Source: Winogradskyella pacifica
Lineage (GTDB): Bacteria > Bacteroidota > Bacteroidia > Flavobacteriales > Flavobacteriaceae
Assembly (NCBI RefSeq): GCF_013403915.1
Contig: NZ_JABFDI010000019.1
Span: 1-64,000 of the forward strand
Direction: 5' to 3'
Length of the DNA stretch: 64,000 bases
In this document: one piece after another, positions 1 to 64,000 of the stretch
Position numbering within the stretch: the stretch's first letter is position 1
How the letters are laid out: the number at the start of each line of letters is the position of its first letter
Notes under the pieces: model-generated
Database searches by the model: none
What the model was told of the DNA's origin: nothing
What the model saw: only the letters and a program-made list of their open reading frames with translations
Translations under genes and position numbers: made by a program

Positions 1-96
1 GATAATGGTCCACAGTCTTTTTTTTACAAAAATCCGAAAAGTATAGATAATTCACACACAACTTTTGAGATTGATCCGATAAAACTTCTTCTGTAA
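1..96 (+). CDS. 3' end of an unidentified gene (partial)
   Basis: One plus-strand frame is open from the first base to a TAA at 94-96 and gives 31 residues ending in FEIDPIKLLL. The residue mix looks like real protein and the other frames are interrupted. The gene starts outside the window, so family and function cannot be told. It converges on the DUF6095/murQ pair across about 190 bases in which I see no clear signal. Confidence 0.5.
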   Translation, partial: DNGPQSFFYKNPKSIDNSHTTFEIDPIKLLL

Positions 97-288
97 TTTT
101 ATAGTTGTATTCGGAAAATTAGATAAGAACTATATCGCAAGTATTAAGTCCAATTGTTAAGTTCTAAAACTGTAAATAGATTAAGAAGCTGTACTCTTAT
201 TGAAGTCGTTGAAAATAATTTTTATTGCTAAGTAGAATATATCATTCTGGTTAATTATATAGTAGTAGTATTGTAAATCTTCAAATTC

Positions 289-528
289 TTATTTTTTCTT
301 CTTAAAGATACTATCTAGAATAGTATTAATTCCTAGAAATAAAAAGAGAATAGCACCAATACACAGTATAAAGGCTATAATAAGAAGCGGTATATAAAGT
401 GGCTTTTCACTATTATCTAATGCTAAATGTAATAATGTAGGACCAGCAAACATTAGGCCTAAACAAATCCCTAATCGTTTTAATCCTTTAGCTAATATGT
501 CTCTGTCTGTTCTATTGTCTTCGTCCAT
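289..528 (-). CDS. DUF6095-like small membrane protein
   Basis: This 79-residue protein has a charged N-terminus followed by two predicted membrane helices (about residues 18-38 and 45-68) and a lysine-rich C-terminal tail (KKKK). Length and pattern fit the small DUF6095 family of flavobacteria, whose function is unknown. Its start overlaps the end of murQ by 17 bases, so the two are probably translated from one mRNA and may act together in envelope or wall-sugar turnover; that link is inferred from context only. The assignment rests on recognition of the family, not on a catalytic motif. Confidence 0.7.
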   Translation of the reverse strand: MDEDNRTDRDILAKGLKRLGICLGLMFAGPTLLHLALDNSEKPLYIPLLIIAFILCIGAILFLFLGINTILDSIFKKKK

Positions 529-1327
529 GAGTAATACTATCTCTTACGTTTTTATGTTTACTTAATAATATAGTTGCTTCTGATTGTGAAATATTAAGTT
601 CAGTCATAATCATTTTTGTAGCTCTATTGACTAATTTGTCATTACTAAGCTGCATATCTACCATTTTATTTCCTTTTACTTTTCCTAGCTGAATCATTAC
701 TGTTGTAGTAATCATATTTAAGACGAGTTTTTGAGCTGTACCAGCTTTCATTCTCGAACTTCCTGTTAAGAATTCTGGACCAACAATAACTTCAATTGGA
801 AATTGCGCAGTTAAAGACAAAGGACTATTACGATTACAGGTTATACAAGCCGTTATGATACTATTTTCGTTGCATTTTTCTAATGCACTAATAACATAGG
901 GGGTTGTACCAGATGCCGCTATACCTACAACCACATCCTTTTCTGTAATTTTATATGCTTCTAAGTCCTTCCAACCTTGAGTGGTAGAATCTTCGGCATT
1001 TTCTACTGCTTTTCTTATAGCATTATCACCACCAGCTATGATACCAATAACAAGATCATGTGAAACGCCAAAAGTAGGTGGACATTCGGAGGCATCAAGA
1101 ATACCAAGTCTTCCACTTGTACCAGCACCCATGTAAAACAGTCGTCCTCCTGTATTTAATTTATTAACCACTTGAGAAATAAGGGGTTCTATTTGTGGTA
1201 AAGCATTCTCTACAGCTAACGGAACACTTTGGTCTTCTTTATTTATGGACGTTATAATCTCTTTAACAGACATGTCTTCGAGATTATTATAGTTAGAGTC
1301 TTGCTCTGTTGTTTTTATAAATGTCAT
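512..1327 (-). CDS. murQ: N-acetylmuramic acid 6-phosphate etherase
   Basis: MurQ cleaves the D-lactyl ether of MurNAc-6-phosphate to give GlcNAc-6-phosphate in cytoplasmic recycling of peptidoglycan sugars. The 271-residue protein is slightly shorter than the usual 290-300. It carries the SIS-domain phosphosugar loop (GAGTSGRLG, about residues 67-75) followed by ASECPP with Glu81, the position of a catalytic glutamate in the family. The later GIAASGTTP and GSSRMKAGTAQK stretches are also typical. It overlaps the DUF6095 gene by 17 bases. No MurNAc transporter or kinase lies next to it in this window. Confidence 0.93.
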   Translation of the reverse strand: MTFIKTTEQDSNYNNLEDMSVKEIITSINKEDQSVPLAVENALPQIEPLISQVVNKLNTGGRLFYMGAGTSGRLGILDASECPPTFGVSHDLVIGIIAGGDNAIRKAVENAEDSTTQGWKDLEAYKITEKDVVVGIAASGTTPYVISALEKCNENSIITACITCNRNSPLSLTAQFPIEVIVGPEFLTGSSRMKAGTAQKLVLNMITTTVMIQLGKVKGNKMVDMQLSNDKLVNRATKMIMTELNISQSEATILLSKHKNVRDSITHGRRQ

Positions 1328-1529
1328 GGCTTAAAGGTAAGAAATAATTTTTGCGGATAGGTTGCATTAGCGGTAGTAACGGCATCCTTTTTACAAAATT
1401 ATATATTTAGTTTCAATAGAAAGGATAACTATGAATTTGTTGTAAATGTTACTTGATATTGGGACGTCCGTAAAAAGATATAGTGGATGACGCGACCCAC
1501 CTTATGTGGGTAATGCCCAAATAAATAAA

Positions 1530-2345
1530 TTACTCTACAGTATAAATTAATTCATCGACTTCAGATAATCTAAAATAGCCAAAAGGAAAATTATCTGGGT
1601 TGGTCGTATTAATACAATTTCCTCTTATAGTTGCGGGCTGAGTTTCGAAAGGCCCACCACCAGAGTCGCCTCCTTGTTGCAGGAGTATAAACATGAAATC
1701 GTAAAATTGACTAGAAACACCATAATTTCTAATAGTGACAATATCTCCGGGTTCTAAATCTTCTTCTGTGTAGAATCCAAATATTTCATTACCATCCGTA
1801 AATGTATCGTCATATACGGATAAGGTGGGTACGACGGGAATATCACTTATAAACTCGAAAAAATAGTAATTCTCTATTCCTAAAGGATCATTATAATAAG
1901 CTTTTAGTTCTATATCTTCTCCCGAAAAACCGCCTTCGTTATTTTGTTCTACATAATCAATAGGTACCACGGATGTTAAGGTTTCTGTAGCGGTATATGT
2001 TTCTCCTTCGTAATTTATTACCAATGTATAGACTTCATCTATAATAGGCATAAATGTGTTGTTGTTATAAATCCCAGTATTATTTTCCTCTATAAAATTG
2101 AAAATATTACCTGAAGTATCTGAAATTTGAATTGTAGCTCCATTAGCTGGAGGAATAGTCTCATCGAAAAAAGGAGCAGACAATGAAAGTTTTATACTTT
2201 GTTCGTTTCCTGTTGTATTTTTAAAATAATTTATGGAGGCTTCAATCACTAGTTTTGGTTCTGCTGTGTTTAGATCTACATCGATAACGTCTTCACAATT
2301 GGAAAAAAGTAAAAAAAATAGACTTATATATAATAATCTCTTCAT
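1530..2345 (-). CDS. DUF4249 outer-membrane-associated lipoprotein
   Basis: A lipoprotein of 271 residues: basic start, hydrophobic stretch, and a lipobox ending at Cys17 (LLFSNC). The early segment (DLNTAEPKLVIEA) and the overall beta-rich composition match the DUF4249 family of Bacteroidota. These proteins are nearly always encoded right after a TonB-dependent receptor, as here with only 3 bases between them, and are thought to serve as its surface partner. The ligand is unknown. A small hairpin (1495-1511, ACCCAC/GTGGGT) follows the gene but lacks a good T-run. Confidence 0.8.
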   Translation of the reverse strand: MKRLLYISLFFLLFSNCEDVIDVDLNTAEPKLVIEASINYFKNTTGNEQSIKLSLSAPFFDETIPPANGATIQISDTSGNIFNFIEENNTGIYNNNTFMPIIDEVYTLVINYEGETYTATETLTSVVPIDYVEQNNEGGFSGEDIELKAYYNDPLGIENYYFFEFISDIPVVPTLSVYDDTFTDGNEIFGFYTEEDLEPGDIVTIRNYGVSSQFYDFMFILLQQGGDSGGGPFETQPATIRGNCINTTNPDNFPFGYFRLSEVDELIYTVE

Positions 2346-2348
2346 GAT

Positions 2349-4724
2349 TTAAAATTTAAAATTATAAGAAAATGATGGTACAATACCAAAAATGGATAGA
2401 CGTGTAGCTTCATTCACACCTGTGTTTCTATTTTCACTAAAAGAAATGCTAGCAGCATTTTTTCGATTATAGACATTGTATATTCCGAATACCCATTCTC
2501 CTTTAAAGTTTTTTGTACTTTCTGGGTTTGGATTGTAATTTACAGCTAAATCTAAACGGTGATAGGATGGAAGTCTACTTGAATTTCGAGCTTCATAATT
2601 GGGAATAATGATATCATTGTATTGATATTGTCCGTTTGGAAAAGTTGTTGGCTGCCCTGTTTGAAAAATCAGATTAGAACTAAAAGACCATTTTTTGCTT
2701 AATTCATAACTTCCCGTGAGCGAAATATCGTGGGTTTTATCATATGGTGTGTTGTACCATTCGCCGTTGTTAATTCCGGTTTCAATAGCAGTTCTCCCTG
2801 GTGTTCTTTGCTCTGATTTTGAAAGTGTATAGGCTAACCAACCTGTAAATTTTCCTTCATTTTTTTTGAAAAGAACCTCTAAACCATAAGCTCGTCCTTC
2901 TCCATTAAGGATAACTTGTTCTATAGCGTTATTGGCAATTAAATCTGCACCATCTACATAATCAATTCGATTTTGAATGGTTTTATAAAAACTTTCAATT
3001 TCTAAGGAGTAGGCATTATTATTAAACGACTTAAAATAACCAATAGCTATTTGATCTAATAGTTGTGGTTTAATATATTTTCCGCTCGGAGTCCAAACAT
3101 CTAAAGGTGTTGGCGAACTTGTGTTAGACAATAAATGTAGATATTGACTCATACGATTATAGCTCGCCTTTACAGATGAGTTATCATTTAATTGATACGC
3201 TATTGCTAATCGAGGTTCTAGATTTGTAAAAGATTCTATAACATCACTTTTATTAAATGTGTCGGTTCCTATAGCTTCGGCTTTTTCATAAATACCTAGT
3301 GTAGCATTAAAGTTTAATGGACTATTATTTTCATATATATTAAGTTCATCTTGCCCTAATCTGTGAAACATACTTAAACGTGCTCCATAACTTACGGTGA
3401 GTTTATCGCTTAATTTATGCTCAGCATCAATATAAATGGCGTTTTCAAAGGCATATTTATCAATGAGCTTAAAAGGATTAATACCAGATTCGTCATCTAT
3501 GGGTTTAATATCGCCTGGATTAAATTTATAATACATACTATTTAAGCCATAATCTAATTTGAAATTATTACTTATATAATGTTTAAAATCGTATTTAAGA
3601 TTGAAGTTTCTTATTCCCGAAACCCAATCAAAACCAACAAATCCTAGTTGTAGTCCGTAATAATAGTCTGAATAAATAAGTGATAAATTGGAAAATATCT
3701 TTTCAGAGTAAAGATGATTCCACCTGAAATTTAAAACAGAGTTTCCAAATGAATTTTCGAAATTATCGGAAATTTTAAAAACATCACGACCAAAATAACC
3801 AGATAAGTAAATATTGTTATTATCGTTGATGTTGTAGCTTAACTTGGTATTTAAATCATAGAAATACGCGACATTATCTAAGTCAAAAAGGGGTAAGAAA
3901 AGATGTGCATAACTGCTACGACCTCCAATTAAAAAAGAACCTTTATCTTTTTTTATAGGACCTTCTGCTAGTAAGCGACTTGAAATTAACCCAATACCTC
4001 CATTCATATGAAAAGATTTACTATTCCCTTCTTTTTGATAAATATCTAAGACAGAAGACACGCGACCACCATATTTGGCAGGAATTCCTCCTTTATACAG
4101 TTTTATATCTTTAATAGCATCAGGATTAAAAACAGAGAAAAAACCAAAAAGGTGAGATGAATTAAAAATTGTTGCTTCATCTAAAAGGATAAGATTTTGA
4201 TCCGCAGCACCACCTCTTACATTAAAACCAGAAGAACCTTCACCAGCATTAGTAACACCAGGTAGAAGTGTAATTGATTTTATAACATCAACTTCACCCA
4301 GTACCACTGGCATATTCTTTATCGTTTTTATAGATAAAGAATTGACACTCATCTGTGGGTTTTTTATGTTTAATTTTTCTACGTCTTCGGTAACGATAAC
4401 TTCATCTAAGCTTTCTGCTGTTTCATCAAGCTTATAATTTTTAGTAAGGTTGCTATTAAGGACTAAGGTTTCTGAAATTGTTTTAAAACCTAAATAACTT
4501 ACTTGTACAACGTAAGTACCAGCTGGTAATGTAATAGAGTAGAAGCCATATTCGTTAGTAACGGTTCCGGTTTGTTGCTCGGGAATAATAATGTTTACTC
4601 CAATAAGAGTTTCATTGCTTTGATTATCTGCTACTGTTCCGCTTAATGTGAAGTTTTCTTGAGCTTGAAGTGCTATAGGACATAATAAAAAAATAAAAAG
4701 TATTCTTTTGAGAGTCAATATCAT
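2349..4724 (-). CDS. TonB-dependent receptor with carboxypeptidase-like N-terminal domain
   Basis: An outer-membrane active transporter of 791 residues. It has a signal peptide (about 1-21), a carboxypeptidase-D regulatory-like beta-sandwich (about 25-110; LSGTVADNQSNETLIGVNI), a plug domain (about 120-230; GFNVRGGAADQNLILLDEA) and a beta-barrel ending in an aromatic residue (SFSYNFKF). It precedes a DUF4249 gene in the same transcript, and there is no SusD partner, so this is a receptor/DUF4249 pair and not a glycan SusCD pair. The substrate cannot be read from sequence. A strong terminator at 4819-4848 separates it from icd. Confidence 0.9.
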   Translation of the reverse strand: MILTLKRILFIFLLCPIALQAQENFTLSGTVADNQSNETLIGVNIIIPEQQTGTVTNEYGFYSITLPAGTYVVQVSYLGFKTISETLVLNSNLTKNYKLDETAESLDEVIVTEDVEKLNIKNPQMSVNSLSIKTIKNMPVVLGEVDVIKSITLLPGVTNAGEGSSGFNVRGGAADQNLILLDEATIFNSSHLFGFFSVFNPDAIKDIKLYKGGIPAKYGGRVSSVLDIYQKEGNSKSFHMNGGIGLISSRLLAEGPIKKDKGSFLIGGRSSYAHLFLPLFDLDNVAYFYDLNTKLSYNINDNNNIYLSGYFGRDVFKISDNFENSFGNSVLNFRWNHLYSEKIFSNLSLIYSDYYYGLQLGFVGFDWVSGIRNFNLKYDFKHYISNNFKLDYGLNSMYYKFNPGDIKPIDDESGINPFKLIDKYAFENAIYIDAEHKLSDKLTVSYGARLSMFHRLGQDELNIYENNSPLNFNATLGIYEKAEAIGTDTFNKSDVIESFTNLEPRLAIAYQLNDNSSVKASYNRMSQYLHLLSNTSSPTPLDVWTPSGKYIKPQLLDQIAIGYFKSFNNNAYSLEIESFYKTIQNRIDYVDGADLIANNAIEQVILNGEGRAYGLEVLFKKNEGKFTGWLAYTLSKSEQRTPGRTAIETGINNGEWYNTPYDKTHDISLTGSYELSKKWSFSSNLIFQTGQPTTFPNGQYQYNDIIIPNYEARNSSRLPSYHRLDLAVNYNPNPESTKNFKGEWVFGIYNVYNRKNAASISFSENRNTGVNEATRLSIFGIVPSFSYNFKF

Positions 4725-4818
4725 ATGTTATGAGTGATGTGGTTTGATTGATGGGGTGTTCATTCTTTCCGAAGAGGCACCTATTTGTTTTACAATACTA
4801 AAAATAATTGAAAAGAAT

Positions 4819-4848
4819 AAAAAAAGCTTCCCGAAGGAAGCTTTTTTA
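4819..4848. terminator. Bidirectional intrinsic terminator after icd
   Basis: A perfect hairpin GCTTCC-CGAA-GGAAGC is flanked by seven A on the left and six T on the right, so it can act on either strand. It lies 23 bases after the icd stop codon and upstream of the TonB receptor gene, and should insulate the receptor from icd transcription. Confidence 0.85.
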
Positions 4849-4870
4849 ACATAACATTATACACGGCTAG

Positions 4871-7165
<2,295 letters not shown>

Positions 7166-7238
7166 TTATAGGCATAAGATTAATACTAAAGAACCTCAAA
7201 TTTTAAGAAATTGATAAATAAACCCTTAAATTGTTTAT

Positions 7239-7829
7239 TTAATCTAGTATCTTGATATTAAAGCTCTCTAATAAACCCGAAATATTTTCTTTTGAGAAAG
7301 AAGCTTGTTTTAGTTGATTTAAATTAGGGTTGATATTGAAGTTATATGCTGAAGTAAAATCGGAATGTTCAAGATTGGTTCGGTCAAAAATAGATTGGTA
7401 TAAATCACAATCTTTAAAAATGACATATTTTGCTTCAGTTTCAGTAAAATCAACCTGATGCATTATACAATTTGAAAAGTTTGTACGAGTGATTTTTAAT
7501 TGATAAAAACTACTCAAATTTAATGTGCAATTGATAAATTTAAAGGACAGTAAAAAAGCATTGCAATTTTGAAATAATACTCCTAGAATTTTACAGCCTG
7601 TGAAGGTTACATCATCAAGAGTGGTGTGCATTACATCAGCATTACTAAAATTACAATCTATGAAATCACATTGAGAAAAGACAATATTAGAAAGATCTGA
7701 GTTATCAAAATTACAATTGATAAAAGTGCAGTCTGCATATTCTGCTTTAGGTAGTGTATTTATAGTGTAATCTTGCGATTTATAATGTTGCTCTTCTAGT
7801 AATGGTAAATTCATTTCACAAGAATACAA
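7239..7829 (-). CDS. Pentapeptide-repeat protein
   Basis: The protein has 196 residues; starting at the second Met (residue 6, MNLPLLEEQ) is also plausible. From about residue 30 to 165 it is built of five-residue repeats with Phe/Leu at the centre and Cys/Asn/Asp at the corners (CTFINCNFDNSDL, CDFIDCNFSNADV), which fold into a right-handed square beta-helix. Size and cysteine-rich repeats resemble Qnr-type gyrase-protecting proteins, but members of this fold have many roles, so quinolone protection is only a possibility. A weak AT hairpin (7216-7240) overlaps the stop codon. Confidence 0.8.
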   Translation of the reverse strand: MYSCEMNLPLLEEQHYKSQDYTINTLPKAEYADCTFINCNFDNSDLSNIVFSQCDFIDCNFSNADVMHTTLDDVTFTGCKILGVLFQNCNAFLLSFKFINCTLNLSSFYQLKITRTNFSNCIMHQVDFTETEAKYVIFKDCDLYQSIFDRTNLEHSDFTSAYNFNINPNLNQLKQASFSKENISGLLESFNIKILD

Positions 7830-7959
7830 AAGAATTTGGATTTGAGAATTAGAATCTTTTACGAATTATATTAAACGATGATAGAATCCATTTCGCAAGC
7901 CAATGCTTACAATTATAGGAACCTTTATATTATTAAGGACTGGTTATAATATAAAACAA

Positions 7960-8000
7960 AAAGCCATATCACTACAGTTAAACTGCTCTGACATGGCTTT
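7960..8000 (-). terminator. Minus-strand terminator of an unassigned transcript
   Basis: Read on the minus strand, AAAGCCAT pairs with ATGGCTTT, extended inward by a GTCA/TGAT helix and a CAGT/ACTG tip, then runs into a T-rich tail. It cannot serve rplS, which has its own terminator at 8563-8592, so it implies a separate transcript starting between about 8000 and 8560. Confidence 0.6.
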
Positions 8001-8037
8001 CATGAAAACGGTACTAACGTGACCTATTTAGCTTCCA

Positions 8038-8270
8038 CTAACTCAGCTGTGTGACAAAAGCCATCATCTTTTTCGGTTCAAGCATTTCCGTTTCAAATCG
8101 AAACAGTTCATATCTTTCAAAATGTATTGACCTGATATTACTTTGTTTCTTAGGTTTGTTTTTCTTGATGTTTCTCCTATAATCTTCAAATTAATGAATG
8201 TTAGGTCTAAAACATTGCTCATCCTTTTCGTATTCACTTTCGATTCTACTACTTCTTCAAAGCTTTCCAC
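8038..8270 (-). pseudogene. Decayed gene fragment with a frameshift
   Basis: Two protein-like segments lie in different minus-strand frames that meet near 8190. The first runs from a GTG at 8270 (starts VESFEEVVESKVNTKRM). The second, from 8190 to a TAG at 8040-8038, reads FEDYRRNIKK and ends in ERYELFRFETEMLEPKKMM and AFVTQLS. A single-base indel would fuse them into about 77 residues. The original family is not recognised; a transposase remnant is one possibility. A single-frame reading (68 residues, ending at 8064) is the alternative but looks less protein-like after the junction. Confidence 0.35.
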
Positions 8271-8516
8271 TTTATTATGTTAACCTACAACATGGTGTGT
8301 TAAATAAATAAAGCTTCATGATTGTAATGCAAACACTTGTGTGAACACAAGCTGCAGTCCAACCTCAAAAAACAACCTCAGTACATAAAGAACGAATCTC
8401 TAGTAACAATTTAACATTAATTTAAAATAAACTTTAAAAACAAACTAGGTTCGTTGCTAATTGTTTTACTAAATTAAGTAAATAAGTTTAATTTTGCTAT
8501 TATTTTAACATTTTAT

Positions 8517-8560
8517 ATATCAACACATTATGAACTGTGGTTATCAACAAATGTTAATAA
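8517..8560. other. Cluster of DnaA-box-like 9-mers beside AT-rich DNA
   Basis: Three related 9-mers occur within 44 bases: ATATCAACA (8517-8525), TTATCAACA (8541-8549) and, on the minus strand, TTATTAACA (8552-8560). Each differs by one to three bases from the general DnaA box TTATCCACA. They adjoin a 120-base block of very high AT content. Function as a replication origin is inference; see findings. Confidence 0.3.
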
Positions 8561-8562
8561 CC

Positions 8563-8592
8563 AAAAAAGCCTTCTTTATCAGAAGGCTTTTT
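8563..8592. terminator. rplS terminator
   Basis: A perfect stem GCCTTCT-TTATC-AGAAGGC is flanked by six A and five T, able to work on both strands. It lies 21 bases after the rplS stop codon on the minus strand. Confidence 0.88.
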
Positions 8593-8613
8593 ACAGTAAT
8601 ATATAAGTTGGAA

Positions 8614-8964
8614 TTATCTTCTAACTTCTTTGATTCTTGCTTTCTTACCAGTAAGACCTCTAAAGTAGAAAATTCTAGCTCTACGTACTTTTCCACGTTT
8701 GTTAACTTCTACTTTTTGTAAAGCAGGTAAGTTAACTGGGAAGATACGCTCTACACCAATTGTTCCTGACATTTTACGGATAGTAAACGTTTCAGAAGAT
8801 CCACTTCCTTTACGTTGTAATACGACACCTCTAAAAAACTGGGTACGTACTTTTTCACCTTCTCTAATTTCGTAGTATACGGTGATTGTATCACCAGCAC
8901 CAAATTTTGGAAAGTCTTTACGGACTACAAATTCGTCTTGTACAAATTTTACTAAAGAACTCAT
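8614..8964 (-). CDS. rplS: 50S ribosomal protein bL19
   Basis: Protein bL19 of the large ribosomal subunit, near the 30S-50S interface. The 116-residue length and sequence match the family throughout: DTITVYYEIREGEK, the QFFRGVVLQRKG turn, ETFTIRKMSGTIGVERIFP and the basic end KVRRARIFYFRGLTGKKARI. It has its own well-formed promoter (9037-9067) and terminator (8563-8592), so it is probably a single-gene unit even though trmD lies just upstream. Confidence 0.98.
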   Translation of the reverse strand: MSSLVKFVQDEFVVRKDFPKFGAGDTITVYYEIREGEKVRTQFFRGVVLQRKGSGSSETFTIRKMSGTIGVERIFPVNLPALQKVEVNKRGKVRRARIFYFRGLTGKKARIKEVRR

Positions 8965-9036
8965 TTTATTTTATTTATAATAGTTGATTCAAAGCAACAT
9001 TCACGATTCTCGCCAGAGGTTGGTCTAAATTGGTTT

Positions 9037-9067
9037 GCAAAAATAGTGCTTTTTTGTTTATTGACAA
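9037..9067 (-). promoter_or_regulatory. Promoter of rplS
   Basis: On the minus strand a TTG (9067-9065) is followed after 20 bases by TATTTTTG (9044-9037), which fits the Bacteroidota primary-sigma consensus of TTTG near -33 and TAnnTTTG near -7. The rplS start codon lies about 70 bases downstream. Confidence 0.75.
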
Positions 9068-9136
9068 TACTTTGGCTGCAAAATTTTATTACAAGACTTT
9101 CTAAGTCGTGAATTTAATTTTAAACGTATTTAATTT

Positions 9137-9457
9137 TTAAGACTTAGGTTTCGAAAACTCTGTTAAAGCTAATATTATCAGTCCTATAGCGAATAATGAA
9201 TACGATAAATTTTGAACTATTATTGAAAAGCCTTGAGCCATTAAAATGGTATCCATACTTGCGCTACCAGTAAAAACAGTAAGCAATAAACTTCCTATAT
9301 ATGTAATGAAAACTAAGATATTACCAATTAAAATCAGCCATGTTGCTAGCGTTTTCTTCTTTATAAAAAGAATTAGTGCAGCGATTAATAGAATAAGCGT
9401 AGATAGACTACTAATAATTTGACCTATTGTAAAAAGAATCTCTGTAGAATTATTCAT
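9137..9457 (-). CDS. Small membrane protein of unknown function
   Basis: This 106-residue protein has three predicted membrane helices (about 8-31, 38-62 and 74-98) and a short polar tail (EFSKPKS). No catalytic motif or known family was recognised. It follows trmD by 12 bases on the same strand and precedes rplS, so it is probably cotranscribed with trmD. The position between two translation genes is not in itself evidence for a translation role. Confidence 0.6.
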   Translation of the reverse strand: MNNSTEILFTIGQIISSLSTLILLIAALILFIKKKTLATWLILIGNILVFITYIGSLLLTVFTGSASMDTILMAQGFSIIVQNLSYSLFAIGLIILALTEFSKPKS

Positions 9458-9469
9458 AAAATAATAGGT

Positions 9470-10147
9470 TTAATCTTCAAGTAAATCTGGTCGTCTGTCT
9501 TTGGTTCTTTGATAAGCTTGTTCTTCTCGCCATTTTTCAATTTTTGCAAAGTTACCACTGAATAGTACTTCAGGAACTTTCATGCCTTCGTATTCTCTTG
9601 GCTTCGTATAAATTGGAGGTGCTAATAAATTATCTTGAAATGAATCGGTTAGGGCAGAGGTTTCATTTCCTAAAACGCCAGGTATTAATCGAATCACAGC
9701 ATCGCATAATACAGCAGCTCCTAGTTCTCCACCAGATAAAACGTAATCTCCAATAGATATTTCGCGCGTAATAAATCTATCACGCACACGTTGATCGACT
9801 CCTTTGTAATGTCCGCATAAGATAATTATGTTTTCTTTTAAGGAGGTTTGATTTGCAATGCTTTGATTAAGCTGTTCTCCATCAGGAGTCATATAAATAA
9901 TCTCGTCGTAATTACGTTCTTGTTGTAATTTAGAAATGCATTTGTCGATAGGTGCTATGGACATTACCATGCCAGCACCTCCTCCAAACTGCGTGTCGTC
10001 AACAGATTTATAGCCACCCGTTGCATAATCTCTTAAATTATGAAAGTGGACTTCTACTAAACCAGCTTCAATTGCTCGCTTTAAGATAGAAGCTTCAAAC
10101 GGACTTTTTAAAAGTTCTGGTAATACGGTTATGATATCTATACGCAT
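9470..10147 (-). CDS. trmD: tRNA (guanine-N1)-methyltransferase
   Basis: TrmD methylates G37 next to the anticodon using S-adenosylmethionine, preventing +1 frameshifting. The 225-residue protein has the SPOUT-class deep trefoil knot: substrate loop [10 protein letters not shown] (about 53-62), the [11 protein letters not shown] segment and the SAM-binding knot [12 protein letters not shown] (about 132-143), followed by PGVLGNE. The C-terminal part ending in TKDRRPDLL contacts tRNA in homologues. A -7 box lies 20 bases upstream of the start. Confidence 0.97.
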
Positions 10148-10167
10148 GTTTTCATTCTATAAGTTTG

Positions 10168-10175
10168 CAAAGATA
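10168..10175 (-). promoter_or_regulatory. -7 box upstream of trmD
   Basis: TATCTTTG on the minus strand matches TAnnTTTG exactly and ends 20 bases before the trmD ATG. No clear TTG partner was found at the usual distance. Confidence 0.5.
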
Positions 10176-10274
10176 TGTTTAATTGATGTATTTTTTAGAT
10201 AGTCTTTTGTAGATGTTTCTGTGACTTGTTTATATCGTTTGTACCAACGAGTTTTCGAGCTTAAACTAAGACCT

Positions 10275-10306
10275 AAAAAAATCCGCAATTAAAATTACGG
10301 ATTTTT
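10275..10306. terminator. Terminator after the coiled-coil membrane protein gene
   Basis: AAAAATCCG and CGGATTTTT pair, with an inner AATT/AATT extension, flanked by A-rich and T-rich runs. It lies 66 bases after the stop of the gene at 10372-10977 and separates it from trmD. Confidence 0.75.
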
Positions 10307-10371
10307 ATAATATTAAAAAGTGTGTTTTTGCGAAGTGTTTTTTTCCATATTTTAATTACAAACAAGGTTGA

Positions 10372-10977
10372 TTAAGACTTCTGCTTATTCAATTCATCTT
10401 GTAATTGACGTCTTACTTTTTGCTCGCGCTCTAGAGCATTACGTCTGTGTTCCTCAAATTCCGACTCTACTTCTTCTAATTTGTGTTTTGCTTCTCGAGT
10501 TGCAGAATTGCTACCTTTAAATTTATAAATAAAGAACAGTAAAAAAGCTAAAAGGCCTCCGATAATACTCCACATTAAGACTTTGTAACTTGCTTTATTG
10601 GTTTGAATTCCAAATAATGAGATATTATCTTTTTCATTGTTTGTAGCATTCAAGGTTGATTCTGTATTAGATAGATTACTTTTTAAGCTTTCTATTTCAT
10701 CAACTTGCTTATCAACAATTGCTTGTGTGTCTACTAAATCTTTATGAACCGCTTTAAGAGAATCAAGCGTGTGTGCTTTTAGCGCATAAAGCCATGTTTT
10801 CTTGACGGTTTTGTAATCTTGCCAACTGTTAGAGCGTCTAATTACAAATTCAAATTGATTATCTATTGTACCACTATTAAGAGATAATTTCTCGTCGTCG
10901 TTATCGGTCTGTGCGATTGTTGTTTGAAAACTAAATGTAACTAAAAGAATTACAGTAACTTTTGTTAAGAATTTCAT
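10372..10977 (-). CDS. Exported coiled-coil protein with one membrane helix
   Basis: Three parts are visible in 201 residues: a signal peptide (about 1-22, ending at IAQ), a heptad-like coiled-coil segment (about 70-120), and one membrane helix (about 131-152, SIIGGLLAFLLFFIYKF) followed by a second highly charged coiled coil (about 157-201). No enzyme motif is present. From memory, close relatives are often labelled tRNA (guanine-N1)-methyltransferase in databases; nothing in this sequence supports that, and the name was probably carried over from the neighbouring trmD. It sits between two terminators and is probably transcribed alone. Confidence 0.65.
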   Translation of the reverse strand: MKFLTKVTVILLVTFSFQTTIAQTDNDDEKLSLNSGTIDNQFEFVIRRSNSWQDYKTVKKTWLYALKAHTLDSLKAVHKDLVDTQAIVDKQVDEIESLKSNLSNTESTLNATNNEKDNISLFGIQTNKASYKVLMWSIIGGLLAFLLFFIYKFKGSNSATREAKHKLEEVESEFEEHRRNALEREQKVRRQLQDELNKQKS

Positions 10978-11065
10978 CTTAGAGGTAATTTTGGTTGTGT
11001 TAGATTAATTGGATGCCAAGATAATAATTTTATGAGGATATCATAAACAAATTATCAAACAAATA

Positions 11066-11085
11066 GCCTTTCAATATTGAAAGGC
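11066..11085. terminator. Perfect 20-bp palindrome
   Basis: GCCTTTCAAT is followed directly by its reverse complement. As RNA it would form a hairpin; the flanks are AAAT and ATTT, with no long T-run. It lies between the gap terminator and the gene at 10372-10977, so it may be a weak second terminator or a dimeric protein-binding site. Confidence 0.4.
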
Positions 11086-11196
11086 ATTTAATATACGGAA
11101 GAAAATATAGTTTAGATGTTGAATACTATAGTCTAACCTTCGTTTTATTCCTATTGCGTTATTAATTCACTATAAACCATACCTCTAATAATCAAA

Positions 11197-11222
11197 AAAA
11201 TCTTGCCCAAAGACAAGATTTT
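11197..11222. terminator. Terminator after gap
   Basis: A 9-bp stem, AAAATCTTG pairing with CAAGATTTT across an 8-base loop, starts 25 bases after the gap stop codon on the minus strand. Read that way the stem ends in TTTT and continues into a T-rich stretch. Confidence 0.75.
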
Positions 11223-11246
11223 CTTCTTTCCCTTTTTCAGAACGAT

Positions 11247-12695
11247 CTAATAGTAAGCATAGCGTCTTACCTTAGATATATATTTTGCGAGTCTAATGAC
11301 TTGTTGGCTATATCCATATTCGTTATCGTACCATATATATAGTATCGCATTTTTTCCATCTTTTCTAACAATGGTTGCTTTACTATCGTAAATAGCAGGC
11401 GCAGAACTACCAATAATATCACTAGAGACTAATTCGTCACTCATCTCATATTTAATTTGTTCTACTAAATCTCCTTCGAGTGCATATTTTTTCATAATAG
11501 TATTTATGCTCTCTACAGATGTCTCTTTTTCTAATTCTAAATTAAGAATAGCTAAAGAGCCATTAGGAACAGGTACTCTAATAGCATTAGATGTCAGCTT
11601 ACCTTCTAAAGCCGGTATGGCTTTACTAACAGCTTGGCCAGCTCCAGTTTCTGTAATTACCATATTTAATCCTGCTGCACGACCGCGTCTGTATTTACTA
11701 TGAAAATTATCTACTAAATTCTGATCGTTAGTATACGCATGTATCGTTTCTAAATGTCCTGTTATAATCCCGAAAGAATCTTCCACGGCTTTTAGAATTG
11801 GTGCAATGGCATTGGTTGTACAAGAAGCAGCAGAGACTATCTTAACTTTATCAGGATTGTGCTCTGTATGATTCACTCCATGGACAATATTAGGAATACC
11901 CTTTCCTGGAGCCGTTAATAGAACTTTTTCAACACCTTTAGCTTTTAAGTGTCTACTTAAAGCGTCCTTATCTCTAAATGCTCCGGTATTATCGATAACT
12001 AAAGCATTATTAATTCCGTAAGCTGTATAATCAATATCTTCTGGCGCATTCGCAGAAATAATTTTTACAGTTGTACCATTTATAATTAGTGCAGAATTTT
12101 TAATGTCTGTGCTCACCATACCAGAAAAATCACCATGTACAGAATCGTTTCTCAACAATGAGGCACGTTTTTCTAAAACGGTTTCAGTAATCTCTCCGCG
12201 TGTAACAATAGCTCTTAATCTTAATTGTGTGCCTTTTCCTGTACGTGTCATTAATTCACGTGCTACTAAACGGCCAATTCTACCAAAACCGTAAAGAACT
12301 ACATCTTTTGGCTCTATACCTTTATTGTCTTTAGCATTGCCTAATTTAGAAGCTACAAAAGCAGTAGCATTACCATATTTTTGATCTTCTAAATGGAATT
12401 CGTAAGTTAATTTCCCAATGTCTAGTTTGGCAGGAGGTAAGTTTAGTGTACTAAGAGCTTGCGCAATTTCAACAGAATCGAAAATAGAAATAGGTTTCTG
12501 AACAAATTCTCCTGCATACTCATGCAAGTTTAGAATTTCGCTCACATTTCTGTCTATTAATTGGTTTCTGAATAATACCAGTTCAATAGATTTATCGTAC
12601 CATAAGTCACTGATAATTTTAATAAATTCTACAGTTGCTCTGCGACGATCTGCTTGAAACGCTAACTCTTTTTCGTAAGTGTCGTTAAATCCCAT
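11247..12695 (-). CDS. gap: Glyceraldehyde-3-phosphate dehydrogenase, long form
   Basis: A phosphorylating aldehyde dehydrogenase of central carbon metabolism. The start was set at the Met at 12695 (MGFNDTYEKE), 22 codons inside the longest frame, because a -7 box lies just upstream; this gives 482 residues. The first 130 or so have no counterpart in the usual 330-residue enzyme. The Rossmann motif GFGRIGRLVARE follows at about 136, and the catalytic cysteine sits in SAASCTTNAIAP (Cys at about 293). Family relatives of this length occur in flavobacteria beside a classical gap. Whether it works in glycolysis or gluconeogenesis, and with NAD or NADP, is not resolved. Confidence 0.88.
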   Translation of the reverse strand: MGFNDTYEKELAFQADRRRATVEFIKIISDLWYDKSIELVLFRNQLIDRNVSEILNLHEYAGEFVQKPISIFDSVEIAQALSTLNLPPAKLDIGKLTYEFHLEDQKYGNATAFVASKLGNAKDNKGIEPKDVVLYGFGRIGRLVARELMTRTGKGTQLRLRAIVTRGEITETVLEKRASLLRNDSVHGDFSGMVSTDIKNSALIINGTTVKIISANAPEDIDYTAYGINNALVIDNTGAFRDKDALSRHLKAKGVEKVLLTAPGKGIPNIVHGVNHTEHNPDKVKIVSAASCTTNAIAPILKAVEDSFGIITGHLETIHAYTNDQNLVDNFHSKYRRGRAAGLNMVITETGAGQAVSKAIPALEGKLTSNAIRVPVPNGSLAILNLELEKETSVESINTIMKKYALEGDLVEQIKYEMSDELVSSDIIGSSAPAIYDSKATIVRKDGKNAILYIWYDNEYGYSQQVIRLAKYISKVRRYAYY

Positions 12696-12727
12696 GTTTT
12701 CTTGGTTTAAGTGATTTAGATTTTGCG

Positions 12728-12735
12728 CAAAAGTA
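12728..12735 (-). promoter_or_regulatory. -7 box upstream of gap
   Basis: TACTTTTG on the minus strand matches TAnnTTTG and lies 32 bases before the chosen ATG at 12695. It falls inside the longer reading frame, which supports the shorter start. Confidence 0.5.
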
Positions 12736-12779
12736 ATATATTTCAAACGTTTTCGTAACACCTTTTAGCGAAAATAAAA

Positions 12780-12808
12780 ACCCTTCAAAGAAATATACTT
12801 TGAAGGGT
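12780..12808 (-). terminator. htrA terminator
   Basis: An 11-bp perfect stem, ACCCTTCAAAG with CTTTGAAGGGT around a 7-base loop, is followed on the minus strand by TTTTTATTTT. It lies 26 bases after the htrA stop codon. Confidence 0.85.
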
Positions 12809-12834
12809 AATTTAAGGACTAAATTTAAGTTTTT

Positions 12835-14247
12835 TTACCTAAAATGATAAACCATTTTTTCACCTTCTTTATTGATCACCTCAATTTGAAGTGGTTCATT
12901 AACAGCACGTGTTTTTATGGCATCTTGAGCATCGTCTATAGAATATAATTTCTTACCGTTAATTTTAGTAATAATACTACCTTCTTCAACTCCATTTTTA
13001 TTCCAAGATGATTTATAATTTTCATCTAGTTTATTAATTTTTACTCCGTATTCCGTCTTGCTGCGCTTTAATTCCTTTTCTGAAGCATTTTTTATAAGAC
13101 CAATTGTTGGCAATGTATAGATTGATGGTTTTAATAAGGTAACAGGAAGTGTTTCTTCATCACCATCTCTAAGTAAGGTAACATTAACGACATCATCAGG
13201 ACTCTTAGTTTTTAAATACCCCGACAAATCAGAGAATTTATTAATTTCTACATTATCTATTTTTCTAATGATATCACCAGATTGAATCCCTGCTTTTTCT
13301 GCACCTGTACCTTCTTGCACTTCACTAACATAGAACCCTTCTGTGGAGTTGACCTCTAGTTTTTCTGCCGCTTCACTGTTTAGTGCACCACCAGAAACAC
13401 CAAGGATACCGTTTTGCACGTTACCATATTCCATTATGTCATTCACAATTTTACGAGCAATATTACTTGGCACCGCAAAAGAATAGCCTATATAAGAGCC
13501 CGTTTGCGATGAAATAGCAGTATTTATACCTATAAGATCTCCATTAGTGTTAACCAAAGCACCACCTGAATTACCTGGATTTACAGCAGCATCGGTTTGT
13601 ATAAAGGACTGCATATTTTGGCCAGATAAATCTCTAGATTTTGCGCTAATAATACCAGCTGTAACAGTAGAGTTAAGATTAAATGGATTACCAACAGCTA
13701 AAACCCACTCACCAATTTTTGCATTATCAGAGTCACCAAAAGCCATAAATGGTAAATCTTCATCAGCTTCAATTTTTAGTAGGGCAATATCTGTTGTCTC
13801 ATCTGTACCAATCAATTCGGCCATGTAAGACTTGTTGTTATTCAAAGTAATGCTGATTTCATTCGCATTTTTAATAACATGGTTATTGGTAACAATATAT
13901 CCTGTCGGAGAAATAATAACACCACTACCGGTACCCACTTGGGCACGTTGAGAACTGCGACCATAAAAATAATCGCGCATACTTGTTGGTGCATTTACAA
14001 TGGCTGTGTTTTTTACATGCACAACGGAATGTATAGACTTATCAGCAGCTTCAACAAAATTTGGGGTTAATGTTGCATTACTGTTAAGGGTGTTAACGGT
14101 GTTGCTAGTCGGCACAAACATGGGGAATTCGGACGATTGCTCAACGGCTATAGCTTGTGTTTCATTCTCAACAAAAAGTTTGTAACCACCCAAAGTCAAT
14201 AGGCCACCTAATGCAGAAACAAATACCAATGTTATTATCTTCTTCAT
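12835..14247 (-). CDS. htrA: HtrA/DegP-family periplasmic serine protease
   Basis: A protein-quality-control protease and chaperone acting in the periplasm. It has 470 residues: an N-terminal signal or anchor helix (about 5-25), a trypsin-like domain with the triad His123 (TNNHVI), Asp153 (TTDIALL) and Ser227 (GNSGGA), then two PDZ domains (about 275-365 and 385-470). This is the Do type. It is divergently transcribed from dapF, and the shared upstream region carries four GTTAA boxes at 11-12 base intervals (14336-14375) overlapping its probable promoter. Control by an envelope-stress regulator is therefore likely. Confidence 0.95.
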   Translation of the reverse strand: MKKIITLVFVSALGGLLTLGGYKLFVENETQAIAVEQSSEFPMFVPTSNTVNTLNSNATLTPNFVEAADKSIHSVVHVKNTAIVNAPTSMRDYFYGRSSQRAQVGTGSGVIISPTGYIVTNNHVIKNANEISITLNNNKSYMAELIGTDETTDIALLKIEADEDLPFMAFGDSDNAKIGEWVLAVGNPFNLNSTVTAGIISAKSRDLSGQNMQSFIQTDAAVNPGNSGGALVNTNGDLIGINTAISSQTGSYIGYSFAVPSNIARKIVNDIMEYGNVQNGILGVSGGALNSEAAEKLEVNSTEGFYVSEVQEGTGAEKAGIQSGDIIRKIDNVEINKFSDLSGYLKTKSPDDVVNVTLLRDGDEETLPVTLLKPSIYTLPTIGLIKNASEKELKRSKTEYGVKINKLDENYKSSWNKNGVEEGSIITKINGKKLYSIDDAQDAIKTRAVNEPLQIEVINKEGEKMVYHFR

Positions 14248-14335
14248 AATTTTCAGATTTAAGTTTAACTATTTAATAATTATTTTAGGATTATCTACGA
14301 TTAAAATTAGAAATTTATTGATTTCAATTTTCAAT

Positions 14336-14375
14336 TTAACGCCTTTTTAACGTCAAATTTAACGAGCTCTTAACA
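14336..14375. promoter_or_regulatory. Helically phased GTTAA box array between htrA and dapF
   Basis: TTAACG occurs at 14336, 14347 and 14359, and TTAACA at 14370, giving intervals of 11, 12 and 11 bases; on the minus strand these read GTTAA. Direct repeats one helical turn apart are the usual operator form of OmpR/PhoB-family regulators. The array overlaps the htrA -7 box and lies about 25-64 bases upstream of the dapF -7 box, so it could act on either gene. Confidence 0.5.
14354..14361 (-). promoter_or_regulatory. -7 box upstream of htrA
   Basis: TAAATTTG on the minus strand is an exact TAnnTTTG match. It is embedded in GTTAAATTTGAC (14363-14352), a 12-mer also present at the promoter of the two-component operon (49205-49216). 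Confidence 0.5.
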
Positions 14376-14399
14376 CCACAGAATACAGTCTAATATTCT

Positions 14400-14407
14400 T
14401 ATATTTG
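14400..14407 (+). promoter_or_regulatory. -7 box upstream of dapF
   Basis: TATATTTG matches TAnnTTTG exactly and ends 16 bases before the dapF ATG. It probably drives the dapF-GNAT-mltG run of genes. Confidence 0.6.
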
Positions 14408-14423
14408 TGGCTTATTAATTACT

Positions 14424-15197
14424 ATGACATTTTATAAATATCAAGGAACAGGTAACGATTTTGTAATTGTAGATAATCGTTTACAGTATATAAACAAAAA
14501 GGATACCAAACGTATTGCAACCTTATGCGACCGACGTTTTGGCATAGGAGCTGATGGTTTTATACTGTTAGAAAATGATAAAAATGTAGATTTTAAAATG
14601 GTCTATTACAATGCAGATGGTAACGAAAGTACAATGTGTGGTAACGGTGGACGTTGTATTGTGGCGTTTGCAAAATTTTTAAAGATCATTGAAAACGAAA
14701 CTGAATTTATAGCTATTGATGGTCTTCATAAAGCTAAAATTGAAGACGGTTTGGTGCATCTTCAAATGCAAGATGTTTCTGAAATTGAATCTTATGAAAA
14801 CTACATGTTTTTAGATACAGGGTCTCCACATCATGTAGAAATTGTTTCAGGGTTAAAAGATTTTGAAGTTAAATCTAACGGAGAAAGAATAAGAAACGGT
14901 GCACCTTATAATGAAGCCGGAAGCAATGTGAATTTTGTAGAACAATTATCTACAGAAAATTTTGCAGTGAGAACTTACGAACGCGGAGTTGAGGATGAAA
15001 CCTTATCGTGTGGTACAGGTGTCACAGCAGTTGCATTAGCCATGCATAAAAGTGGAAAAACAAAGGCTGATAAAATTAGTTTACAAACCCAAGGTGGTCC
15101 GCTGAATGTAACGTTTAGTACTAATGATAACGGTTACGATAATATTTGGTTAATAGGACCCGCTGAGCAGGTTTTTAAAGGTGAAATTGAATGGTAA
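14424..15197 (+). CDS. dapF: Diaminopimelate epimerase
   Basis: It converts LL- to meso-diaminopimelate for lysine and peptidoglycan synthesis, with no cofactor. The 257-residue protein has both catalytic cysteines in their motifs: Cys72 in MCGNGGRC and Cys196 in LSCGTGVTA; the N-terminal YQGTGNDFV is also typical. Its end overlaps the next gene by 7 bases, and mltG follows, giving a cell-wall-linked cluster. A promoter box lies 16 bases upstream of the start. Confidence 0.97.
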   Translation: MTFYKYQGTGNDFVIVDNRLQYINKKDTKRIATLCDRRFGIGADGFILLENDKNVDFKMVYYNADGNESTMCGNGGRCIVAFAKFLKIIENETEFIAIDGLHKAKIEDGLVHLQMQDVSEIESYENYMFLDTGSPHHVEIVSGLKDFEVKSNGERIRNGAPYNEAGSNVNFVEQLSTENFAVRTYERGVEDETLSCGTGVTAVALAMHKSGKTKADKISLQTQGGPLNVTFSTNDNGYDNIWLIGPAEQVFKGEIEW

Positions 15198-15715
15198 ACC
15201 TAAAAGGAGAACATATTTATTTAAGAGCTTTAGAACCTGAAGATTTAGACTTCGTTTACCGTATTGAAAATGATACTTCGTTATGGGAGTTAAGTGATAC
15301 ACAGACACCTTATTCAAGATTTTTAATAAAACAATATCTTGAAAATGCACAGCAAGACATTTTTGAAGCTAAACAGTTACGATTAGCTATTTGTGATTCT
15401 AAGGATCACACTATTGGTTTAATTGATGTGTTTGAATTTGACATTAAAAATAAACGTGCTGGTATCGGTATCCTTATTCAAGATGAAGAAAACAGAAATC
15501 AAGGTTACGGTAAAGAGGCATTAGAGTTATTAGTAGATTATTGTTTTCAAACCTTGCATTTACATCAGGTATATGCTAATATTTCTGAAAGTAACTTAGC
15601 TAGTTTAAAACTTTTTGAAACTAATGGTTTTCAAAAAATAGGATTAAAAAAAGATTGGAGTTTCGATGGTAAAATCTATACCAACGAATATATTTTACAA
15701 CGAATTAACGCTTAA
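15191..15715 (+). CDS. GNAT-family N-acetyltransferase
   Basis: This 174-residue acyltransferase resembles the RimJ/RimL branch, which acetylates protein N-termini or small amines with acetyl-CoA. The start has the typical HIYLRALEPEDLDFVYRIEND, and the acetyl-CoA loop is NRNQGYGKEAL (about 100-110), followed by NLASLKLFETNGF (about 137-149). It overlaps dapF by 7 bases and mltG follows 2 bases after it, so the three are surely one operon. The substrate is unknown. Confidence 0.85.
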   Translation: MVNLKGEHIYLRALEPEDLDFVYRIENDTSLWELSDTQTPYSRFLIKQYLENAQQDIFEAKQLRLAICDSKDHTIGLIDVFEFDIKNKRAGIGILIQDEENRNQGYGKEALELLVDYCFQTLHLHQVYANISESNLASLKLFETNGFQKIGLKKDWSFDGKIYTNEYILQRINA

Positions 15716-15717
15716 TT

Positions 15718-16761
15718 ATGTATATTAAAAAAATTCTTTGGGCAGTTGCTCTTATTGGTTTAGTCATCTTTGGTGTCATTGCTTACTATATTTATAGTAC
15801 GATGTTTTCACCAAATACCAATTTCGAAAATGAAACAGCCTATATTTATGTTCCAACTAATGCAAATTACTCTGAAGTAAGATCGCAATTAGAACCACTT
15901 CTAAAAGATATTGGTGCGTTTGATGCTTTGGCAAAACAGAAAAAGTACGTCACTAATATTAAAGCAGGTCGGTTTGCCATTTCTAAGGGCATGAATAATA
16001 ATGATATTATTAATTCAATCCGAAGTAAAAATCTTCCCGTAAAAATCGCATTTAACAATCAGCATAGTATAAAAGATTTAGCAGGACGAATTAGTATGCA
16101 GATTGAAGCTGATAGTTTGACATTGAATAAAGCAATGACGGATGAATTGTTCTTAACAAATAACGGATTTTCAAAAGCTACAGCGTTAGGTATGTATTTA
16201 CCAAATAGCTATGAGTTTTTCTGGAATACTTCTGCGGAAACATTTAGAGATAGAATGTTAGTAGAATACAATCGTTTTTGGACAGACGCCAGAAAGGCAA
16301 AAGCTAAACAATTGAACTTAACTCCAAATGAAGTTATTACCTTAGCATCTATTGTGCATGAAGAGTCTAAACAAGCAGACGAGCAACCGAGAGTGGCAGG
16401 TGTGTATTTAAATAGATTACGAATTGGCATGCCATTACAAGCTGACCCTACGTTAAAGTTTGCTGCCTATCAGTTGCCACAATATCAAAACACCATTATT
16501 AGACGTGTATTAAACATTCATAAGGATATTAACTCTCCTTATAATACGTATCAAAACTCAGGTTTACCTCCGGGACCTATTGCAATGCCAGATTTATCAG
16601 CTATAAAAGCTGTTTTAGATCCGGAATCTCATAGTTACCTTTATTTTGCGGCCGATGCTAAGCGTATAGGCTATCATAAGTTTGCGAAAACATTGGGGCA
16701 ACATAATAACAATGCGAGAGAATATCATAGGTATTTATCGTCTCAAGGCATTAATAAATAA
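15718..16761 (+). CDS. mltG: Endolytic murein transglycosylase MltG
   Basis: MltG cuts nascent glycan strands in the inner membrane, ending peptidoglycan polymerisation. The 347-residue protein has one N-terminal membrane helix (about 7-27), a LysM-like segment (about 40-105) and the YceG catalytic domain. The catalytic glutamate is in the SIVHEE motif (211-216), and the family motifs AGVYLNRL, MPLQADPT and SGLPPGPI follow. It sits 2 bases after the GNAT gene in the dapF operon, which is functionally coherent. Confidence 0.95.
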   Translation: MYIKKILWAVALIGLVIFGVIAYYIYSTMFSPNTNFENETAYIYVPTNANYSEVRSQLEPLLKDIGAFDALAKQKKYVTNIKAGRFAISKGMNNNDIINSIRSKNLPVKIAFNNQHSIKDLAGRISMQIEADSLTLNKAMTDELFLTNNGFSKATALGMYLPNSYEFFWNTSAETFRDRMLVEYNRFWTDARKAKAKQLNLTPNEVITLASIVHEESKQADEQPRVAGVYLNRLRIGMPLQADPTLKFAAYQLPQYQNTIIRRVLNIHKDINSPYNTYQNSGLPPGPIAMPDLSAIKAVLDPESHSYLYFAADAKRIGYHKFAKTLGQHNNNAREYHRYLSSQGINK

Positions 16762-16764
16762 GGT

Positions 16765-17670
16765 TTGAATCGCACTTTTGTCTATATTTTAGTTTTCTTT
16801 TTGGCAAATGCGTCGGTTTTTTCACAATCTAAACTCAATCAATTTTTTAAGCCTAGCGATACGTTAAACGTATCGCGTAGAAATGCCGTTGTAATTTCTG
16901 AAGCTGCATTAGCGACAACAACCTTAGTTGGATTGAATCAATTATGGTATGCTGATTATCCACGTTCAAATTTTAAAACCTTGAACGATAGTGGAGAGTG
17001 GCTGCAGATGGATAAATTAGGACATGCGTTTTCATCTTATCAATTAGGAAGGCTAGGGGCTAACACGTTAAATTGGGCTGGAGTTAGTAAAAAAGAGCAA
17101 TTACTTTATGGTTCTACATTAGGTTTAGGCTTTTTAACGGCTGTTGAAATTATGGATGGTTTTTCTGAAGAATGGGGGTTTTCTTGGTCAGATATGGCGG
17201 CAAATGCAGCGGGAACAGGATTACATATCGGACAAGAACTACTTTGGGAAGACCAACGTATTGTACTAAAGTATTCATTTCATAGAACACAATTCGCGAA
17301 GCAACGACCAAATAAGCTAGGTAGTGGTTTGGCAGAAGAGTTTTTAAAAGACTATAATGGCCAAACGTATTGGTTAAGCGCCAATATTAATTCCTTTCTA
17401 AAAACGGAAACCATACCAAATTGGTTGAACGTTGCTTTTGGTTACGGAGCTGATGGCATGTTAACAGGTGAAGCATCTGATCCTTTATTTTTAAACCAAA
17501 ATAGAGAACGTCAATATTACTTAAGTTTAGATGTTGATTTAACACGAATTAAAACAAATTCTCACTTCCTAAAAACATTATTTGACGTTTTTAACGTTAT
17601 AAAGTTGCCTTTTCCTGCAGTAGAATTAAACAGCAGTGGTCGGATAAAATGGCACTCTGTCTACTTTTAA
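16765..17670 (+). CDS. DUF2279 family exported protein
   Basis: The start is a TTG 3 bases after the mltG stop; no ATG would preserve the signal peptide (about 1-20, ending at VFS). The 301-residue protein carries the DUF2279 pattern: MDKLGHAFSSYQLGR (about 75-90), a hydrophobic stretch, and the VEIMDGFSEEWGFSWSDM and AANAAG motif (about 127-150). These resemble helical membrane proteins of the YfiM type. Function is unknown; the operon position after mltG suggests an envelope role. Confidence 0.8.
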   Translation: MNRTFVYILVFFLANASVFSQSKLNQFFKPSDTLNVSRRNAVVISEAALATTTLVGLNQLWYADYPRSNFKTLNDSGEWLQMDKLGHAFSSYQLGRLGANTLNWAGVSKKEQLLYGSTLGLGFLTAVEIMDGFSEEWGFSWSDMAANAAGTGLHIGQELLWEDQRIVLKYSFHRTQFAKQRPNKLGSGLAEEFLKDYNGQTYWLSANINSFLKTETIPNWLNVAFGYGADGMLTGEASDPLFLNQNRERQYYLSLDVDLTRIKTNSHFLKTLFDVFNVIKLPFPAVELNSSGRIKWHSVYF

Positions 17671-17722
17671 GTTAATTTTTTAACACTTAATCGGTTGATT
17701 TTCAGTAATTGAAAATATGTTG

Positions 17723-17730
17723 TATATTTG
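17723..17730 (+). promoter_or_regulatory. -7 box upstream of the lysozyme-fold protein gene
   Basis: TATATTTG matches TAnnTTTG exactly. A TTG at 17695-17697 is the nearest -33 candidate, with a spacer (25 bases) longer than usual. It supports the ATG at 17789 over the upstream alternative at 17717. Confidence 0.5.
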
Positions 17731-17788
17731 CACGCGAATTTTGTATGATAGTTTTTTGACACTATTTTACTGTAAAAATTTAACTGTT

Positions 17789-18445
17789 ATGATTAAAAAT
17801 AGCGTTAAGAGTATAGTGATACCATTTTCAATTTGTGTACTTATGGCATTAGCCTTGTACCCAAATGCATCTCTTAATCCTGATATGTATTCTACAAAAG
17901 GATTAGTATTGGATTATAACATTTCTGAAGAAGTGGCTATGGTCACTGAAGACCATAATGTAAAGAACAATGTGTTTACTCCACATTTAGGTAAGTCTTT
18001 TGAAGGATTTAAAGAAGCATTAGCTTTTAAAGAATCTAGAGGGGATTATTTTACCGTAAACACATTAGGTTATTTAGGGAAATATCAATTTGGTGCAGAA
18101 ACATTAAAAGTTATTGGTATTTATAACCCTAATCAGTTCTTATATAATCCAGAATTACAAGAAAAAGCATTTATAGCCAATGCAGAACGTAATAAATGGG
18201 TACTTAGAAAAGACATTAAGCGTTTTGAAGGCAAAAATATTGCAGGTGTAAAAATTACCGAATCTGGTATATTAGCAGCTGCGCACTTAGCAGGTCCTGG
18301 AAGTGTGAAAAAGTTTTTACGTAGTTATGGCGTTAATAATCTTTCTGATGCTTATGGATCTTCTGTACGGTATTATATGAAAAAGTTTTCAGGATATGAT
18401 ACGTCTATGATTACTCCAGATAAGAAAGCTAGAGTTACACTCTAA
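17789..18445 (+). CDS. Exported lysozyme-fold protein, probable peptidoglycan hydrolase
   Basis: The ATG at 17789 was chosen because a -7 box sits at 17723 and a signal peptide then begins directly (MIKNSVKSIVIPF, to about residue 28). The mature part of this 218-residue protein has a lytic-transglycosylase-like pattern: FKEALAFKESRGDYFTVN (the Glu of KESRG is the likely catalytic acid), YLGKYQFGAETL, and ILAAAHLAGPGSVKKFL. Relatives in Bacteroidota are often called LysM or peptidoglycan-binding proteins, but no LysM repeat is visible here. It ends 6 bases before the convergent rsmI-like gene. Confidence 0.75.
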   Translation: MIKNSVKSIVIPFSICVLMALALYPNASLNPDMYSTKGLVLDYNISEEVAMVTEDHNVKNNVFTPHLGKSFEGFKEALAFKESRGDYFTVNTLGYLGKYQFGAETLKVIGIYNPNQFLYNPELQEKAFIANAERNKWVLRKDIKRFEGKNIAGVKITESGILAAAHLAGPGSVKKFLRSYGVNNLSDAYGSSVRYYMKKFSGYDTSMITPDKKARVTL

Positions 18446-18451
18446 TTTTAA

Positions 18452-19168
18452 TTAATCTTTCTGAATAATAAATATAGCAGGCCTCTTATGGAGGTCTTCT
18501 TTATTGTGTTTCCAATCGTTTGCTGTTTTTGTTTTTATAAACTCGGTAGGCAACGTTAAATCGCATGCTACACAAACTCTTGTATTTGGATGTAGTGTGC
18601 TGGTTAAATCTTCAAGCATTTTCATATTTCTATAAGGGGTTTCAATAAAAATTTGAGACTGGTTATGTTCAGAAGATAGGCGCTCTAAAGTCTTTAGTTT
18701 TGCCTTGCGTTCACTTTTGTCAATAGGTAAATAACCATTAAAAGTGAAACTCTGACCATTCATCCCAGAACCCATTAAGGCGAGTAGAATGGAAGAAGGC
18801 CCAACAAGAGGGACAACTTTTATATCCATTTGATGCGCTAATCCAACAATATCAGCACCAGGATCTGCAATTGCCGGACAACCAGCTTCAGAAAGTAAAC
18901 CAATTGACACACCTTCTAAACATGGGTTTAAATATGTATTGCGCTCTGCTTCGGTAGTGTATTTATTTAATACCTGAAGTTTTAATGAGGGTTGTGATTT
19001 GCTAGGTGATATGCGTTTTATAAAACGACGTGCTGTTTTTTCGTTTTCAACAATGTAAAAGTCAATTTCTTCAAGTATTTTTTTGATAGAAATTGGTAAA
19101 ACCTCAAGAGGTGGATTATCGCCTAATCGCGTTGGTATAAGATATAATTTTCCTTTAGTATTGCTCAT
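18452..19168 (-). CDS. SAM-dependent methyltransferase, RsmI-like
   Basis: A tetrapyrrole-methylase-fold protein of 238 residues, related to RsmI, which 2'-O-methylates C1402 of 16S rRNA. Typical elements are the N-terminal GKLYLIPTRLGDNP, the SEAGCPAIADPGADIV loop (about 93-108), LVGPSSILLALMGSGMNGQSF and the FIETPYRN motif (about 174-181). It is shorter than standard RsmI (about 280) and its N-terminal SAM loop differs, so it is probably the second, shorter Bacteroidota paralogue whose target is not established. It overlaps the next upstream gene by 1 base. Confidence 0.8.
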   Translation of the reverse strand: MSNTKGKLYLIPTRLGDNPPLEVLPISIKKILEEIDFYIVENEKTARRFIKRISPSKSQPSLKLQVLNKYTTEAERNTYLNPCLEGVSIGLLSEAGCPAIADPGADIVGLAHQMDIKVVPLVGPSSILLALMGSGMNGQSFTFNGYLPIDKSERKAKLKTLERLSSEHNQSQIFIETPYRNMKMLEDLTSTLHPNTRVCVACDLTLPTEFIKTKTANDWKHNKEDLHKRPAIFIIQKD

Positions 19169-20589
19169 TAATGTATGACTAGTTTATGGGTGCTTTGTAT
19201 GCCGTTGCCTGAATTGATTTTTAAGATATAAATACCATCCGATAATTCAGTTGTGTTTATTGTTAAAGTAGTGTTGTTAGTGCTATGAATCTCCTTTACC
19301 TTTTTTCCTTGGATGTCATAAATATAGACATCAGTTAAAAGCTCTGTGTTGTGATTTGATCCTAAATTAATATGTAGGGTATTCTTAGTCGGATTTGGAT
19401 AAATCGATACTCCCAAAAGTATATGGTCGTTATCACTTAAGGTAGGATCTGTGAGTTTATAAATAGTACCTCCAGAAAGATCAGAAACGTATAATTCTCC
19501 ATTCACATCTTCGCCAAATGCAGACCATTGCCCTGAAAACTGCTGAAAGGTTTTAGTCCAAACCTCATTAGTTTCATCAAAAATTAAATATCCAATTTCC
19601 TGACTACAAAGGTCAGCAAAAAAGTACTTACCATAAAAATTTGGGTAATTACTACCTCTGTATCTGTAGCCCCCTGTAATGGAACATTTAACTTCACCAT
19701 CTCCAAAGTGGTAATAACCACTGACAGGAAAAGTATAAGTACTTTCGTCTGCGCAACCCGTTGTATTGTAAGTATCACTACCTTCGTAACATTTCCAACC
19801 ATAGTTGAGTCCTGTTAAGGCTTCTTCAATAGAGACTCTATTAATCTCTTCATATTGACTTTGGCCTACATCTGCAATCCATTGATCCCCATTTAGACGG
19901 TCGAAAGAAAATTTCCAGGGATTTCTAAGTCCATAAGCCCAAATTTCTGATTTAGCATTTGAATCTTCAATAAATGGGTTATCTACAGGCACACCGTAAT
20001 TTTCTGTTTCTGTAGTGGTATCAATATCTAATCGTAATATTTTACCAAGTAAACTTAATTTATTTTGAGATCTGTTTTCCGGATCTCCAGAAGAACCACC
20101 ATCACCAGAAGAGATGTAAAGATAACCGTCTGGCCCAAAAGCCAAATCACCACCATTATGGTTTGTGTAAGGTTGGTCGTAAGAAAGTATAATGAATTCA
20201 GAATCTGGATTTGCTATTTCAGAATTCGTGAAATCCTTTGTAAATCTAGAGATCACAGTGTTTCCTGAGTTGTTAATGTAGTTTACAAAAAAATAGCCAT
20301 TAACAGCATAATCCGGATGAAAAGCCAAACCAAGCAGACCTCTTTCGTTTCCGGTATTAATTACAAGGCTGTTAATATCTAAGAAAGGAGTGGTTTGTAA
20401 GCTGCCGTCTGCATTAATAATTTTTATTTTCCCTGCCTGTTCCACGACAAATAACCTATCATCACCAGCGTGCTTAATGCTTACAGGTTTAGTTAAATTA
20501 GAAGCAAAAAGTTCTAAGTCTAATTGTTGCGCGTAAATGCTTGAGATAGTTATGAATGAAAGAAGAAGGTGTGTTATAGTCGTTTTCAT
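19168..20589 (-). CDS. Secreted PQQ-dependent sugar dehydrogenase-like protein with T9SS tail
   Basis: A secreted protein of 473 residues with a signal peptide (1-20), a six-bladed soluble glucose/sorbosone-dehydrogenase-like propeller (about 25-375; FLDINSLVINTGNERGLLGL, NHNGGDLAFGPDGYLYIS, GLRNPWKFSFDR) and a type A T9SS C-terminal sorting domain (about 395-473; SIYPNPTKNTLHIN, SDGIYILKI). It should cross the outer membrane by type IX secretion and be released or attached to the surface. Relatives oxidise sugars with PQQ; the substrate here is unknown. It is upstream of and touches the rsmI-like gene. Confidence 0.9.
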   Translation of the reverse strand: MKTTITHLLLSFITISSIYAQQLDLELFASNLTKPVSIKHAGDDRLFVVEQAGKIKIINADGSLQTTPFLDINSLVINTGNERGLLGLAFHPDYAVNGYFFVNYINNSGNTVISRFTKDFTNSEIANPDSEFIILSYDQPYTNHNGGDLAFGPDGYLYISSGDGGSSGDPENRSQNKLSLLGKILRLDIDTTTETENYGVPVDNPFIEDSNAKSEIWAYGLRNPWKFSFDRLNGDQWIADVGQSQYEEINRVSIEEALTGLNYGWKCYEGSDTYNTTGCADESTYTFPVSGYYHFGDGEVKCSITGGYRYRGSNYPNFYGKYFFADLCSQEIGYLIFDETNEVWTKTFQQFSGQWSAFGEDVNGELYVSDLSGGTIYKLTDPTLSDNDHILLGVSIYPNPTKNTLHINLGSNHNTELLTDVYIYDIQGKKVKEIHSTNNTTLTINTTELSDGIYILKINSGNGIQSTHKLVIH

Positions 20590-20655
20590 AAGTAATGAGC
20601 GTTTAAAAGACTAATTTACAAAAAAAAGACTTTACTAAAGTTGAAAATGTTTGTG

Positions 20656-21111
20656 CTAGTTACCTAGTTCCTTAACTAATAAGTCGCATGTTTCGTTAAT
20701 TAGGTTAAATACATATTCAAAACCATCGCTCCCTCCGTAATATGGATCTGGCATATTTTTATTTTGAATAGAGGGATTGGCCTCGAGAAAAAGTTTTACT
20801 TTTTCGATATCATCCGAGTTCCTTGCGATGTTGATAATATCAGAATAGTTTGATTCGTCCATAGCATAGATATAATCAAATGCATCAAAATCGGATACTT
20901 TAAATTGTCTTGCGCTTTGTGTACTAATATCTAAATCATTTTGTTTAGCAACAGCAATTGAACGCTTATCTGGCGCATTACCAATATGATAAGCCGCTGT
21001 GCCAGCAGAATCAACATAATAATGATCTTCAGAAAGTTTAGATTGCATGATGCCGTGAGCTAATGGTGAACGGCAAATGTTACCTAGGCACACCATTAAG
21101 ATACGAGTCAT
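20656..21111 (-). CDS. Low-molecular-weight protein tyrosine phosphatase
   Basis: This 151-residue cytoplasmic phosphatase has the P-loop CLGNICRS (Cys8, Arg14) and the general-acid motif DPYYGG (Asp122). Both are intact, so an active enzyme is expected. In some bacteria the family controls exopolysaccharide export by acting on tyrosine kinases; no such kinase is in this window. It follows dnaA by 12 bases on the same strand and may be cotranscribed. Confidence 0.93.
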   Translation of the reverse strand: MTRILMVCLGNICRSPLAHGIMQSKLSEDHYYVDSAGTAAYHIGNAPDKRSIAVAKQNDLDISTQSARQFKVSDFDAFDYIYAMDESNYSDIINIARNSDDIEKVKLFLEANPSIQNKNMPDPYYGGSDGFEYVFNLINETCDLLVKELGN

Positions 21112-21123
21112 AATAAAATGTAA

Positions 21124-22551
21124 TTAAAGGGCTAGTTTTTTAGATAAGTCTTCAACGTATTTTCTAAATTGCTTGTCAGTTGAAGATAAATTATCAACGG
21201 TTTTACAAGCATGAAGAACTGTAGCGTGATCACGTTGCCCTATTTGAGAGCCAATACTAGCCAATGATGCTTTTGTGTATTTCTTAGCGAAAAACATGGC
21301 TAATTGACGGGCTTGTACAATATGACGTTTCCGTGTTTTAGATTGAAGTGTATTAACATCCATTTGAAAATAATCTGAAACTACTTTCTGAATGTAATCA
21401 ATAGAAACTTCACGTTTAGTATTTTTAACAAACTTCTCTACAATATCTTTTGCAAGGTTAATTGTAATTTCTTTTTTGTTAAATGAAGACTGTGCGATTA
21501 ATGAAATAATAGCACCTTCAAGCTCTCTAACATTAGTTTTAATATGTTTTGCAACATATTCTATAATGTCTTCAGGCATTTCAACACCGTCTCTGTAAAG
21601 TTTGTTCTTTAAAATAGAAACTCTAGTTTCAAAATCTGGAGTTTGTAATTCGGCAGAAAGTCCCCATTTAAAACGCGATAATAAGCGTTGCTCAATATCT
21701 TGCATGTCTACAGGAGCTTTGTCACTTGTTAAAATAACTTGCTTTCCGTTTTGATGCAAATGGTTAAAAATATGAAAGAAGACATCTTGCGTACCTGTTT
21801 TACCAGATAAGAATTGAACGTCATCTATGATAAGCACATCTATAATTTGATAGAAGTGAATAAAATCGTTTCTATTATTCTTTTTTACAGAATCTATATA
21901 TTGTTGCGTGAATTTTTCGGCAGAAATATATAAAACTGTTTTTTCAGGATACTTATCTTTGATATCAACACCAATAGCATGTGCTAAATGTGTTTTTCCT
22001 AAACCAACACCACCAAAAATTAATAGTGGGTTAAAAGATGTGCCTCCTGGTTTGTTAGCAACTGCAATACCTGCATTTCTTGCTAAACGGTTAGAGTCAC
22101 CTTCTAAGAAGTTTTCAAAACTATAACTTGGGTTAAGTTGCGATTCAATTTTTACATTTCTAATTCCAGGAATTATAAATGGATTCCTAAGCTCAGGACT
22201 TTTATTGTTAAAAGGCACATCTACATCTTGAGATTTTAATGCCGATCGGTTTGCACTTGGGATTTTTTCTGTAAAAGGTTGTTTATTGCCATAGGTGTTT
22301 TCCATTTTAATAACGTACACCAATTTAGCATCTTCACCTAACTCTTTTGTTAGGGATACCTTTAAGATTTTTACATAATGCTCTTCTAACCACTCATAGA
22401 AAAATTTACTGGGAACTTGAATGCTCAATGCATTACCGGAAAGTTTTACAGCGTCTATAGGTTCAAACCAAGTTTTATAGGCTTGTGGTTGTATATTATC
22501 TTTAATAAAAGCGAGACAATTACTCCATACAGATTGCGCTGTGATCTCCAT
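21124..22551 (-). CDS. dnaA: Chromosomal replication initiator DnaA
   Basis: DnaA binds DnaA boxes at oriC and opens the duplex. The 475-residue protein has domain I (1-80), a short linker, the AAA+ domain III with Walker A GGVGLGKT (180-187) and Walker B region LIIDDVQ (about 239-245), and the DNA-binding domain IV with the signature ARQLAMFF and SQIGQRDHATVLHA (about 411-455). Its leader contains an intrinsic terminator that points into the gene (22597-22614). No convincing DnaA-box cluster lies beside the gene. Confidence 0.98.
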   Translation of the reverse strand: MEITAQSVWSNCLAFIKDNIQPQAYKTWFEPIDAVKLSGNALSIQVPSKFFYEWLEEHYVKILKVSLTKELGEDAKLVYVIKMENTYGNKQPFTEKIPSANRSALKSQDVDVPFNNKSPELRNPFIIPGIRNVKIESQLNPSYSFENFLEGDSNRLARNAGIAVANKPGGTSFNPLLIFGGVGLGKTHLAHAIGVDIKDKYPEKTVLYISAEKFTQQYIDSVKKNNRNDFIHFYQIIDVLIIDDVQFLSGKTGTQDVFFHIFNHLHQNGKQVILTSDKAPVDMQDIEQRLLSRFKWGLSAELQTPDFETRVSILKNKLYRDGVEMPEDIIEYVAKHIKTNVRELEGAIISLIAQSSFNKKEITINLAKDIVEKFVKNTKREVSIDYIQKVVSDYFQMDVNTLQSKTRKRHIVQARQLAMFFAKKYTKASLASIGSQIGQRDHATVLHACKTVDNLSSTDKQFRKYVEDLSKKLAL

Positions 22552-22586
22552 TCTTTAAGTTAGGTTTTTCGTTGTTAGTTATTTTA

Positions 22587-22614
22587 GCAAAAAAAAAGAG
22601 AATTGGAATTCTCT
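22587..22614 (-). terminator. Intrinsic terminator in the dnaA leader (possible attenuator)
   Basis: Stem AGAGAATT/AATTCTCT (22597-22614) is followed on the minus strand by an unbroken run of ten T (22596-22587). It lies 36-63 bases upstream of the dnaA ATG and points into dnaA. The opposite-strand reading has a poor T-run, and no minus-strand gene lies upstream that would need a terminator here. Confidence 0.6.
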
Positions 22615-22751
22615 AGTAGTTTTTCAACAGGACAAATATGTGAACAAAATTCTTAATAAAAAAATCAAATTAGATAGAATATTTAGATTTTTTTCCTCAT
22701 GTTTAAAACAATTTAAAATTACAATATTTTTTCTTAATCAAACATTTATAT

Positions 22752-23159
22752 ATGAATTATAATGAAACTATTATTAGAGTACGCTACGGAGAGACTGACC
22801 AGATGGGAGTTGTGTATCATGGCAATTATGCAGTGTATTTTGAAGTAGGTAGAACCGAGTGGTTGCGCGAGTTTGGGCTTAGTTATAGTGGTATGGAAGC
22901 TGATGGAATTATGTTGCCTGTGGTTTCGTTATCTATAAATTACAAAAATTCAGCACGTTATGATGATGTGCTTAAAGTAAAAACAACACTCAAAAAGATG
23001 CCTACAGCCTCTATTGAATTTGAGTATGAATTACGAAATGAATCTAACGTTCTGTTGGCCACCGGAAATACAATTTTGGCATTTATCGACGTCAAGAGGA
23101 ATCGACCTACGAGATGTCCAAAATATCTTTTAGATAAACTGCGAAATTATTCGTTATAA
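22752..23159 (+). CDS. Acyl-CoA thioesterase, YbgC/4-hydroxybenzoyl-CoA type
   Basis: A hotdog-fold thioesterase of 135 residues. The diagnostic N-terminal stretch is RYGETDQMGVVYHGNYAVYF, with the catalytic Asp of ETDQMG at residue 15 and VYHGNY next to it. Family members hydrolyse short or aromatic acyl-CoAs; the YbgC branch interacts with Tol-Pal or phospholipid enzymes in proteobacteria, which cannot be assumed here. It is divergent from dnaA and its end overlaps the convergent IMPACT gene by 6 bases. Confidence 0.9.
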   Translation: MNYNETIIRVRYGETDQMGVVYHGNYAVYFEVGRTEWLREFGLSYSGMEADGIMLPVVSLSINYKNSARYDDVLKVKTTLKKMPTASIEFEYELRNESNVLLATGNTILAFIDVKRNRPTRCPKYLLDKLRNYSL

Positions 23160-23759
23160 TTCTTTGATTTCAACTCCGAAAAATTGATCAAATAATTCAA
23201 AAACTTTAGAACTGTGGGTTTTTCTGACAGATATTTCTAATACACAATTTAATTCTAAGGTTTGATTTGTTATTTTAACATCGTTTTCTTTTAAAATACG
23301 CATCACTTTACTCATGTTTTTATATTCAAAACTGAGTTTAAATTTTTTATTTATGGTACGTTCCACAATTTTTGAAGCTTCTAAAGCTAATTGTGCTCCT
23401 GTTCTATAAGCATTTATTAGGCCTCCAACTCCTAGTTTAACACCGCCATAATAGCGAATGACTACAATTAGGATGTTGGTGACTTCAAAAGATTGAATTT
23501 GTCCATAAATAGGCATTCCTGCAGAATTGTTAGGTTCTCCATCATCATTGGCGCGGTATTGAATCGTTTCTGTTCCTATCTGGTAGGCATAGCACCAATG
23601 TCTGGCAGCATAATGCTGTTTTTTTAAATCGTCTATATGTTGTTTTATTTGCTCTTCGTTCGTTACCGGAAAAGTAAATCCATAGAATTTGCTATTCTTA
23701 TCTTTAAATAATTCTCCTTGTGCCGGTTTTGTAATCGTTTTATATAAATCGTCTTCCAT
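23154..23759 (-). CDS. IMPACT/YigZ family protein
   Basis: The start was set at the Met at 23759 (MEDDLYKTITKP); the 18 extra upstream codons lie inside the EamA gene and do not match the family. The resulting 201-residue protein has the UPF0029 domain (about 15-120) with RHWCYAYQIG, the signature DGEPNNSAGMPIYG and RYYGGVKLGVGGL, then a C-terminal ferredoxin-like domain. Eukaryotic IMPACT binds Gcn1 in translational control; the bacterial role is not settled. It touches the EamA gene end to start. Confidence 0.88.
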   Translation of the reverse strand: MEDDLYKTITKPAQGELFKDKNSKFYGFTFPVTNEEQIKQHIDDLKKQHYAARHWCYAYQIGTETIQYRANDDGEPNNSAGMPIYGQIQSFEVTNILIVVIRYYGGVKLGVGGLINAYRTGAQLALEASKIVERTINKKFKLSFEYKNMSKVMRILKENDVKITNQTLELNCVLEISVRKTHSSKVFELFDQFFGVEIKEL

Positions 23760-24610
23760 TATGCTAAAGTGACTAATAGTATTGAAATGAGGGCTAAGAT
23801 AATGCCAAGCCAATTTTTCTTAGAATTTTTTTCTTTAAATAATATTAAACCTATTAATGTTGAAAGCGCTAAAATCGCAATATGATTAATAGTGAATAAA
23901 GTTGAGCTCTCTGTATTCTCAACACGTAAGGCCATTAGTAAAAAGTGAATAGATCCATAGTTTACGATACCTAAAGCGATACCAAAGGGAATATTTATCA
24001 GTTTAAATCTAACTTTAGATTTTAATAAGTTTCCTAGTAATAGCACGACTCCAATGATTGCTGCCATAGCAAAGATGGTGGCCGAAAACAAAGCAATTTT
24101 GTCGTTTGGTGCAAAATAATTGATTGAGGTGTCAATAATACCCGAGCCTAAAAAAAGGATAATAGGTAAATAGATAGATTGCGTTAGTGTCGTGTGATCT
24201 TTTTGCTTTATAGATGTTAAGTAAACCGCTACTAAAGCTAATAGAATACCTATGATTTTTTGAGCACCAACACTTTCTTTAAAAATAACGATTCCGAAAA
24301 TAATAGGAATTATTACACTCATTTTACTAGCAACGGAAGCTACGGAAAGTCCATTTTTCTGTGCGGTTAAGGCCATCACATTAAAAATAGCGATAAACAA
24401 AAAGCCTAAACATATAGCTGGGATAAACCAATTGGTTTTTATGATTTCAGAAGGTTCAATAGGGCCATTATAAAGTAAGAAACCTAAGAAAGAAGCTGTG
24501 AAATAATTAACAACTATACTATGCAGCGTATTAACCCCGTATTTTTTGAAGAGTTTAAAAACAACAAAAATTGCTGTAGATGCTAATATGCTAATCAGTA
24601 AATATATCAA
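23759..24610 (-). CDS. EamA/DMT-superfamily transporter
   Basis: An inner-membrane protein of 283 residues with about ten helices arranged as two EamA repeats of five (about 1-135 and 145-283). The repeat-end pattern IIPIIFGIVIFKESVGAQKIIG (given in part: GIVIFKESVGAQK) recurs near the C-terminus as LIGLILFKEKNSKKNWLG. Members export amino acids or metabolites; the substrate cannot be predicted. It overlaps the upstream HAD gene by 4 bases, so translation is probably coupled. Confidence 0.88.
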   Translation of the reverse strand: MIYLLISILASTAIFVVFKLFKKYGVNTLHSIVVNYFTASFLGFLLYNGPIEPSEIIKTNWFIPAICLGFLFIAIFNVMALTAQKNGLSVASVASKMSVIIPIIFGIVIFKESVGAQKIIGILLALVAVYLTSIKQKDHTTLTQSIYLPIILFLGSGIIDTSINYFAPNDKIALFSATIFAMAAIIGVVLLLGNLLKSKVRFKLINIPFGIALGIVNYGSIHFLLMALRVENTESSTLFTINHIAILALSTLIGLILFKEKNSKKNWLGIILALISILLVTLA

Positions 24611-25224
24611 AAGGGAGCTTTGTTGGTTTCAAAAAGGGTGGTAACGTCTTCTTTGGTTTCGTCTATATTCCAAGTATGGAACCCCATGGATTTTGCTGTA
24701 TCTGTATTGTGTTTAGTGTCGTCGATAAAGAAACATTCGCTGGCCATTAAATTATTTTGTTCTAATACGAATTCAAAAATATCGGTATTTGGTTTTCTAA
24801 GGTGAATTTCTTGAGATAGGTAGAACTTGTCAAAGCAATTTTTAAATTCATCAAAGAAGGGTACATTGGCTTTTATAAAATCAATGTGCATGTGGTTGGT
24901 ATTACTCAGCAATATGAGTTTGTAATTTTTTTGAAGTGCTAAGTGTTTAATAAAATCTAAGCGATGACTTGGAAAATCCTTTAATATACAGTTCCAGGCG
25001 TCGATAAGATTTGTCTCACTAATCTTTGGGAATTTAGTTTTGTGAAATTGTATAAATTCTGCAGTTGAAATTTTTCCAACTTCGTATAATTCATTGGTTT
25101 TAATTATATCAGCGTCAAAAACGTCTATATTAAATAGGTTTAAGGCATTTTGCATCGCACCTTGTTTGTCAAGGTTAATAAATACATCTCCAAAATCGAA
25201 AATGAGTGTTTTAATCTTTTGCAT
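24607..25224 (-). CDS. HAD-superfamily phosphatase-like hydrolase
   Basis: This 205-residue protein has the HAD motifs in order: FDFGDV (nucleophile Asp10, with Asp14), the LLSNTNHMH motif II (about 104-112), a conserved Lys in LRKPNTDIF and the acidic motif FFIDDTKHNT (about 164-173). The cap is a helical C1 type. Substrates are probably small phosphorylated metabolites. It lies in a tight run, overlapping the ribD end by 14 bases and EamA by 4. Direct context with ribD raises the possibility of dephosphorylating a riboflavin intermediate, but that is only a guess. Confidence 0.88.
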   Translation of the reverse strand: MQKIKTLIFDFGDVFINLDKQGAMQNALNLFNIDVFDADIIKTNELYEVGKISTAEFIQFHKTKFPKISETNLIDAWNCILKDFPSHRLDFIKHLALQKNYKLILLSNTNHMHIDFIKANVPFFDEFKNCFDKFYLSQEIHLRKPNTDIFEFVLEQNNLMASECFFIDDTKHNTDTAKSMGFHTWNIDETKEDVTTLFETNKAPF

Positions 25225-26215
25225 ATATTTTTAATAAATCATTTTTAATTCTAGATTCAGAAATCAATCTCCCTTTGAGTTCTGGTGCTTTTGTACCGTC
25301 TTTAAATTCAACGGTTCCGGTAAAAATTCTGGCTTCATCCCATAATTCTTCATTTATAAAGGTTTGAAGTGTTTTTGCTCCCCCTTCAATAATAATCGAA
25401 TTTATACTTTGCTTATGTAAAAGTGTGGCAATTTGTGTTGCTATTGGTTTATCGAAATCAATATCTTTATTTGTAATTCGTATGGTTTTAGAATCTTCAT
25501 TAAAAATGCTGTAATCAGAGTTCAATTTTGAAATTTTGTCCAAAACCACTCTTATAGGATTTTCTCCTGACCAATCTCTAACGGTTAAACTCGGGTTATC
25601 TTCAATAACGGTATTTGTTCCCACTAAAATAGCTTGCTCTTCTGCACGCCATTTATGCACGAGTTGACGTGAGTATGTATTTGTAATCCAAACTGGCTTT
25701 TTTTTGTCCTTAATAATAGGAGCTATAAAACCATCGTGAGTTTCTGCCCATTTTAATATAATATAAGGACGCTTTTTATTGTGAAACGTAAAAAAGCGCT
25801 TGTGATGCGTTTTACATTCATTTTCTAAAACACCCACAGTAACATTACAGCCCGAAGCTTTTAGTTTAGCAATACCTTTTCCGGCCACTTCGGGGTTGTC
25901 ATCAACACACCCAATCACTACATTAGGGATGCTGTGCTTTACAATTAAATCGCTACAAGGAGCTGTTTTTCCATAATGGCTGCAGGGTTCTAACGTCACG
26001 TAAAGTGTGCTTTTGCTTAATAATGATTTGTCTTTAACGGCATTAATAGCATTAACTTCTGCGTGGTTGCTGCCATAAGCGCTTGTGTAGCCTTCGCTAA
26101 TTATGGTGTTATTATAAACAATTACAGCACCAACCATAGGATTTGGTCTTGTTGTTCCCAATCCGTTTTTGGCAATTTCTAAACAGCGTGATATGTAGAT
26201 TTCGTGAGTTGTCAA
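25211..26215 (-). CDS. ribD: Riboflavin biosynthesis deaminase/reductase RibD
   Basis: A bifunctional enzyme of flavin synthesis: it deaminates the pyrimidine amine and reduces the ribosyl chain. The 334-residue protein has the zinc deaminase domain with His51-Ala-Glu53 and the cysteines of EPCSHYGKTAPC (Cys78, Cys87), and a reductase domain from about 150 (WAETHDGFIAP; SIIIEGGAKTLQTFI). Length is normal. No other rib gene is nearby, as is common in this group. Confidence 0.95.
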   Translation of the reverse strand: MTTHEIYISRCLEIAKNGLGTTRPNPMVGAVIVYNNTIISEGYTSAYGSNHAEVNAINAVKDKSLLSKSTLYVTLEPCSHYGKTAPCSDLIVKHSIPNVVIGCVDDNPEVAGKGIAKLKASGCNVTVGVLENECKTHHKRFFTFHNKKRPYIILKWAETHDGFIAPIIKDKKKPVWITNTYSRQLVHKWRAEEQAILVGTNTVIEDNPSLTVRDWSGENPIRVVLDKISKLNSDYSIFNEDSKTIRITNKDIDFDKPIATQIATLLHKQSINSIIIEGGAKTLQTFINEELWDEARIFTGTVEFKDGTKAPELKGRLISESRIKNDLLKIYAKD

Positions 26216-26674
26216 TTAGAATTTTATTTTTACATCCTGAATTTCATCTACCGTATATGTAGAGGAATACCCCATAATTTTATATTTAATATCGCCTTTG
26301 TAATGGACATTTAAATTTTGAGCGATAAGGCTTCCTAATAAGCCACCTAAACTACTTTTATCTACTAATTTTTCGGTGTCTACAGCAACGGTTAAAGGAA
26401 TAGTGAAATTTTCGCGTTTAGGAACCTCAAATTCATCTGAAACAATTTTAGCGACTTCAATTTTATTAATATAGACTCTAAAATCGTCTGTTTTTAATGT
26501 GCCACCAACATGGTTTTTGTTTAAAAACAAAGCATCTACTTTTAAGGTTATGGATTTAGAGCTAGAGTCTACTATTTCAACATTGTCAAGTCTAACAAAT
26601 TCTGGCTTTTTTGTAACCGCACAGTTAAGAAGTAGTGTAAAAGTCAGTAAAAACAATAAAGGTCTTTTAAACAT
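26216..26674 (-). CDS. LEA type 2 family lipoprotein
   Basis: The start was set at the Met at 26674 (MFKRPLLFLLTF), 32 codons inside the longest frame, because it begins a clean lipoprotein signal with the lipobox LLLNC (Cys18). The 152-residue protein is a beta-sandwich of the water-stress/LEA-2 type: KSITLKVDALFLNKNHVGGTL matches the usual alternating beta pattern with an NP-like turn. A periplasmic role in binding or structure is likely but not defined. It ends 1 base before the ribD start. Confidence 0.75.
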   Translation of the reverse strand: MFKRPLLFLLTFTLLLNCAVTKKPEFVRLDNVEIVDSSSKSITLKVDALFLNKNHVGGTLKTDDFRVYINKIEVAKIVSDEFEVPKRENFTIPLTVAVDTEKLVDKSSLGGLLGSLIAQNLNVHYKGDIKYKIMGYSSTYTVDEIQDVKIKF

Positions 26675-26691
26675 AAAAGTGTTTTTATATG

Positions 26692-26699
26692 TATTTTTG
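26692..26699 (+). promoter_or_regulatory. -7 box upstream of the GNAT-prmC-ligA genes
   Basis: TATTTTTG matches TAnnTTTG and lies 24 bases before the GTG at 26724. It supports that start for the GNAT gene and places the promoter between two divergent genes. Confidence 0.5.
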
Positions 26700-26723
26700 A
26701 TTTTGTCTAAAAAAGTTAATTCT

Positions 26724-27215
26724 GTGCGTAAAGATACTATTGTTATTCGAGAAATTGAAGCCAAGGACAATCCTAAAATTGCTAAAGCGGTTCGGTCTGT
26801 TTTAATAGAAATGGGAGTCCCTAAAGTAGGAACAGCCTATGAAGATGAAGCTTTAGATTGTATGACCGAAACGTACAATGAACCTAAGAAAGCTTATTTT
26901 GTTGTAGAACGTGGAGGTGATATTATTGGGGGAGCTGGAATTTCTCCTTTAGAAAATTACGAGGGCAATGTGTGCGAATTGCAAAAAATGTATTTTATGC
27001 CAGAGGCTAGAAGCAAAGGATTGGGAAGCGAAATGATGAATATATGTCTCAATTTTGCCAAACAAGCTGGTTTTGATCACTGTTATTTGGAAACCTTGCC
27101 CTATATGGAAGATGCACGTAAGCTCTACCGAAAAGTAGGTTTTAAAAGTTTAGAGAAGCCTATGGGGAACACTGGTCATTATTCGTGTACAGTTTGGATG
27201 CTAAAAGATTTGTAA
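26724..27215 (+). CDS. GNAT-family N-acetyltransferase
   Basis: The start is a GTG at 26724; the frame is open further upstream, but that part is antisense to the LEA gene and lies before the promoter. The 163-residue enzyme has the acetyl-CoA loop ARSKGLGSEMM (about 98-108) preceded by CELQKMYFMPE, and ends with the C-terminal pattern DARKLYRKVGFKSLEKP. The substrate is unknown. It precedes prmC by 3 bases, so they are probably cotranscribed. Confidence 0.85.
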   Translation: MRKDTIVIREIEAKDNPKIAKAVRSVLIEMGVPKVGTAYEDEALDCMTETYNEPKKAYFVVERGGDIIGGAGISPLENYEGNVCELQKMYFMPEARSKGLGSEMMNICLNFAKQAGFDHCYLETLPYMEDARKLYRKVGFKSLEKPMGNTGHYSCTVWMLKDL

Positions 27216-27218
27216 GTC

Positions 27219-28115
27219 ATGGTATTAAAAGAACTTCAACATATATTTCACATAGAATTAGATGCTATTTATGGTAAACATGAAGTAGACAGCTTTTTCT
27301 ATTTGTGTACAGAGCATTATTTGAGTGTGCCAAGAATTCAATTGACATTAGAGCCAGAACTCACAATCACTAAACCTGAAACCGATACTTTTTTTAAAGT
27401 CTTAGAAGATTTAAAACAACATAAACCGATTCAATATATACTAGGTGATACAGAATTCTTCGGGTTGCCATTTAAAGTCAATGAAAATGTGTTAATTCCA
27501 AGACCGGAAACGGAGGAGTTAGTGGATATGATCATTCGAAATCACTCAGGACCTTATGACTGTACTCAAGACGTGCTGCGTGAAGAATCTCAATTTAAAA
27601 TCCTAGATATAGGAACAGGTTCTGGTTGTATCGCAATTTCGCTGGCTAAAAATTTACCAAATGCAAAAGTGTGTGCTTTAGATGTGAGTCTTGAAGCGTT
27701 AAAGGTAGCGACCCAAAACGCAAAATCAAACAACGTAGAAATAACCTTTATTGAAGCAGATATTTTAAACGCGTCCACTTGGAATTTGTTTTTTGAAAAT
27801 TTAGAATTTGATATTGTGGTGTCTAATCCACCATATGTAAGAGAATTAGAAAAACAAGAAATACAGCCTAATGTTTTAGAGAACGAACCGCATCTAGCTT
27901 TATTCGTAGATGATAATAATCCTTTAATATTCTACAAAGCTATTACTGATTTTGCTGTTAAAAAGTTGAAACCAAAGGGTAAATTATATTTTGAAATTAA
28001 TCAATATCTTGGAGAAGAAACAAAGGCCTTATTAACTGATGCTAATTTTGAAGATGTAACGTTGTTAAAAGACTTAAATGGGAATGATAGAATGTTGAAA
28101 GGTGAAAAGATATAG
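27219..28115 (+). CDS. prmC: Peptide chain release factor N5-glutamine methyltransferase
   Basis: PrmC methylates the glutamine of the GGQ motif of release factors RF1 and RF2. The 298-residue protein has an N-terminal helical domain (about 1-85), the SAM loop DIGTGSG (130-136) and the catalytic NPPY (203-206), with the family phrase QYILGDTEFFG and IPRPETEELV before them. A short insertion (about 110-124) ahead of the SAM loop is slightly unusual. It lies in a run with a GNAT gene and ligA. Confidence 0.95.
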   Translation: MVLKELQHIFHIELDAIYGKHEVDSFFYLCTEHYLSVPRIQLTLEPELTITKPETDTFFKVLEDLKQHKPIQYILGDTEFFGLPFKVNENVLIPRPETEELVDMIIRNHSGPYDCTQDVLREESQFKILDIGTGSGCIAISLAKNLPNAKVCALDVSLEALKVATQNAKSNNVEITFIEADILNASTWNLFFENLEFDIVVSNPPYVRELEKQEIQPNVLENEPHLALFVDDNNPLIFYKAITDFAVKKLKPKGKLYFEINQYLGEETKALLTDANFEDVTLLKDLNGNDRMLKGEKI

Positions 28116-28116
28116 T

Positions 28117-28788
28117 ATGAGAGTTTTGGTTGTCTTTTTTATTTCAGTGCTTTGCTTTTCTTGTAAAGAGAAAAAAGAAGATGTTTTAGAGGTTGAGTAT
28201 GAAATTAAAATCGATACGCTTTCAACTATAAATAAGGAAGACGAATTGATAAGACAAAAACTTCAAGAATTAAAAGAAAGATTTTACCATATAAAACTTT
28301 ATAATTCAGAAATAGTAACAGATACTATTGTTGGGTTTGACTTTTTAGAAAGTGATTCAAACTTAGATTACACATTCGATTACGAGCCTTTTGTTAAAAG
28401 AGGTAATTTAGATTCTATTAGTTTATATACCAAAAATATTGAAGTTGTCATCCTTAAATCTAAGTTTGATAAAACGAAATCAAAACTCACTTATGATAGT
28501 GATAGTTTAAACATTATTCAAATTGATAATCACAATGTTATTGGAGCAGAAGATGTTCCGAACACCTATATTTCTAAAATATACTTAGATTTAAGCAACA
28601 ACTATGTTGAAATCGATAAACGTTATTATGAAGACTTATATGAACCAAATTTCAATTTAACCGAAGCCTATTATTATGATAAAGAAATTATTGTAACAAT
28701 GGGTAACAGTGATGGTTATTTAGGTTATAAGGTCAATTTTTTTATTGACGAACAATTAAATATAAAGCGCATTATTTACATTCCTTAA
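28117..28788 (+). CDS. Lipoprotein of unknown function
   Basis: The ATG at 28117 (MRVLVVFFISVLCFSC) was chosen 1 base after the prmC stop because it gives a lipoprotein signal with Cys16. The mature part of this 223-residue protein is charged, with a helical stretch (about 35-60) and then alternating beta-type segments rich in Asp, Tyr and Asn. No family was recognised. Its placement between prmC and ligA suggests cotranscription only. Confidence 0.65.
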   Translation: MRVLVVFFISVLCFSCKEKKEDVLEVEYEIKIDTLSTINKEDELIRQKLQELKERFYHIKLYNSEIVTDTIVGFDFLESDSNLDYTFDYEPFVKRGNLDSISLYTKNIEVVILKSKFDKTKSKLTYDSDSLNIIQIDNHNVIGAEDVPNTYISKIYLDLSNNYVEIDKRYYEDLYEPNFNLTEAYYYDKEIIVTMGNSDGYLGYKVNFFIDEQLNIKRIIYIP

Positions 28789-30786
<1,998 letters not shown>

Positions 30787-30857
30787 TTTCTTACAGAAAT
30801 ATAGTTATTTATTCGATAAAATGTATAATTTTAACGTTTATATGTAGAAAAAATAGT

Positions 30858-30865
30858 TATATTTG
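30858..30865 (+). promoter_or_regulatory. -7 box upstream of the membrane protein at 30888
   Basis: TATATTTG matches TAnnTTTG and ends 22 bases before the ATG at 30888. No good -33 TTG was found. Confidence 0.5.
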
Positions 30866-30887
30866 CTTTGTTAATAAGGGATGATTA

Positions 30888-31625
30888 ATGTTATTAAATA
30901 AAATTTTAAAAGTAGTTTTACTGCTCTTAGGTGGTACCTATATTTTACTTCAAGGCTTTGCTTTAGAGGTAGAAGGAGATACGGTAGGAGCAATTGGATT
31001 TATTTTACTTACGGTCCTATATGTAGGTTGGACCAAAAATAAATCAAAATTATTTTTAATGTTTTTGGTTGCTTTTACTACAGCGCAAATATTAAGTTTT
31101 ATTGGTTGGCATAGACCGGGACTTAGGGATGGGCAGACTGATTATTTATATTATATAGCAAATATTCTTAGTATCATTTCCTATGCTTTGCTTATTCTTA
31201 AAGTCTTCATTCACTTAAATTTAAAAACAGTATTTTCACAACTAACAGTTCCTATAATCATACTTGTGATTTTAGATATATTTTGTGTAACATTAATATC
31301 TAGCACTACAGAGAATTCATTCAACTTGTATGAGTACATTTTAGAATATGTCTATAACGTTGTTATAATGCTGCTTTTATCAATTGCGCTAATTAACTAC
31401 ATGTATAGAAATAATTATAAGTCAATGCTTTTTTTAATCGGCTCAATCTTTATAATGTTTTCAGAGATTATTCAATTAGCTTATTTCTATATCCTTAAAG
31501 ATGATAACTTGGGTTATGTTTACTCTTCCTTTTTAGTCGTTGCATTTATCTTTTACTACCTACAGTCACAGCACTTAGTTACAGAGCCAACGCCTGCATA
31601 CTCAGATGATCCTATAGAAGCCTGA
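30888..31625 (+). CDS. Polytopic membrane protein of unknown function
   Basis: A protein of 245 residues with about eight predicted membrane helices spread evenly from residue 5 to 228 and a short soluble tail. Size and helix number resemble the YhhN/lysoplasmalogenase family, and FLIGSIFIMFSEIIQLAYFY is a possible counterpart of its conserved late helix pair, but the match is not strong enough to name it. It has its own promoter box and is followed by the convergent metallophosphatase gene. Confidence 0.6.
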   Translation: MLLNKILKVVLLLLGGTYILLQGFALEVEGDTVGAIGFILLTVLYVGWTKNKSKLFLMFLVAFTTAQILSFIGWHRPGLRDGQTDYLYYIANILSIISYALLILKVFIHLNLKTVFSQLTVPIIILVILDIFCVTLISSTTENSFNLYEYILEYVYNVVIMLLLSIALINYMYRNNYKSMLFLIGSIFIMFSEIIQLAYFYILKDDNLGYVYSSFLVVAFIFYYLQSQHLVTEPTPAYSDDPIEA

Positions 31626-31690
31626 GTCTTAAATAAGAATAGGTTTCCAGGTATATTATTTATGTTTTTAAGAGGTAACTTAGGCGCTAG

Positions 31691-32605
31691 TTAAACTATA
31701 ATAGAAGCTCCTTCTGCAGTCACCTTTTTACCAGGTTCGAAATAAAAATCAATTTTACCAAGATATAAACCAAAACAACCCACTTGGTTAACTAATACGT
31801 TTTTACCGATACTATTTGTTTCTATAGTTGGTTTTGGTAAGAAAGTATGTGTATGTCCGCCGATAATTAAATCGATATCCTTGGTTGCTCTTGCTAGAGT
31901 AATGTCACTTACCTTATCAGGGTTATTCTTGTATTGATAACCAATATGAGACAAACAAATTACCAAATCGCAAGATTGTTCTTCTTTTAAGATGCGCGAC
32001 ATGTCTTGCGCAATCTCAATAGGATTGTGGTAAACAGTTTCTTTATACATGTCTTTATTTACTAAGCCATCAAGTTCAATCCCTAAACCGAAGATGCCGA
32101 TTTTTATACCATCCTTAACAATTATTTTATAAGGCTTAACATGTGTATCCATCACTGTATTAGAAAAATCGTAATTGGCTGATACAAACTCAAAATCAGC
32201 ATGTGGAATTTGAGCATAAAGTCCGTCAATACCATTATCAAAATCATGGTTACCAATAGTTGCGACATCGTATTTTAGCATGCTCATTAGTTTAAACTCT
32301 AATTCACCACCATAATAATTAAAATAAGGAGTGCCTTGAAAAATATCACCTGCATCTAATAATAGCGTATTAGGGTTTTCCATTCTAATAGACTCAACCA
32401 AAGTCGCACGTCTTGCCACACCACCTTTATTGGCATTTCTTCCGTCTTCAGGCCCAAAAGGATCAATATGGCTATGCACATCGTTGGTATGTAGAATCGT
32501 TATTTTTTTCGTTCTAGGCGCACTAAAAGATTGTAAACCTAAGCCACCAACACTAGCTAAAACTGTGGCTGCTGTAGATTTCTGAATAAATTGTCTTCTC
32601 TTCAT
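31691..32605 (-). CDS. Metallophosphatase, N-terminal (catalytic) half of a split 5'-nucleotidase
   Basis: A periplasmic phosphoesterase that should hydrolyse nucleotides or related phosphoesters. It starts with a Tat-like signal (KRRQFIQKS, hydrophobic to about 24). Metal ligands are in NDVH (41-44), DAGD (84-87), GNHD (118-121) and GGHTHTF. It is 304 residues long and lacks the C-terminal substrate-binding domain of UshA-type enzymes; that domain is encoded by the gene immediately upstream (32609-33367). The two products probably work together. Confidence 0.88.
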   Translation of the reverse strand: MKRRQFIQKSTAATVLASVGGLGLQSFSAPRTKKITILHTNDVHSHIDPFGPEDGRNANKGGVARRATLVESIRMENPNTLLLDAGDIFQGTPYFNYYGGELEFKLMSMLKYDVATIGNHDFDNGIDGLYAQIPHADFEFVSANYDFSNTVMDTHVKPYKIIVKDGIKIGIFGLGIELDGLVNKDMYKETVYHNPIEIAQDMSRILKEEQSCDLVICLSHIGYQYKNNPDKVSDITLARATKDIDLIIGGHTHTFLPKPTIETNSIGKNVLVNQVGCFGLYLGKIDFYFEPGKKVTAEGASIIV

Positions 32606-32608
32606 GGC

Positions 32609-33367
32609 TTAATCTTTTAATTTTATAAAACGTTGATCTTGTTTAGGGTTTAATGTATCTGTCTTTTTAAAGTTGTCAATTAATACATTTCTAATTTTAT
32701 AATTTAAGACATAGAGTCCTTCATTGGTTTGAAAAAAGTCCATACCATCACCTCCGTTATAGAGGTAATCATTAGTAGCTACGTAATAGGTTCTATTGAT
32801 ATCTATTGGTTTTCCGTTAACAGTAGTCGAACGAACTTCTGAATTTTTATCTAAAGTTAATTGTAATTGATGAGATACAGGATGTGCACGTTTGGCCTTA
32901 GAAAGGTACACCATCATTTCATTAATCTGCTCTCCTTTAAGAGCAACTACAACGACAGAATTTTCAAAAGGCATAATTCCATACGCAGTTCTGGTTGTAA
33001 CATTTCCTTTAGAAAGGATGGATCGAATACCTCCATGGTTGAGTAGAACAAAATCAATGTTTTTTTTAGATTGTTGCATAAAGACAGGATTACCTTCGCT
33101 ATATACAGCATCAGCCATTAAATTTCCAATCGCAGTATTAAATTCTCCATCAGATTTCGTATAGGTTTCTGGTGCATAAGAAATGATACTATCCATATCT
33201 TTATTAACGTGAAGCCTGTAAGGAGTTATAAAGTCTTCTACGGCTTTATTGGCGGATAGGCTGTCATCGATATCGATTCGTTTGCCTTCAATTTTAGAAA
33301 TATTTGATGATGCACAAGAAAAAATGAGCAACAATAAACAGAGTTTTAGAATATGTTTACTAGTCAT
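32609..33367 (-). CDS. 5'-nucleotidase C-terminal-domain lipoprotein
   Basis: The start was set at the Met at 33367 (MTSKHILKLCLLLLIFSC), giving a lipoprotein signal with Cys18 and 252 residues. The protein matches the C-terminal domain of 5'-nucleotidases: ETYTKSDGEFNTAIGNLMADA, LLNHGGIRSIL, and the purine-stacking region NDYLYNGGDGMDFF. It has no metallophosphatase domain, which is the separate gene 3 bases downstream. It probably supplies nucleotide binding for its partner at the membrane. Confidence 0.85.
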   Translation of the reverse strand: MTSKHILKLCLLLLIFSCASSNISKIEGKRIDIDDSLSANKAVEDFITPYRLHVNKDMDSIISYAPETYTKSDGEFNTAIGNLMADAVYSEGNPVFMQQSKKNIDFVLLNHGGIRSILSKGNVTTRTAYGIMPFENSVVVVALKGEQINEMMVYLSKAKRAHPVSHQLQLTLDKNSEVRSTTVNGKPIDINRTYYVATNDYLYNGGDGMDFFQTNEGLYVLNYKIRNVLIDNFKKTDTLNPKQDQRFIKLKD

Positions 33368-33412
33368 TGAATAACTTATAAGAAGTTTGTAATAAAATGT
33401 AAGTGCTTTTAT

Positions 33413-33420
33413 TAAATTTG
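33413..33420 (+). promoter_or_regulatory. -7 box upstream of DUF6913-dapA
   Basis: TAAATTTG matches TAnnTTTG and ends 18 bases before the ATG at 33439. A TTTG at 33386-33389 is a possible -33 element, with a spacer of 23 bases, slightly longer than usual. Confidence 0.55.
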
Positions 33421-33438
33421 CACAAAGGCTAAAGGTAA

Positions 33439-33957
33439 ATGATTTTAAAAGCATTTAAAGAAAAATCTAATCGAAAATATGTCAATAATTTATTAGCTAC
33501 TCGTCAATCGACAGTTAATAATGACAAAATAAAAACAGTGGCGGTGCTTCTTAATGCGAACGAATTTCATGAATTTGAGGTGTTTAGAGTTTATTTTAAA
33601 GAGCTAGGTTTAGTCTCTCCAAAGCATAAAATTATTGCTTTTACTTTAGATGATAAATTAGAGCACAATAAGTGGAATGTACATTGTAGCCCAAAAGACT
33701 TTGGCTGGAAAGGAAAAATAAAAAACCCCGACTTAGAAGCTTTTATCAACGAACCGTACGATATGCTGATTTGCTTTTTTAAAAATGAAGTGTTGCAATT
33801 AAATCTTATGACGGCAGCATCTAAAGCGAATTTTAAAGTAGGAATTAGTAAAGAAGACGAACGTTTATATGATTTAATAATAGACGTAGAGTTAAGAGAT
33901 ATCAATATTTTTAAACAAGAGTTAAAAAAATACTTAAATATTTTAAACAAATTATAA
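33439..33957 (+). CDS. DUF6913 family protein
   Basis: A soluble protein of 172 residues typical of the DUF6913 family in Flavobacteriaceae, found beside dapA. Visible features are KTVAVLLNANEFHEFEVFR (about 32-50), a DFGWKGKI segment (about 88-95), and DMLICFFKNEVLQLNLMTA in the second half; it looks like an alpha/beta fold. No catalytic residues are evident. Its last base is shared with the dapA start codon, so translation is coupled. Confidence 0.78.
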   Translation: MILKAFKEKSNRKYVNNLLATRQSTVNNDKIKTVAVLLNANEFHEFEVFRVYFKELGLVSPKHKIIAFTLDDKLEHNKWNVHCSPKDFGWKGKIKNPDLEAFINEPYDMLICFFKNEVLQLNLMTAASKANFKVGISKEDERLYDLIIDVELRDINIFKQELKKYLNILNKL

Positions 33958-34841
33958 TGACCAAATTTATAGGAACTGGTGTGGCATTAATCACACCATT
34001 TAACGCAGATCTAAGTATCGATTTTGATGCATTAGAGCGTTTAGTGGAGTATAATATTGCCAACGGCACAGATTATTTAGTAATTAGCGGAACAACAGGA
34101 GAGAGTGTTACCGTTACCCCAGAAGAAAAAAAGGAGTTAATAGCGTTTATTGCTAAAATTAATAATGGAAGATTGCCATTAGTTTTAGGTATAGGTGGTA
34201 ATAATACTGCAAGTGTTATCAATGAAATTAAAGCAACAGATTTTTCTACTATTGATGGTGTCTTATCAGTTTCTCCTTACTATAGTAAACCAACACAAGA
34301 AGGAATTTATCAGCATTTTAAGGCCATTTCTGCCGTAACTCCAAGACCAATTATTTTATATAACGTACCAGGTAGAACATCCTCAAACATGTCTCCTGAA
34401 ACAACGTTGAGGTTAGCGAAAGATTGTGATAATATTGTAGCGGTTAAGGAAGCAGGCAATAATGTGCATCAATATTTAGAATTATTAAGAACTAAACCAG
34501 AAGATTTCTTAGTGTTATCTGGCGATGATGACTTAGCCTTAGGTGTTGCATTAGCAGGCGGATCGGGTGTTATTTCTGTTATAGGACAAGCATTACCTAA
34601 AGAATTTTCAGAAATGATTCGTTTAGGAATTGCAGGTAAAGCCAAAGAGGCTTATGATATCCATTTTAAGTTAATGCCAATAACCGGACTTATTTTTTCT
34701 GAAAATAATCCTTCTGGTATAAAAGCAGTTTTAAGTGCTTTAGAAATTTCAAAATTACATGTGCGTTTACCACTTGTTGAAGCGACAGATAACTTACAGG
34801 CAAGGATTAAATCAGAGTTAAAAAATCTTGGAAAAAGTTAA
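33957..34841 (+). CDS. dapA: 4-hydroxy-tetrahydrodipicolinate synthase
   Basis: It condenses pyruvate with aspartate semialdehyde, the first committed step to lysine and diaminopimelate. This 294-residue TIM barrel has the Schiff-base Lys164 in VAVKEAG, Tyr135 in ILYNVPGR, and the TTGES motif (46-50). Together with dapF in this window it supports the DAP pathway for cell-wall synthesis. It is coupled to the DUF6913 gene upstream. Confidence 0.97.
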   Translation: MTKFIGTGVALITPFNADLSIDFDALERLVEYNIANGTDYLVISGTTGESVTVTPEEKKELIAFIAKINNGRLPLVLGIGGNNTASVINEIKATDFSTIDGVLSVSPYYSKPTQEGIYQHFKAISAVTPRPIILYNVPGRTSSNMSPETTLRLAKDCDNIVAVKEAGNNVHQYLELLRTKPEDFLVLSGDDDLALGVALAGGSGVISVIGQALPKEFSEMIRLGIAGKAKEAYDIHFKLMPITGLIFSENNPSGIKAVLSALEISKLHVRLPLVEATDNLQARIKSELKNLGKS

Positions 34842-34924
34842 ACTTAATATAAATAGGTATTCAGGCTAGATACAACGCTTAATTTAGCAGACAATAATTG
34901 TTTTTTAAATCCGTTAATAATGCT

Positions 34925-34932
34925 TACTTTTG
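34925..34932 (+). promoter_or_regulatory. -7 box upstream of bamD
   Basis: TACTTTTG matches TAnnTTTG. It lies 83 bases before the bamD ATG, in the 174-base gap after dapA, and probably serves bamD-rpoZ-coaBC-porD. Confidence 0.5.
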
Positions 34933-35015
34933 CATTCTGTTTAAAAATTAGAAAATAAGCTTGTTATTTCATAGCACATTCTATTTGACAGATGCAAAGC
35001 AATTAAAGTGACCAA

Positions 35016-35816
35016 ATGAAAAGAGGACTTTACATACTACTTATCAGTATTCTATTTATTTCTTGTAGTGACTTTCAGAAAACACTAAAATCTGAAGATA
35101 CTGCTGCGAAATTTGAATTGGCTACAGAACTTTATGACGCTGAAAAGTGGAATAAATCTTATAGATTGTTAGATCAAATACTTCAACAATATAGAGGAAA
35201 GCCACAGGCAGAAAAACTAACTTTTATGCATGCAATGTGTTCTTACCAGTTAGGAACGTATTACGAAGCAAGTTATCACTTTGATAAATTTACAGATATT
35301 TATCCTCAAAGTGAAAAAGCTGAACAAGCTTCATTTTTAGCTGCTAAAGGGTATTATTTTAATTCGCCGGCGTATTCTAAAGAACAGAAAGAAACCATTG
35401 AAGCGATAGAAAAATTACAAATTTTTATTAATGAGTATCCTAATTCACAGTATTTAGCTGACGCTAACGAATTAGTTAAAGAGCTAGATTTTAAATTAGA
35501 GAAAAAGGCTTTCGAAATTGCAAAGCAATACAATATAATTAGAGAATATAAGGCTTCAATTAAATCATTTAATAACTTTTTGCTAGAGTTCCCTGGTGCT
35601 TCCTTAAGAAGTGAAGCTGTTTATTACAGATTCGATTCGGCATATAATTTGGCTGTTTTAAGTATTGAATATTTAAAAGAGCAGCGTGTAAAAGACGCTA
35701 TCGGTTATTATAAAGTATTAAAGAAGTTGTATCCAGAATCAGAACATATGGAAGCGGCTACTTTAATGAATGAAGAATTACAAGAACAATTAAATACGTT
35801 TACGACTAAAAGTTAA
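35016..35816 (+). CDS. bamD: Outer membrane assembly lipoprotein BamD
   Basis: BamD is part of the BAM complex that inserts beta-barrel proteins. The 266-residue protein has a lipoprotein signal with Cys17 (LFISC) and then tetratricopeptide-like helical repeats: KWNKSYRLLDQIL (about 44-56), TYYEASYHFDKFTDIYPQSEKAEQASF (in part: YHFDKFTDIYP), and EYKASIKSFNNFLLEFPGA. It is followed by rpoZ after 11 bases. Confidence 0.93.
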   Translation: MKRGLYILLISILFISCSDFQKTLKSEDTAAKFELATELYDAEKWNKSYRLLDQILQQYRGKPQAEKLTFMHAMCSYQLGTYYEASYHFDKFTDIYPQSEKAEQASFLAAKGYYFNSPAYSKEQKETIEAIEKLQIFINEYPNSQYLADANELVKELDFKLEKKAFEIAKQYNIIREYKASIKSFNNFLLEFPGASLRSEAVYYRFDSAYNLAVLSIEYLKEQRVKDAIGYYKVLKKLYPESEHMEAATLMNEELQEQLNTFTTKS

Positions 35817-35827
35817 ACATTATAACG

Positions 35828-36154
35828 ATGGATTTAAAAAAGACAGATGCACCAGTAAGTACAATTACTTACAACAGAAACGAAATAGATGCTGCAACAG
35901 ATAATATCTATGAAGCAATTTCTGTAATTTCTAGACGTGCAGAGCAGATTAATACTGACATCAGACGTGAGTTAATAGACAAACTAGAAGAGTTTGCTAC
36001 ATATAATGATAGTCTTGAAGAGATTTTTGAAAACAAAGAACAAATTGAAGTTTCTAAGTTTTACGAAAAATTACCAAAGCCACACGCTTTAGCAGTAAAG
36101 GAGTGGTTAGATAATAAGATCTATCACAGAAATACTGAGGATCCTCAACCATAA
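35828..36154 (+). CDS. rpoZ: RNA polymerase omega subunit
   Basis: The small subunit that aids assembly of the beta-prime subunit. At 108 residues it is the Bacteroidota form, longer than the proteobacterial one. The conserved core is DNIYEAISVISRRAEQI (about 26-42), matching the usual YxxVxxxxxRAxQI pattern, followed by LIDKLEEFATYND. It lies between bamD and coaBC in a close run. Confidence 0.93.
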   Translation: MDLKKTDAPVSTITYNRNEIDAATDNIYEAISVISRRAEQINTDIRRELIDKLEEFATYNDSLEEIFENKEQIEVSKFYEKLPKPHALAVKEWLDNKIYHRNTEDPQP

Positions 36155-36168
36155 ATCTAAAGCCTTAG

Positions 36169-37380
36169 ATGTCTATTCTAAAGGATAAGAATATTTTATT
36201 GGGCATTACTGCTGGTATTGCCGCCTATAAATCTGCCAGTTTAGTCAGATTATTCATTAAAGCAGGCGCTAACGTCAAAGTCGTTATGACGCCTGCTTCT
36301 AAAGAGTTTGTAACTCCGCTCACACTTTCCACCTTATCAAAAAATCCGGTATATTCTTCGTTTACAGATGAAGAAGATGACAACCAAATATGGAATAACC
36401 ATGTCGATTTAGGCCTTTGGGCAGATCTCTTTGTGATTGCTCCTGCTACAGCCAATACTATGGCAAAAATGGCAAATGGTTCTTGTGATAATATCCTTCT
36501 AGCTACGTACCTTTCTGCTAAGTGTCCAATTTATTTTGCACCTGCAATGGATTTGGATATGTATAAGCACGATTCAACTAAAGCTTCCTTTCAAAAACTA
36601 AGATCTTACGGAAATAAACTTATTCCGGCAGGAACAGGAGAACTCGCAAGTGGCTTAATTGGTGAAGGTCGCATGGCGGAACCAGAAGATATTGTTAGCT
36701 ATATTGAAAATGATATTTTAGACCAATTGCCTTTAAAAGGTAAACGCGTATTGATAACTGCTGGCCCAACTTACGAGGCCATAGATCCTGTACGTTTTAT
36801 TGGCAATCATTCTAGTGGGAAAATGGGCTTCGAAATAGCAAAGACTGCCGCTAATCTAGGGGCTGAGGTTGTTTTAGTAACTGGTCCAACACATCAAAAA
36901 ATTATACATAATCTCGTCACGGTTATACCTGTAATAACTGCAGAAGACATGTATAATGAAGTGCATAAGCATTTCAATACCTCAGATATTGCTATTCTTT
37001 CTGCAGCTGTGGCAGATTATAGGCCAAAGAATGTTGCTGATCAGAAAATAAAAAAGAAAGAAACCACGTTTACTATTGAGTTAGAAAAAACTAAAGACAT
37101 TTTAAAATCCCTTGGTGAGATTAAAAAAGATCAATTTTTAGTTGGTTTTGCATTAGAAACTAATAACGAATTGGAACACGCGAAAGGAAAACTGACATCT
37201 AAGAATTTAGATCTTATTGTTTTAAATTCTTTACAAGATAAAGGAGCTGGTTTTGGAGTGTCAACAAATAAAGTTACATTTATAACGTCTTCTAACGACA
37301 TTATAGAAAATGAATTAAAATCAAAAGCAGACGTTGCTAAAGATTTAATGCACCTTATATTAAAACAAACTCATGCGTAA
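36169..37380 (+). CDS. coaBC: Phosphopantothenoylcysteine decarboxylase / phosphopantothenate-cysteine ligase
   Basis: A bifunctional enzyme of coenzyme A synthesis. The 403-residue protein has the flavin-dependent CoaC domain (about 1-180; LGITAGIAAYKS, NHVDLGLWAD, MANGSCDNILL with the active cysteine region, and PAMDLDMY) and the CoaB ligase domain (about 185-400; LITAGPTYEAIDPVRFI and NHSSGKMG, AAVADYRP). coaE, the last enzyme of the pathway, is at 48559. Its stop overlaps the porD start by 8 bases. Confidence 0.97.
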   Translation: MSILKDKNILLGITAGIAAYKSASLVRLFIKAGANVKVVMTPASKEFVTPLTLSTLSKNPVYSSFTDEEDDNQIWNNHVDLGLWADLFVIAPATANTMAKMANGSCDNILLATYLSAKCPIYFAPAMDLDMYKHDSTKASFQKLRSYGNKLIPAGTGELASGLIGEGRMAEPEDIVSYIENDILDQLPLKGKRVLITAGPTYEAIDPVRFIGNHSSGKMGFEIAKTAANLGAEVVLVTGPTHQKIIHNLVTVIPVITAEDMYNEVHKHFNTSDIAILSAAVADYRPKNVADQKIKKKETTFTIELEKTKDILKSLGEIKKDQFLVGFALETNNELEHAKGKLTSKNLDLIVLNSLQDKGAGFGVSTNKVTFITSSNDIIENELKSKADVAKDLMHLILKQTHA

Positions 37381-38260
37381 CCTATTTTTTTTATTTACTT
37401 TTTTAGTAACCTCAGTAACGTTTTCTCAAGAGTTAAACTGTACGGTATCCGTAATAGCGCAGCAAACAGGAGCTGAAAATGACATTTTATTTAAAACCTT
37501 AGGAAACCAACTTACAGAATTTATAAATAATACGAAATGGACTAAAAAGACGTTTGGTCAACAAGAGCGTATTAATTGCAGTATGGTAATTAATGTAACG
37601 GAACAAAGCAATAATTTGTTTTCTGCATCGATTCAGGTATCTTCTTCTAGACCTATTTTTAATTCAACGTACAGTTCACCTGTTTATAATTATAATGACA
37701 GAAATTTTAATTTTGAATATTTAGAATTTCAGAATTTGGTTTTTAATGAGAGTCAATTTGAATCTAACTTAATTTCTGTGTTGTCATTTCATGTTTATAT
37801 GATTTTAGGAATAGATGCAGATACGTTTGAGCTTAATGGAGGCGATGAGTATTTTAGTCAAGCACAAACTATAGCGAGCTACTCACAACAACTCAATGGT
37901 CAGGGTTGGAAAGTAGAAGACGGATTACAGTCGCGTTTTGCTTTAATCGATAATATAATGTCCCCATCATTTAAAGATATGAGATTAGCTATGTATAAAT
38001 ATCATATTGAAGGCTTAGATATTATGAACGAAGGCGCAAAAGAAGGAAAGTCACAAATAATTTCTGTGCTAGACGATTTACAAAAGGTGCACAGAGTAAG
38101 GCCAAATTCGTTTTTAATGCGTGTGTTTTTTGATGCTAAAGCAGATGAAATAATGGATATACTCTCTGGGGGACCAAGTGTTAATATTACAGCAGCAATG
38201 GATATCTTAAACAGAATTGCTCCAATGCATTCTCAAAAGTGGAGGAATATTAAGTATTAA
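37373..38260 (+). CDS. porD: PorD-like protein (DUF4835), T9SS-associated
   Basis: This 295-residue exported protein has a signal peptide (about 1-18, ending VTFSQ). It matches the DUF4835 family named PorD: ELNCTVSVIAQQTG near the N-terminus, and FVYMILGIDADTF-like HVYMILGIDADTFE (about 140-153) with the following GGDEYFSQAQ. In Porphyromonas the gene belongs to the set needed for type IX secretion, though its exact role is unclear. The window contains three T9SS cargo genes, so the system is expected to be active. It overlaps coaBC by 8 bases. Confidence 0.85.
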   Translation: MRNLFFLFTFLVTSVTFSQELNCTVSVIAQQTGAENDILFKTLGNQLTEFINNTKWTKKTFGQQERINCSMVINVTEQSNNLFSASIQVSSSRPIFNSTYSSPVYNYNDRNFNFEYLEFQNLVFNESQFESNLISVLSFHVYMILGIDADTFELNGGDEYFSQAQTIASYSQQLNGQGWKVEDGLQSRFALIDNIMSPSFKDMRLAMYKYHIEGLDIMNEGAKEGKSQIISVLDDLQKVHRVRPNSFLMRVFFDAKADEIMDILSGGPSVNITAAMDILNRIAPMHSQKWRNIKY

Positions 38261-38393
38261 TCGTTATTTATATTCTGTATTTTAAGTTATTGCATCAAGC
38301 CGAGGTGCTTTAATAGCTTAAACATATTTCCACTATAATTTCATATTACTTAGCCTTAAAAACTTAATTTTGTAATACAATAAATTTAAGCGC

Positions 38394-40046
38394 TTGTTAA
38401 CATCACTTTACATAAAAAATTACGCACTCATCGATGAGTTAAACGTATCTTTTAATAATGGTTTAACTATTATTACAGGAGAAACAGGTGCAGGTAAGTC
38501 TATCTTATTAGGTGGTTTATCCTTGGTTTTAGGGAAACGTGCCGATCTGAGTCAGGTGAAAACTGCAGAAGAAAAATGTATCATAGAAGCTGTTTTCGAT
38601 ATTGCTAATTACGATTTAAAGTCGTTATTTAAATCTCTAGACTTAGATTATGATGTGCAAACCATCATTAGAAGAGAAATTTTAGCATCCGGAAAATCTA
38701 GAGCATTTATTAATGATACTCCAGTAACTCTAGAGAGCTTGGTGGCTTTGAGTAGTTATCTTATAGATATTCATTCACAACACCAAACACAACAGTTAAC
38801 GCAAGACGATTATCAGTTTAAAGTTATAGATGCCTTAGCGGATAATAAATTGAATTTAGAAGACTTTTCTAAAGGTTTGAGTGTATTCAAAAAACTTCAA
38901 AAAGCATTAGCAGTATTAAAACTGTCTAAAGCTGAATTGATAAAAGAGTACGATTATAATCTGTTTTTATCCAATGAATTAAATGAAATTAATTTAGAGA
39001 AAATTAATCTCGAAGATTTAGAAAATCAATATGAAGAGCTTAACAATGTTGAAATCATTGGTGAGAAGCTAAGCAGTGCTAAAGCCATATTAGATGCTGA
39101 AGGACTAGGTGTCATAGATCAGATTAATTCTGCAAAACAAGAATTATCTAAAATAGCCACTTTTGGAAAACCTTACGAATCTTTAAAGGAACGTATCATT
39201 AGTGTAGGGATTGAATTAGATGATGTGCTTATTGAAATTGATAACCTAGAAGATAATTTATCTACAGACCCACAAGAATTAGAACGTATTAATAGTAAAC
39301 TTCAAATTGTAAATAATCTATTTCAAAAGCATTCCGTTTCAGAGATTGAAGACTTAATTGCAATTAAGGTCGATTTACAATCTAAAATAAATGATACTGA
39401 AAGTTTAGATCAAACCATATTAGATAAAGAACAAGAGATTTTAAAAGCTAACGAAAAATTAAATCAAATTGCTTTAAAGATTTCAAAGAATAGAAAAAAA
39501 GTAATTCCAATATTTGTATCTAAGTTAGAAGCTATTCTTTCTGATTTAGGGATGCCAAATGCCAGATTTAAAGTTGATTTAGAGCCCACCGAGCAGTTTG
39601 TTAAAAACGGAAAAGACAGCTTGCAGTTTTTATTTATGGCTAATAAAGGTTCTAGCTTTAATGAACTTAAAAAGTCTGCATCTGGTGGGGAGTTATCGCG
39701 TATTATGTTAGCGATAAAATCTATTTTGGCAGAATATATTCAGTTACCATCTATAATGTTTGATGAAATTGACACCGGAGTTTCAGGTGAAATTTCAAAT
39801 AAAATGGGAGACATTATGAAGCAGATGAGTAGTAGCATGCAAGTGTTTTCTATTACACATTTACCTCAAATTGCGGCGAAAGGCAATTCGCATTTCAAAG
39901 TATTTAAAACAGATATTGATGATATTACGCATACGCAACTCAAAAAATTAAACAAAGACGAACGTATAGTTGAAGTCGCGCAAATGTTAGGTGGTTTAAC
40001 AATTACAGATTCTGCCATGGCACATGCAAAACAATTGTTAAACTGA
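38394..40046 (+). CDS. recN: DNA repair protein RecN
   Basis: An SMC-like ATPase that acts in double-strand break repair. The start is a TTG (38394), which gives the family-typical MLTSLYIKNYALIDEL; no better start exists. The 550-residue protein has Walker A GETGAGKS (about 31-38), a central coiled coil (about 155-370), and the ABC signature SASGGELSR (about 428-436) with Walker B IMFDEIDTGVSGE. Length is normal. Confidence 0.95.
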   Translation: MLTSLYIKNYALIDELNVSFNNGLTIITGETGAGKSILLGGLSLVLGKRADLSQVKTAEEKCIIEAVFDIANYDLKSLFKSLDLDYDVQTIIRREILASGKSRAFINDTPVTLESLVALSSYLIDIHSQHQTQQLTQDDYQFKVIDALADNKLNLEDFSKGLSVFKKLQKALAVLKLSKAELIKEYDYNLFLSNELNEINLEKINLEDLENQYEELNNVEIIGEKLSSAKAILDAEGLGVIDQINSAKQELSKIATFGKPYESLKERIISVGIELDDVLIEIDNLEDNLSTDPQELERINSKLQIVNNLFQKHSVSEIEDLIAIKVDLQSKINDTESLDQTILDKEQEILKANEKLNQIALKISKNRKKVIPIFVSKLEAILSDLGMPNARFKVDLEPTEQFVKNGKDSLQFLFMANKGSSFNELKKSASGGELSRIMLAIKSILAEYIQLPSIMFDEIDTGVSGEISNKMGDIMKQMSSSMQVFSITHLPQIAAKGNSHFKVFKTDIDDITHTQLKKLNKDERIVEVAQMLGGLTITDSAMAHAKQLLN

Positions 40047-40059
40047 TTCAATTGAATAG

Positions 40060-40320
40060 ATGAAACACTATTTTGCTATCCTATTGTTTATAGGAAGTTT
40101 TGCGCTTATAGGTTGCGCAGATGATGAAGATCCATGCGATGTAAAGCATGTTATTATTAATGGCGAATGTGTTCCAGATTATATTTTTCCAGACAATCAA
40201 ACCATACAAAATGGAGATAAATATTATCATCAAGAATTTGGTGTTATCATATACAAAGACGCAAATTGGGTAGATGAATGGGATCATATTATTGAAGATC
40301 TAAAAATCAGAACCGATTAA
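40060..40320 (+). CDS. Small lipoprotein of unknown function
   Basis: An 86-residue protein with a lipoprotein signal (lipobox LIGC, Cys19) and a short acidic mature part containing two further cysteines (CDVKHVIINGEC), which may pair. Aromatic and Asp-rich C-terminus. It begins 13 bases after recN and precedes fabI. No family was recognised. Confidence 0.65.
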   Translation: MKHYFAILLFIGSFALIGCADDEDPCDVKHVIINGECVPDYIFPDNQTIQNGDKYYHQEFGVIIYKDANWVDEWDHIIEDLKIRTD

Positions 40321-40390
40321 TACGTTCAAAGTTTTATTAACTTTGAAATCTTTACAATTCAACAAACTATCAACTAAATATATTGTAAAC

Positions 40391-41209
40391 ATGTCATACA
40401 ACTTACTTAAAGGAAAGAGAGGAATTATATTTGGCGCATTAGACGAAAACTCTATTGCTTGGAAAACAGCTATACGCGTCCATGAAGAAGGAGGAACATT
40501 TGTATTAACCAACGCACCAGTTTCCATACGTATGGGACAAATAGATGAATTAGCAGAAAAGACAGGTTCTCAGATTATTTCTGCAGATGCTACTTCAGAA
40601 GAGGATTTACAAAATCTTGTAGCGCAGTCTATGGAAATTCTAGGAGGTAAAATAGATTTTGTTTTACATTCTATTGGTATGTCTATTAATGTTAGAAAAG
40701 GAAAACATTATACGGATCAAAACTATGCTTGGACTCAAAAAGGAACCGATGTCTCTGCAATGTCGTTTCATAAAGTTATGCAAACGCTTTATAAAGCAGA
40801 TGCTATGAATGAATGGGGAAGTATTGTAGCCTTAACTTATATGGCAGCGCAGCGTGTGTTTCCAGATTATAATGATATGGCAGATAATAAAGCCTATTTA
40901 GAAAGTGTGGCGCGTAGTTTTGGCTATTTCTTTGGTAGAGATAAAAAAGTAAGAGTCAACACTATTTCGCAATCACCAACACCAACAACTGCTGGGACTG
41001 GGGTTAAAGGATTTGATGGCTTTATTGCATATGCAGAAAAAATGTCACCATTAGGAAACGCAACGGCAATGGATTGCGCCAATTATACAATAACATTATT
41101 TAGTGATTTAACCAAACGTGTCACACTTCAAAATCTTTATAATGATGGAGGATTTAGTAATATGGGGGTGAGTGACGACGTTATGGAAGCGTTTGTCGAG
41201 AAACAATGA
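40391..41209 (+). CDS. fabI: Enoyl-[acyl-carrier-protein] reductase
   Basis: It performs the last reduction of each fatty-acid elongation cycle using NADH or NADPH, and is the triclosan target class. The Met at 40391 (MSYNLLKGKRGIIFG) was chosen, 16 codons inside the longest frame, as it matches the family N-terminus; this gives 272 residues. The catalytic Tyr-x6-Lys is Tyr160/Lys167 (PDYNDMADNK), and VRVNTISQSPT-like RVNTISQSPTPT follows. A very strong terminator ends the gene. Confidence 0.95.
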   Translation: MSYNLLKGKRGIIFGALDENSIAWKTAIRVHEEGGTFVLTNAPVSIRMGQIDELAEKTGSQIISADATSEEDLQNLVAQSMEILGGKIDFVLHSIGMSINVRKGKHYTDQNYAWTQKGTDVSAMSFHKVMQTLYKADAMNEWGSIVALTYMAAQRVFPDYNDMADNKAYLESVARSFGYFFGRDKKVRVNTISQSPTPTTAGTGVKGFDGFIAYAEKMSPLGNATAMDCANYTITLFSDLTKRVTLQNLYNDGGFSNMGVSDDVMEAFVEKQ

Positions 41210-41231
41210 AGCCTATAAACAGTATTCTTTT

Positions 41232-41263
41232 AGCCGTTATGTTATAACATAACGGCTTTTTTT
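41232..41263 (+). terminator. fabI terminator
   Basis: A perfect 26-base palindrome (AGCCGTTATGTTA and its complement) is followed by seven T. It lies 22 bases after the fabI stop codon. Confidence 0.92.
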
Positions 41264-41392
41264 ATGCTTCGTAATGGCCATAAGTTGAAATAAAATGAGG
41301 AACAATTTAAATATACGATCCTAATGTTTTTTTTGTCGATGTTTTTTGCGGTTTATCGATTTGAAAGATAAAGCTGACAATGTTTTAAAGAT

Positions 41393-41432
41393 TTAACATA
41401 TTTTTAAAGAATTACTAACTAAAATATATTTT
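41393..41432 (+). repeat. Duplicated leader, first copy
   Basis: The roughly 40 bases before the first T9SS paralogue (starting TTAACATATTTTTAAAGAAT) are almost identical to 43723-43763 before the second. A cgATTTGaa element 77-78 bases before each ATG is also shared. Confidence 0.8.
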
Positions 41433-41433
41433 T

Positions 41434-43500
41434 ATGAAGAAAATTACGTTTTTATTTTTATTACTTGGGATCTCTTTTTTTGGGTTCTCACAAGTAAGTC
41501 AAAATTTTGGCACTAATGGATCTGATAGCTCCCCAACAGTACTAACTATTCTTAACACAGACATTACTATAAATGGTACTGCTCCAATTACGGAAATTAC
41601 ATTAGGTAATTTCACGGTTCATTTTGGGGGTCCTACTGGGGATACAACTTATTGTGGAAATTATTATAATTTTGATTTATTAGTTGTAGGTGGGGTTGCA
41701 GATGGAACCAGTATATTAGGTGGTTGTGATTCAGATTTTAACGGTCTAGACATTACAGGTTTTACTGCTATAACAATTACCTCATTTGATGCTGACAACT
41801 GGTCAGATATCATATTTTTTGATATTGATTTGATGGTTACTTTTAATCTTTCTAGTAGCCCTGATTGTGATGCTGTATTAGTGGATACTGAAAATGTTAG
41901 TTTAGAGGGAGATTTATCATGGTCTGCGGCGACAGGTGTCGTAGATAATTATGAAGTATCTGTAGGTACTGCGTCTGGTTTATCGGATGTTTACTCTGAA
42001 TCTTTAGGTAATGTTTTAACAACTAACATCGGAGTTTTACCAGAAGGTACAACGTATTATGTAACTATTACTCCATCTAACAGTGTAGGTATAGCGATAG
42101 ATTGTACTGAGCAGACATTTACTACAATATCAGCGGCTTCTAATGATGATCCAACAAGCGCTATTGCTTTAATATTGGATGAAGGAACTGACTGTGGTGC
42201 TAATACTATTACTGGGTCAAATTTTGGAACTACAGATTCAGGTGTTGCAGCACCATCATGTGGTAATTATGGTACACCAACAGATAAAGGTGACTTATGG
42301 TATACATTTGTGGCGCCATCAAGCGGTGAATTAACGTTTAATACATCTAATCTTGTTGATTTAGTATCTGTATCTGGAGCTTATTATTCAGGTACAGTAG
42401 GTAGTCTTATTGAGGAAGGTTGTACTGAATTTGGTTCTGGTTGGCCATGGGATCTTTCTGGTCTAACAAGTGGTGAAACATACTATTTAAGGATTTGGGA
42501 TTACAGTAACGATGAAATAGGAACTTTTGATCTTTGTGGTTACTATGTGGCTTGTACAACAGGTCAAGCGACAGTAGAAACAGTTTCAGATTGTGCAGCA
42601 AGTACATATAGCTTAAATGTTACATTTAGTACAGTAGGAGATGCTACAGAAGTTAGTGATGGTACTAATAGTTTTGCTATTTCTGGATCTGCAGCCGTAG
42701 CAGGACCATATGCATTTGGAACGACTGTAACATTGGAAGTTGTTCACACTGGTTCTGATTGTGATTTTGAATTAGGGACTTATCTTTTTGAGGCTTGTGC
42801 ACCGGAAAATGATGATATTGCAAATGCAGTAGCAATTGCAGTCGATGAAGGATATTGTGATGGTACAAATACTAATGCTAATAACATTAGCGCAACTAAT
42901 TCAGCTGAGGCAATGGGATCTTGTTTTCAAGGAACTGAGACACTTAGTGATGTTTGGTTTACATTTACTGTACCAGCAAATGTTGCAACTGTAGATGTTT
43001 CTACTGATTTTACAGGAGGAACTTTATTGGATACTGAATTAGCGGTTTATTCTGGTGCCCCAGGTAATTTAGTAGAAATTGGCTGTAGTCAAGATGATGG
43101 TGTTACCGATTTATCTAATGGTTTTTCTTGGAATTCTCTAATTAATGATTTAGCAGTTACTGCTGGAGAAACTTACTATATACAAATAGATGGTTATACT
43201 ACGCAAACAGGAACGTTTTGTTTAGATATTTCTACAAACCAAGTATTAAGTACTAATAGCTACGAAAATGAAGCTGCTTTCACATACTATCCTAACCCAG
43301 TTAAAAACACATTATCATTAAATGCTCAAAAAACAATAGAGCAAGTGTCTATGTTTAATATGCTAGGTCAAGAAGTATTAAGAGCTACTCCTAATACTGT
43401 TGATAGTGATTTAGATATGTCTAACTTGGCAACAGGTGCTTACTTTGTTAAAGTAACTATAGCAAATGTGACAGAAACAATAAGAGTGATTAAGCAATAA
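41434..43500 (+). CDS. T9SS-secreted multidomain surface protein, copy 1
   Basis: A 688-residue secreted protein: signal peptide (1-19), an N-terminal beta-rich region (about 20-150), a fibronectin-III-like domain (about 150-235; LSWSAATGVVDNYEVSVG), two pre-peptidase-like beta-sandwich domains (about 240-375 and 460-605; LWYTFVAPSSGE, VWFTFTVPANVA) and a type A T9SS sorting tail (about 612-688; FTYYPNPVKNTLSL). Very few Lys/Arg in the body, as in adhesin-like exoproteins. The last 230 residues are nearly the same as in the next gene. Function is probably adhesion or matrix; no catalytic domain was seen. Confidence 0.85.
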   Translation: MKKITFLFLLLGISFFGFSQVSQNFGTNGSDSSPTVLTILNTDITINGTAPITEITLGNFTVHFGGPTGDTTYCGNYYNFDLLVVGGVADGTSILGGCDSDFNGLDITGFTAITITSFDADNWSDIIFFDIDLMVTFNLSSSPDCDAVLVDTENVSLEGDLSWSAATGVVDNYEVSVGTASGLSDVYSESLGNVLTTNIGVLPEGTTYYVTITPSNSVGIAIDCTEQTFTTISAASNDDPTSAIALILDEGTDCGANTITGSNFGTTDSGVAAPSCGNYGTPTDKGDLWYTFVAPSSGELTFNTSNLVDLVSVSGAYYSGTVGSLIEEGCTEFGSGWPWDLSGLTSGETYYLRIWDYSNDEIGTFDLCGYYVACTTGQATVETVSDCAASTYSLNVTFSTVGDATEVSDGTNSFAISGSAAVAGPYAFGTTVTLEVVHTGSDCDFELGTYLFEACAPENDDIANAVAIAVDEGYCDGTNTNANNISATNSAEAMGSCFQGTETLSDVWFTFTVPANVATVDVSTDFTGGTLLDTELAVYSGAPGNLVEIGCSQDDGVTDLSNGFSWNSLINDLAVTAGETYYIQIDGYTTQTGTFCLDISTNQVLSTNSYENEAAFTYYPNPVKNTLSLNAQKTIEQVSMFNMLGQEVLRATPNTVDSDLDMSNLATGAYFVKVTIANVTETIRVIKQ

Positions 43501-43524
43501 GTATTAAACACTTTATTATATACA

Positions 43525-43554
43525 GGAAGCCGCTAAAATTAGCGGCTTCCTTTT
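43525..43554 (+). terminator. Terminator of T9SS paralogue 1
   Basis: GGAAGCCGCTAA pairs with TTAGCGGCTTCC across AA and is followed by TTTT. The GCCGCTAA core recurs in the terminator of the second paralogue (46448-46479). Confidence 0.88.
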
Positions 43555-43722
43555 GTTTTAAACTCTATTAAATCTCTAAGTTATGCCGTATTTATAGCGT
43601 TGAAAATAAAAAAAATTAAGTTCAATTGTTAGACGTTTAAATTTATATAGATGTTTTAGTTCTAAACGGTTTTCTTTGCGTTTAAACGATTTGAAGGTTA
43701 AACCTCAGATTTATATGAATAA

Positions 43723-43763
43723 TTAACATATTTTTAAAGAATTACTAACTAAAATATATTTTA
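43723..43763 (+). repeat. Duplicated leader, second copy
   Basis: Near-identical to 41393-41432; the copies differ mainly by an extra TA just before the ATG. It supports origin of the two genes by duplication that included the 5' region. Confidence 0.8.
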
Positions 43764-43764
43764 T

Positions 43765-46425
43765 ATGAAGAAAATTACATTAATTATGGCGATTTTGTTT
43801 ACATCGCTTTCTTTTTCTCAAGTTACCATAGGTACAGGTAACGACGGTGGGACTTTTGAATCACCTCCAGTAACAGCTTATTATGGTTATTCTTATGGTC
43901 AATCTATTTATTTGGCTTCGGAAATAAATTCTACGGGTGATATCACATCGATGGATTTTCAGCTTATAACAGGAGCCGATATGTCATCTGCAGATGAAAT
44001 GGTAGATGTTTGGATTGGACATACTACTAAATCCTCATTCGAGTCTACAACTGATTGGGTAGATGTTTCAACTTTAACACAAGTATTAACTAACGGAACC
44101 GTTACAATAGCAGCAGATGTTTTAACAGTTACATTTAGTACTCCGTTTACCTATAATGGAACAGATAATCTAATAATTGCTTTTGATGCAAATGAAGCAG
44201 ACTATGGAGGTGGATCTGATCGTGTTTCTGCAACAGATGGTCCTACAGCTAATTTGTCATTAGTTGATAGAACAGATACTCCTGCAAATAATCCAGACCC
44301 ATTAGCTCCACCAACAGGAGTTAGATTTCAGTCTAGAGGTAATGTTACTTTTAATGGAATAAGTGCGTTATGTGCACCAGCAGCAGCTACTGCTTCAATA
44401 GTTGAAGATTGTGATAACGCTCAATTCTCAATATTAGTAGATGTAACTGATTTAGGAGACTCTACCAATCTTGAAATCACTAACGATGCAGGCGTTGCTT
44501 CAACAATGGTGACTGAAACAGGTGAAGTTACTGTAGGGCCTTTCCCTATTGGAACACCTGTAGTGTTAACGCTTGAAAATGAAAATGAAGATACTTGCGA
44601 TGTTGTGCTAGACTCAGTTTTGGATTTTTGTCCAACTGCGGCTACGACATTAGATTATTATAACTTACAATGGCCTGCTGCATTAACATTTGCTGAAAAT
44701 GAAGCGGCTGACCAATTGGTTTTTGCACAAGCATACGAAGCTGGTTTAACTGACACCACTACAGGTGCAGCAGCAGGTATTGAGGCGTGGATTGGTTACA
44801 GTGATACAGATACAGATCCATCTGGTACAGGTTGGACTTGGGAAATTGCACCATTTTTCTCTGAAGAGGGAGGTAATAACAACGATCAATTTGCTGTAGC
44901 TATGCAAGATCTTGGTTTAACCGAGGGAACTTATTATTATGCGAGTCGTTTTACTTTGAACGCAGGTCCTTATATGTATGGAGGTTTTGAAGGAGCATGG
45001 GATGCAACAACTAATCCATCTGGTGTGTTAACGGTTACAGCACGTTTAGCAGTTTCTGGTGATGATTGTGCAAACCCAATTGTTATAAACACTTTGCCAT
45101 ATAACACTACAGATGATACTGTTAATTATACTAATTTTTTCGGGAATGGTGATAGTGTTTGTAATGCTAATTATTTAAGTGGAAATGACGTTGTTTATAC
45201 ATATACACCAAGCGCAGATGCTAATATTAATTTAGGTTTAACAGAATTAACAGCTACGTGGTCTGCTATTCATTTATTAGATGGATGTCCTACGGATGAA
45301 GCAACGGCTTGTGTAGGTTTTGCAGGTTCTGCTGGTAGTACCGATAGAGGTATTGAAGGTGTAGATGTTGTTGGAGGAACTACATATTATATTGTGATTT
45401 CTACATTCGCAACACCAAATTCTGTGGGTTACACTTTAGATATTACAGAAAACACTTGTGCCAATGCAACGGCTACATATACTGTAGTTAGTGATTGTGG
45501 TACTAGTGGTGGATTTAATATCGAAGTAGATATTACAGATATGGGAACAGCTACTGCTGTTACTGTAACTGACGATCAAGGGAATGATGCTCAAGCAGCA
45601 ACAGAGGCGACAATATTAACATTTGGTCCATATACAAATGCTACAGATGTAGTGATTACAATTGCAGATGATAATGATGGAACGTGTGAGCAATCAAGTG
45701 AAGCTTTAACACAATTAGCATGCCCTCCTGTAAATGACGATATTGCTACTGCAATAGCAATTACAATTGATGAAGGGTTCTGTGATGGATCAAACACCAA
45801 TAGTTCTAACATTTCAGCAACAGACTCTGCAGAACTGATAGGTGATTGTTTTAGTGGTACTAATGCAGCTAGCGATGTTTGGTTTACTTTTACTGTACCT
45901 GCAGATGTAGCAAGTGTAGATGTTTCTACGGATTTTACAGGAGGAACATTAACAGATACTGAATTAGCAGTTTATTCTGGTATTCCAGGTAATTTAGTAG
46001 AAATTGGTTGTAGTCAAGATGACGGTACTACTATTTTATCTAATGGGAGTTCTTACAATTCATTAATTACAGATTTAGCAGTAACAGTTGGAGAAACTTA
46101 CTATGTACAAGTAGATGGTTATACTACGCAAACAGGAACGTTTTGCTTAGATATTTCTACTAACCAAGTATTAAGTACTGTTAACTACGAAAGTGAATCT
46201 GCTTTCACATACTATCCAAACCCAGTTAAAAATACATTAACATTAAATGCTCAGAACACAATAGAGCAGGTGGCGATGTATAATATGCTAGGTCAAGAAG
46301 TATTAAGAGTAACTCCTAATACAGTTGATAGTGACTTAGATATGTCTCACTTGCAAACAGGGACTTACTTTGTTAAAGTTACTATTGCAAATGTGACTGA
46401 AACTATACGAGTTATTAAGCAATAA
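43765..46425 (+). CDS. T9SS-secreted multidomain surface protein, copy 2
   Basis: An 886-residue paralogue of the preceding gene: signal peptide (1-19, ending FSQ), a distinct N-terminal region (about 20-200; YGYSYGQSIYLASEI), several beta-sandwich domains, then the shared C-terminal half: a domain with DVWFTFTVPADVASVDVSTD and the type A sorting tail (about 810-886; FTYYPNPVKNTLTL). A repeat of the ASIVEDCDNAQFSI/TVVSDCGTSGGFNI type occurs twice (about 215 and 575). Rich in Thr, Asp and Gly and poor in Lys. Probably a surface or released adhesin; no enzyme domain was recognised. Confidence 0.85.
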   Translation: MKKITLIMAILFTSLSFSQVTIGTGNDGGTFESPPVTAYYGYSYGQSIYLASEINSTGDITSMDFQLITGADMSSADEMVDVWIGHTTKSSFESTTDWVDVSTLTQVLTNGTVTIAADVLTVTFSTPFTYNGTDNLIIAFDANEADYGGGSDRVSATDGPTANLSLVDRTDTPANNPDPLAPPTGVRFQSRGNVTFNGISALCAPAAATASIVEDCDNAQFSILVDVTDLGDSTNLEITNDAGVASTMVTETGEVTVGPFPIGTPVVLTLENENEDTCDVVLDSVLDFCPTAATTLDYYNLQWPAALTFAENEAADQLVFAQAYEAGLTDTTTGAAAGIEAWIGYSDTDTDPSGTGWTWEIAPFFSEEGGNNNDQFAVAMQDLGLTEGTYYYASRFTLNAGPYMYGGFEGAWDATTNPSGVLTVTARLAVSGDDCANPIVINTLPYNTTDDTVNYTNFFGNGDSVCNANYLSGNDVVYTYTPSADANINLGLTELTATWSAIHLLDGCPTDEATACVGFAGSAGSTDRGIEGVDVVGGTTYYIVISTFATPNSVGYTLDITENTCANATATYTVVSDCGTSGGFNIEVDITDMGTATAVTVTDDQGNDAQAATEATILTFGPYTNATDVVITIADDNDGTCEQSSEALTQLACPPVNDDIATAIAITIDEGFCDGSNTNSSNISATDSAELIGDCFSGTNAASDVWFTFTVPADVASVDVSTDFTGGTLTDTELAVYSGIPGNLVEIGCSQDDGTTILSNGSSYNSLITDLAVTVGETYYVQVDGYTTQTGTFCLDISTNQVLSTVNYESESAFTYYPNPVKNTLTLNAQNTIEQVAMYNMLGQEVLRVTPNTVDSDLDMSHLQTGTYFVKVTIANVTETIRVIKQ

Positions 46426-46447
46426 GCTTATTAACTTTATAATTCTT

Positions 46448-46479
46448 AAAAAGCCGCTAATTTTAGCGGCTTTTTTTTT
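46448..46479 (+). terminator. Terminator of T9SS paralogue 2
   Basis: AAAAAGCCGCTAA pairs with TTAGCGGCTTTTT, followed by a total of nine T. It shares the GCCGCTAA stem with 43525-43554. Confidence 0.9.
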
Positions 46480-46571
46480 GCTCTAAATCAACGAAAAGCA
46501 ATGAGATTTATTTCTGTATTTTGAATTTATTTTAAGCTATCGTAACTGTTAAAAATTGTATTTGGTTTAAT

Positions 46572-46579
46572 TACCTTTG
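46572..46579 (+). promoter_or_regulatory. -7 box upstream of the glycosyltransferase gene
   Basis: TACCTTTG matches TAnnTTTG and ends only 6 bases before the ATG at 46586, so the mRNA from it would be nearly leaderless. Chance occurrence cannot be excluded. Confidence 0.4.
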
Positions 46580-46585
46580 TGACTT

Positions 46586-47587
46586 ATGGAGACTCTTAAT
46601 TTTTCATTTATTATTCCTGTTTATAACAGACCCAACGAAATTAAAGAACTGCTAGAAAGTTTTTCAAATTTTGAAGGTCAGCATACCTATGAAATTGTAA
46701 TCGTAGAAGATGGCTCAACCGAAACATCAGAATCTATTGTAAAGTTGTATAATAATCAGCTCGATATTTCTTATTATTTTAAAGAGAATTCAGGGCCAGG
46801 AGATTCTAGGAATTATGGTATGGAGAAGGCTAAAGGAAATTATTTTATCATTTTAGATTCAGATGTACTGTTACCTTCAAATTACCTAGTAGAAGTAAAA
46901 ACGTTTTTAGACACATCTTATTATGATTGTTTTGGTGGCCCGGATGCGGCTCATAGTTCGTTTTCTAATCTTCAGAAAGCTATAAATTTTGCTATGACTT
47001 CTTTTATTACCACAGGAGGTATAAGAGGAGGGAAGCAAAATGTAGAAGACTTTCAACCGCGAAGTTTTAATATGGGTTTGTCTAAAAAGGCTTTTTTGGC
47101 TTCAGGTGGATTTGGTAAAATTCATCCTGGCGAAGATCCCGATTTATCCTTACGATTACGTAAACTAGGTTTTAAAACGACTTTAATTGAAACTGCTTTT
47201 GTGTATCACAAACGACGAATTTCGTGGTCTAAGTTTTACAAGCAAGTTCATAAATTTGGTATGGTAAGACCTATTCTAAATCAATGGCATCCAAATTCTA
47301 AAAGTATTGTCTACTGGTTTCCTACAGTATTTAGTTTGGGCTTTATAGTTTCGATAGTTATGGCGATTTTTCAAATGCATCTACTGTTGTATTTTTACGA
47401 ATTATATTTTGCTACAGCTTTTATATTGGCTTTAATTTCAAATCGAAGTCTAAGTGTTGCTTTTCAAGCGTTGCTAGCTATAATTATTCAGTTTTTTGGA
47501 TATGGACTCGGCTTTTTGAAATCGACATTTAATTTGGTTATATTAAGAAAGAACCCTGAAGACTCATTTCCACAACTATTTTTTTAA
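46586..47587 (+). CDS. Family 2 glycosyltransferase, membrane-anchored
   Basis: An inverting GT-A enzyme of 333 residues. Motifs: FSFIIPVYNRP (about 6-16), VEDGS (about 45-49), GDSRNYG and the metal-binding ILDSDV (about 92-97), then the GGFGKIHPGEDPDLSLRLRK acceptor region (about 173-192). Two or three hydrophobic helices follow (about 245-315), so the catalytic domain is tethered to the inner membrane. The sugar and acceptor are unknown. It precedes the ybbR-like gene by 6 bases. Confidence 0.9.
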   Translation: METLNFSFIIPVYNRPNEIKELLESFSNFEGQHTYEIVIVEDGSTETSESIVKLYNNQLDISYYFKENSGPGDSRNYGMEKAKGNYFIILDSDVLLPSNYLVEVKTFLDTSYYDCFGGPDAAHSSFSNLQKAINFAMTSFITTGGIRGGKQNVEDFQPRSFNMGLSKKAFLASGGFGKIHPGEDPDLSLRLRKLGFKTTLIETAFVYHKRRISWSKFYKQVHKFGMVRPILNQWHPNSKSIVYWFPTVFSLGFIVSIVMAIFQMHLLLYFYELYFATAFILALISNRSLSVAFQALLAIIIQFFGYGLGFLKSTFNLVILRKNPEDSFPQLFF

Positions 47588-47593
47588 TAATAA

Positions 47594-48556
47594 ATGAAAA
47601 CGAAGAAGAACTTGAACATATTAGACCATTTAAAAAAGAAGAACTTTAAACGGTTTACTTTATTTTTTGTGGTGGCCTTTGTGTTTCTAATTTTTTCAAA
47701 ATTGTCTAATGACTACAAACAAACCATAAAATTAAAAGTTAATTTGGTTAATGTTGATGATGAGATACTCTTAAAAAAGGATTCGACGAACTATATTCAA
47801 GCGTATGTAGAAGCAAAAGGGTTTTCATTAATGCCCTTTATGTTTAATAACTCTAAGGAGTTAGAAGTAGATGCGAAAAGTGAGGTCACTTTAAAATCTC
47901 AAAATTTTGTTTTCGATGTGTTAAAGCACAAGTATCTTATTGAGAGTCAGTTGGGTAGTGCTTATGAGGTTATTTCTATAATGCCAGACACACTTTTAAT
48001 TGCGTACTCAAAAAGAGCTTCAAAGACGGTTCCTGTAAGATTTAAGAAAGCTATTAATTACGCTGTAGGTTATGATTTAAAAGGAGAATTTAGTTTTAAT
48101 ATAGATAGTGTAAAAGTAGTTGGTTCGTTAGAAGAAGTAGATAAAATCGATTCTGTAACTACAGAAGCTCTGGTGCTAAATGATATAAAAAGTGATATTA
48201 AACATATTGTGAGATTAGATATTTCTGATTATGATCATATTGATGTATTTCCAAAATCACTAGAGGTAACAGGTAATGTTACGCGCTTTACTGAAGGTAT
48301 AATAGAAGTGCCTATTGTAATAACAAATCAGCCAGAAAATATTACAATTAATTACTTCCCTAAAGCTGTTACACTTTCGTATTATGTAGATTTAGAAAAT
48401 TATGATGCCATAAAAGCTTTAGACTTTAAAGTTGAATGCGATTATGCCGAATTAGAAGAAAATCAAACCTTCTTAATACCAAAAGTAGTTAAGAAACCCG
48501 ATTTTATAAAACATGTTAATATCAAACAGAAACAAATAGATTTTATAGAACTCTAA
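47594..48556 (+). CDS. YbbR-domain protein
   Basis: A 320-residue protein with a charged N-terminus, one membrane helix (about 22-40) and an extracytoplasmic part made of two or three YbbR-like beta domains (about 65-140, 150-230 and 230-310; KTVPVRFKKAINYAVGYDL, SVKVVGSLEEVDKIDSVTTE). YbbR proteins regulate the c-di-AMP cyclase DacA in Firmicutes; here dacA is not adjacent, and the role is unproven. coaE follows 2 bases later. Confidence 0.82.
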   Translation: MKTKKNLNILDHLKKKNFKRFTLFFVVAFVFLIFSKLSNDYKQTIKLKVNLVNVDDEILLKKDSTNYIQAYVEAKGFSLMPFMFNNSKELEVDAKSEVTLKSQNFVFDVLKHKYLIESQLGSAYEVISIMPDTLLIAYSKRASKTVPVRFKKAINYAVGYDLKGEFSFNIDSVKVVGSLEEVDKIDSVTTEALVLNDIKSDIKHIVRLDISDYDHIDVFPKSLEVTGNVTRFTEGIIEVPIVITNQPENITINYFPKAVTLSYYVDLENYDAIKALDFKVECDYAELEENQTFLIPKVVKKPDFIKHVNIKQKQIDFIEL

Positions 48557-48558
48557 TT

Positions 48559-49146
48559 ATGATAGTAGGATTAACAGGCGGAATTGGGAGTGGTAAATCC
48601 ACTATTTTAGAATGTTTTAAATCATTCGGGATTCCTGTATACATTGCTGATGACGAAGCAAAAAAGTTAATGAACCGTTCAAAGGTTATTAAGCGAAAAT
48701 TAATAAGCTTGTTTGGAGAAAAGGCTTACGTTGATGACCAATTGAATAGACCGTATTTAGCTTCAAAAATATTTAATGATAAGACGTTGCTTTCTAAAAT
48801 GAATGCTATTGTGCATCCAAAAGTAGCATCGCATTTTAACCACTGGCTTAATAATCAAGATTCAGAATACGTTATAAAGGAAGTCGCCATTATTTTCGAA
48901 AACAACCTACAAGACCAATACGATTATATTATAACCGTTGTTGCAGATGAAGATCTACGAAAGCAACGCGTTATGAAACGTGATAACGTATCAAGGGAAA
49001 AAGTTGAGGCTATTATGAAAAATCAATGGTCTGATGCAGATAAAATAGAAAAATCTGACTTTGTTATTGTTAATGATGATCTACAAAAAGCTAAGAAGCA
49101 AGCTCTAGATATTCATAATATGCTACTTAAAATATTAAAACACTAA
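48559..49146 (+). CDS. coaE: Dephospho-CoA kinase
   Basis: It phosphorylates the ribose 3'-OH of dephospho-CoA, the last step of CoA synthesis. The 195-residue protein has the P-loop GLTGGIGSGKST (about 4-15), the FGIPVYIADDEAKKLM substrate motif (about 24-39) and the lid arginines in RKQRVMKRD (about 134-142). It complements coaBC at 36169. Confidence 0.95.
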   Translation: MIVGLTGGIGSGKSTILECFKSFGIPVYIADDEAKKLMNRSKVIKRKLISLFGEKAYVDDQLNRPYLASKIFNDKTLLSKMNAIVHPKVASHFNHWLNNQDSEYVIKEVAIIFENNLQDQYDYIITVVADEDLRKQRVMKRDNVSREKVEAIMKNQWSDADKIEKSDFVIVNDDLQKAKKQALDIHNMLLKILKH

Positions 49147-49162
49147 ATATTTACTTTCATTT

Positions 49163-49216
49163 GTTAACGTTAGGTTAAACCTAATTTATACTAAATGTTA
49201 AAATGTTAAATTTGAC
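49163..49216 (+). promoter_or_regulatory. GTTAA box array and promoter of the two-component operon
   Basis: GTTAA(A/C) occurs at 49163, 49174, 49197 and 49205, with a related GTTAGG at 49169. Intervals of 11 and 23 bases put the first three on one face of the helix. The last box is fused to the -7 box TAAATTTG (49207-49214) in the 12-mer GTTAAATTTGAC, identical to that at the htrA promoter. The ATG follows 4 bases after the -7 box, so the mRNA may be leaderless, or the promoter lies elsewhere. Confidence 0.45.
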
Positions 49217-49218
49217 TG

Positions 49219-50787
49219 ATGAGCAAAAAGCTATTTGTGTTATTGATAGTCTTAATGAGTTTATCTCTCATTGGGATTATTTTTGTACAATCATTTTTTA
49301 TAAATAACAGTATAATAAATGAAGACAAAAACTTTACGTTTAGTGTAAAGCGTTCGCTAAGTTATGTTTCTAAAGCAATTGAAGAATATGAATTTAGAAA
49401 TTATTTCGATAAAATAGGACCGTATCTAAACAAAGAGAATAAGATGGATTCTTCCATCATTAAACAATTGTTAATATCGGAAGAGGATGATATTAATGAT
49501 AAAACCATTGTACATCGTAATACCGTTTTAGAAGAACGATTTAAGGTGCCTTCATTGTTTAATGAGATAGATGCAGATAGTTTTAGTATCAGCAAGTTAT
49601 ATAGTGAGCGTATTACAGAGACTTACAATATTACAACTATAGATGGTGTAAGGCGAATAGACCCAGAAACTAGAATAAGAGAATATTCTTCTTTAAATGC
49701 TTTTGATAAACAGTTTTATGAAGATTCTTTTAAAGATTTGTTAAAAGATAAATTGGTTTATAACCGTGTTACGGCAAAACAGGTTGAAACTTTTTTAAGA
49801 CGTGAATTAGAAGATGAAGGTGTAAGTTTAGATTTTGAATTTGCCATTTATGACAATGATTTAGCAACCAAAGTGCAATCTCAAAATTTTGAAATGTCAC
49901 CAGATGCTCATGGCGTAAAGATATTTTTAGATAATAATAATGAAAGTAGTTATAATCTTTGGATTGATTTTCCTGAAAGAAAGAAGTATTTAATATCATC
50001 TATATTTTGGATGATTGTACTTTCAATAATATTTACAGGTATTATAATTATTGCTTATACGAGTGCCATTTATCAGTTAATAAGACAACGTCAAATATCA
50101 CAGATTAAGACGGATTTTATTAATAATATGACACACGAGTTTAAAACACCAATTGCCACAATTAACTTGGCGTTAGACTCCATAAAAAATCCTAAAATAA
50201 TCAATGACCAAGAAAAGGTGTTGCGATATTTAGGAATGATAAAAGAAGAGAATAAGCGTATGCATGCGCAAGTAGAAAATGTATTGCGTATTTCTAAGTT
50301 AGATAAAAATGAATTAAATATAAGTAAGGAACGTCTAGATTTACACGACCTAGTAGAAGATGCTATTACACACGTAGAATTAATAGTAGAAGATAGAAAA
50401 GGTTATGTAAAAACACATTTAAAAGCAGACCATACATCAGTTTTGGCAAACGATACGCATTTTACAAATGTTATTGTTAATGTATTGGATAATGCTATTA
50501 AATATTCGGATAATGCACCAAAAATAGATGTATATACCGAAAACGTTGGAAATAATATTATTGTAAAAATATCAGACCAAGGTAATGGAATGTCTAAAGC
50601 CGTTGCGAAACGTGTGTTTGAGAAGTTTTATAGAGAACATACAGGAAATGTGCATAATGTAAAAGGGCACGGCTTAGGTTTGGCATATGTTAAGAAAATA
50701 GTAGAAGACCATCAAGGTCATATATCAGTAGAAAGTGAAAAAGGAAAAGGCAGCACTTTTATAATAAAGATGCCGTTAATATCATAA
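49219..50787 (+). CDS. Membrane sensor histidine kinase
   Basis: A sensor of 522 residues: a first membrane helix (about 5-27), a large periplasmic domain (about 28-257), a second helix (about 258-282), the dimerisation domain with the phospho-accepting His306 in MTHEFKTPIA, and an HATPase domain with N-box VLDNAIKY, G1 DQGNGMSK and G2 HGLGLAYVKKI. It is an HPK1-type kinase paired with the next gene, 9 bases downstream. Layout resembles RprX of Bacteroides; that name is only a suggestion. The stimulus is unknown; see the GTTAA box findings. Confidence 0.93.
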   Translation: MSKKLFVLLIVLMSLSLIGIIFVQSFFINNSIINEDKNFTFSVKRSLSYVSKAIEEYEFRNYFDKIGPYLNKENKMDSSIIKQLLISEEDDINDKTIVHRNTVLEERFKVPSLFNEIDADSFSISKLYSERITETYNITTIDGVRRIDPETRIREYSSLNAFDKQFYEDSFKDLLKDKLVYNRVTAKQVETFLRRELEDEGVSLDFEFAIYDNDLATKVQSQNFEMSPDAHGVKIFLDNNNESSYNLWIDFPERKKYLISSIFWMIVLSIIFTGIIIIAYTSAIYQLIRQRQISQIKTDFINNMTHEFKTPIATINLALDSIKNPKIINDQEKVLRYLGMIKEENKRMHAQVENVLRISKLDKNELNISKERLDLHDLVEDAITHVELIVEDRKGYVKTHLKADHTSVLANDTHFTNVIVNVLDNAIKYSDNAPKIDVYTENVGNNIIVKISDQGNGMSKAVAKRVFEKFYREHTGNVHNVKGHGLGLAYVKKIVEDHQGHISVESEKGKGSTFIIKMPLIS

Positions 50788-50796
50788 AAACGAATT

Positions 50797-51504
50797 ATGG
50801 AAGAGCAAAACAAAAAAATTCTTTTGGTAGAAGACGATCCAAATTTTGGAACTGTTTTAAAAGATTATTTAATGATGAACGATTACGACGTAGTACATGC
50901 TAAAAATGGCATGGAAGGTTTTGAAAAGTTCAAAAAGGACGATTATGATCTTTGTATTTTAGACGTTATGATGCCTTATAAAGATGGTTTTACATTAGCC
51001 AAAGAAATTAGAGAAAAAAATGAAGATGTACCTATCGTATTCTTAACGGCTAAAGCCATGAAAGAAGATGTACTTAAAGGTTATAAAGTAGGAGCAGACG
51101 ATTATCTAAATAAACCTTTTGATAGTGAGGTTTTATTAATGAAGATTAAAGCTATAATGCAACGTAAAGCTAAAGATACTGTTGCAGATAGCAAACAATT
51201 TGAATTTAAAATTGGTCGTTTTGATTTAAACTCTAAACTACGTTTTCTTAAGTTTGATGGCGGAGATCCTTCTAAATTATCACCAAAAGAAAACGAATTA
51301 TTACGCTTATTAGCATTACACGAAAATGATTTAATGCCGAGAGAATTAGCATTAACAAAGATTTGGAGAGATGATAATTACTTTACGTCTCGAAGTATGG
51401 ATGTGTATATTGCTAAATTACGTAAATACTTAAAGCCAGATCCGAATGTTGAGATTTTAAACATTCACGGAGAAGGCTTCAGATTAGTTATTAATAACAA
51501 ATAA
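50797..51504 (+). CDS. OmpR/PhoB-family response regulator
   Basis: A DNA-binding regulator of 235 residues: receiver domain with the acidic pair (VEDD), phospho-acceptor Asp56 (LDVMMP), Thr84 and Lys106 (NKPF), then a winged-helix domain (about 137-232; LSPKENELLRLLALHEND, SRSMDVYIAKLRKYL, IHGEGFRLV). Such regulators bind direct repeats about 11 bases apart. It is the cognate partner of the kinase before it and resembles RprY-type regulators. A hairpin ends the operon. Confidence 0.95.
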   Translation: MEEQNKKILLVEDDPNFGTVLKDYLMMNDYDVVHAKNGMEGFEKFKKDDYDLCILDVMMPYKDGFTLAKEIREKNEDVPIVFLTAKAMKEDVLKGYKVGADDYLNKPFDSEVLLMKIKAIMQRKAKDTVADSKQFEFKIGRFDLNSKLRFLKFDGGDPSKLSPKENELLRLLALHENDLMPRELALTKIWRDDNYFTSRSMDVYIAKLRKYLKPDPNVEILNIHGEGFRLVINNK

Positions 51505-51525
51505 GTCTTTACTTTATATATATAG

Positions 51526-51552
51526 AATCCAGTTCATTGAGCTGGATTTTTT
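51526..51552 (+). terminator. Terminator of the two-component operon
   Basis: AATCCAGTTC pairs with GAGCTGGATT (one G-T pair) around ATT, followed by TTTT. It lies 22 bases after the response-regulator stop. Confidence 0.8.
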
Positions 51553-51571
51553 GTTTCTAAACGGCCGTGTA

Positions 51572-52489
51572 TTACTTAATTTGAGTGTCTATATGGTTTA
51601 GGATGGCGTCAATGTTAGTCTCATAATCGAACCAAGTAATTGCGTCGTCTTTTCTAAACCAAGTAAGTTGTCTTTTTGCAAAGCGTCTTGTGTTTTTTTT
51701 AATTTCAGAGATAGCAAACTCTAAAGTAGATTCACCTTCAAAATAAGCAAACAACTCTTTGTAACCAACCGTGTTTAATGCATTAAGATCTTTATACGGC
51801 AAAAGTGCTTTAGCTTCTTCTAGTAGGCCGTTAGCGATCATTATATCTACACGTTGATTAATTCTATCGTAAATCATAGAGCGATCTGCACTTAAGCCAA
51901 TACTAATGGTTTTAAATTCTCTATTCTTTTCGGAATTAGTAAGAAAAGAAGAATACGGTTTAGCTGTACCAATACAAATTTCTAAGGCCCTAATAACGCG
52001 TTGAGGATTATCTATGGCAATTGTATTGTAAGCTTCAAAATCTAAAGTCTTAAGCTGTTCTTGCAATGGAATTAAGCCGCTATTTTCTAGTTGAAGGTTA
52101 AGATTTTCTCTAATATTGGCATCCACTTCTGGAAAATAATCTAAACCTTTGGTTACAGCTTTTACATATAATCCAGAGCCACCAACCATAACTACAATAG
52201 GATTTTTTTGATGTAAATCGTTGATTTTAGAAATCGCTTCCCGTTCAAAATCACCAACACTAAAATACTCTTTAATCGATTTATGTTGAATAAAGTGATG
52301 TGGAGCGGCACTTAATTCTTCTTTGGAAGGCACCGCAGTTCCTATAGCCATTTCTTTAAAGAATTGACGAGAATCTGCCGATATAATTTCAGAATTAAAA
52401 TGTTGAGCAAGTTTTATACTTAACGCCGTTTTACCAATAGCAGTCGGGCCAACAATGGCAATTACAAAGTTTTGGGGTGTTTTAGACAT
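51572..52489 (-). CDS. miaA: tRNA dimethylallyltransferase
   Basis: MiaA adds a dimethylallyl group to A37 of tRNAs reading UNN codons. The 305-residue protein has the P-loop GPTAIGKTALS (about 14-24), the DSRQFF substrate motif (about 39-44), and the central FYLVGGSGLYV-like VMVGGSGLYVKAVTKGLD and later RRFAKRQLTWFRKDD (about 270-284). It converges on the two-component operon and lies 15 bases after the potassium-channel gene end. Confidence 0.96.
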   Translation of the reverse strand: MSKTPQNFVIAIVGPTAIGKTALSIKLAQHFNSEIISADSRQFFKEMAIGTAVPSKEELSAAPHHFIQHKSIKEYFSVGDFEREAISKINDLHQKNPIVVMVGGSGLYVKAVTKGLDYFPEVDANIRENLNLQLENSGLIPLQEQLKTLDFEAYNTIAIDNPQRVIRALEICIGTAKPYSSFLTNSEKNREFKTISIGLSADRSMIYDRINQRVDIMIANGLLEEAKALLPYKDLNALNTVGYKELFAYFEGESTLEFAISEIKKNTRRFAKRQLTWFRKDDAITWFDYETNIDAILNHIDTQIK

Positions 52490-52504
52490 TATAATATCTA
52501 CAAA

Positions 52505-53401
52505 TTAATGGTGAAGTGGGTGTCCGCAATTATAACAAAAATCAGCATTATCTCTATGGTTTGAAACGTTGCAATAATCACAGTGTTGCGAGTTAAGATG
52601 AACTTTTATATTATCATTATCCAATTTCACTGCTGCATTTTTATTTTGCTCTAAAGCTTCATTTTCTTTGTCTGCTTTTTGGCTAGTTCTAACGTATTCG
52701 GCAGAGACAATTCCGGTAGGTACAGCGATAATACCGTAACCTAATATCATGATAAACGTTGTGATGAGTTGGCCTAGTGCGGTTTGTGGTGCGATATCAC
52801 CAAAACCAACAGTGGTAAGGGTAACCACACACCAATACACACTTTTAGGAATATTATCAAAACCGTTAGCTTCTCCTTCAACTAAATACATAATGGTACC
52901 AAAAATCACAGAAGAAATCATGACAGCAAATAAAAATACCATAATTTTTACACGACTTGCAACAATGGAATCTTTGAGTTGGTTTGAGGCGCCTAAGTAT
53001 CTCGCTAATTTTAAAATTCTGAAAACTCTAAGTAATCGCAAAGCTCTTAGTGTTACTAGAGCTTGAGATCCTACAAAGAAGAATGATAAATACATTGGTA
53101 TAGTCGATAAAAAATCGATAATACCGAATGGACTAAAGATGTATTTAAATGGTTTTTTTACAGAAACAATCCTTAAAATATATTCAATAGAAAATAATAT
53201 GGTTACAATCCACTCTCCGATATACAGGAGTCTATGGTATTCTCTGTCGATACTTACCACACTCTCTAACATTACTAAAACGATACTGAGTATTATAAAT
53301 ACTAACAATAAAATATCAAAAAGCTTCCCAGAAGGAGTATCCGCTTCATAGATAACTTCGTGAAGTATCGATTTCCAAGTATGTTTCTTATTCGATTCCA
53401 T
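52505..53401 (-). CDS. Voltage-gated-type potassium channel with C-terminal zinc ribbon
   Basis: A six-helix ion channel of 298 residues. Helices S1-S4 span about 28-137; S4 carries regularly spaced arginines (ALRLLRVFRILKLARYLG). The pore has the selectivity filter TTVGFGD (196-202) and S6 follows (about 210-232). Past the pore is a charged linker, then a four-cysteine zinc ribbon: Cys274, Cys277, Cys289 and Cys292 with histidine-rich flanks. The channel should conduct K+ across the inner membrane. The ribbon is an unusual addition. Confidence 0.92.
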   Translation of the reverse strand: MESNKKHTWKSILHEVIYEADTPSGKLFDILLLVFIILSIVLVMLESVVSIDREYHRLLYIGEWIVTILFSIEYILRIVSVKKPFKYIFSPFGIIDFLSTIPMYLSFFFVGSQALVTLRALRLLRVFRILKLARYLGASNQLKDSIVASRVKIMVFLFAVMISSVIFGTIMYLVEGEANGFDNIPKSVYWCVVTLTTVGFGDIAPQTALGQLITTFIMILGYGIIAVPTGIVSAEYVRTSQKADKENEALEQNKNAAVKLDNDNIKVHLNSQHCDYCNVSNHRDNADFCYNCGHPLHH

Positions 53402-53542
53402 ATTCTAAATGTACGAAAAGTTAAATTATTGTTTTTCTAGAGCAATTTTAATGTTATACAGTTTTTCTTGCATTATTATCTTGTGAAAAACCTAAAAAAG
53501 TAACAAATAATGTTACCACCGTAAACCTATAAATCATGTCTG

Positions 53543-54907
53543 TTATTTTAAATCAATAATTTTGAGTCTTTTGTTTCGCCTCATATAACTTTGAATAATA
53601 TGCTGCGTATCTCTATTGTTTTCCATTGGAGTAATAAGAGATGCTAAGATAGCTCTATTGTTAATTTGATGGTTTAAGTCGAAAAAGCCCATGCCTTTAA
53701 AGATACCATTTTCTATTAAGAACACACTTTTTTCTTCAATACTCCGACCTTTATCAATGATAAGCATGTCTTTATTTGCGTAACTAAATTTCTCTATAAG
53801 TGTATTTACGCGTTCATTATAGGATTCTATAGGCTCTTCATTAATGCAAGCTCCAAGACATTCTTTTACTTCATATTTAAAACAGCTTGTTTTTGTGTCA
53901 TATAAATCAGTGAGTTTTTGACACAAATTAAAATCTTCTGCGGCTTTAAACATAAAATGTTTCGCACTAGCTCTATTGCTAAATGTTGTAATAGGATTTT
54001 CTTCTCTATTGGATTTATCGATAAAAAGGTTGACATAACCATTCTTGTCGGTAGAACTATATAAGGCGTGTGTAAAAACTGTTCGTCTTAAGGCTCTATT
54101 AAAAATAGGTTTGTTTGCTTTTATTTCGGCACTTTCCTTTAGTAATGCTGCTAATTCACTTCCTGTTTTTTCATAAGTTACAGTACTAACTAATTTTTGA
54201 ATTTTTTTAGACTTAGAATTTGTTCCTGTAAAATGCTGTATAATGCGTTTTCTAATGTTATTGCTCTTACCAATGTAAATGATTTCACCGTTTGCATTGT
54301 GAATGTAGTACACACCCGTATCCGAAGGTAGTTCTTCTATAATATCCTTAAGATTGGTAGCGATGTTAGATTTCTTTTCAATCTTAATAGCATCCTTTAC
54401 AATGACCTTATCTAGGTCTTTGTTCAGTAACATCTTAAATAACTTTACAGTAGCCATAGCATCACCATTAGCTCTATGTCTATCGCTCATTGGGATTCCT
54501 AAAGCACGCGTTAGTTTACCTAAGCTATATGATGCCATATCTGGTATGAGCTGCTGAGAAAGTTCCACAGTACAAAGTGTTTTTCTTTTAAATGGAAAGC
54601 CTAAACGTTTAAATTCAGTTTTAAGGATTCTATAATCAAATGATGAGTTATGGGCGACTAGGATGCAATCTTCCGTAATCTCAACAATGCGTTTTGCAAC
54701 CTCATAAAATTTAGGTGCATTTTTAAGCATGTTAGAATTAATGCCTGTAAGATTAACTACAAAAGGTTGAATTTCTCGTTCTGGGTTAACTAATGAAATG
54801 AATTGATCTGTTACTTTATGGCCATCAAATTGGTAGATTGCAATTTCTGTAATTCCTTCCTCGTTGAACTTTCCACCAGTGGTTTCTATGTCTAGTATTG
54901 CGTAAAT
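53543..54907 (-). CDS. DnaQ-like exonuclease / GIY-YIG nuclease fusion, ATT start
   Basis: A 454-residue fusion of a DEDDh 3'-5' exonuclease (about 1-165) and a UvrC-like GIY-YIG domain (about 190-280), followed by a UvrC-like tail. The exonuclease acids are Asp6 and Glu8 (DIET), Asp91 (SFDYRIL), His144 and Asp149 (HRANGD). Motif I lies upstream of the first ATG at 54730, in 59 unbroken in-frame codons. The only usable start before it is ATT at 54907-54905; a TAA lies four codons further up and no ATG, GTG or TTG is between. GIY-YIG motif: GVYYIHNANGEIIYIGKS (about 199-216). Likely role in DNA repair. Confidence 0.82.
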   Translation of the reverse strand: MYAILDIETTGGKFNEEGITEIAIYQFDGHKVTDQFISLVNPEREIQPFVVNLTGINSNMLKNAPKFYEVAKRIVEITEDCILVAHNSSFDYRILKTEFKRLGFPFKRKTLCTVELSQQLIPDMASYSLGKLTRALGIPMSDRHRANGDAMATVKLFKMLLNKDLDKVIVKDAIKIEKKSNIATNLKDIIEELPSDTGVYYIHNANGEIIYIGKSNNIRKRIIQHFTGTNSKSKKIQKLVSTVTYEKTGSELAALLKESAEIKANKPIFNRALRRTVFTHALYSSTDKNGYVNLFIDKSNREENPITTFSNRASAKHFMFKAAEDFNLCQKLTDLYDTKTSCFKYEVKECLGACINEEPIESYNERVNTLIEKFSYANKDMLIIDKGRSIEEKSVFLIENGIFKGMGFFDLNHQINNRAILASLITPMENNRDTQHIIQSYMRRNKRLKIIDLK

Positions 54908-54927
54908 GTTGTATCGTTTTTAATGTT

Positions 54928-54985
54928 TAGTTTTCGACTGAAAACTGATATTTAAAGCGCTCGGGTGCTAATGCGACTGAGAACT
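54928..54985. repeat. REP-like inverted repeat upstream of the nuclease gene
   Basis: AGTTTTCGACTG at the left and CGACTGAGAACT at the right form a diverged inverted repeat, with a smaller hairpin AGTTTTC-GACT-GAAAACT at the left end. It resembles the short palindromic intergenic elements seen in many flavobacteria. It fills most of the space between the yggS stop and the nuclease start. Confidence 0.4.
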
Positions 54986-54987
54986 AA

Positions 54988-55647
54988 TTAATTATAGTTT
55001 CTTGTTCCAAAGATACTACTTCCAACGCGAACCATGGTACTTCCGCAGTCAATTGCTAATCGGTAATCTCCACTCATTCCCATGCTAATGATGTTGAGTT
55101 CAGAATTTATAGCTTTAAGTTCTGTGAATGTGTGTTTTAGGAATTTAAATTCACTATCAACTTGCGTCATATTATCAGTAAATGTGGCCATTCCCATAAC
55201 ACCAACAACGTTAATATGCTTTAATTCGGAAAATTCATCGGATTGTAATAGGGTAGAAGCGTCCGAAGCAGACATACCAAATTTACTATCTTCTTCAGCA
55301 ATTTTAATTTGAAGTAAACAGTCTATAATTCTATCGTGTTTTTTGGCTTGCTTGTTAATTTCATTTAATAATTTGAAGCTTTCTACTCCATGAATTAAAC
55401 TCACAAATTCAGCCATATATTTCACCTTATTTCGCTGAACGTGACCAATCATATGCCATTCAATATCTTTTGGCATTTCGGCATATTTATCTGCCATTTC
55501 TTGGATTTTGTTTTCTCCAAAAATGCGTTGTCCAGTATTATAGGCTTCCATTAAATCAGACACAGGTTTTGTTTTTGAAACGGCTACAAGAGTAACGTGT
55601 TCTGGTAAGTTTGATTTAATTTTTAATAGGTTTTCTTGTATAGACAT
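54988..55647 (-). CDS. yggS: YggS-family pyridoxal 5'-phosphate homeostasis protein
   Basis: A PLP-binding TIM-barrel protein of 219 residues, similar to the alanine-racemase barrel but not a racemase. The PLP lysine is in LVAVSKTKP (Lys about 26); other family pieces are FGENKIQEM, WHMIGHVQRNKVKY and the signature MGMSGDYRLAI (about 188-198). It keeps free PLP low and balances amino-acid pools. It follows a small membrane-protein gene by 6 bases. Confidence 0.95.
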   Translation of the reverse strand: MSIQENLLKIKSNLPEHVTLVAVSKTKPVSDLMEAYNTGQRIFGENKIQEMADKYAEMPKDIEWHMIGHVQRNKVKYMAEFVSLIHGVESFKLLNEINKQAKKHDRIIDCLLQIKIAEEDSKFGMSASDASTLLQSDEFSELKHINVVGVMGMATFTDNMTQVDSEFKFLKHTFTELKAINSELNIISMGMSGDYRLAIDCGSTMVRVGSSIFGTRNYN

Positions 55648-55653
55648 AATAAT

Positions 55654-55875
55654 TTAATCTCTAGTTAATGCATAGTATATAACATATAGCCAACTGAATA
55701 TTCCGTGTAAAATTGCCCATAGAATAGATTTATTTCTATCCCATGAAAGTACAACTGCAATAACAGTACCTAAGCCAACCCCACTTTTTATAACGGTATC
55801 AGATCCTTCGTTTTGAGCGAAGCAGGCGAAGCTAAAACTCATAAAAAGTAATAATAAGATATATTTTTTAGTCAT
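55654..55875 (-). CDS. Small exported membrane protein
   Basis: A 73-residue protein with a signal peptide (about 1-20, ending FAQ) and one or two hydrophobic helices (about 31-45 and 50-69, ILWAILHGIFSWLYVIYYAL). No family was recognised with confidence. It lies between DUF1015 (2 bases) and yggS (6 bases), so all are one operon. Confidence 0.65.
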   Translation of the reverse strand: MTKKYILLLLFMSFSFACFAQNEGSDTVIKSGVGLGTVIAVVLSWDRNKSILWAILHGIFSWLYVIYYALTRD

Positions 55876-55877
55876 AA

Positions 55878-57116
55878 TTAGTATTCGTAAATAGTGATAC
55901 CACTTCTCAACTTCGGCAGAATATAAGTGCTTTTTGGAGGCATTGTTAAACCTTCATCCGCAATTTGTTTCATTTGTTGCACATTAGAAGGACACATGCC
56001 AAAACCAACGACATAGTCGCCACTATCAACGCTACTTTTAATGGTAATCATTTCATGTTGACCGTTAACATACGAAATTCTATTATCATGTCGTAAATCA
56101 TCAATGCCTAAAACAGACTGAAGAATCGTTTTATACAGCAGTTGTGCATCTAACTGATCTAAGGCCGTATTGAAATCATAAGCTGTTTTTCTTAAATAAA
56201 GCGAATAAAACTCACCATCTAAATACATGCTGAAATGATGCGGTTTTGTTGGCTTGTAGGGCATTATGCCTCTATTTTCAATACGATAAGAAGCATCTAG
56301 TTGTATTAAAAATTCTTTTTTAGTTAAACCGTTTAAATCTTTTATCAGTCTATTAAATTCATGAATCACTAAATCCGATTCCGGAATTAAATACGACATA
56401 AAAAAGTTATAAGACTCGCTGCCATTATGATTAGGATTCTTTGCTTTCTCATCTTTATATAAAAGGTAAGATGAAGCCGATCTATGATGACCATCAGCAA
56501 TATAAACGGTTTTCATTTTTTTAAATTCACTTTGAATCGTAGCAATGGTTTTTTCATTATCTATTTTCCATAAATAATGGGTGTCTCTATAGGTCATGGT
56601 AAATTCAAACTCGGCATGTACCTTTTGCGCCTCCTTAATAATATCAGCTATTACGACATTATCAGGATAGGTTAATAATACAGGCTCAGCATTAAAACCG
56701 ACGGTTTGCAAATAGCTTTTAAAAGTTTCTTCACGTTTGGCAATGGTATCTTCATGCTTTTTTATGATATCGTTTTCATAATCTTCTGCACTTGCAGCAG
56801 CGATAATTCCGCTAAATTCTTCTCCATGTCGGTTCACAATTTTATAGACATAAAAAGAAGGGGTGTTATCTTGAATAAAAACTCCATCTTCTTTAAATTC
56901 TAAATATCTGTTTTTAACAAGTCTGTAGCGTTCTTCTCCAATAACTTCTTGGTCGTATTTATAACCAGGATTAACAATATGAAGAAAACTATAGGGATTA
57001 TAAGCCATTCGAGATTCACGTTCATCAATGGTGTAACTTTGATAAGGACGTGCAGCGACAAGTCCGACAATTGCTCTTGTAGGTCTTACGGCTTTGAATG
57101 GGATTATTTTTGGCAT
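55878..57116 (-). CDS. DUF1015 family protein
   Basis: This 412-residue cytoplasmic protein has the DUF1015 signature: KAVRPTRAIVGLVAARPYQS near the start, an NPYSFLHIVNPG segment (about 41-52), the central YIADGHHRSASSYLLY (about 205-220), and a C-terminal half that mentions ALDQLDAQLL. The family (SerC-linked in other bacteria) has no established activity. It starts an operon with the small membrane protein and yggS. Between its start and hbd lies the repeat-flanked four-helix gene. Confidence 0.85.
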   Translation of the reverse strand: MPKIIPFKAVRPTRAIVGLVAARPYQSYTIDERESRMAYNPYSFLHIVNPGYKYDQEVIGEERYRLVKNRYLEFKEDGVFIQDNTPSFYVYKIVNRHGEEFSGIIAAASAEDYENDIIKKHEDTIAKREETFKSYLQTVGFNAEPVLLTYPDNVVIADIIKEAQKVHAEFEFTMTYRDTHYLWKIDNEKTIATIQSEFKKMKTVYIADGHHRSASSYLLYKDEKAKNPNHNGSESYNFFMSYLIPESDLVIHEFNRLIKDLNGLTKKEFLIQLDASYRIENRGIMPYKPTKPHHFSMYLDGEFYSLYLRKTAYDFNTALDQLDAQLLYKTILQSVLGIDDLRHDNRISYVNGQHEMITIKSSVDSGDYVVGFGMCPSNVQQMKQIADEGLTMPPKSTYILPKLRSGITIYEY

Positions 57117-57125
57117 GTAAAAGTA

Positions 57126-57153
57126 TTCAGTGTTCAGTAATCAGTGCTCAGTA
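57126..57153 (+). repeat. Heptamer array, 4 imperfect copies
   Basis: Four seven-base units follow one another: TTCAGTG, TTCAGTA, ATCAGTG, CTCAGTA. All share TCAGT. It lies 3 bases after the stop codon of the four-helix gene, and is inverted with respect to the array at 57563. Confidence 0.85.
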
Positions 57154-57156
57154 GCT

Positions 57157-57528
57157 TCAAATTTTGTGAGATCCGAATTTTTCTGGATTTCGAATCATGT
57201 AATTTATAAGTTTTCCTACTTCAATACTTTGTTCTGTGAGTTCATTAAATTGTTCTGTACTAATATAATTTGATGCTAAAGAAAATTCTAACCATGTTTG
57301 CGTTTCTGAATTTTCAGCATCACAATCGGTTAATTTACTTATGAAATGTTTTGGGTAAAGGCGTTTTCTGTATGCTTCTGCCATATTCGCACAAACACTT
57401 CGTGACGAACGTCTAATTTGATCAGTTAATGAATAGGTCTCTTCCTTTGGAAAAGATTTCGATACGCTCAATATTTTCATAGCCAAATCAAATCCTTTCT
57501 TATAAGCAAGTAAATCTTGAAATTTCAT
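57157..57528 (-). CDS. Four-helix-bundle protein (IVP/S23, Avd-like family)
   Basis: A protein of 123 residues with four helices and the family motifs LLAYKKGFDLAMKI (about 6-19), SLTDQIRRSSRSVCANMAEA (about 33-52), FISKLTDCDAENSETQTWLE (about 62-81) and INYMIRN near the end. Relatives form pentamers with a positively charged surface and bind nucleic acid; they are named 23S rRNA intervening-sequence proteins or linked to the Avd subunit of diversity-generating retroelements. No reverse transcriptase or rRNA is nearby, so this copy is solitary. It is flanked by inverted heptamer arrays. Confidence 0.85.
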   Translation of the reverse strand: MKFQDLLAYKKGFDLAMKILSVSKSFPKEETYSLTDQIRRSSRSVCANMAEAYRKRLYPKHFISKLTDCDAENSETQTWLEFSLASNYISTEQFNELTEQSIEVGKLINYMIRNPEKFGSHKI

Positions 57529-57562
57529 AATGTTTTATTGTTCAAAAGCATATCTTCAATTT

Positions 57563-57593
57563 ACTGACCACTGACCACTGACCACTGACCACT
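57563..57593 (+). repeat. Heptamer array, 4.4 exact copies of ACTGACC
   Basis: Four perfect tandem copies of ACTGACC plus ACT. In reverse complement it reads GGTCAGT, containing the TCAGT core of the array at 57126-57153. It ends 2 bases before the hbd stop codon and 35 bases upstream of the four-helix gene start. Confidence 0.9.
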
Positions 57594-57595
57594 TT

Positions 57596-58486
57596 CTACT
57601 TCAAAAATTGCGATGCAATTTTTTCCGCCTTCCGACTTTCAGAATAGTCATAAAAGCCTTCTCCTGATTTGGCGCCTAACTTTCCTGCCATAACCATATT
57701 TACTAACAAAGGACATGGAGCATATTTAGGATTTTTAAAACCGTCATACATTACGTTCAGAATAGATAAACATACATCTAAACCAATAAAATCCGCTAAT
57801 TGCAATGGACCCATTGGATGTGCCATACCTAATTTCATCACGGTATCGATTTCTTCAACACCAGCAACTCCGTTGTAAAGTGTTTCAATAGATTCGTTAA
57901 TCATTGGCATTAAAATACGGTTGGCCACAAAACCAGGATAATCATTAACCTCAGTTGGTACTTTACCTAAGGTTTTAGATAAATCCATAATCGTAGTCGT
58001 TACGTCATCGCTCGTACTATAACCTCTAATAATTTCTACCAATTTCATAATTGGCACAGGATTCATAAAGTGCATGCCTATAACTTTGTCTGGTCGCGAT
58101 GTTACGGCTGCAATTTGAGTTATAGAAATGGAAGACGTGTTTGTCGCTAAAATGGTGTTTTCGCTACAAACAGCATCTAGTTGTTTAAATATTTTTAGTT
58201 TTAAATCGATGTTTTCTGTAGCTGCTTCAACAACCAAATCAACATTTTTAACACCATCTTCTGTACTCGTAAATGTGGTAATATTTCCTAAAGTTTCTGC
58301 TTTATCAGCCTCGCTAATTTTTTCTTTAGCGACCATTCTATCTAAATTTCTGGCAATGGTATCCATACCTCGTTTTAGAGAATCTTCACTAATATCTATA
58401 AGTTGAACTTTAAAACCTGATTGTGCAAAAGTATGAGCAATACCATTTCCCATAGTACCTGCACCTATTACTGCTATATTTTTCAT
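57596..58486 (-). CDS. hbd: 3-hydroxybutyryl-CoA dehydrogenase
   Basis: It oxidises or forms (S)-3-hydroxyacyl-CoA with NAD(P) in short-chain acyl-CoA metabolism. The 296-residue protein starts with the Rossmann loop GAGTMGNGIA (about 7-16), then ATNTSSISIT and the catalytic histidine region GMHFMNPVPIMKLVE (about 136-150), and ends with a C-terminal dimer domain (VANRILMPMINE, GKLGAKSGEGFYDY). Length is normal. It is downstream of the Gfo/Idh gene on the same strand, with two hairpins between. Confidence 0.93.
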   Translation of the reverse strand: MKNIAVIGAGTMGNGIAHTFAQSGFKVQLIDISEDSLKRGMDTIARNLDRMVAKEKISEADKAETLGNITTFTSTEDGVKNVDLVVEAATENIDLKLKIFKQLDAVCSENTILATNTSSISITQIAAVTSRPDKVIGMHFMNPVPIMKLVEIIRGYSTSDDVTTTIMDLSKTLGKVPTEVNDYPGFVANRILMPMINESIETLYNGVAGVEEIDTVMKLGMAHPMGPLQLADFIGLDVCLSILNVMYDGFKNPKYAPCPLLVNMVMAGKLGAKSGEGFYDYSESRKAEKIASQFLK

Positions 58487-58503
58487 TAAAAATTTTAATT
58501 TTT

Positions 58504-58567
58504 ATTCCCATAATAATGGGAATCTAATTGTTTTGAATTTTATTTATGATATCCTCACTTTCGTGAG
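58504..58567. repeat. Two short REP-like hairpins
   Basis: ATTCCCAT-AATA-ATGGGAAT (58504-58523) and CTCAC-TTTC-GTGAG (58554-58567) lie in the 83-base gap between the Gfo/Idh stop and the hbd start. Neither has the T-run of a terminator on the minus strand. Similar short palindromes are frequent in flavobacterial intergenic DNA. Confidence 0.45.
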
Positions 58568-58569
58568 AA

Positions 58570-59529
58570 TTAAAACTGGTTAATAATCATGTTTGCTACG
58601 CGCAATGCTTCAGTACCGTCGTGCAAAGTAACAATTGGCTTTGTATTGTTGTTAATGGCATCTGCAAAGGTTTCTAACTCGTCTAAAATAGCGTTGTTGT
58701 TTGCGATCTCTGGATTGTCAAAATAGATTTGCTTTTTAATACCTTCCGCATTCTGAAGAATCATATCAAAATCACCAGGGTTTTCTGGAGCATCTTTCAT
58801 TTTAACCACTTCACATTTCTTTTCTAAAAAATCCACAGAGATGTAAGCATCTTTCTGAAAGAAACGCGTTTTGCGCATGTTCTTTAATGAAATACGACTT
58901 GCCGTTAAATTAGCAACGCAGCCATTTTTGAATTCGATACGTGCATTGGCAATATCTGGTGTTTCACTAACAACCGAAACTCCACTTGCCGAAATATGCT
59001 TCACCGGAGATTGCACTACAGAAAGAATAATATCAATATCATGAATCATTAAATCTAAAACCACAGGCACATCTGTACCACGAGGATTAAATTCAGCAAG
59101 TCTATGACATTCTATAAACATCGGATTCTTAATCTGATCTTTAACTCCAATAAAAGCAGGGTTAAAACGCTCTACATGTCCAACTTGACCTTTAACGCCA
59201 TGTTCTGCAACTAGAGTTCTAATCGTTTCAGCCTCTTCAACCGTATTGGTAATCGGTTTTTCTATAAAAATATGTTTTCCTTTTTTGATGGCTAGTTTAG
59301 CACAATCATAATGGGAAAGGGTAGGAGTTACAATATCGACGACATCAACGGCTTCTATTAAATCATCAATAGAATCGAAATATCGATAACCAAATTCCTC
59401 TACAACACGTTTAGCGTTTTCAGGATCAGCATCATAGAAACCAATAAGGTCGTATTTATTGGATTGGTTGAGTAATCTCAAATGAATTTTACCAAGGTGA
59501 CCAGCACCAAGCACACCAGCTTTGAGCAT
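58570..59529 (-). CDS. Gfo/Idh/MocA-family oxidoreductase
   Basis: An NAD(P)-dependent sugar or cyclitol oxidoreductase of 319 residues. The Rossmann motif is GVLGAGHLGKIHLRLL (about 5-20), followed by the EKPITNT cofactor/substrate motif (about 92-98, Lys before Pro is typically catalytic) and GHVERFNP. The C-terminal part has an alpha/beta sheet domain with VLDLMIHDIDII. The substrate is unknown. A -7 box lies 17 bases upstream of the start. Confidence 0.88.
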   Translation of the reverse strand: MLKAGVLGAGHLGKIHLRLLNQSNKYDLIGFYDADPENAKRVVEEFGYRYFDSIDDLIEAVDVVDIVTPTLSHYDCAKLAIKKGKHIFIEKPITNTVEEAETIRTLVAEHGVKGQVGHVERFNPAFIGVKDQIKNPMFIECHRLAEFNPRGTDVPVVLDLMIHDIDIILSVVQSPVKHISASGVSVVSETPDIANARIEFKNGCVANLTASRISLKNMRKTRFFQKDAYISVDFLEKKCEVVKMKDAPENPGDFDMILQNAEGIKKQIYFDNPEIANNNAILDELETFADAINNNTKPIVTLHDGTEALRVANMIINQF

Positions 59530-59546
59530 ATTTTTTATGTTTTTAA

Positions 59547-59554
59547 CAAAAATA
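59547..59554 (-). promoter_or_regulatory. -7 box upstream of the Gfo/Idh gene
   Basis: TATTTTTG on the minus strand matches TAnnTTTG. A TTG (59580-59578) is a possible -33 element, with a 23-base spacer. The start codon lies 17 bases downstream. Confidence 0.5.
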
Positions 59555-59796
59555 GTGGATTTGTATTAGATAATTCGCAAAGAAAGTCTAAAAGTTCATT
59601 GTAAGAATTATCAGTATTTAAATTGATGCTTTCTATAGGATACATCACACAAAAAAATCTTTATAAAACGAGTATTCGTAAAGCTTTAATTTTGAAGACA
59701 CGTACGGAATTTGGATTAAGTTTTTTGCGGATTTGAACTTTAAGAGGTTGCAATTTGCCTTTCTTTGAAGTATTTTAGCGTAAACTAAACTACGCT

Positions 59797-60438
59797 TTGA
59801 AAGATACATTTAAGCATCAAGGGATGCGCCAACAACTTGTTGAAACACTTATTAATAAAGGCATTAAAGATAAAGGTGTCTTAAAAGCGATTGGTAAAAT
59901 TCCGAGACATTTATTTATGGATTCTGGTTTTATTGATCATGCGTATCAAGATAAAGCGTTTCCTATCGCTGCAGACCAAACGATTTCTCAACCTTATACT
60001 GTAGCTTTTCAATCTGAATTATTACAAATTGAACCAGGACATAAAGTATTAGAAATTGGAACCGGAAGTGGTTACCAAACAGCGGTACTTTTAGAACTTG
60101 GAGCTAGAGTTTATAGTATTGAACGTCAACAAGAACTCTTTAAGAAAACGTCTAAGTTTTTACCTAAAATTGGTTACAGAGCCAAAAGCCTCATTTTTGG
60201 CGATGGTTATAAGGGCATGCCTGTTGAAGCTCCTTTTCAAAGCATTATTGTAACAGCTGGTGCTCCTTTTGTACCAAATCCATTATTGAGTCAATTGGCT
60301 ATTGGAGGTCGACTTGTGATTCCTGTGGGAGATGATGTGCAAGTGATGACCTTATTCATCAGAAAAGGACCAAAGGATTTTGAAAAACATGAGTTTGGTG
60401 ATTTCAGATTTGTCCCAATGTTGGAGGATAAGAATTAG
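59797..60438 (+). CDS. pcm: Protein-L-isoaspartate O-methyltransferase
   Basis: It repairs isoaspartyl damage in proteins by SAM-dependent methylation. The start is a TTG (59797), giving the family-like MKDTFKHQGMRQQLVETL; the ATG ten codons on would cut into the conserved region. The 213-residue protein has DQTISQPYTVAFQSELL (about 56-72), the SAM loop LEIGTGSGYQT (about 85-95) and IVTAGAPFVP. Its 3' side has a long heptamer array. Confidence 0.93.
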   Translation: MKDTFKHQGMRQQLVETLINKGIKDKGVLKAIGKIPRHLFMDSGFIDHAYQDKAFPIAADQTISQPYTVAFQSELLQIEPGHKVLEIGTGSGYQTAVLLELGARVYSIERQQELFKKTSKFLPKIGYRAKSLIFGDGYKGMPVEAPFQSIIVTAGAPFVPNPLLSQLAIGGRLVIPVGDDVQVMTLFIRKGPKDFEKHEFGDFRFVPMLEDKN

Positions 60439-60450
60439 TTTTTTATTTTA

Positions 60451-60524
60451 AGAGCAGAGAGCAGAGAGCAGAGAGCAGAGAGCAGAGAGCAGAGAGCAGA
60501 GAGCAGAGAGCAGAGAGCAGAGAG
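60451..60524 (+). repeat. Heptamer array, 10.6 exact copies of AGAGCAG
   Basis: Ten perfect copies of AGAGCAG and a partial copy occupy 60451-60524, 12 bases after the pcm stop codon and before the convergent hydrolase gene. Seven-base units like those at 57126 and 57563, but a different sequence. Perfect copies point to recent slippage. Confidence 0.95.
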
Positions 60525-60640
60525 TCTAGACTTTATAGAGTCATGATTTTATTTGCTGAACTATTTCTTTGTGAATTTCAATAGTGAAAACCTAATTAAA
60601 GAGATAAATTATAAACCTAGAAATTCTAAATACAAGGTTA

Positions 60641-62482
60641 CTAATTAGTCGCGTTCTTAAAAGACTCTAAACCTCCTACAATAGGCAGCGTTAATGATGT
60701 TTTGTCTAATTTAATAGTCAACTCAGTTCCTGCTTTTGGGTGCAACGTAAATTCTTTATCGCTCGAAAATATCATAAAACCAATTTGTTGTCCTGCTTTT
60801 ATGATTTGATCATCGGGTTGTAAATCAAAATTTATCGTATAATCTTTTCCAATTACTAAATCTTCTTCTTTAGTTAGTGATTTGTGGTTTTTTGGATCTG
60901 CCCAACCACGAGTAATGATGTTATTAGTAATCTTTACATCTTTCCCGTCTTGCCAAGGCAACGACACTAACCAAACCGATAAATTGGATGCTGATTTACT
61001 GCTAGCTAATGTGATGGTTACTTGTGGGACACCAGAAATATGAAGATCTTCTTTTAAAACGGGTGTGACATATAATAGTCTGTTTATTGAAAAAGCTTCT
61101 TTTGCAAGTTCACTGCCAGAAATTGTAACATCATCAGTTAAAGATTCAAATCCAATAGTACCAGGATTAAGTGTTAAATTTCCAGGTAATACTCCAACTA
61201 CGTTTAAATTTAAAGTTACATGTGAAGCTTCAGGATTTGGATAATCTTTATATGCCGTAGGCATTTGTGGATCATCATTTTCTCTTACGATATAGGATTT
61301 GTTTTCGTCGTTTTCAACACCATTATTTATACCATGAAGATACTTTGTAAACCATTTATTCATCATAGACATTGGAGGTGGTCCACCATGACCATTTTGA
61401 TGATAATAAATTTGAGTAGGTAATCCTTTTTCTTTTGCCGCTTTATAAATACGATAACTATGCTCGGGCATCACATTCCAATCGTTAAAACCATGAGACA
61501 TTAATAAGGCAGCGGTCATATTATCTATTTGATTAAGGTAATCTCTACCTGCCCAAAAATCGTTATAGTCACCTGTTTCTCTATCCATACCGTTTTTTAT
61601 TTCGGTATCTCTAATGGTTTTATTATTATATGGTCGATTTTCTTCTTTGCCACTATGCACAAAATCATAAAGGACATCAATATCTTCACCTAAATATCCA
61701 CCAGGTGAACGTACCAATCCATTAGAACGGTAATAGTGATAATACGACGTGTTTGGTGCAATAGGAATAATAGCTTCTAAACCTTCAACACCAGTTGTTG
61801 CAGCCGCAAGAGGTAAAGTTCCGTTGTATGAGGTTCCTGTCATTCCGACTTTTCCTGTAGACCAATAAGCCATAACTTCTTCATTTCCTTCACGTTCTGT
61901 ATAGCCTTTTACTCTGCCACATAACCAATCTATTACGGCTTTTGGAGCCAAAGACTCATTTTGCCCTCCTATGGTAGGTGCTCCATCTGATAAACCTGTG
62001 CCTGGTGAAGAAGAATGGACGACTATATAGCCTCTTGGCACCCATTTTCTTATGTGAGAATTAGAGATGATTGGTCGCTGCCCTCTGCGTGTGACTTCCG
62101 GATGAACACGATCTTTTGCCGATTCACCTAATTCGATGTTCACATCCCACATAACTCCAGGTAAATCAGCTGCAACTCCAGCAAAATAAGGACTGGTGAC
62201 GTATATTATTGGTAGTTTTAGATTTTCGGTTTCTGTTTGTTCCGGACGTGTAACGGCAACATGCATACGGTCTGGTTGCCCATCTCCATCGGTATCAAAT
62301 TCTGTTTCTACCCATAAATCGTGACGAATCCATTGGTCTGAATCACTGAAAGCTTCAACAATTTGAGCTTCTCCATCTTTGAAAATAGGTGTTGCTTTTT
62401 TTGTTACGTCTTGTGCGCAACTTAAGATTGAAATTGATAAAGCAATAATTAAAGTTGAAATGGATTTTGGTGAAATGATCAT
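60641..62482 (-). CDS. CocE/NonD-family hydrolase (X-Pro dipeptidyl-peptidase-like)
   Basis: An exported alpha/beta hydrolase of 613 residues with a lipoprotein-type signal (ILSC, Cys at about 22). The catalytic serine is in GMTGTSYNGTLP (Ser about 218), the acid in HGFNDWNVMPEH, and the histidine in HQNGHGGPP; a C-terminal jelly-roll domain follows (about 420-613). Relatives cleave X-Pro dipeptides or ester bonds such as in cocaine or glutaryl compounds; the actual substrate is unknown. It is transcribed towards pcm. Confidence 0.9.
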   Translation of the reverse strand: MIISPKSISTLIIALSISILSCAQDVTKKATPIFKDGEAQIVEAFSDSDQWIRHDLWVETEFDTDGDGQPDRMHVAVTRPEQTETENLKLPIIYVTSPYFAGVAADLPGVMWDVNIELGESAKDRVHPEVTRRGQRPIISNSHIRKWVPRGYIVVHSSSPGTGLSDGAPTIGGQNESLAPKAVIDWLCGRVKGYTEREGNEEVMAYWSTGKVGMTGTSYNGTLPLAAATTGVEGLEAIIPIAPNTSYYHYYRSNGLVRSPGGYLGEDIDVLYDFVHSGKEENRPYNNKTIRDTEIKNGMDRETGDYNDFWAGRDYLNQIDNMTAALLMSHGFNDWNVMPEHSYRIYKAAKEKGLPTQIYYHQNGHGGPPPMSMMNKWFTKYLHGINNGVENDENKSYIVRENDDPQMPTAYKDYPNPEASHVTLNLNVVGVLPGNLTLNPGTIGFESLTDDVTISGSELAKEAFSINRLLYVTPVLKEDLHISGVPQVTITLASSKSASNLSVWLVSLPWQDGKDVKITNNIITRGWADPKNHKSLTKEEDLVIGKDYTINFDLQPDDQIIKAGQQIGFMIFSSDKEFTLHPKAGTELTIKLDKTSLTLPIVGGLESFKNATN

Positions 62483-62601
62483 AAGAGAAATAATTTGTAA
62501 TATGTTTTGATAAAAATAGCTCGAATAAATTAGAACCCAAATAAGTGGAATCTGTTTTTTATTCTTAATTCAGATTTTTTTTCGTGACTTTTGAAAATTA
62601 A

Positions 62602-62642
62602 AACTCCTAAAACGATTAGCAAAAGCCTCAGTTTTAGGAGTT
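62602..62642 (-). terminator. Terminator after the DoxD-DoxA gene
   Basis: A 12-bp perfect stem, AACTCCTAAAAC with GTTTTAGGAGTT around a 17-base loop, is followed on the minus strand by TTTTAATTTT. It lies 1 base after the stop codon of the gene at 62644. Confidence 0.8.
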
Positions 62643-62643
62643 G

Positions 62644-63669
62644 TCATATTGAAATTCTATTTGATGATTGATGCTCCCAACTTGCACCACTAATATCTGT
62701 CATTTTTAAAGTGTACGTTCCACTTGGTAACTTCAGAATATCGGAAGAGTTGAATTTCATTTTGGCTTTGGCTCCCAATGGAGCGATTAAGCTATGTTTA
62801 CCTGGTTTTACTTTTGCGATATAATAATTTTCAATAGCATCCTCTGGTAGTTTAGCTAATTGATCTTGAGTATAATTCATGACCACATTGTTTTGGTCAT
62901 CTTTAAGTTCAATACCAATAATCCAAGCGCCATAAACATCAACTCCTTCAACTCTAAAAACATCAAAAGAGAGACCGTTTTCATTCAATTTGCCTTCTGT
63001 AATTTCAAGTTTAGGTTTTACAGATTTGTTGTGTAAGGTTCCCCAAAGTCCACCATGAAATACTTGATTGGTATATAAGGTTAACCCAAAAATTAAGAAT
63101 GAACCCACAATAACAAACCGAGTAAAAATGATATCTTTAATAGGGATTTGTCCAGAGCCTAACCATGCAAACCATTTCTTTTTTGTGAAAGCGACATTTC
63201 TATTCATTAAATAATTATCCAATGAAACACGTCCACTTCCTGTTAAAAACAAGAGAAAACCCGTAGCAATACCAAGGATTCCAATTTGCCATTCGTCTAA
63301 GCAAGTGGTTCCTATCCATCCGGAACCCAATAGAATACCCATTGCCAAACCAAACACACCGATACTCATAAGTCTCGTGAATAATCCGAAAATAATGAAC
63401 AAGCCTACGATACCTTCAATAATGGTAAAAGCGACCATATTGTAATATAATATATCAGGGTTTTCTACTAAATACTGAATGATAGGTTTTATGCCTAAGG
63501 CGTTTGGGAGAAAGTGGTTAAACTTCTCACCGATATAACCAGGTAATTCTGGATCTAGTTTGTTGGCTAAAATAGTGCGTCTGAAAAACGCAGAAAAATA
63601 AGTCCAACCAATGACCATTCTGACTGCGAGGGCTAAGAAACCCGAATCGTTTTTAATATGTAAATTCAT
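62644..63669 (-). CDS. DoxD-DoxA fusion, thiosulfate:quinone oxidoreductase-like
   Basis: A 341-residue membrane protein. The first part (about 10-180) has four or five helices and matches the DoxD/DoxX family (GWTYFSAFFRRTI, GLFIIFGLFTRLMSIGVFG, SGWIGTTCLDEWQIG); another helix follows (about 183-205). The last part (about 215-341) is an extracytoplasmic DoxA-like beta domain (VDVYGAWIIGIEL, VKPGKHSLIAPLGAKAKM). In Acidianus DoxD and DoxA are separate subunits that oxidise thiosulfate; other DoxX proteins have unrelated redox roles, so this function is uncertain. Confidence 0.82.
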   Translation of the reverse strand: MNLHIKNDSGFLALAVRMVIGWTYFSAFFRRTILANKLDPELPGYIGEKFNHFLPNALGIKPIIQYLVENPDILYYNMVAFTIIEGIVGLFIIFGLFTRLMSIGVFGLAMGILLGSGWIGTTCLDEWQIGILGIATGFLLFLTGSGRVSLDNYLMNRNVAFTKKKWFAWLGSGQIPIKDIIFTRFVIVGSFLIFGLTLYTNQVFHGGLWGTLHNKSVKPKLEITEGKLNENGLSFDVFRVEGVDVYGAWIIGIELKDDQNNVVMNYTQDQLAKLPEDAIENYYIAKVKPGKHSLIAPLGAKAKMKFNSSDILKLPSGTYTLKMTDISGASWEHQSSNRISI

Positions 63670-63742
63670 GTTGTATATCTATAATGTAAATAATAATTTT
63701 CTGCTAGCAGAGATTGCTAGACTTCAGTTTGAAGAAAATTAA

Positions 63743-64000
63743 TTATAGATACGCTTTATTATTTTTGAAGAGAATATAGTAAGGAGCTAAAGGCGGAATA
63801 TCGGCTCTAGCATTGTAATATTGAGTTATGGGTCTATCAGAAAGTGAAGCCGTATTACTATTAAAATGCGGTCGTTTTACCAATACTGCTTGCGATAGTT
63901 GAAGGCTATGACTAGACTTTGAAATTGCCAATGCCGCATCTGTAGAAATATCACAAACACTACTTTTTAAGGAGGATATACTTTTGTTTGAAACTTCCGT
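63743..64000 (-). CDS. 3' end of an unidentified gene (partial)
   Basis: On the minus strand one frame is open from the right edge (64000) to a TAA at 63743-63745 and gives 85 residues, ending in FKNNKAYL. A TTG at 63931 is inside this frame, but the frame continues upstream without stops, so it is a truncated gene and not a 62-residue one. The piece is rich in Ser and Asn, with PLAPYYILF near the end. No family was recognised. It precedes the DoxD-DoxA gene on the same strand. Confidence 0.55.
   Translation of the reverse strand, partial: TEVSNKSISSLKSSVCDISTDAALAISKSSHSLQLSQAVLVKRPHFNSNTASLSDRPITQYYNARADIPPLAPYYILFKNNKAYL

Follow-up and report, generated by a model that had tools for sequence, protein, structure and literature searches.

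Phased GTTAA direct repeats upstream of rprXY and htrA in Winogradskyella, a probable operator of the response regulator RprY

The stretch of DNA analyzed here, 64,000 nucleotides of contig C10 in the 4,024,179-base (4.02-Mb) genome of Winogradskyella pacifica and referred to below as the window, carries a sensor histidine kinase gene adjoined by a gene for an OmpR-family response regulator, as well as a gene for an HtrA-type serine endopeptidase that has dapF as its divergent neighbor (Table 1). The best NCBIfam model for the regulator is RprY (NF051850), with 286.4 bits and a runner-up at 162 bits; the score lies below the curated cut-off of 370 bits, which is reached by none of 148 genomes of the phylum and is reached by the control, Bacteroides ihuae. 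From this best family below its cut-off, and with the regulator gene adjoining that of the kinase, we read the operon as rprXY, a two-component system of the Bacteroidota. Of the named loci compared, Subsaximicrobium wynnwilliamsii (Flavobacteriaceae) has the regulator nearest to that of the window, with 93 percent identity. In a tree of 93 regulator proteins, which largely tracks the species but is weak or open in its deep branching, the regulator of the window clusters with those of its relatives, and the regulators of the Bacteroidaceae, the Prevotellaceae and Carboxylicivirga fall into the same large group. The HtrA protein scores 402 bits against TIGR02037, just below the cut-off of 416.2. 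The two loci lie ~35 kb apart on one contig (12835-51504 of the window), and a similar distance is seen in several other genomes of the genus, for example G031, G018 and G002.

Table 1. Genes, GTTAA boxes and predicted promoter elements at the two loci (window coordinates)
Feature	Position	Strand	Remark
GTTAA-N6-GTTAA pair upstream of rprX, predicted RprY operator	49163..49178	+	41/41 genus regions; N5 or N6 in 42/66 phylum rprX loci
Two more GTTAA boxes, 8 bp apart, between pair and -7 box	49197-49201, 49205-49209	+	41/41 genus regions
TAAATTTG, predicted rprX -7 box, 28 bp past pair, 4 nt before ATG	49207..49214	+	exact TAnnTTTG
rprX, sensor histidine kinase, 522 aa	49219..50787	+	ORF and family models
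rprY, OmpR-family response regulator, 235 aa	50797..51504	+	best NCBIfam model RprY
Four-box GTTAA array upstream of htrA	14336..14374	-	spacings 11, 12, 11; 29/30 genus species
Boxes of the htrA array	14374-14370, 14363-14359, 14351-14347, 14340-14336	-	array members
TAATTTTA, predicted htrA -7 box, 26 bp past last box	14302..14309	-	one letter off TAnnTTTG
htrA (Do/DegP-type serine endopeptidase), 470 aa, predicted target	12835..14247	-	TIGR02037
dapF, divergent neighbor of htrA	14424..15197	+	alternative target considered, not favored

An earlier note on this DNA had drawn attention to a 12-mer, GTTAAATTTGAC, shared by the regions upstream of the kinase gene (49205-49216, plus strand) and of htrA (14352-14363, minus strand), with the box TAAATTTG inside it at both sites, and a sequence search confirmed both positions and both enclosed boxes. 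The window contains two exact copies (shuffle mean 0.03; none of 100 shuffles reaches two), and the count in the whole 4.02-Mb genome, which the note had named as a check, is also two (one for the pattern read backwards); with up to two mismatches, GTTAAATTTGAC is not in excess (14 matches against a shuffle mean of 18.4). The GTTAA boxes upstream of the kinase gene start at 49163, 49174, 49197 and 49205, and are thus 11, 23 and 8 bases apart, the first two spacings being those that the note had given. In the htrA region, the 12-mer consists of the second box of a four-box array together with its spacer. As the element common to both regions, the exact 12-mer fails in the relatives, where it is retained in only 8 of 30 htrA and 18 of 41 rprX upstream regions of the genus, and it is the phased GTTAA boxes that are kept instead. 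The observation holds, on stronger grounds than could have been known from the letters of the window and for a different reason than the one first given.

The regulator was detected in 59 of 60 genomes of the genus (93-100 percent identity) and htrA likewise in 59 of 60. From these, 30 htrA loci and 41 kinase upstream regions (40 besides that of the window) were inspected, the genome of the window being counted in both sets. The four-box htrA array, with spacings of 11, 12 and 11, is present in 29 of the 30 species, the exception (L131) having three boxes, and the arrangement at the kinase gene, a GTTAA-N6-GTTAA pair followed by two further boxes, is present in every one of the 41 regions. The spacers between the htrA boxes vary (mean column identity 0.78, as compared with 0.76 for the flanks), and the box columns are invariant among the 29, partly because those 29 were chosen by that pattern.

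The GTTAA boxes at htrA are also associated with the regulator across the Flavobacteriales. In a sample of 99 genomes of this order, matches to the regulator separate into those of at least 266 bits (at least 57 percent identity) and those of at most 224.5 bits. An HtrA match was found in 70 of the genomes, one of which (G099) came without upstream DNA, leaving 69. A sense GTTAA-N5/6-GTTAA pair lies within 300 bp upstream of htrA in 36 of the 40 genomes that have RprY (all except G069, G076, G080 and G110) and in none of the 29 that do not. G133 is counted as having RprY, its rprX gene with a pair being followed by a partial RprY (59.8 percent identity) at the edge of the locus; it had first been scored as lacking RprY, when only 28 of 69 candidates had been scored, and the counts then stood at 35/39 versus 1/30. 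Since the HtrA hits of four families (f6, f8, f11 and f15) start late, at query residue 41 or beyond, and might not be orthologs, we made a separate count of hits that reach the N-terminus, in which the pair is found in 32 of 35 genomes with RprY and 0 of 11 without. Nine of these 11 belong to a single family (f16) with genomes of ~0.6 Mb, and as the genomes without RprY are confined to few clades, the independent losses behind the association are likewise few. Antisense-strand pairs with N5 to N7 spacers occur upstream of htrA in 2 of the 69 genomes, and shuffling of the regions from genomes with RprY yields a mean of 0.16 pairs per 38, as against 34 observed. With only 4 of 395 genomes matching, a strict version of the four-box pattern proved too narrow for tracing the array across the order; one of the matches is a tandem-repeat artefact (G379) and another lies upstream of htrA in a different genus (G146). 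The retention of GTTAA pairs before htrA almost only alongside RprY points to one old stress circuit that controls itself.

At rprX, the pair can be followed through the phylum. Kinase loci were taken from 43 of the 50 order genomes with a match (G069, G074, G086, G096, G113, G121 and G136 were left out), from all but 11 of 48 such genomes sampled across the phylum, and from the 29 of the named loci L347-L378 that have a kinase ORF; G492, whose kinase gene has a TTG start and the boxes, is among those used, and the short loci L317-L346, in which the kinase start is often wrong, were not counted. Within 150 bp of the rprX start, a pair is present at 42 of the 66 loci, as compared with 0.19 on average after shuffling; the order contributes 28 (of 46 loci) and the remainder of the phylum 14 (of 20). 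Among the named loci, 18 of the 28 that are clean have it; the carriers include Arenibacter palladensis, Gillisia mitskevichiae, Flavobacterium glycines, Pedobacter montanisoli, Perlabentimonas gracilis and Carboxylicivirga linearis, and no pair was found in one Bacteroidaceae locus (L357). Start-to-start distances between GTTAA boxes peak at 10 (20 regions) and 11 (30 regions), with further recurring values of 21, 23, 31 and 34 (12, 13, 9 and 12 regions), and no antisense spacing recurs in more than one of the 66 regions. The rprX pair is missing in families f5 (0/10), f9 (0/3) and f14 (0/2) and is found in one of six loci of f18. Family f5 retains the htrA pair (9/9 with sequence) despite its absence at rprX, so that autoregulation through a GTTAA box would not be universal. 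The rprX loci of f5 (L260-L262, L264-L268, L270 and L271) have a long conserved upstream block of their own in place of the pair.

The pairs stand at a nearly fixed distance from sequences that resemble the -7 box (TAnnTTTG) of the sigma-ABfr promoters of Bacteroidota, which TAAATTTG upstream of rprX matches exactly and TAATTTTA upstream of htrA matches in all letters except one. We loosened this motif to TA..TTT[AG] for the comparison of loci. In 37 of the 42 rprX loci with a pair the loosened motif starts 26-29 bases past it, at 27 or 28 in 35 of them, and any other offset from 0 to 69 is represented by at most one of the 42. The offset within the genus is 28 in 40 of 41 rprX regions and 27 in the remaining one, and at htrA the motif starts 26 or 27 bases past the last pair in 30 of 30 regions. 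The latter position makes the inner TAAATTTG, which the earlier note had taken for the htrA promoter and which is kept in 12 of the 30 species, probably not the promoter. Across the order, the htrA motif is less regular: no more than 12 of 35 regions have it at 26-29 bp, and family f1 accounts for 11 of these; in f5 a -7-like box is found at offset 40 in 9 of 9.

In 27 of the 37 rprX loci with the motif at 26-29 bases, 4 or 5 nt separate its end from the start codon. Since transcription in F. johnsoniae starts 4-5 nt downstream of the TAnnTTTG box (PMC6847099), the rprX mRNA is predicted to be leaderless in these loci, and that of the window probably begins at the ATG (49219) or immediately beside it. 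Leaderless mRNAs are rare: in F. psychrophilum they make up 5.5 percent of the mRNAs (PMC9723704), and in B. thetaiotaomicron ~3.7 percent of the leaders are shorter than 10 nt, those of two sensor kinases included (PMC7366714).

Taken together, the boxes, their phasing and their association with RprY make it highly probable that RprY binds the GTTAA direct repeats and controls both its own operon and htrA, probably as an activator, and the conservation in the genus, the order and the phylum, which had been named beforehand as a check, thus upholds the suggestion that one regulator most likely serves the two loci. Phosphorylated RprY would bind head-to-tail to repeats that recur with roughly the period of a helix turn (10-11 bp). 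Autoregulation of rprX would be mediated by the pair placed 26-29 bp, and mostly 27-28 bp, ahead of its -7 box, with the mRNA probably starting at the ATG, and at htrA the four-box array 26 bp before its -7 box would allow the same regulator to set the level of an envelope protease, presumably in response to envelope stress. Because the rprX pair would be located at about -56 to -41, a usual position for an activator, we infer activation from position only. The proposal that RprY of Porphyromonas gingivalis is a repressor of chaperone genes (PMC3646045) counts against this part of the reading.

The most serious alternative, which we nevertheless consider unlikely, is that the htrA boxes are acted on by a paralogous regulator instead of RprY, or that the two regulators share them. 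A second kinase-regulator operon on contig 9 of the same genome (L310:2473-4753) has three GTTAA boxes of its own at 10-bp spacing, its regulator is nearly identical to RprY in the recognition-helix stretch and also has RprY as its best family (259 bits), and some htrA arrays, for example in Flavobacterium-like genomes, use the 10-bp spacing as well. Orthologs of the paralog (at least 245 bits), however, occur in only 6 of the 99 order genomes, as compared with 36 genomes that have an htrA pair, and the htrA spacing of the genus (11, 12, 11) agrees with that of rprX (11) rather than with that of the paralog (10). In the tree of 93 proteins, with its weak deep forks, the paralog is placed on a long branch outside the group of the window's regulator. 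Pairs are present upstream of paralog-like kinase genes in two genomes without RprY (G121 and G096); none were seen in G086, G136, G074 and G113, but there the kinase start could not be located reliably. The paralog operon also has a TACATTTG box a short way upstream of its start, and GLPGLI-family genes lie divergently alongside it.

A chance origin of the repeats in AT-rich DNA, or their use by another factor unrelated to RprY, appears very improbable. It is true that exact GTTAA-N6-GTTAA pairs are no commoner in the genome than the pattern read backwards (32 versus 37), so that the meaning of a pair rests on its place, phasing and conservation; yet shuffled sequences fall far short of the number of pairs observed at both rprX and htrA, and none of the genomes without RprY has the htrA pair. 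The genome-wide count was for the same reason uninformative as a list of regulon members; 30 of the 32 sites were inspected with their flanks, of which 4 fall within reading frames and few are accompanied by a -7-like box at an appropriate distance. That the array serves dapF can be dismissed with some assurance, for even though dapF adjoins htrA in 30 of 30 loci of the genus, the pair is retained in 12 of 14 genomes with RprY whose htrA has no dapF beside it and is missing in all 10 genomes without RprY in which the two genes are neighbors; the array belongs with htrA and RprY as judged from this distribution.

The Cpx system of Proteobacteria (CpxA/CpxR) consists of a sensor kinase and an OmpR-family regulator that controls its own genes as well as htrA/degP through a Cpx box. 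The suggestion of a Cpx-like circuit in the window holds for this logic, in that a two-component system with a regulator of the same family goes with htrA and is predicted to control both itself and the protease gene, and does not extend to membership: the CpxR model (cut-off 341) gives the regulator 110 bits and the CpxA model (cut-off 486) gives the kinase 96.8 bits, the GTTAA boxes are not Cpx boxes, and both the phylum and the promoter type are different. A further likeness is to RprX/RprY of Bacteroides, which share the kinase-regulator operon, and, together with the orphan RprY of P. gingivalis, the best family of the regulator. In EMSA, the P. gingivalis protein binds the groES, clpB and dnaK promoters as well as its own (PMC3646045), which parallels the autoregulation predicted here; it differs in that its authors suggest repression, with sodium depletion as the signal. 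The available passages on the RprY proteins of Bacteroides and P. gingivalis give neither an operator sequence nor a connection to the HtrA protease, and neither an RprY operator nor an RprY-HtrA link was found in a search of open-licence papers. The htrA gene of PMC5706477, to which HaeR binds, functions in haemin transport and is not that of the protease. In F. psychrophilum, genes for protein quality control and envelope stress have been linked to sigma-54 (PMC9723704), and rprY is listed in an expression table for biofilms (PMC5350093). The SaeR site of Staphylococcus aureus, GTTAAN6GTTAA (PMC5083920), is letter for letter that of the rprX pair and is also present as two pairs within the htrA array (14336-14374); the resemblance noted between SaeRS and RprXY is one of the site, and both the phylum and the targets differ. 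If RprY does bind these repeats, one box would be in use in two distant phyla.

A broader reading, which we advance tentatively and at slightly less than even odds, is that GTTAA repeats are the ancestral operator of an RprY-like clade across the Bacteroidota, and that RprXY is the standing envelope-stress switch of the phylum, autoregulated, with a leaderless kinase mRNA and HtrA as its most constant target, the paralog with 10-bp boxes running a second circuit. If so, such a standing role would help to explain why rprX and rprY were found to be essential in a screen of B. fragilis (PMC4072883), and the RprXY-htrA circuit would be a counterpart of Cpx in this phylum, assembled from other parts. 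With a predicted box, a constant spacing from the promoter and a core target, the function of RprXY can be put to a direct test in a harmless laboratory flavobacterium.

When the pair is searched for together with the promoter element in 50 genomes of the genus, 123 matches are obtained, as against 34 for the backwards pattern (summed by hand). Sorting by hand assigned them to rprX (49 genomes), the paralog operon (46), an outer-membrane-protein class (11), a helicase class (8), htrA (1) and others (8), the outer-membrane-protein and helicase classes having been verified in one or two loci only. As the matches beyond rprX and the paralog are at the level of the control, we claim no wider regulon. 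One member of the outer-membrane-protein class, on contig 94 of the same genome (L311:2082-2804), is a TDE1717-like beta-barrel gene (129 bits against a cut-off of 135) that has a GTTAA-N6-GTTAA pair, followed at 28 bp by a TAnnTTTG box, and similar strings occur in 11 of the 50 genomes. A conserved promoter-like GTTAA string is likewise found before a RadD-like helicase gene (L314:1300-1388 and L010; 8 of the 50 genomes, hand-sorted), and the gene on the other side of this string presumably encodes a protein of the ExbD/TolR type, judging by its appearance.
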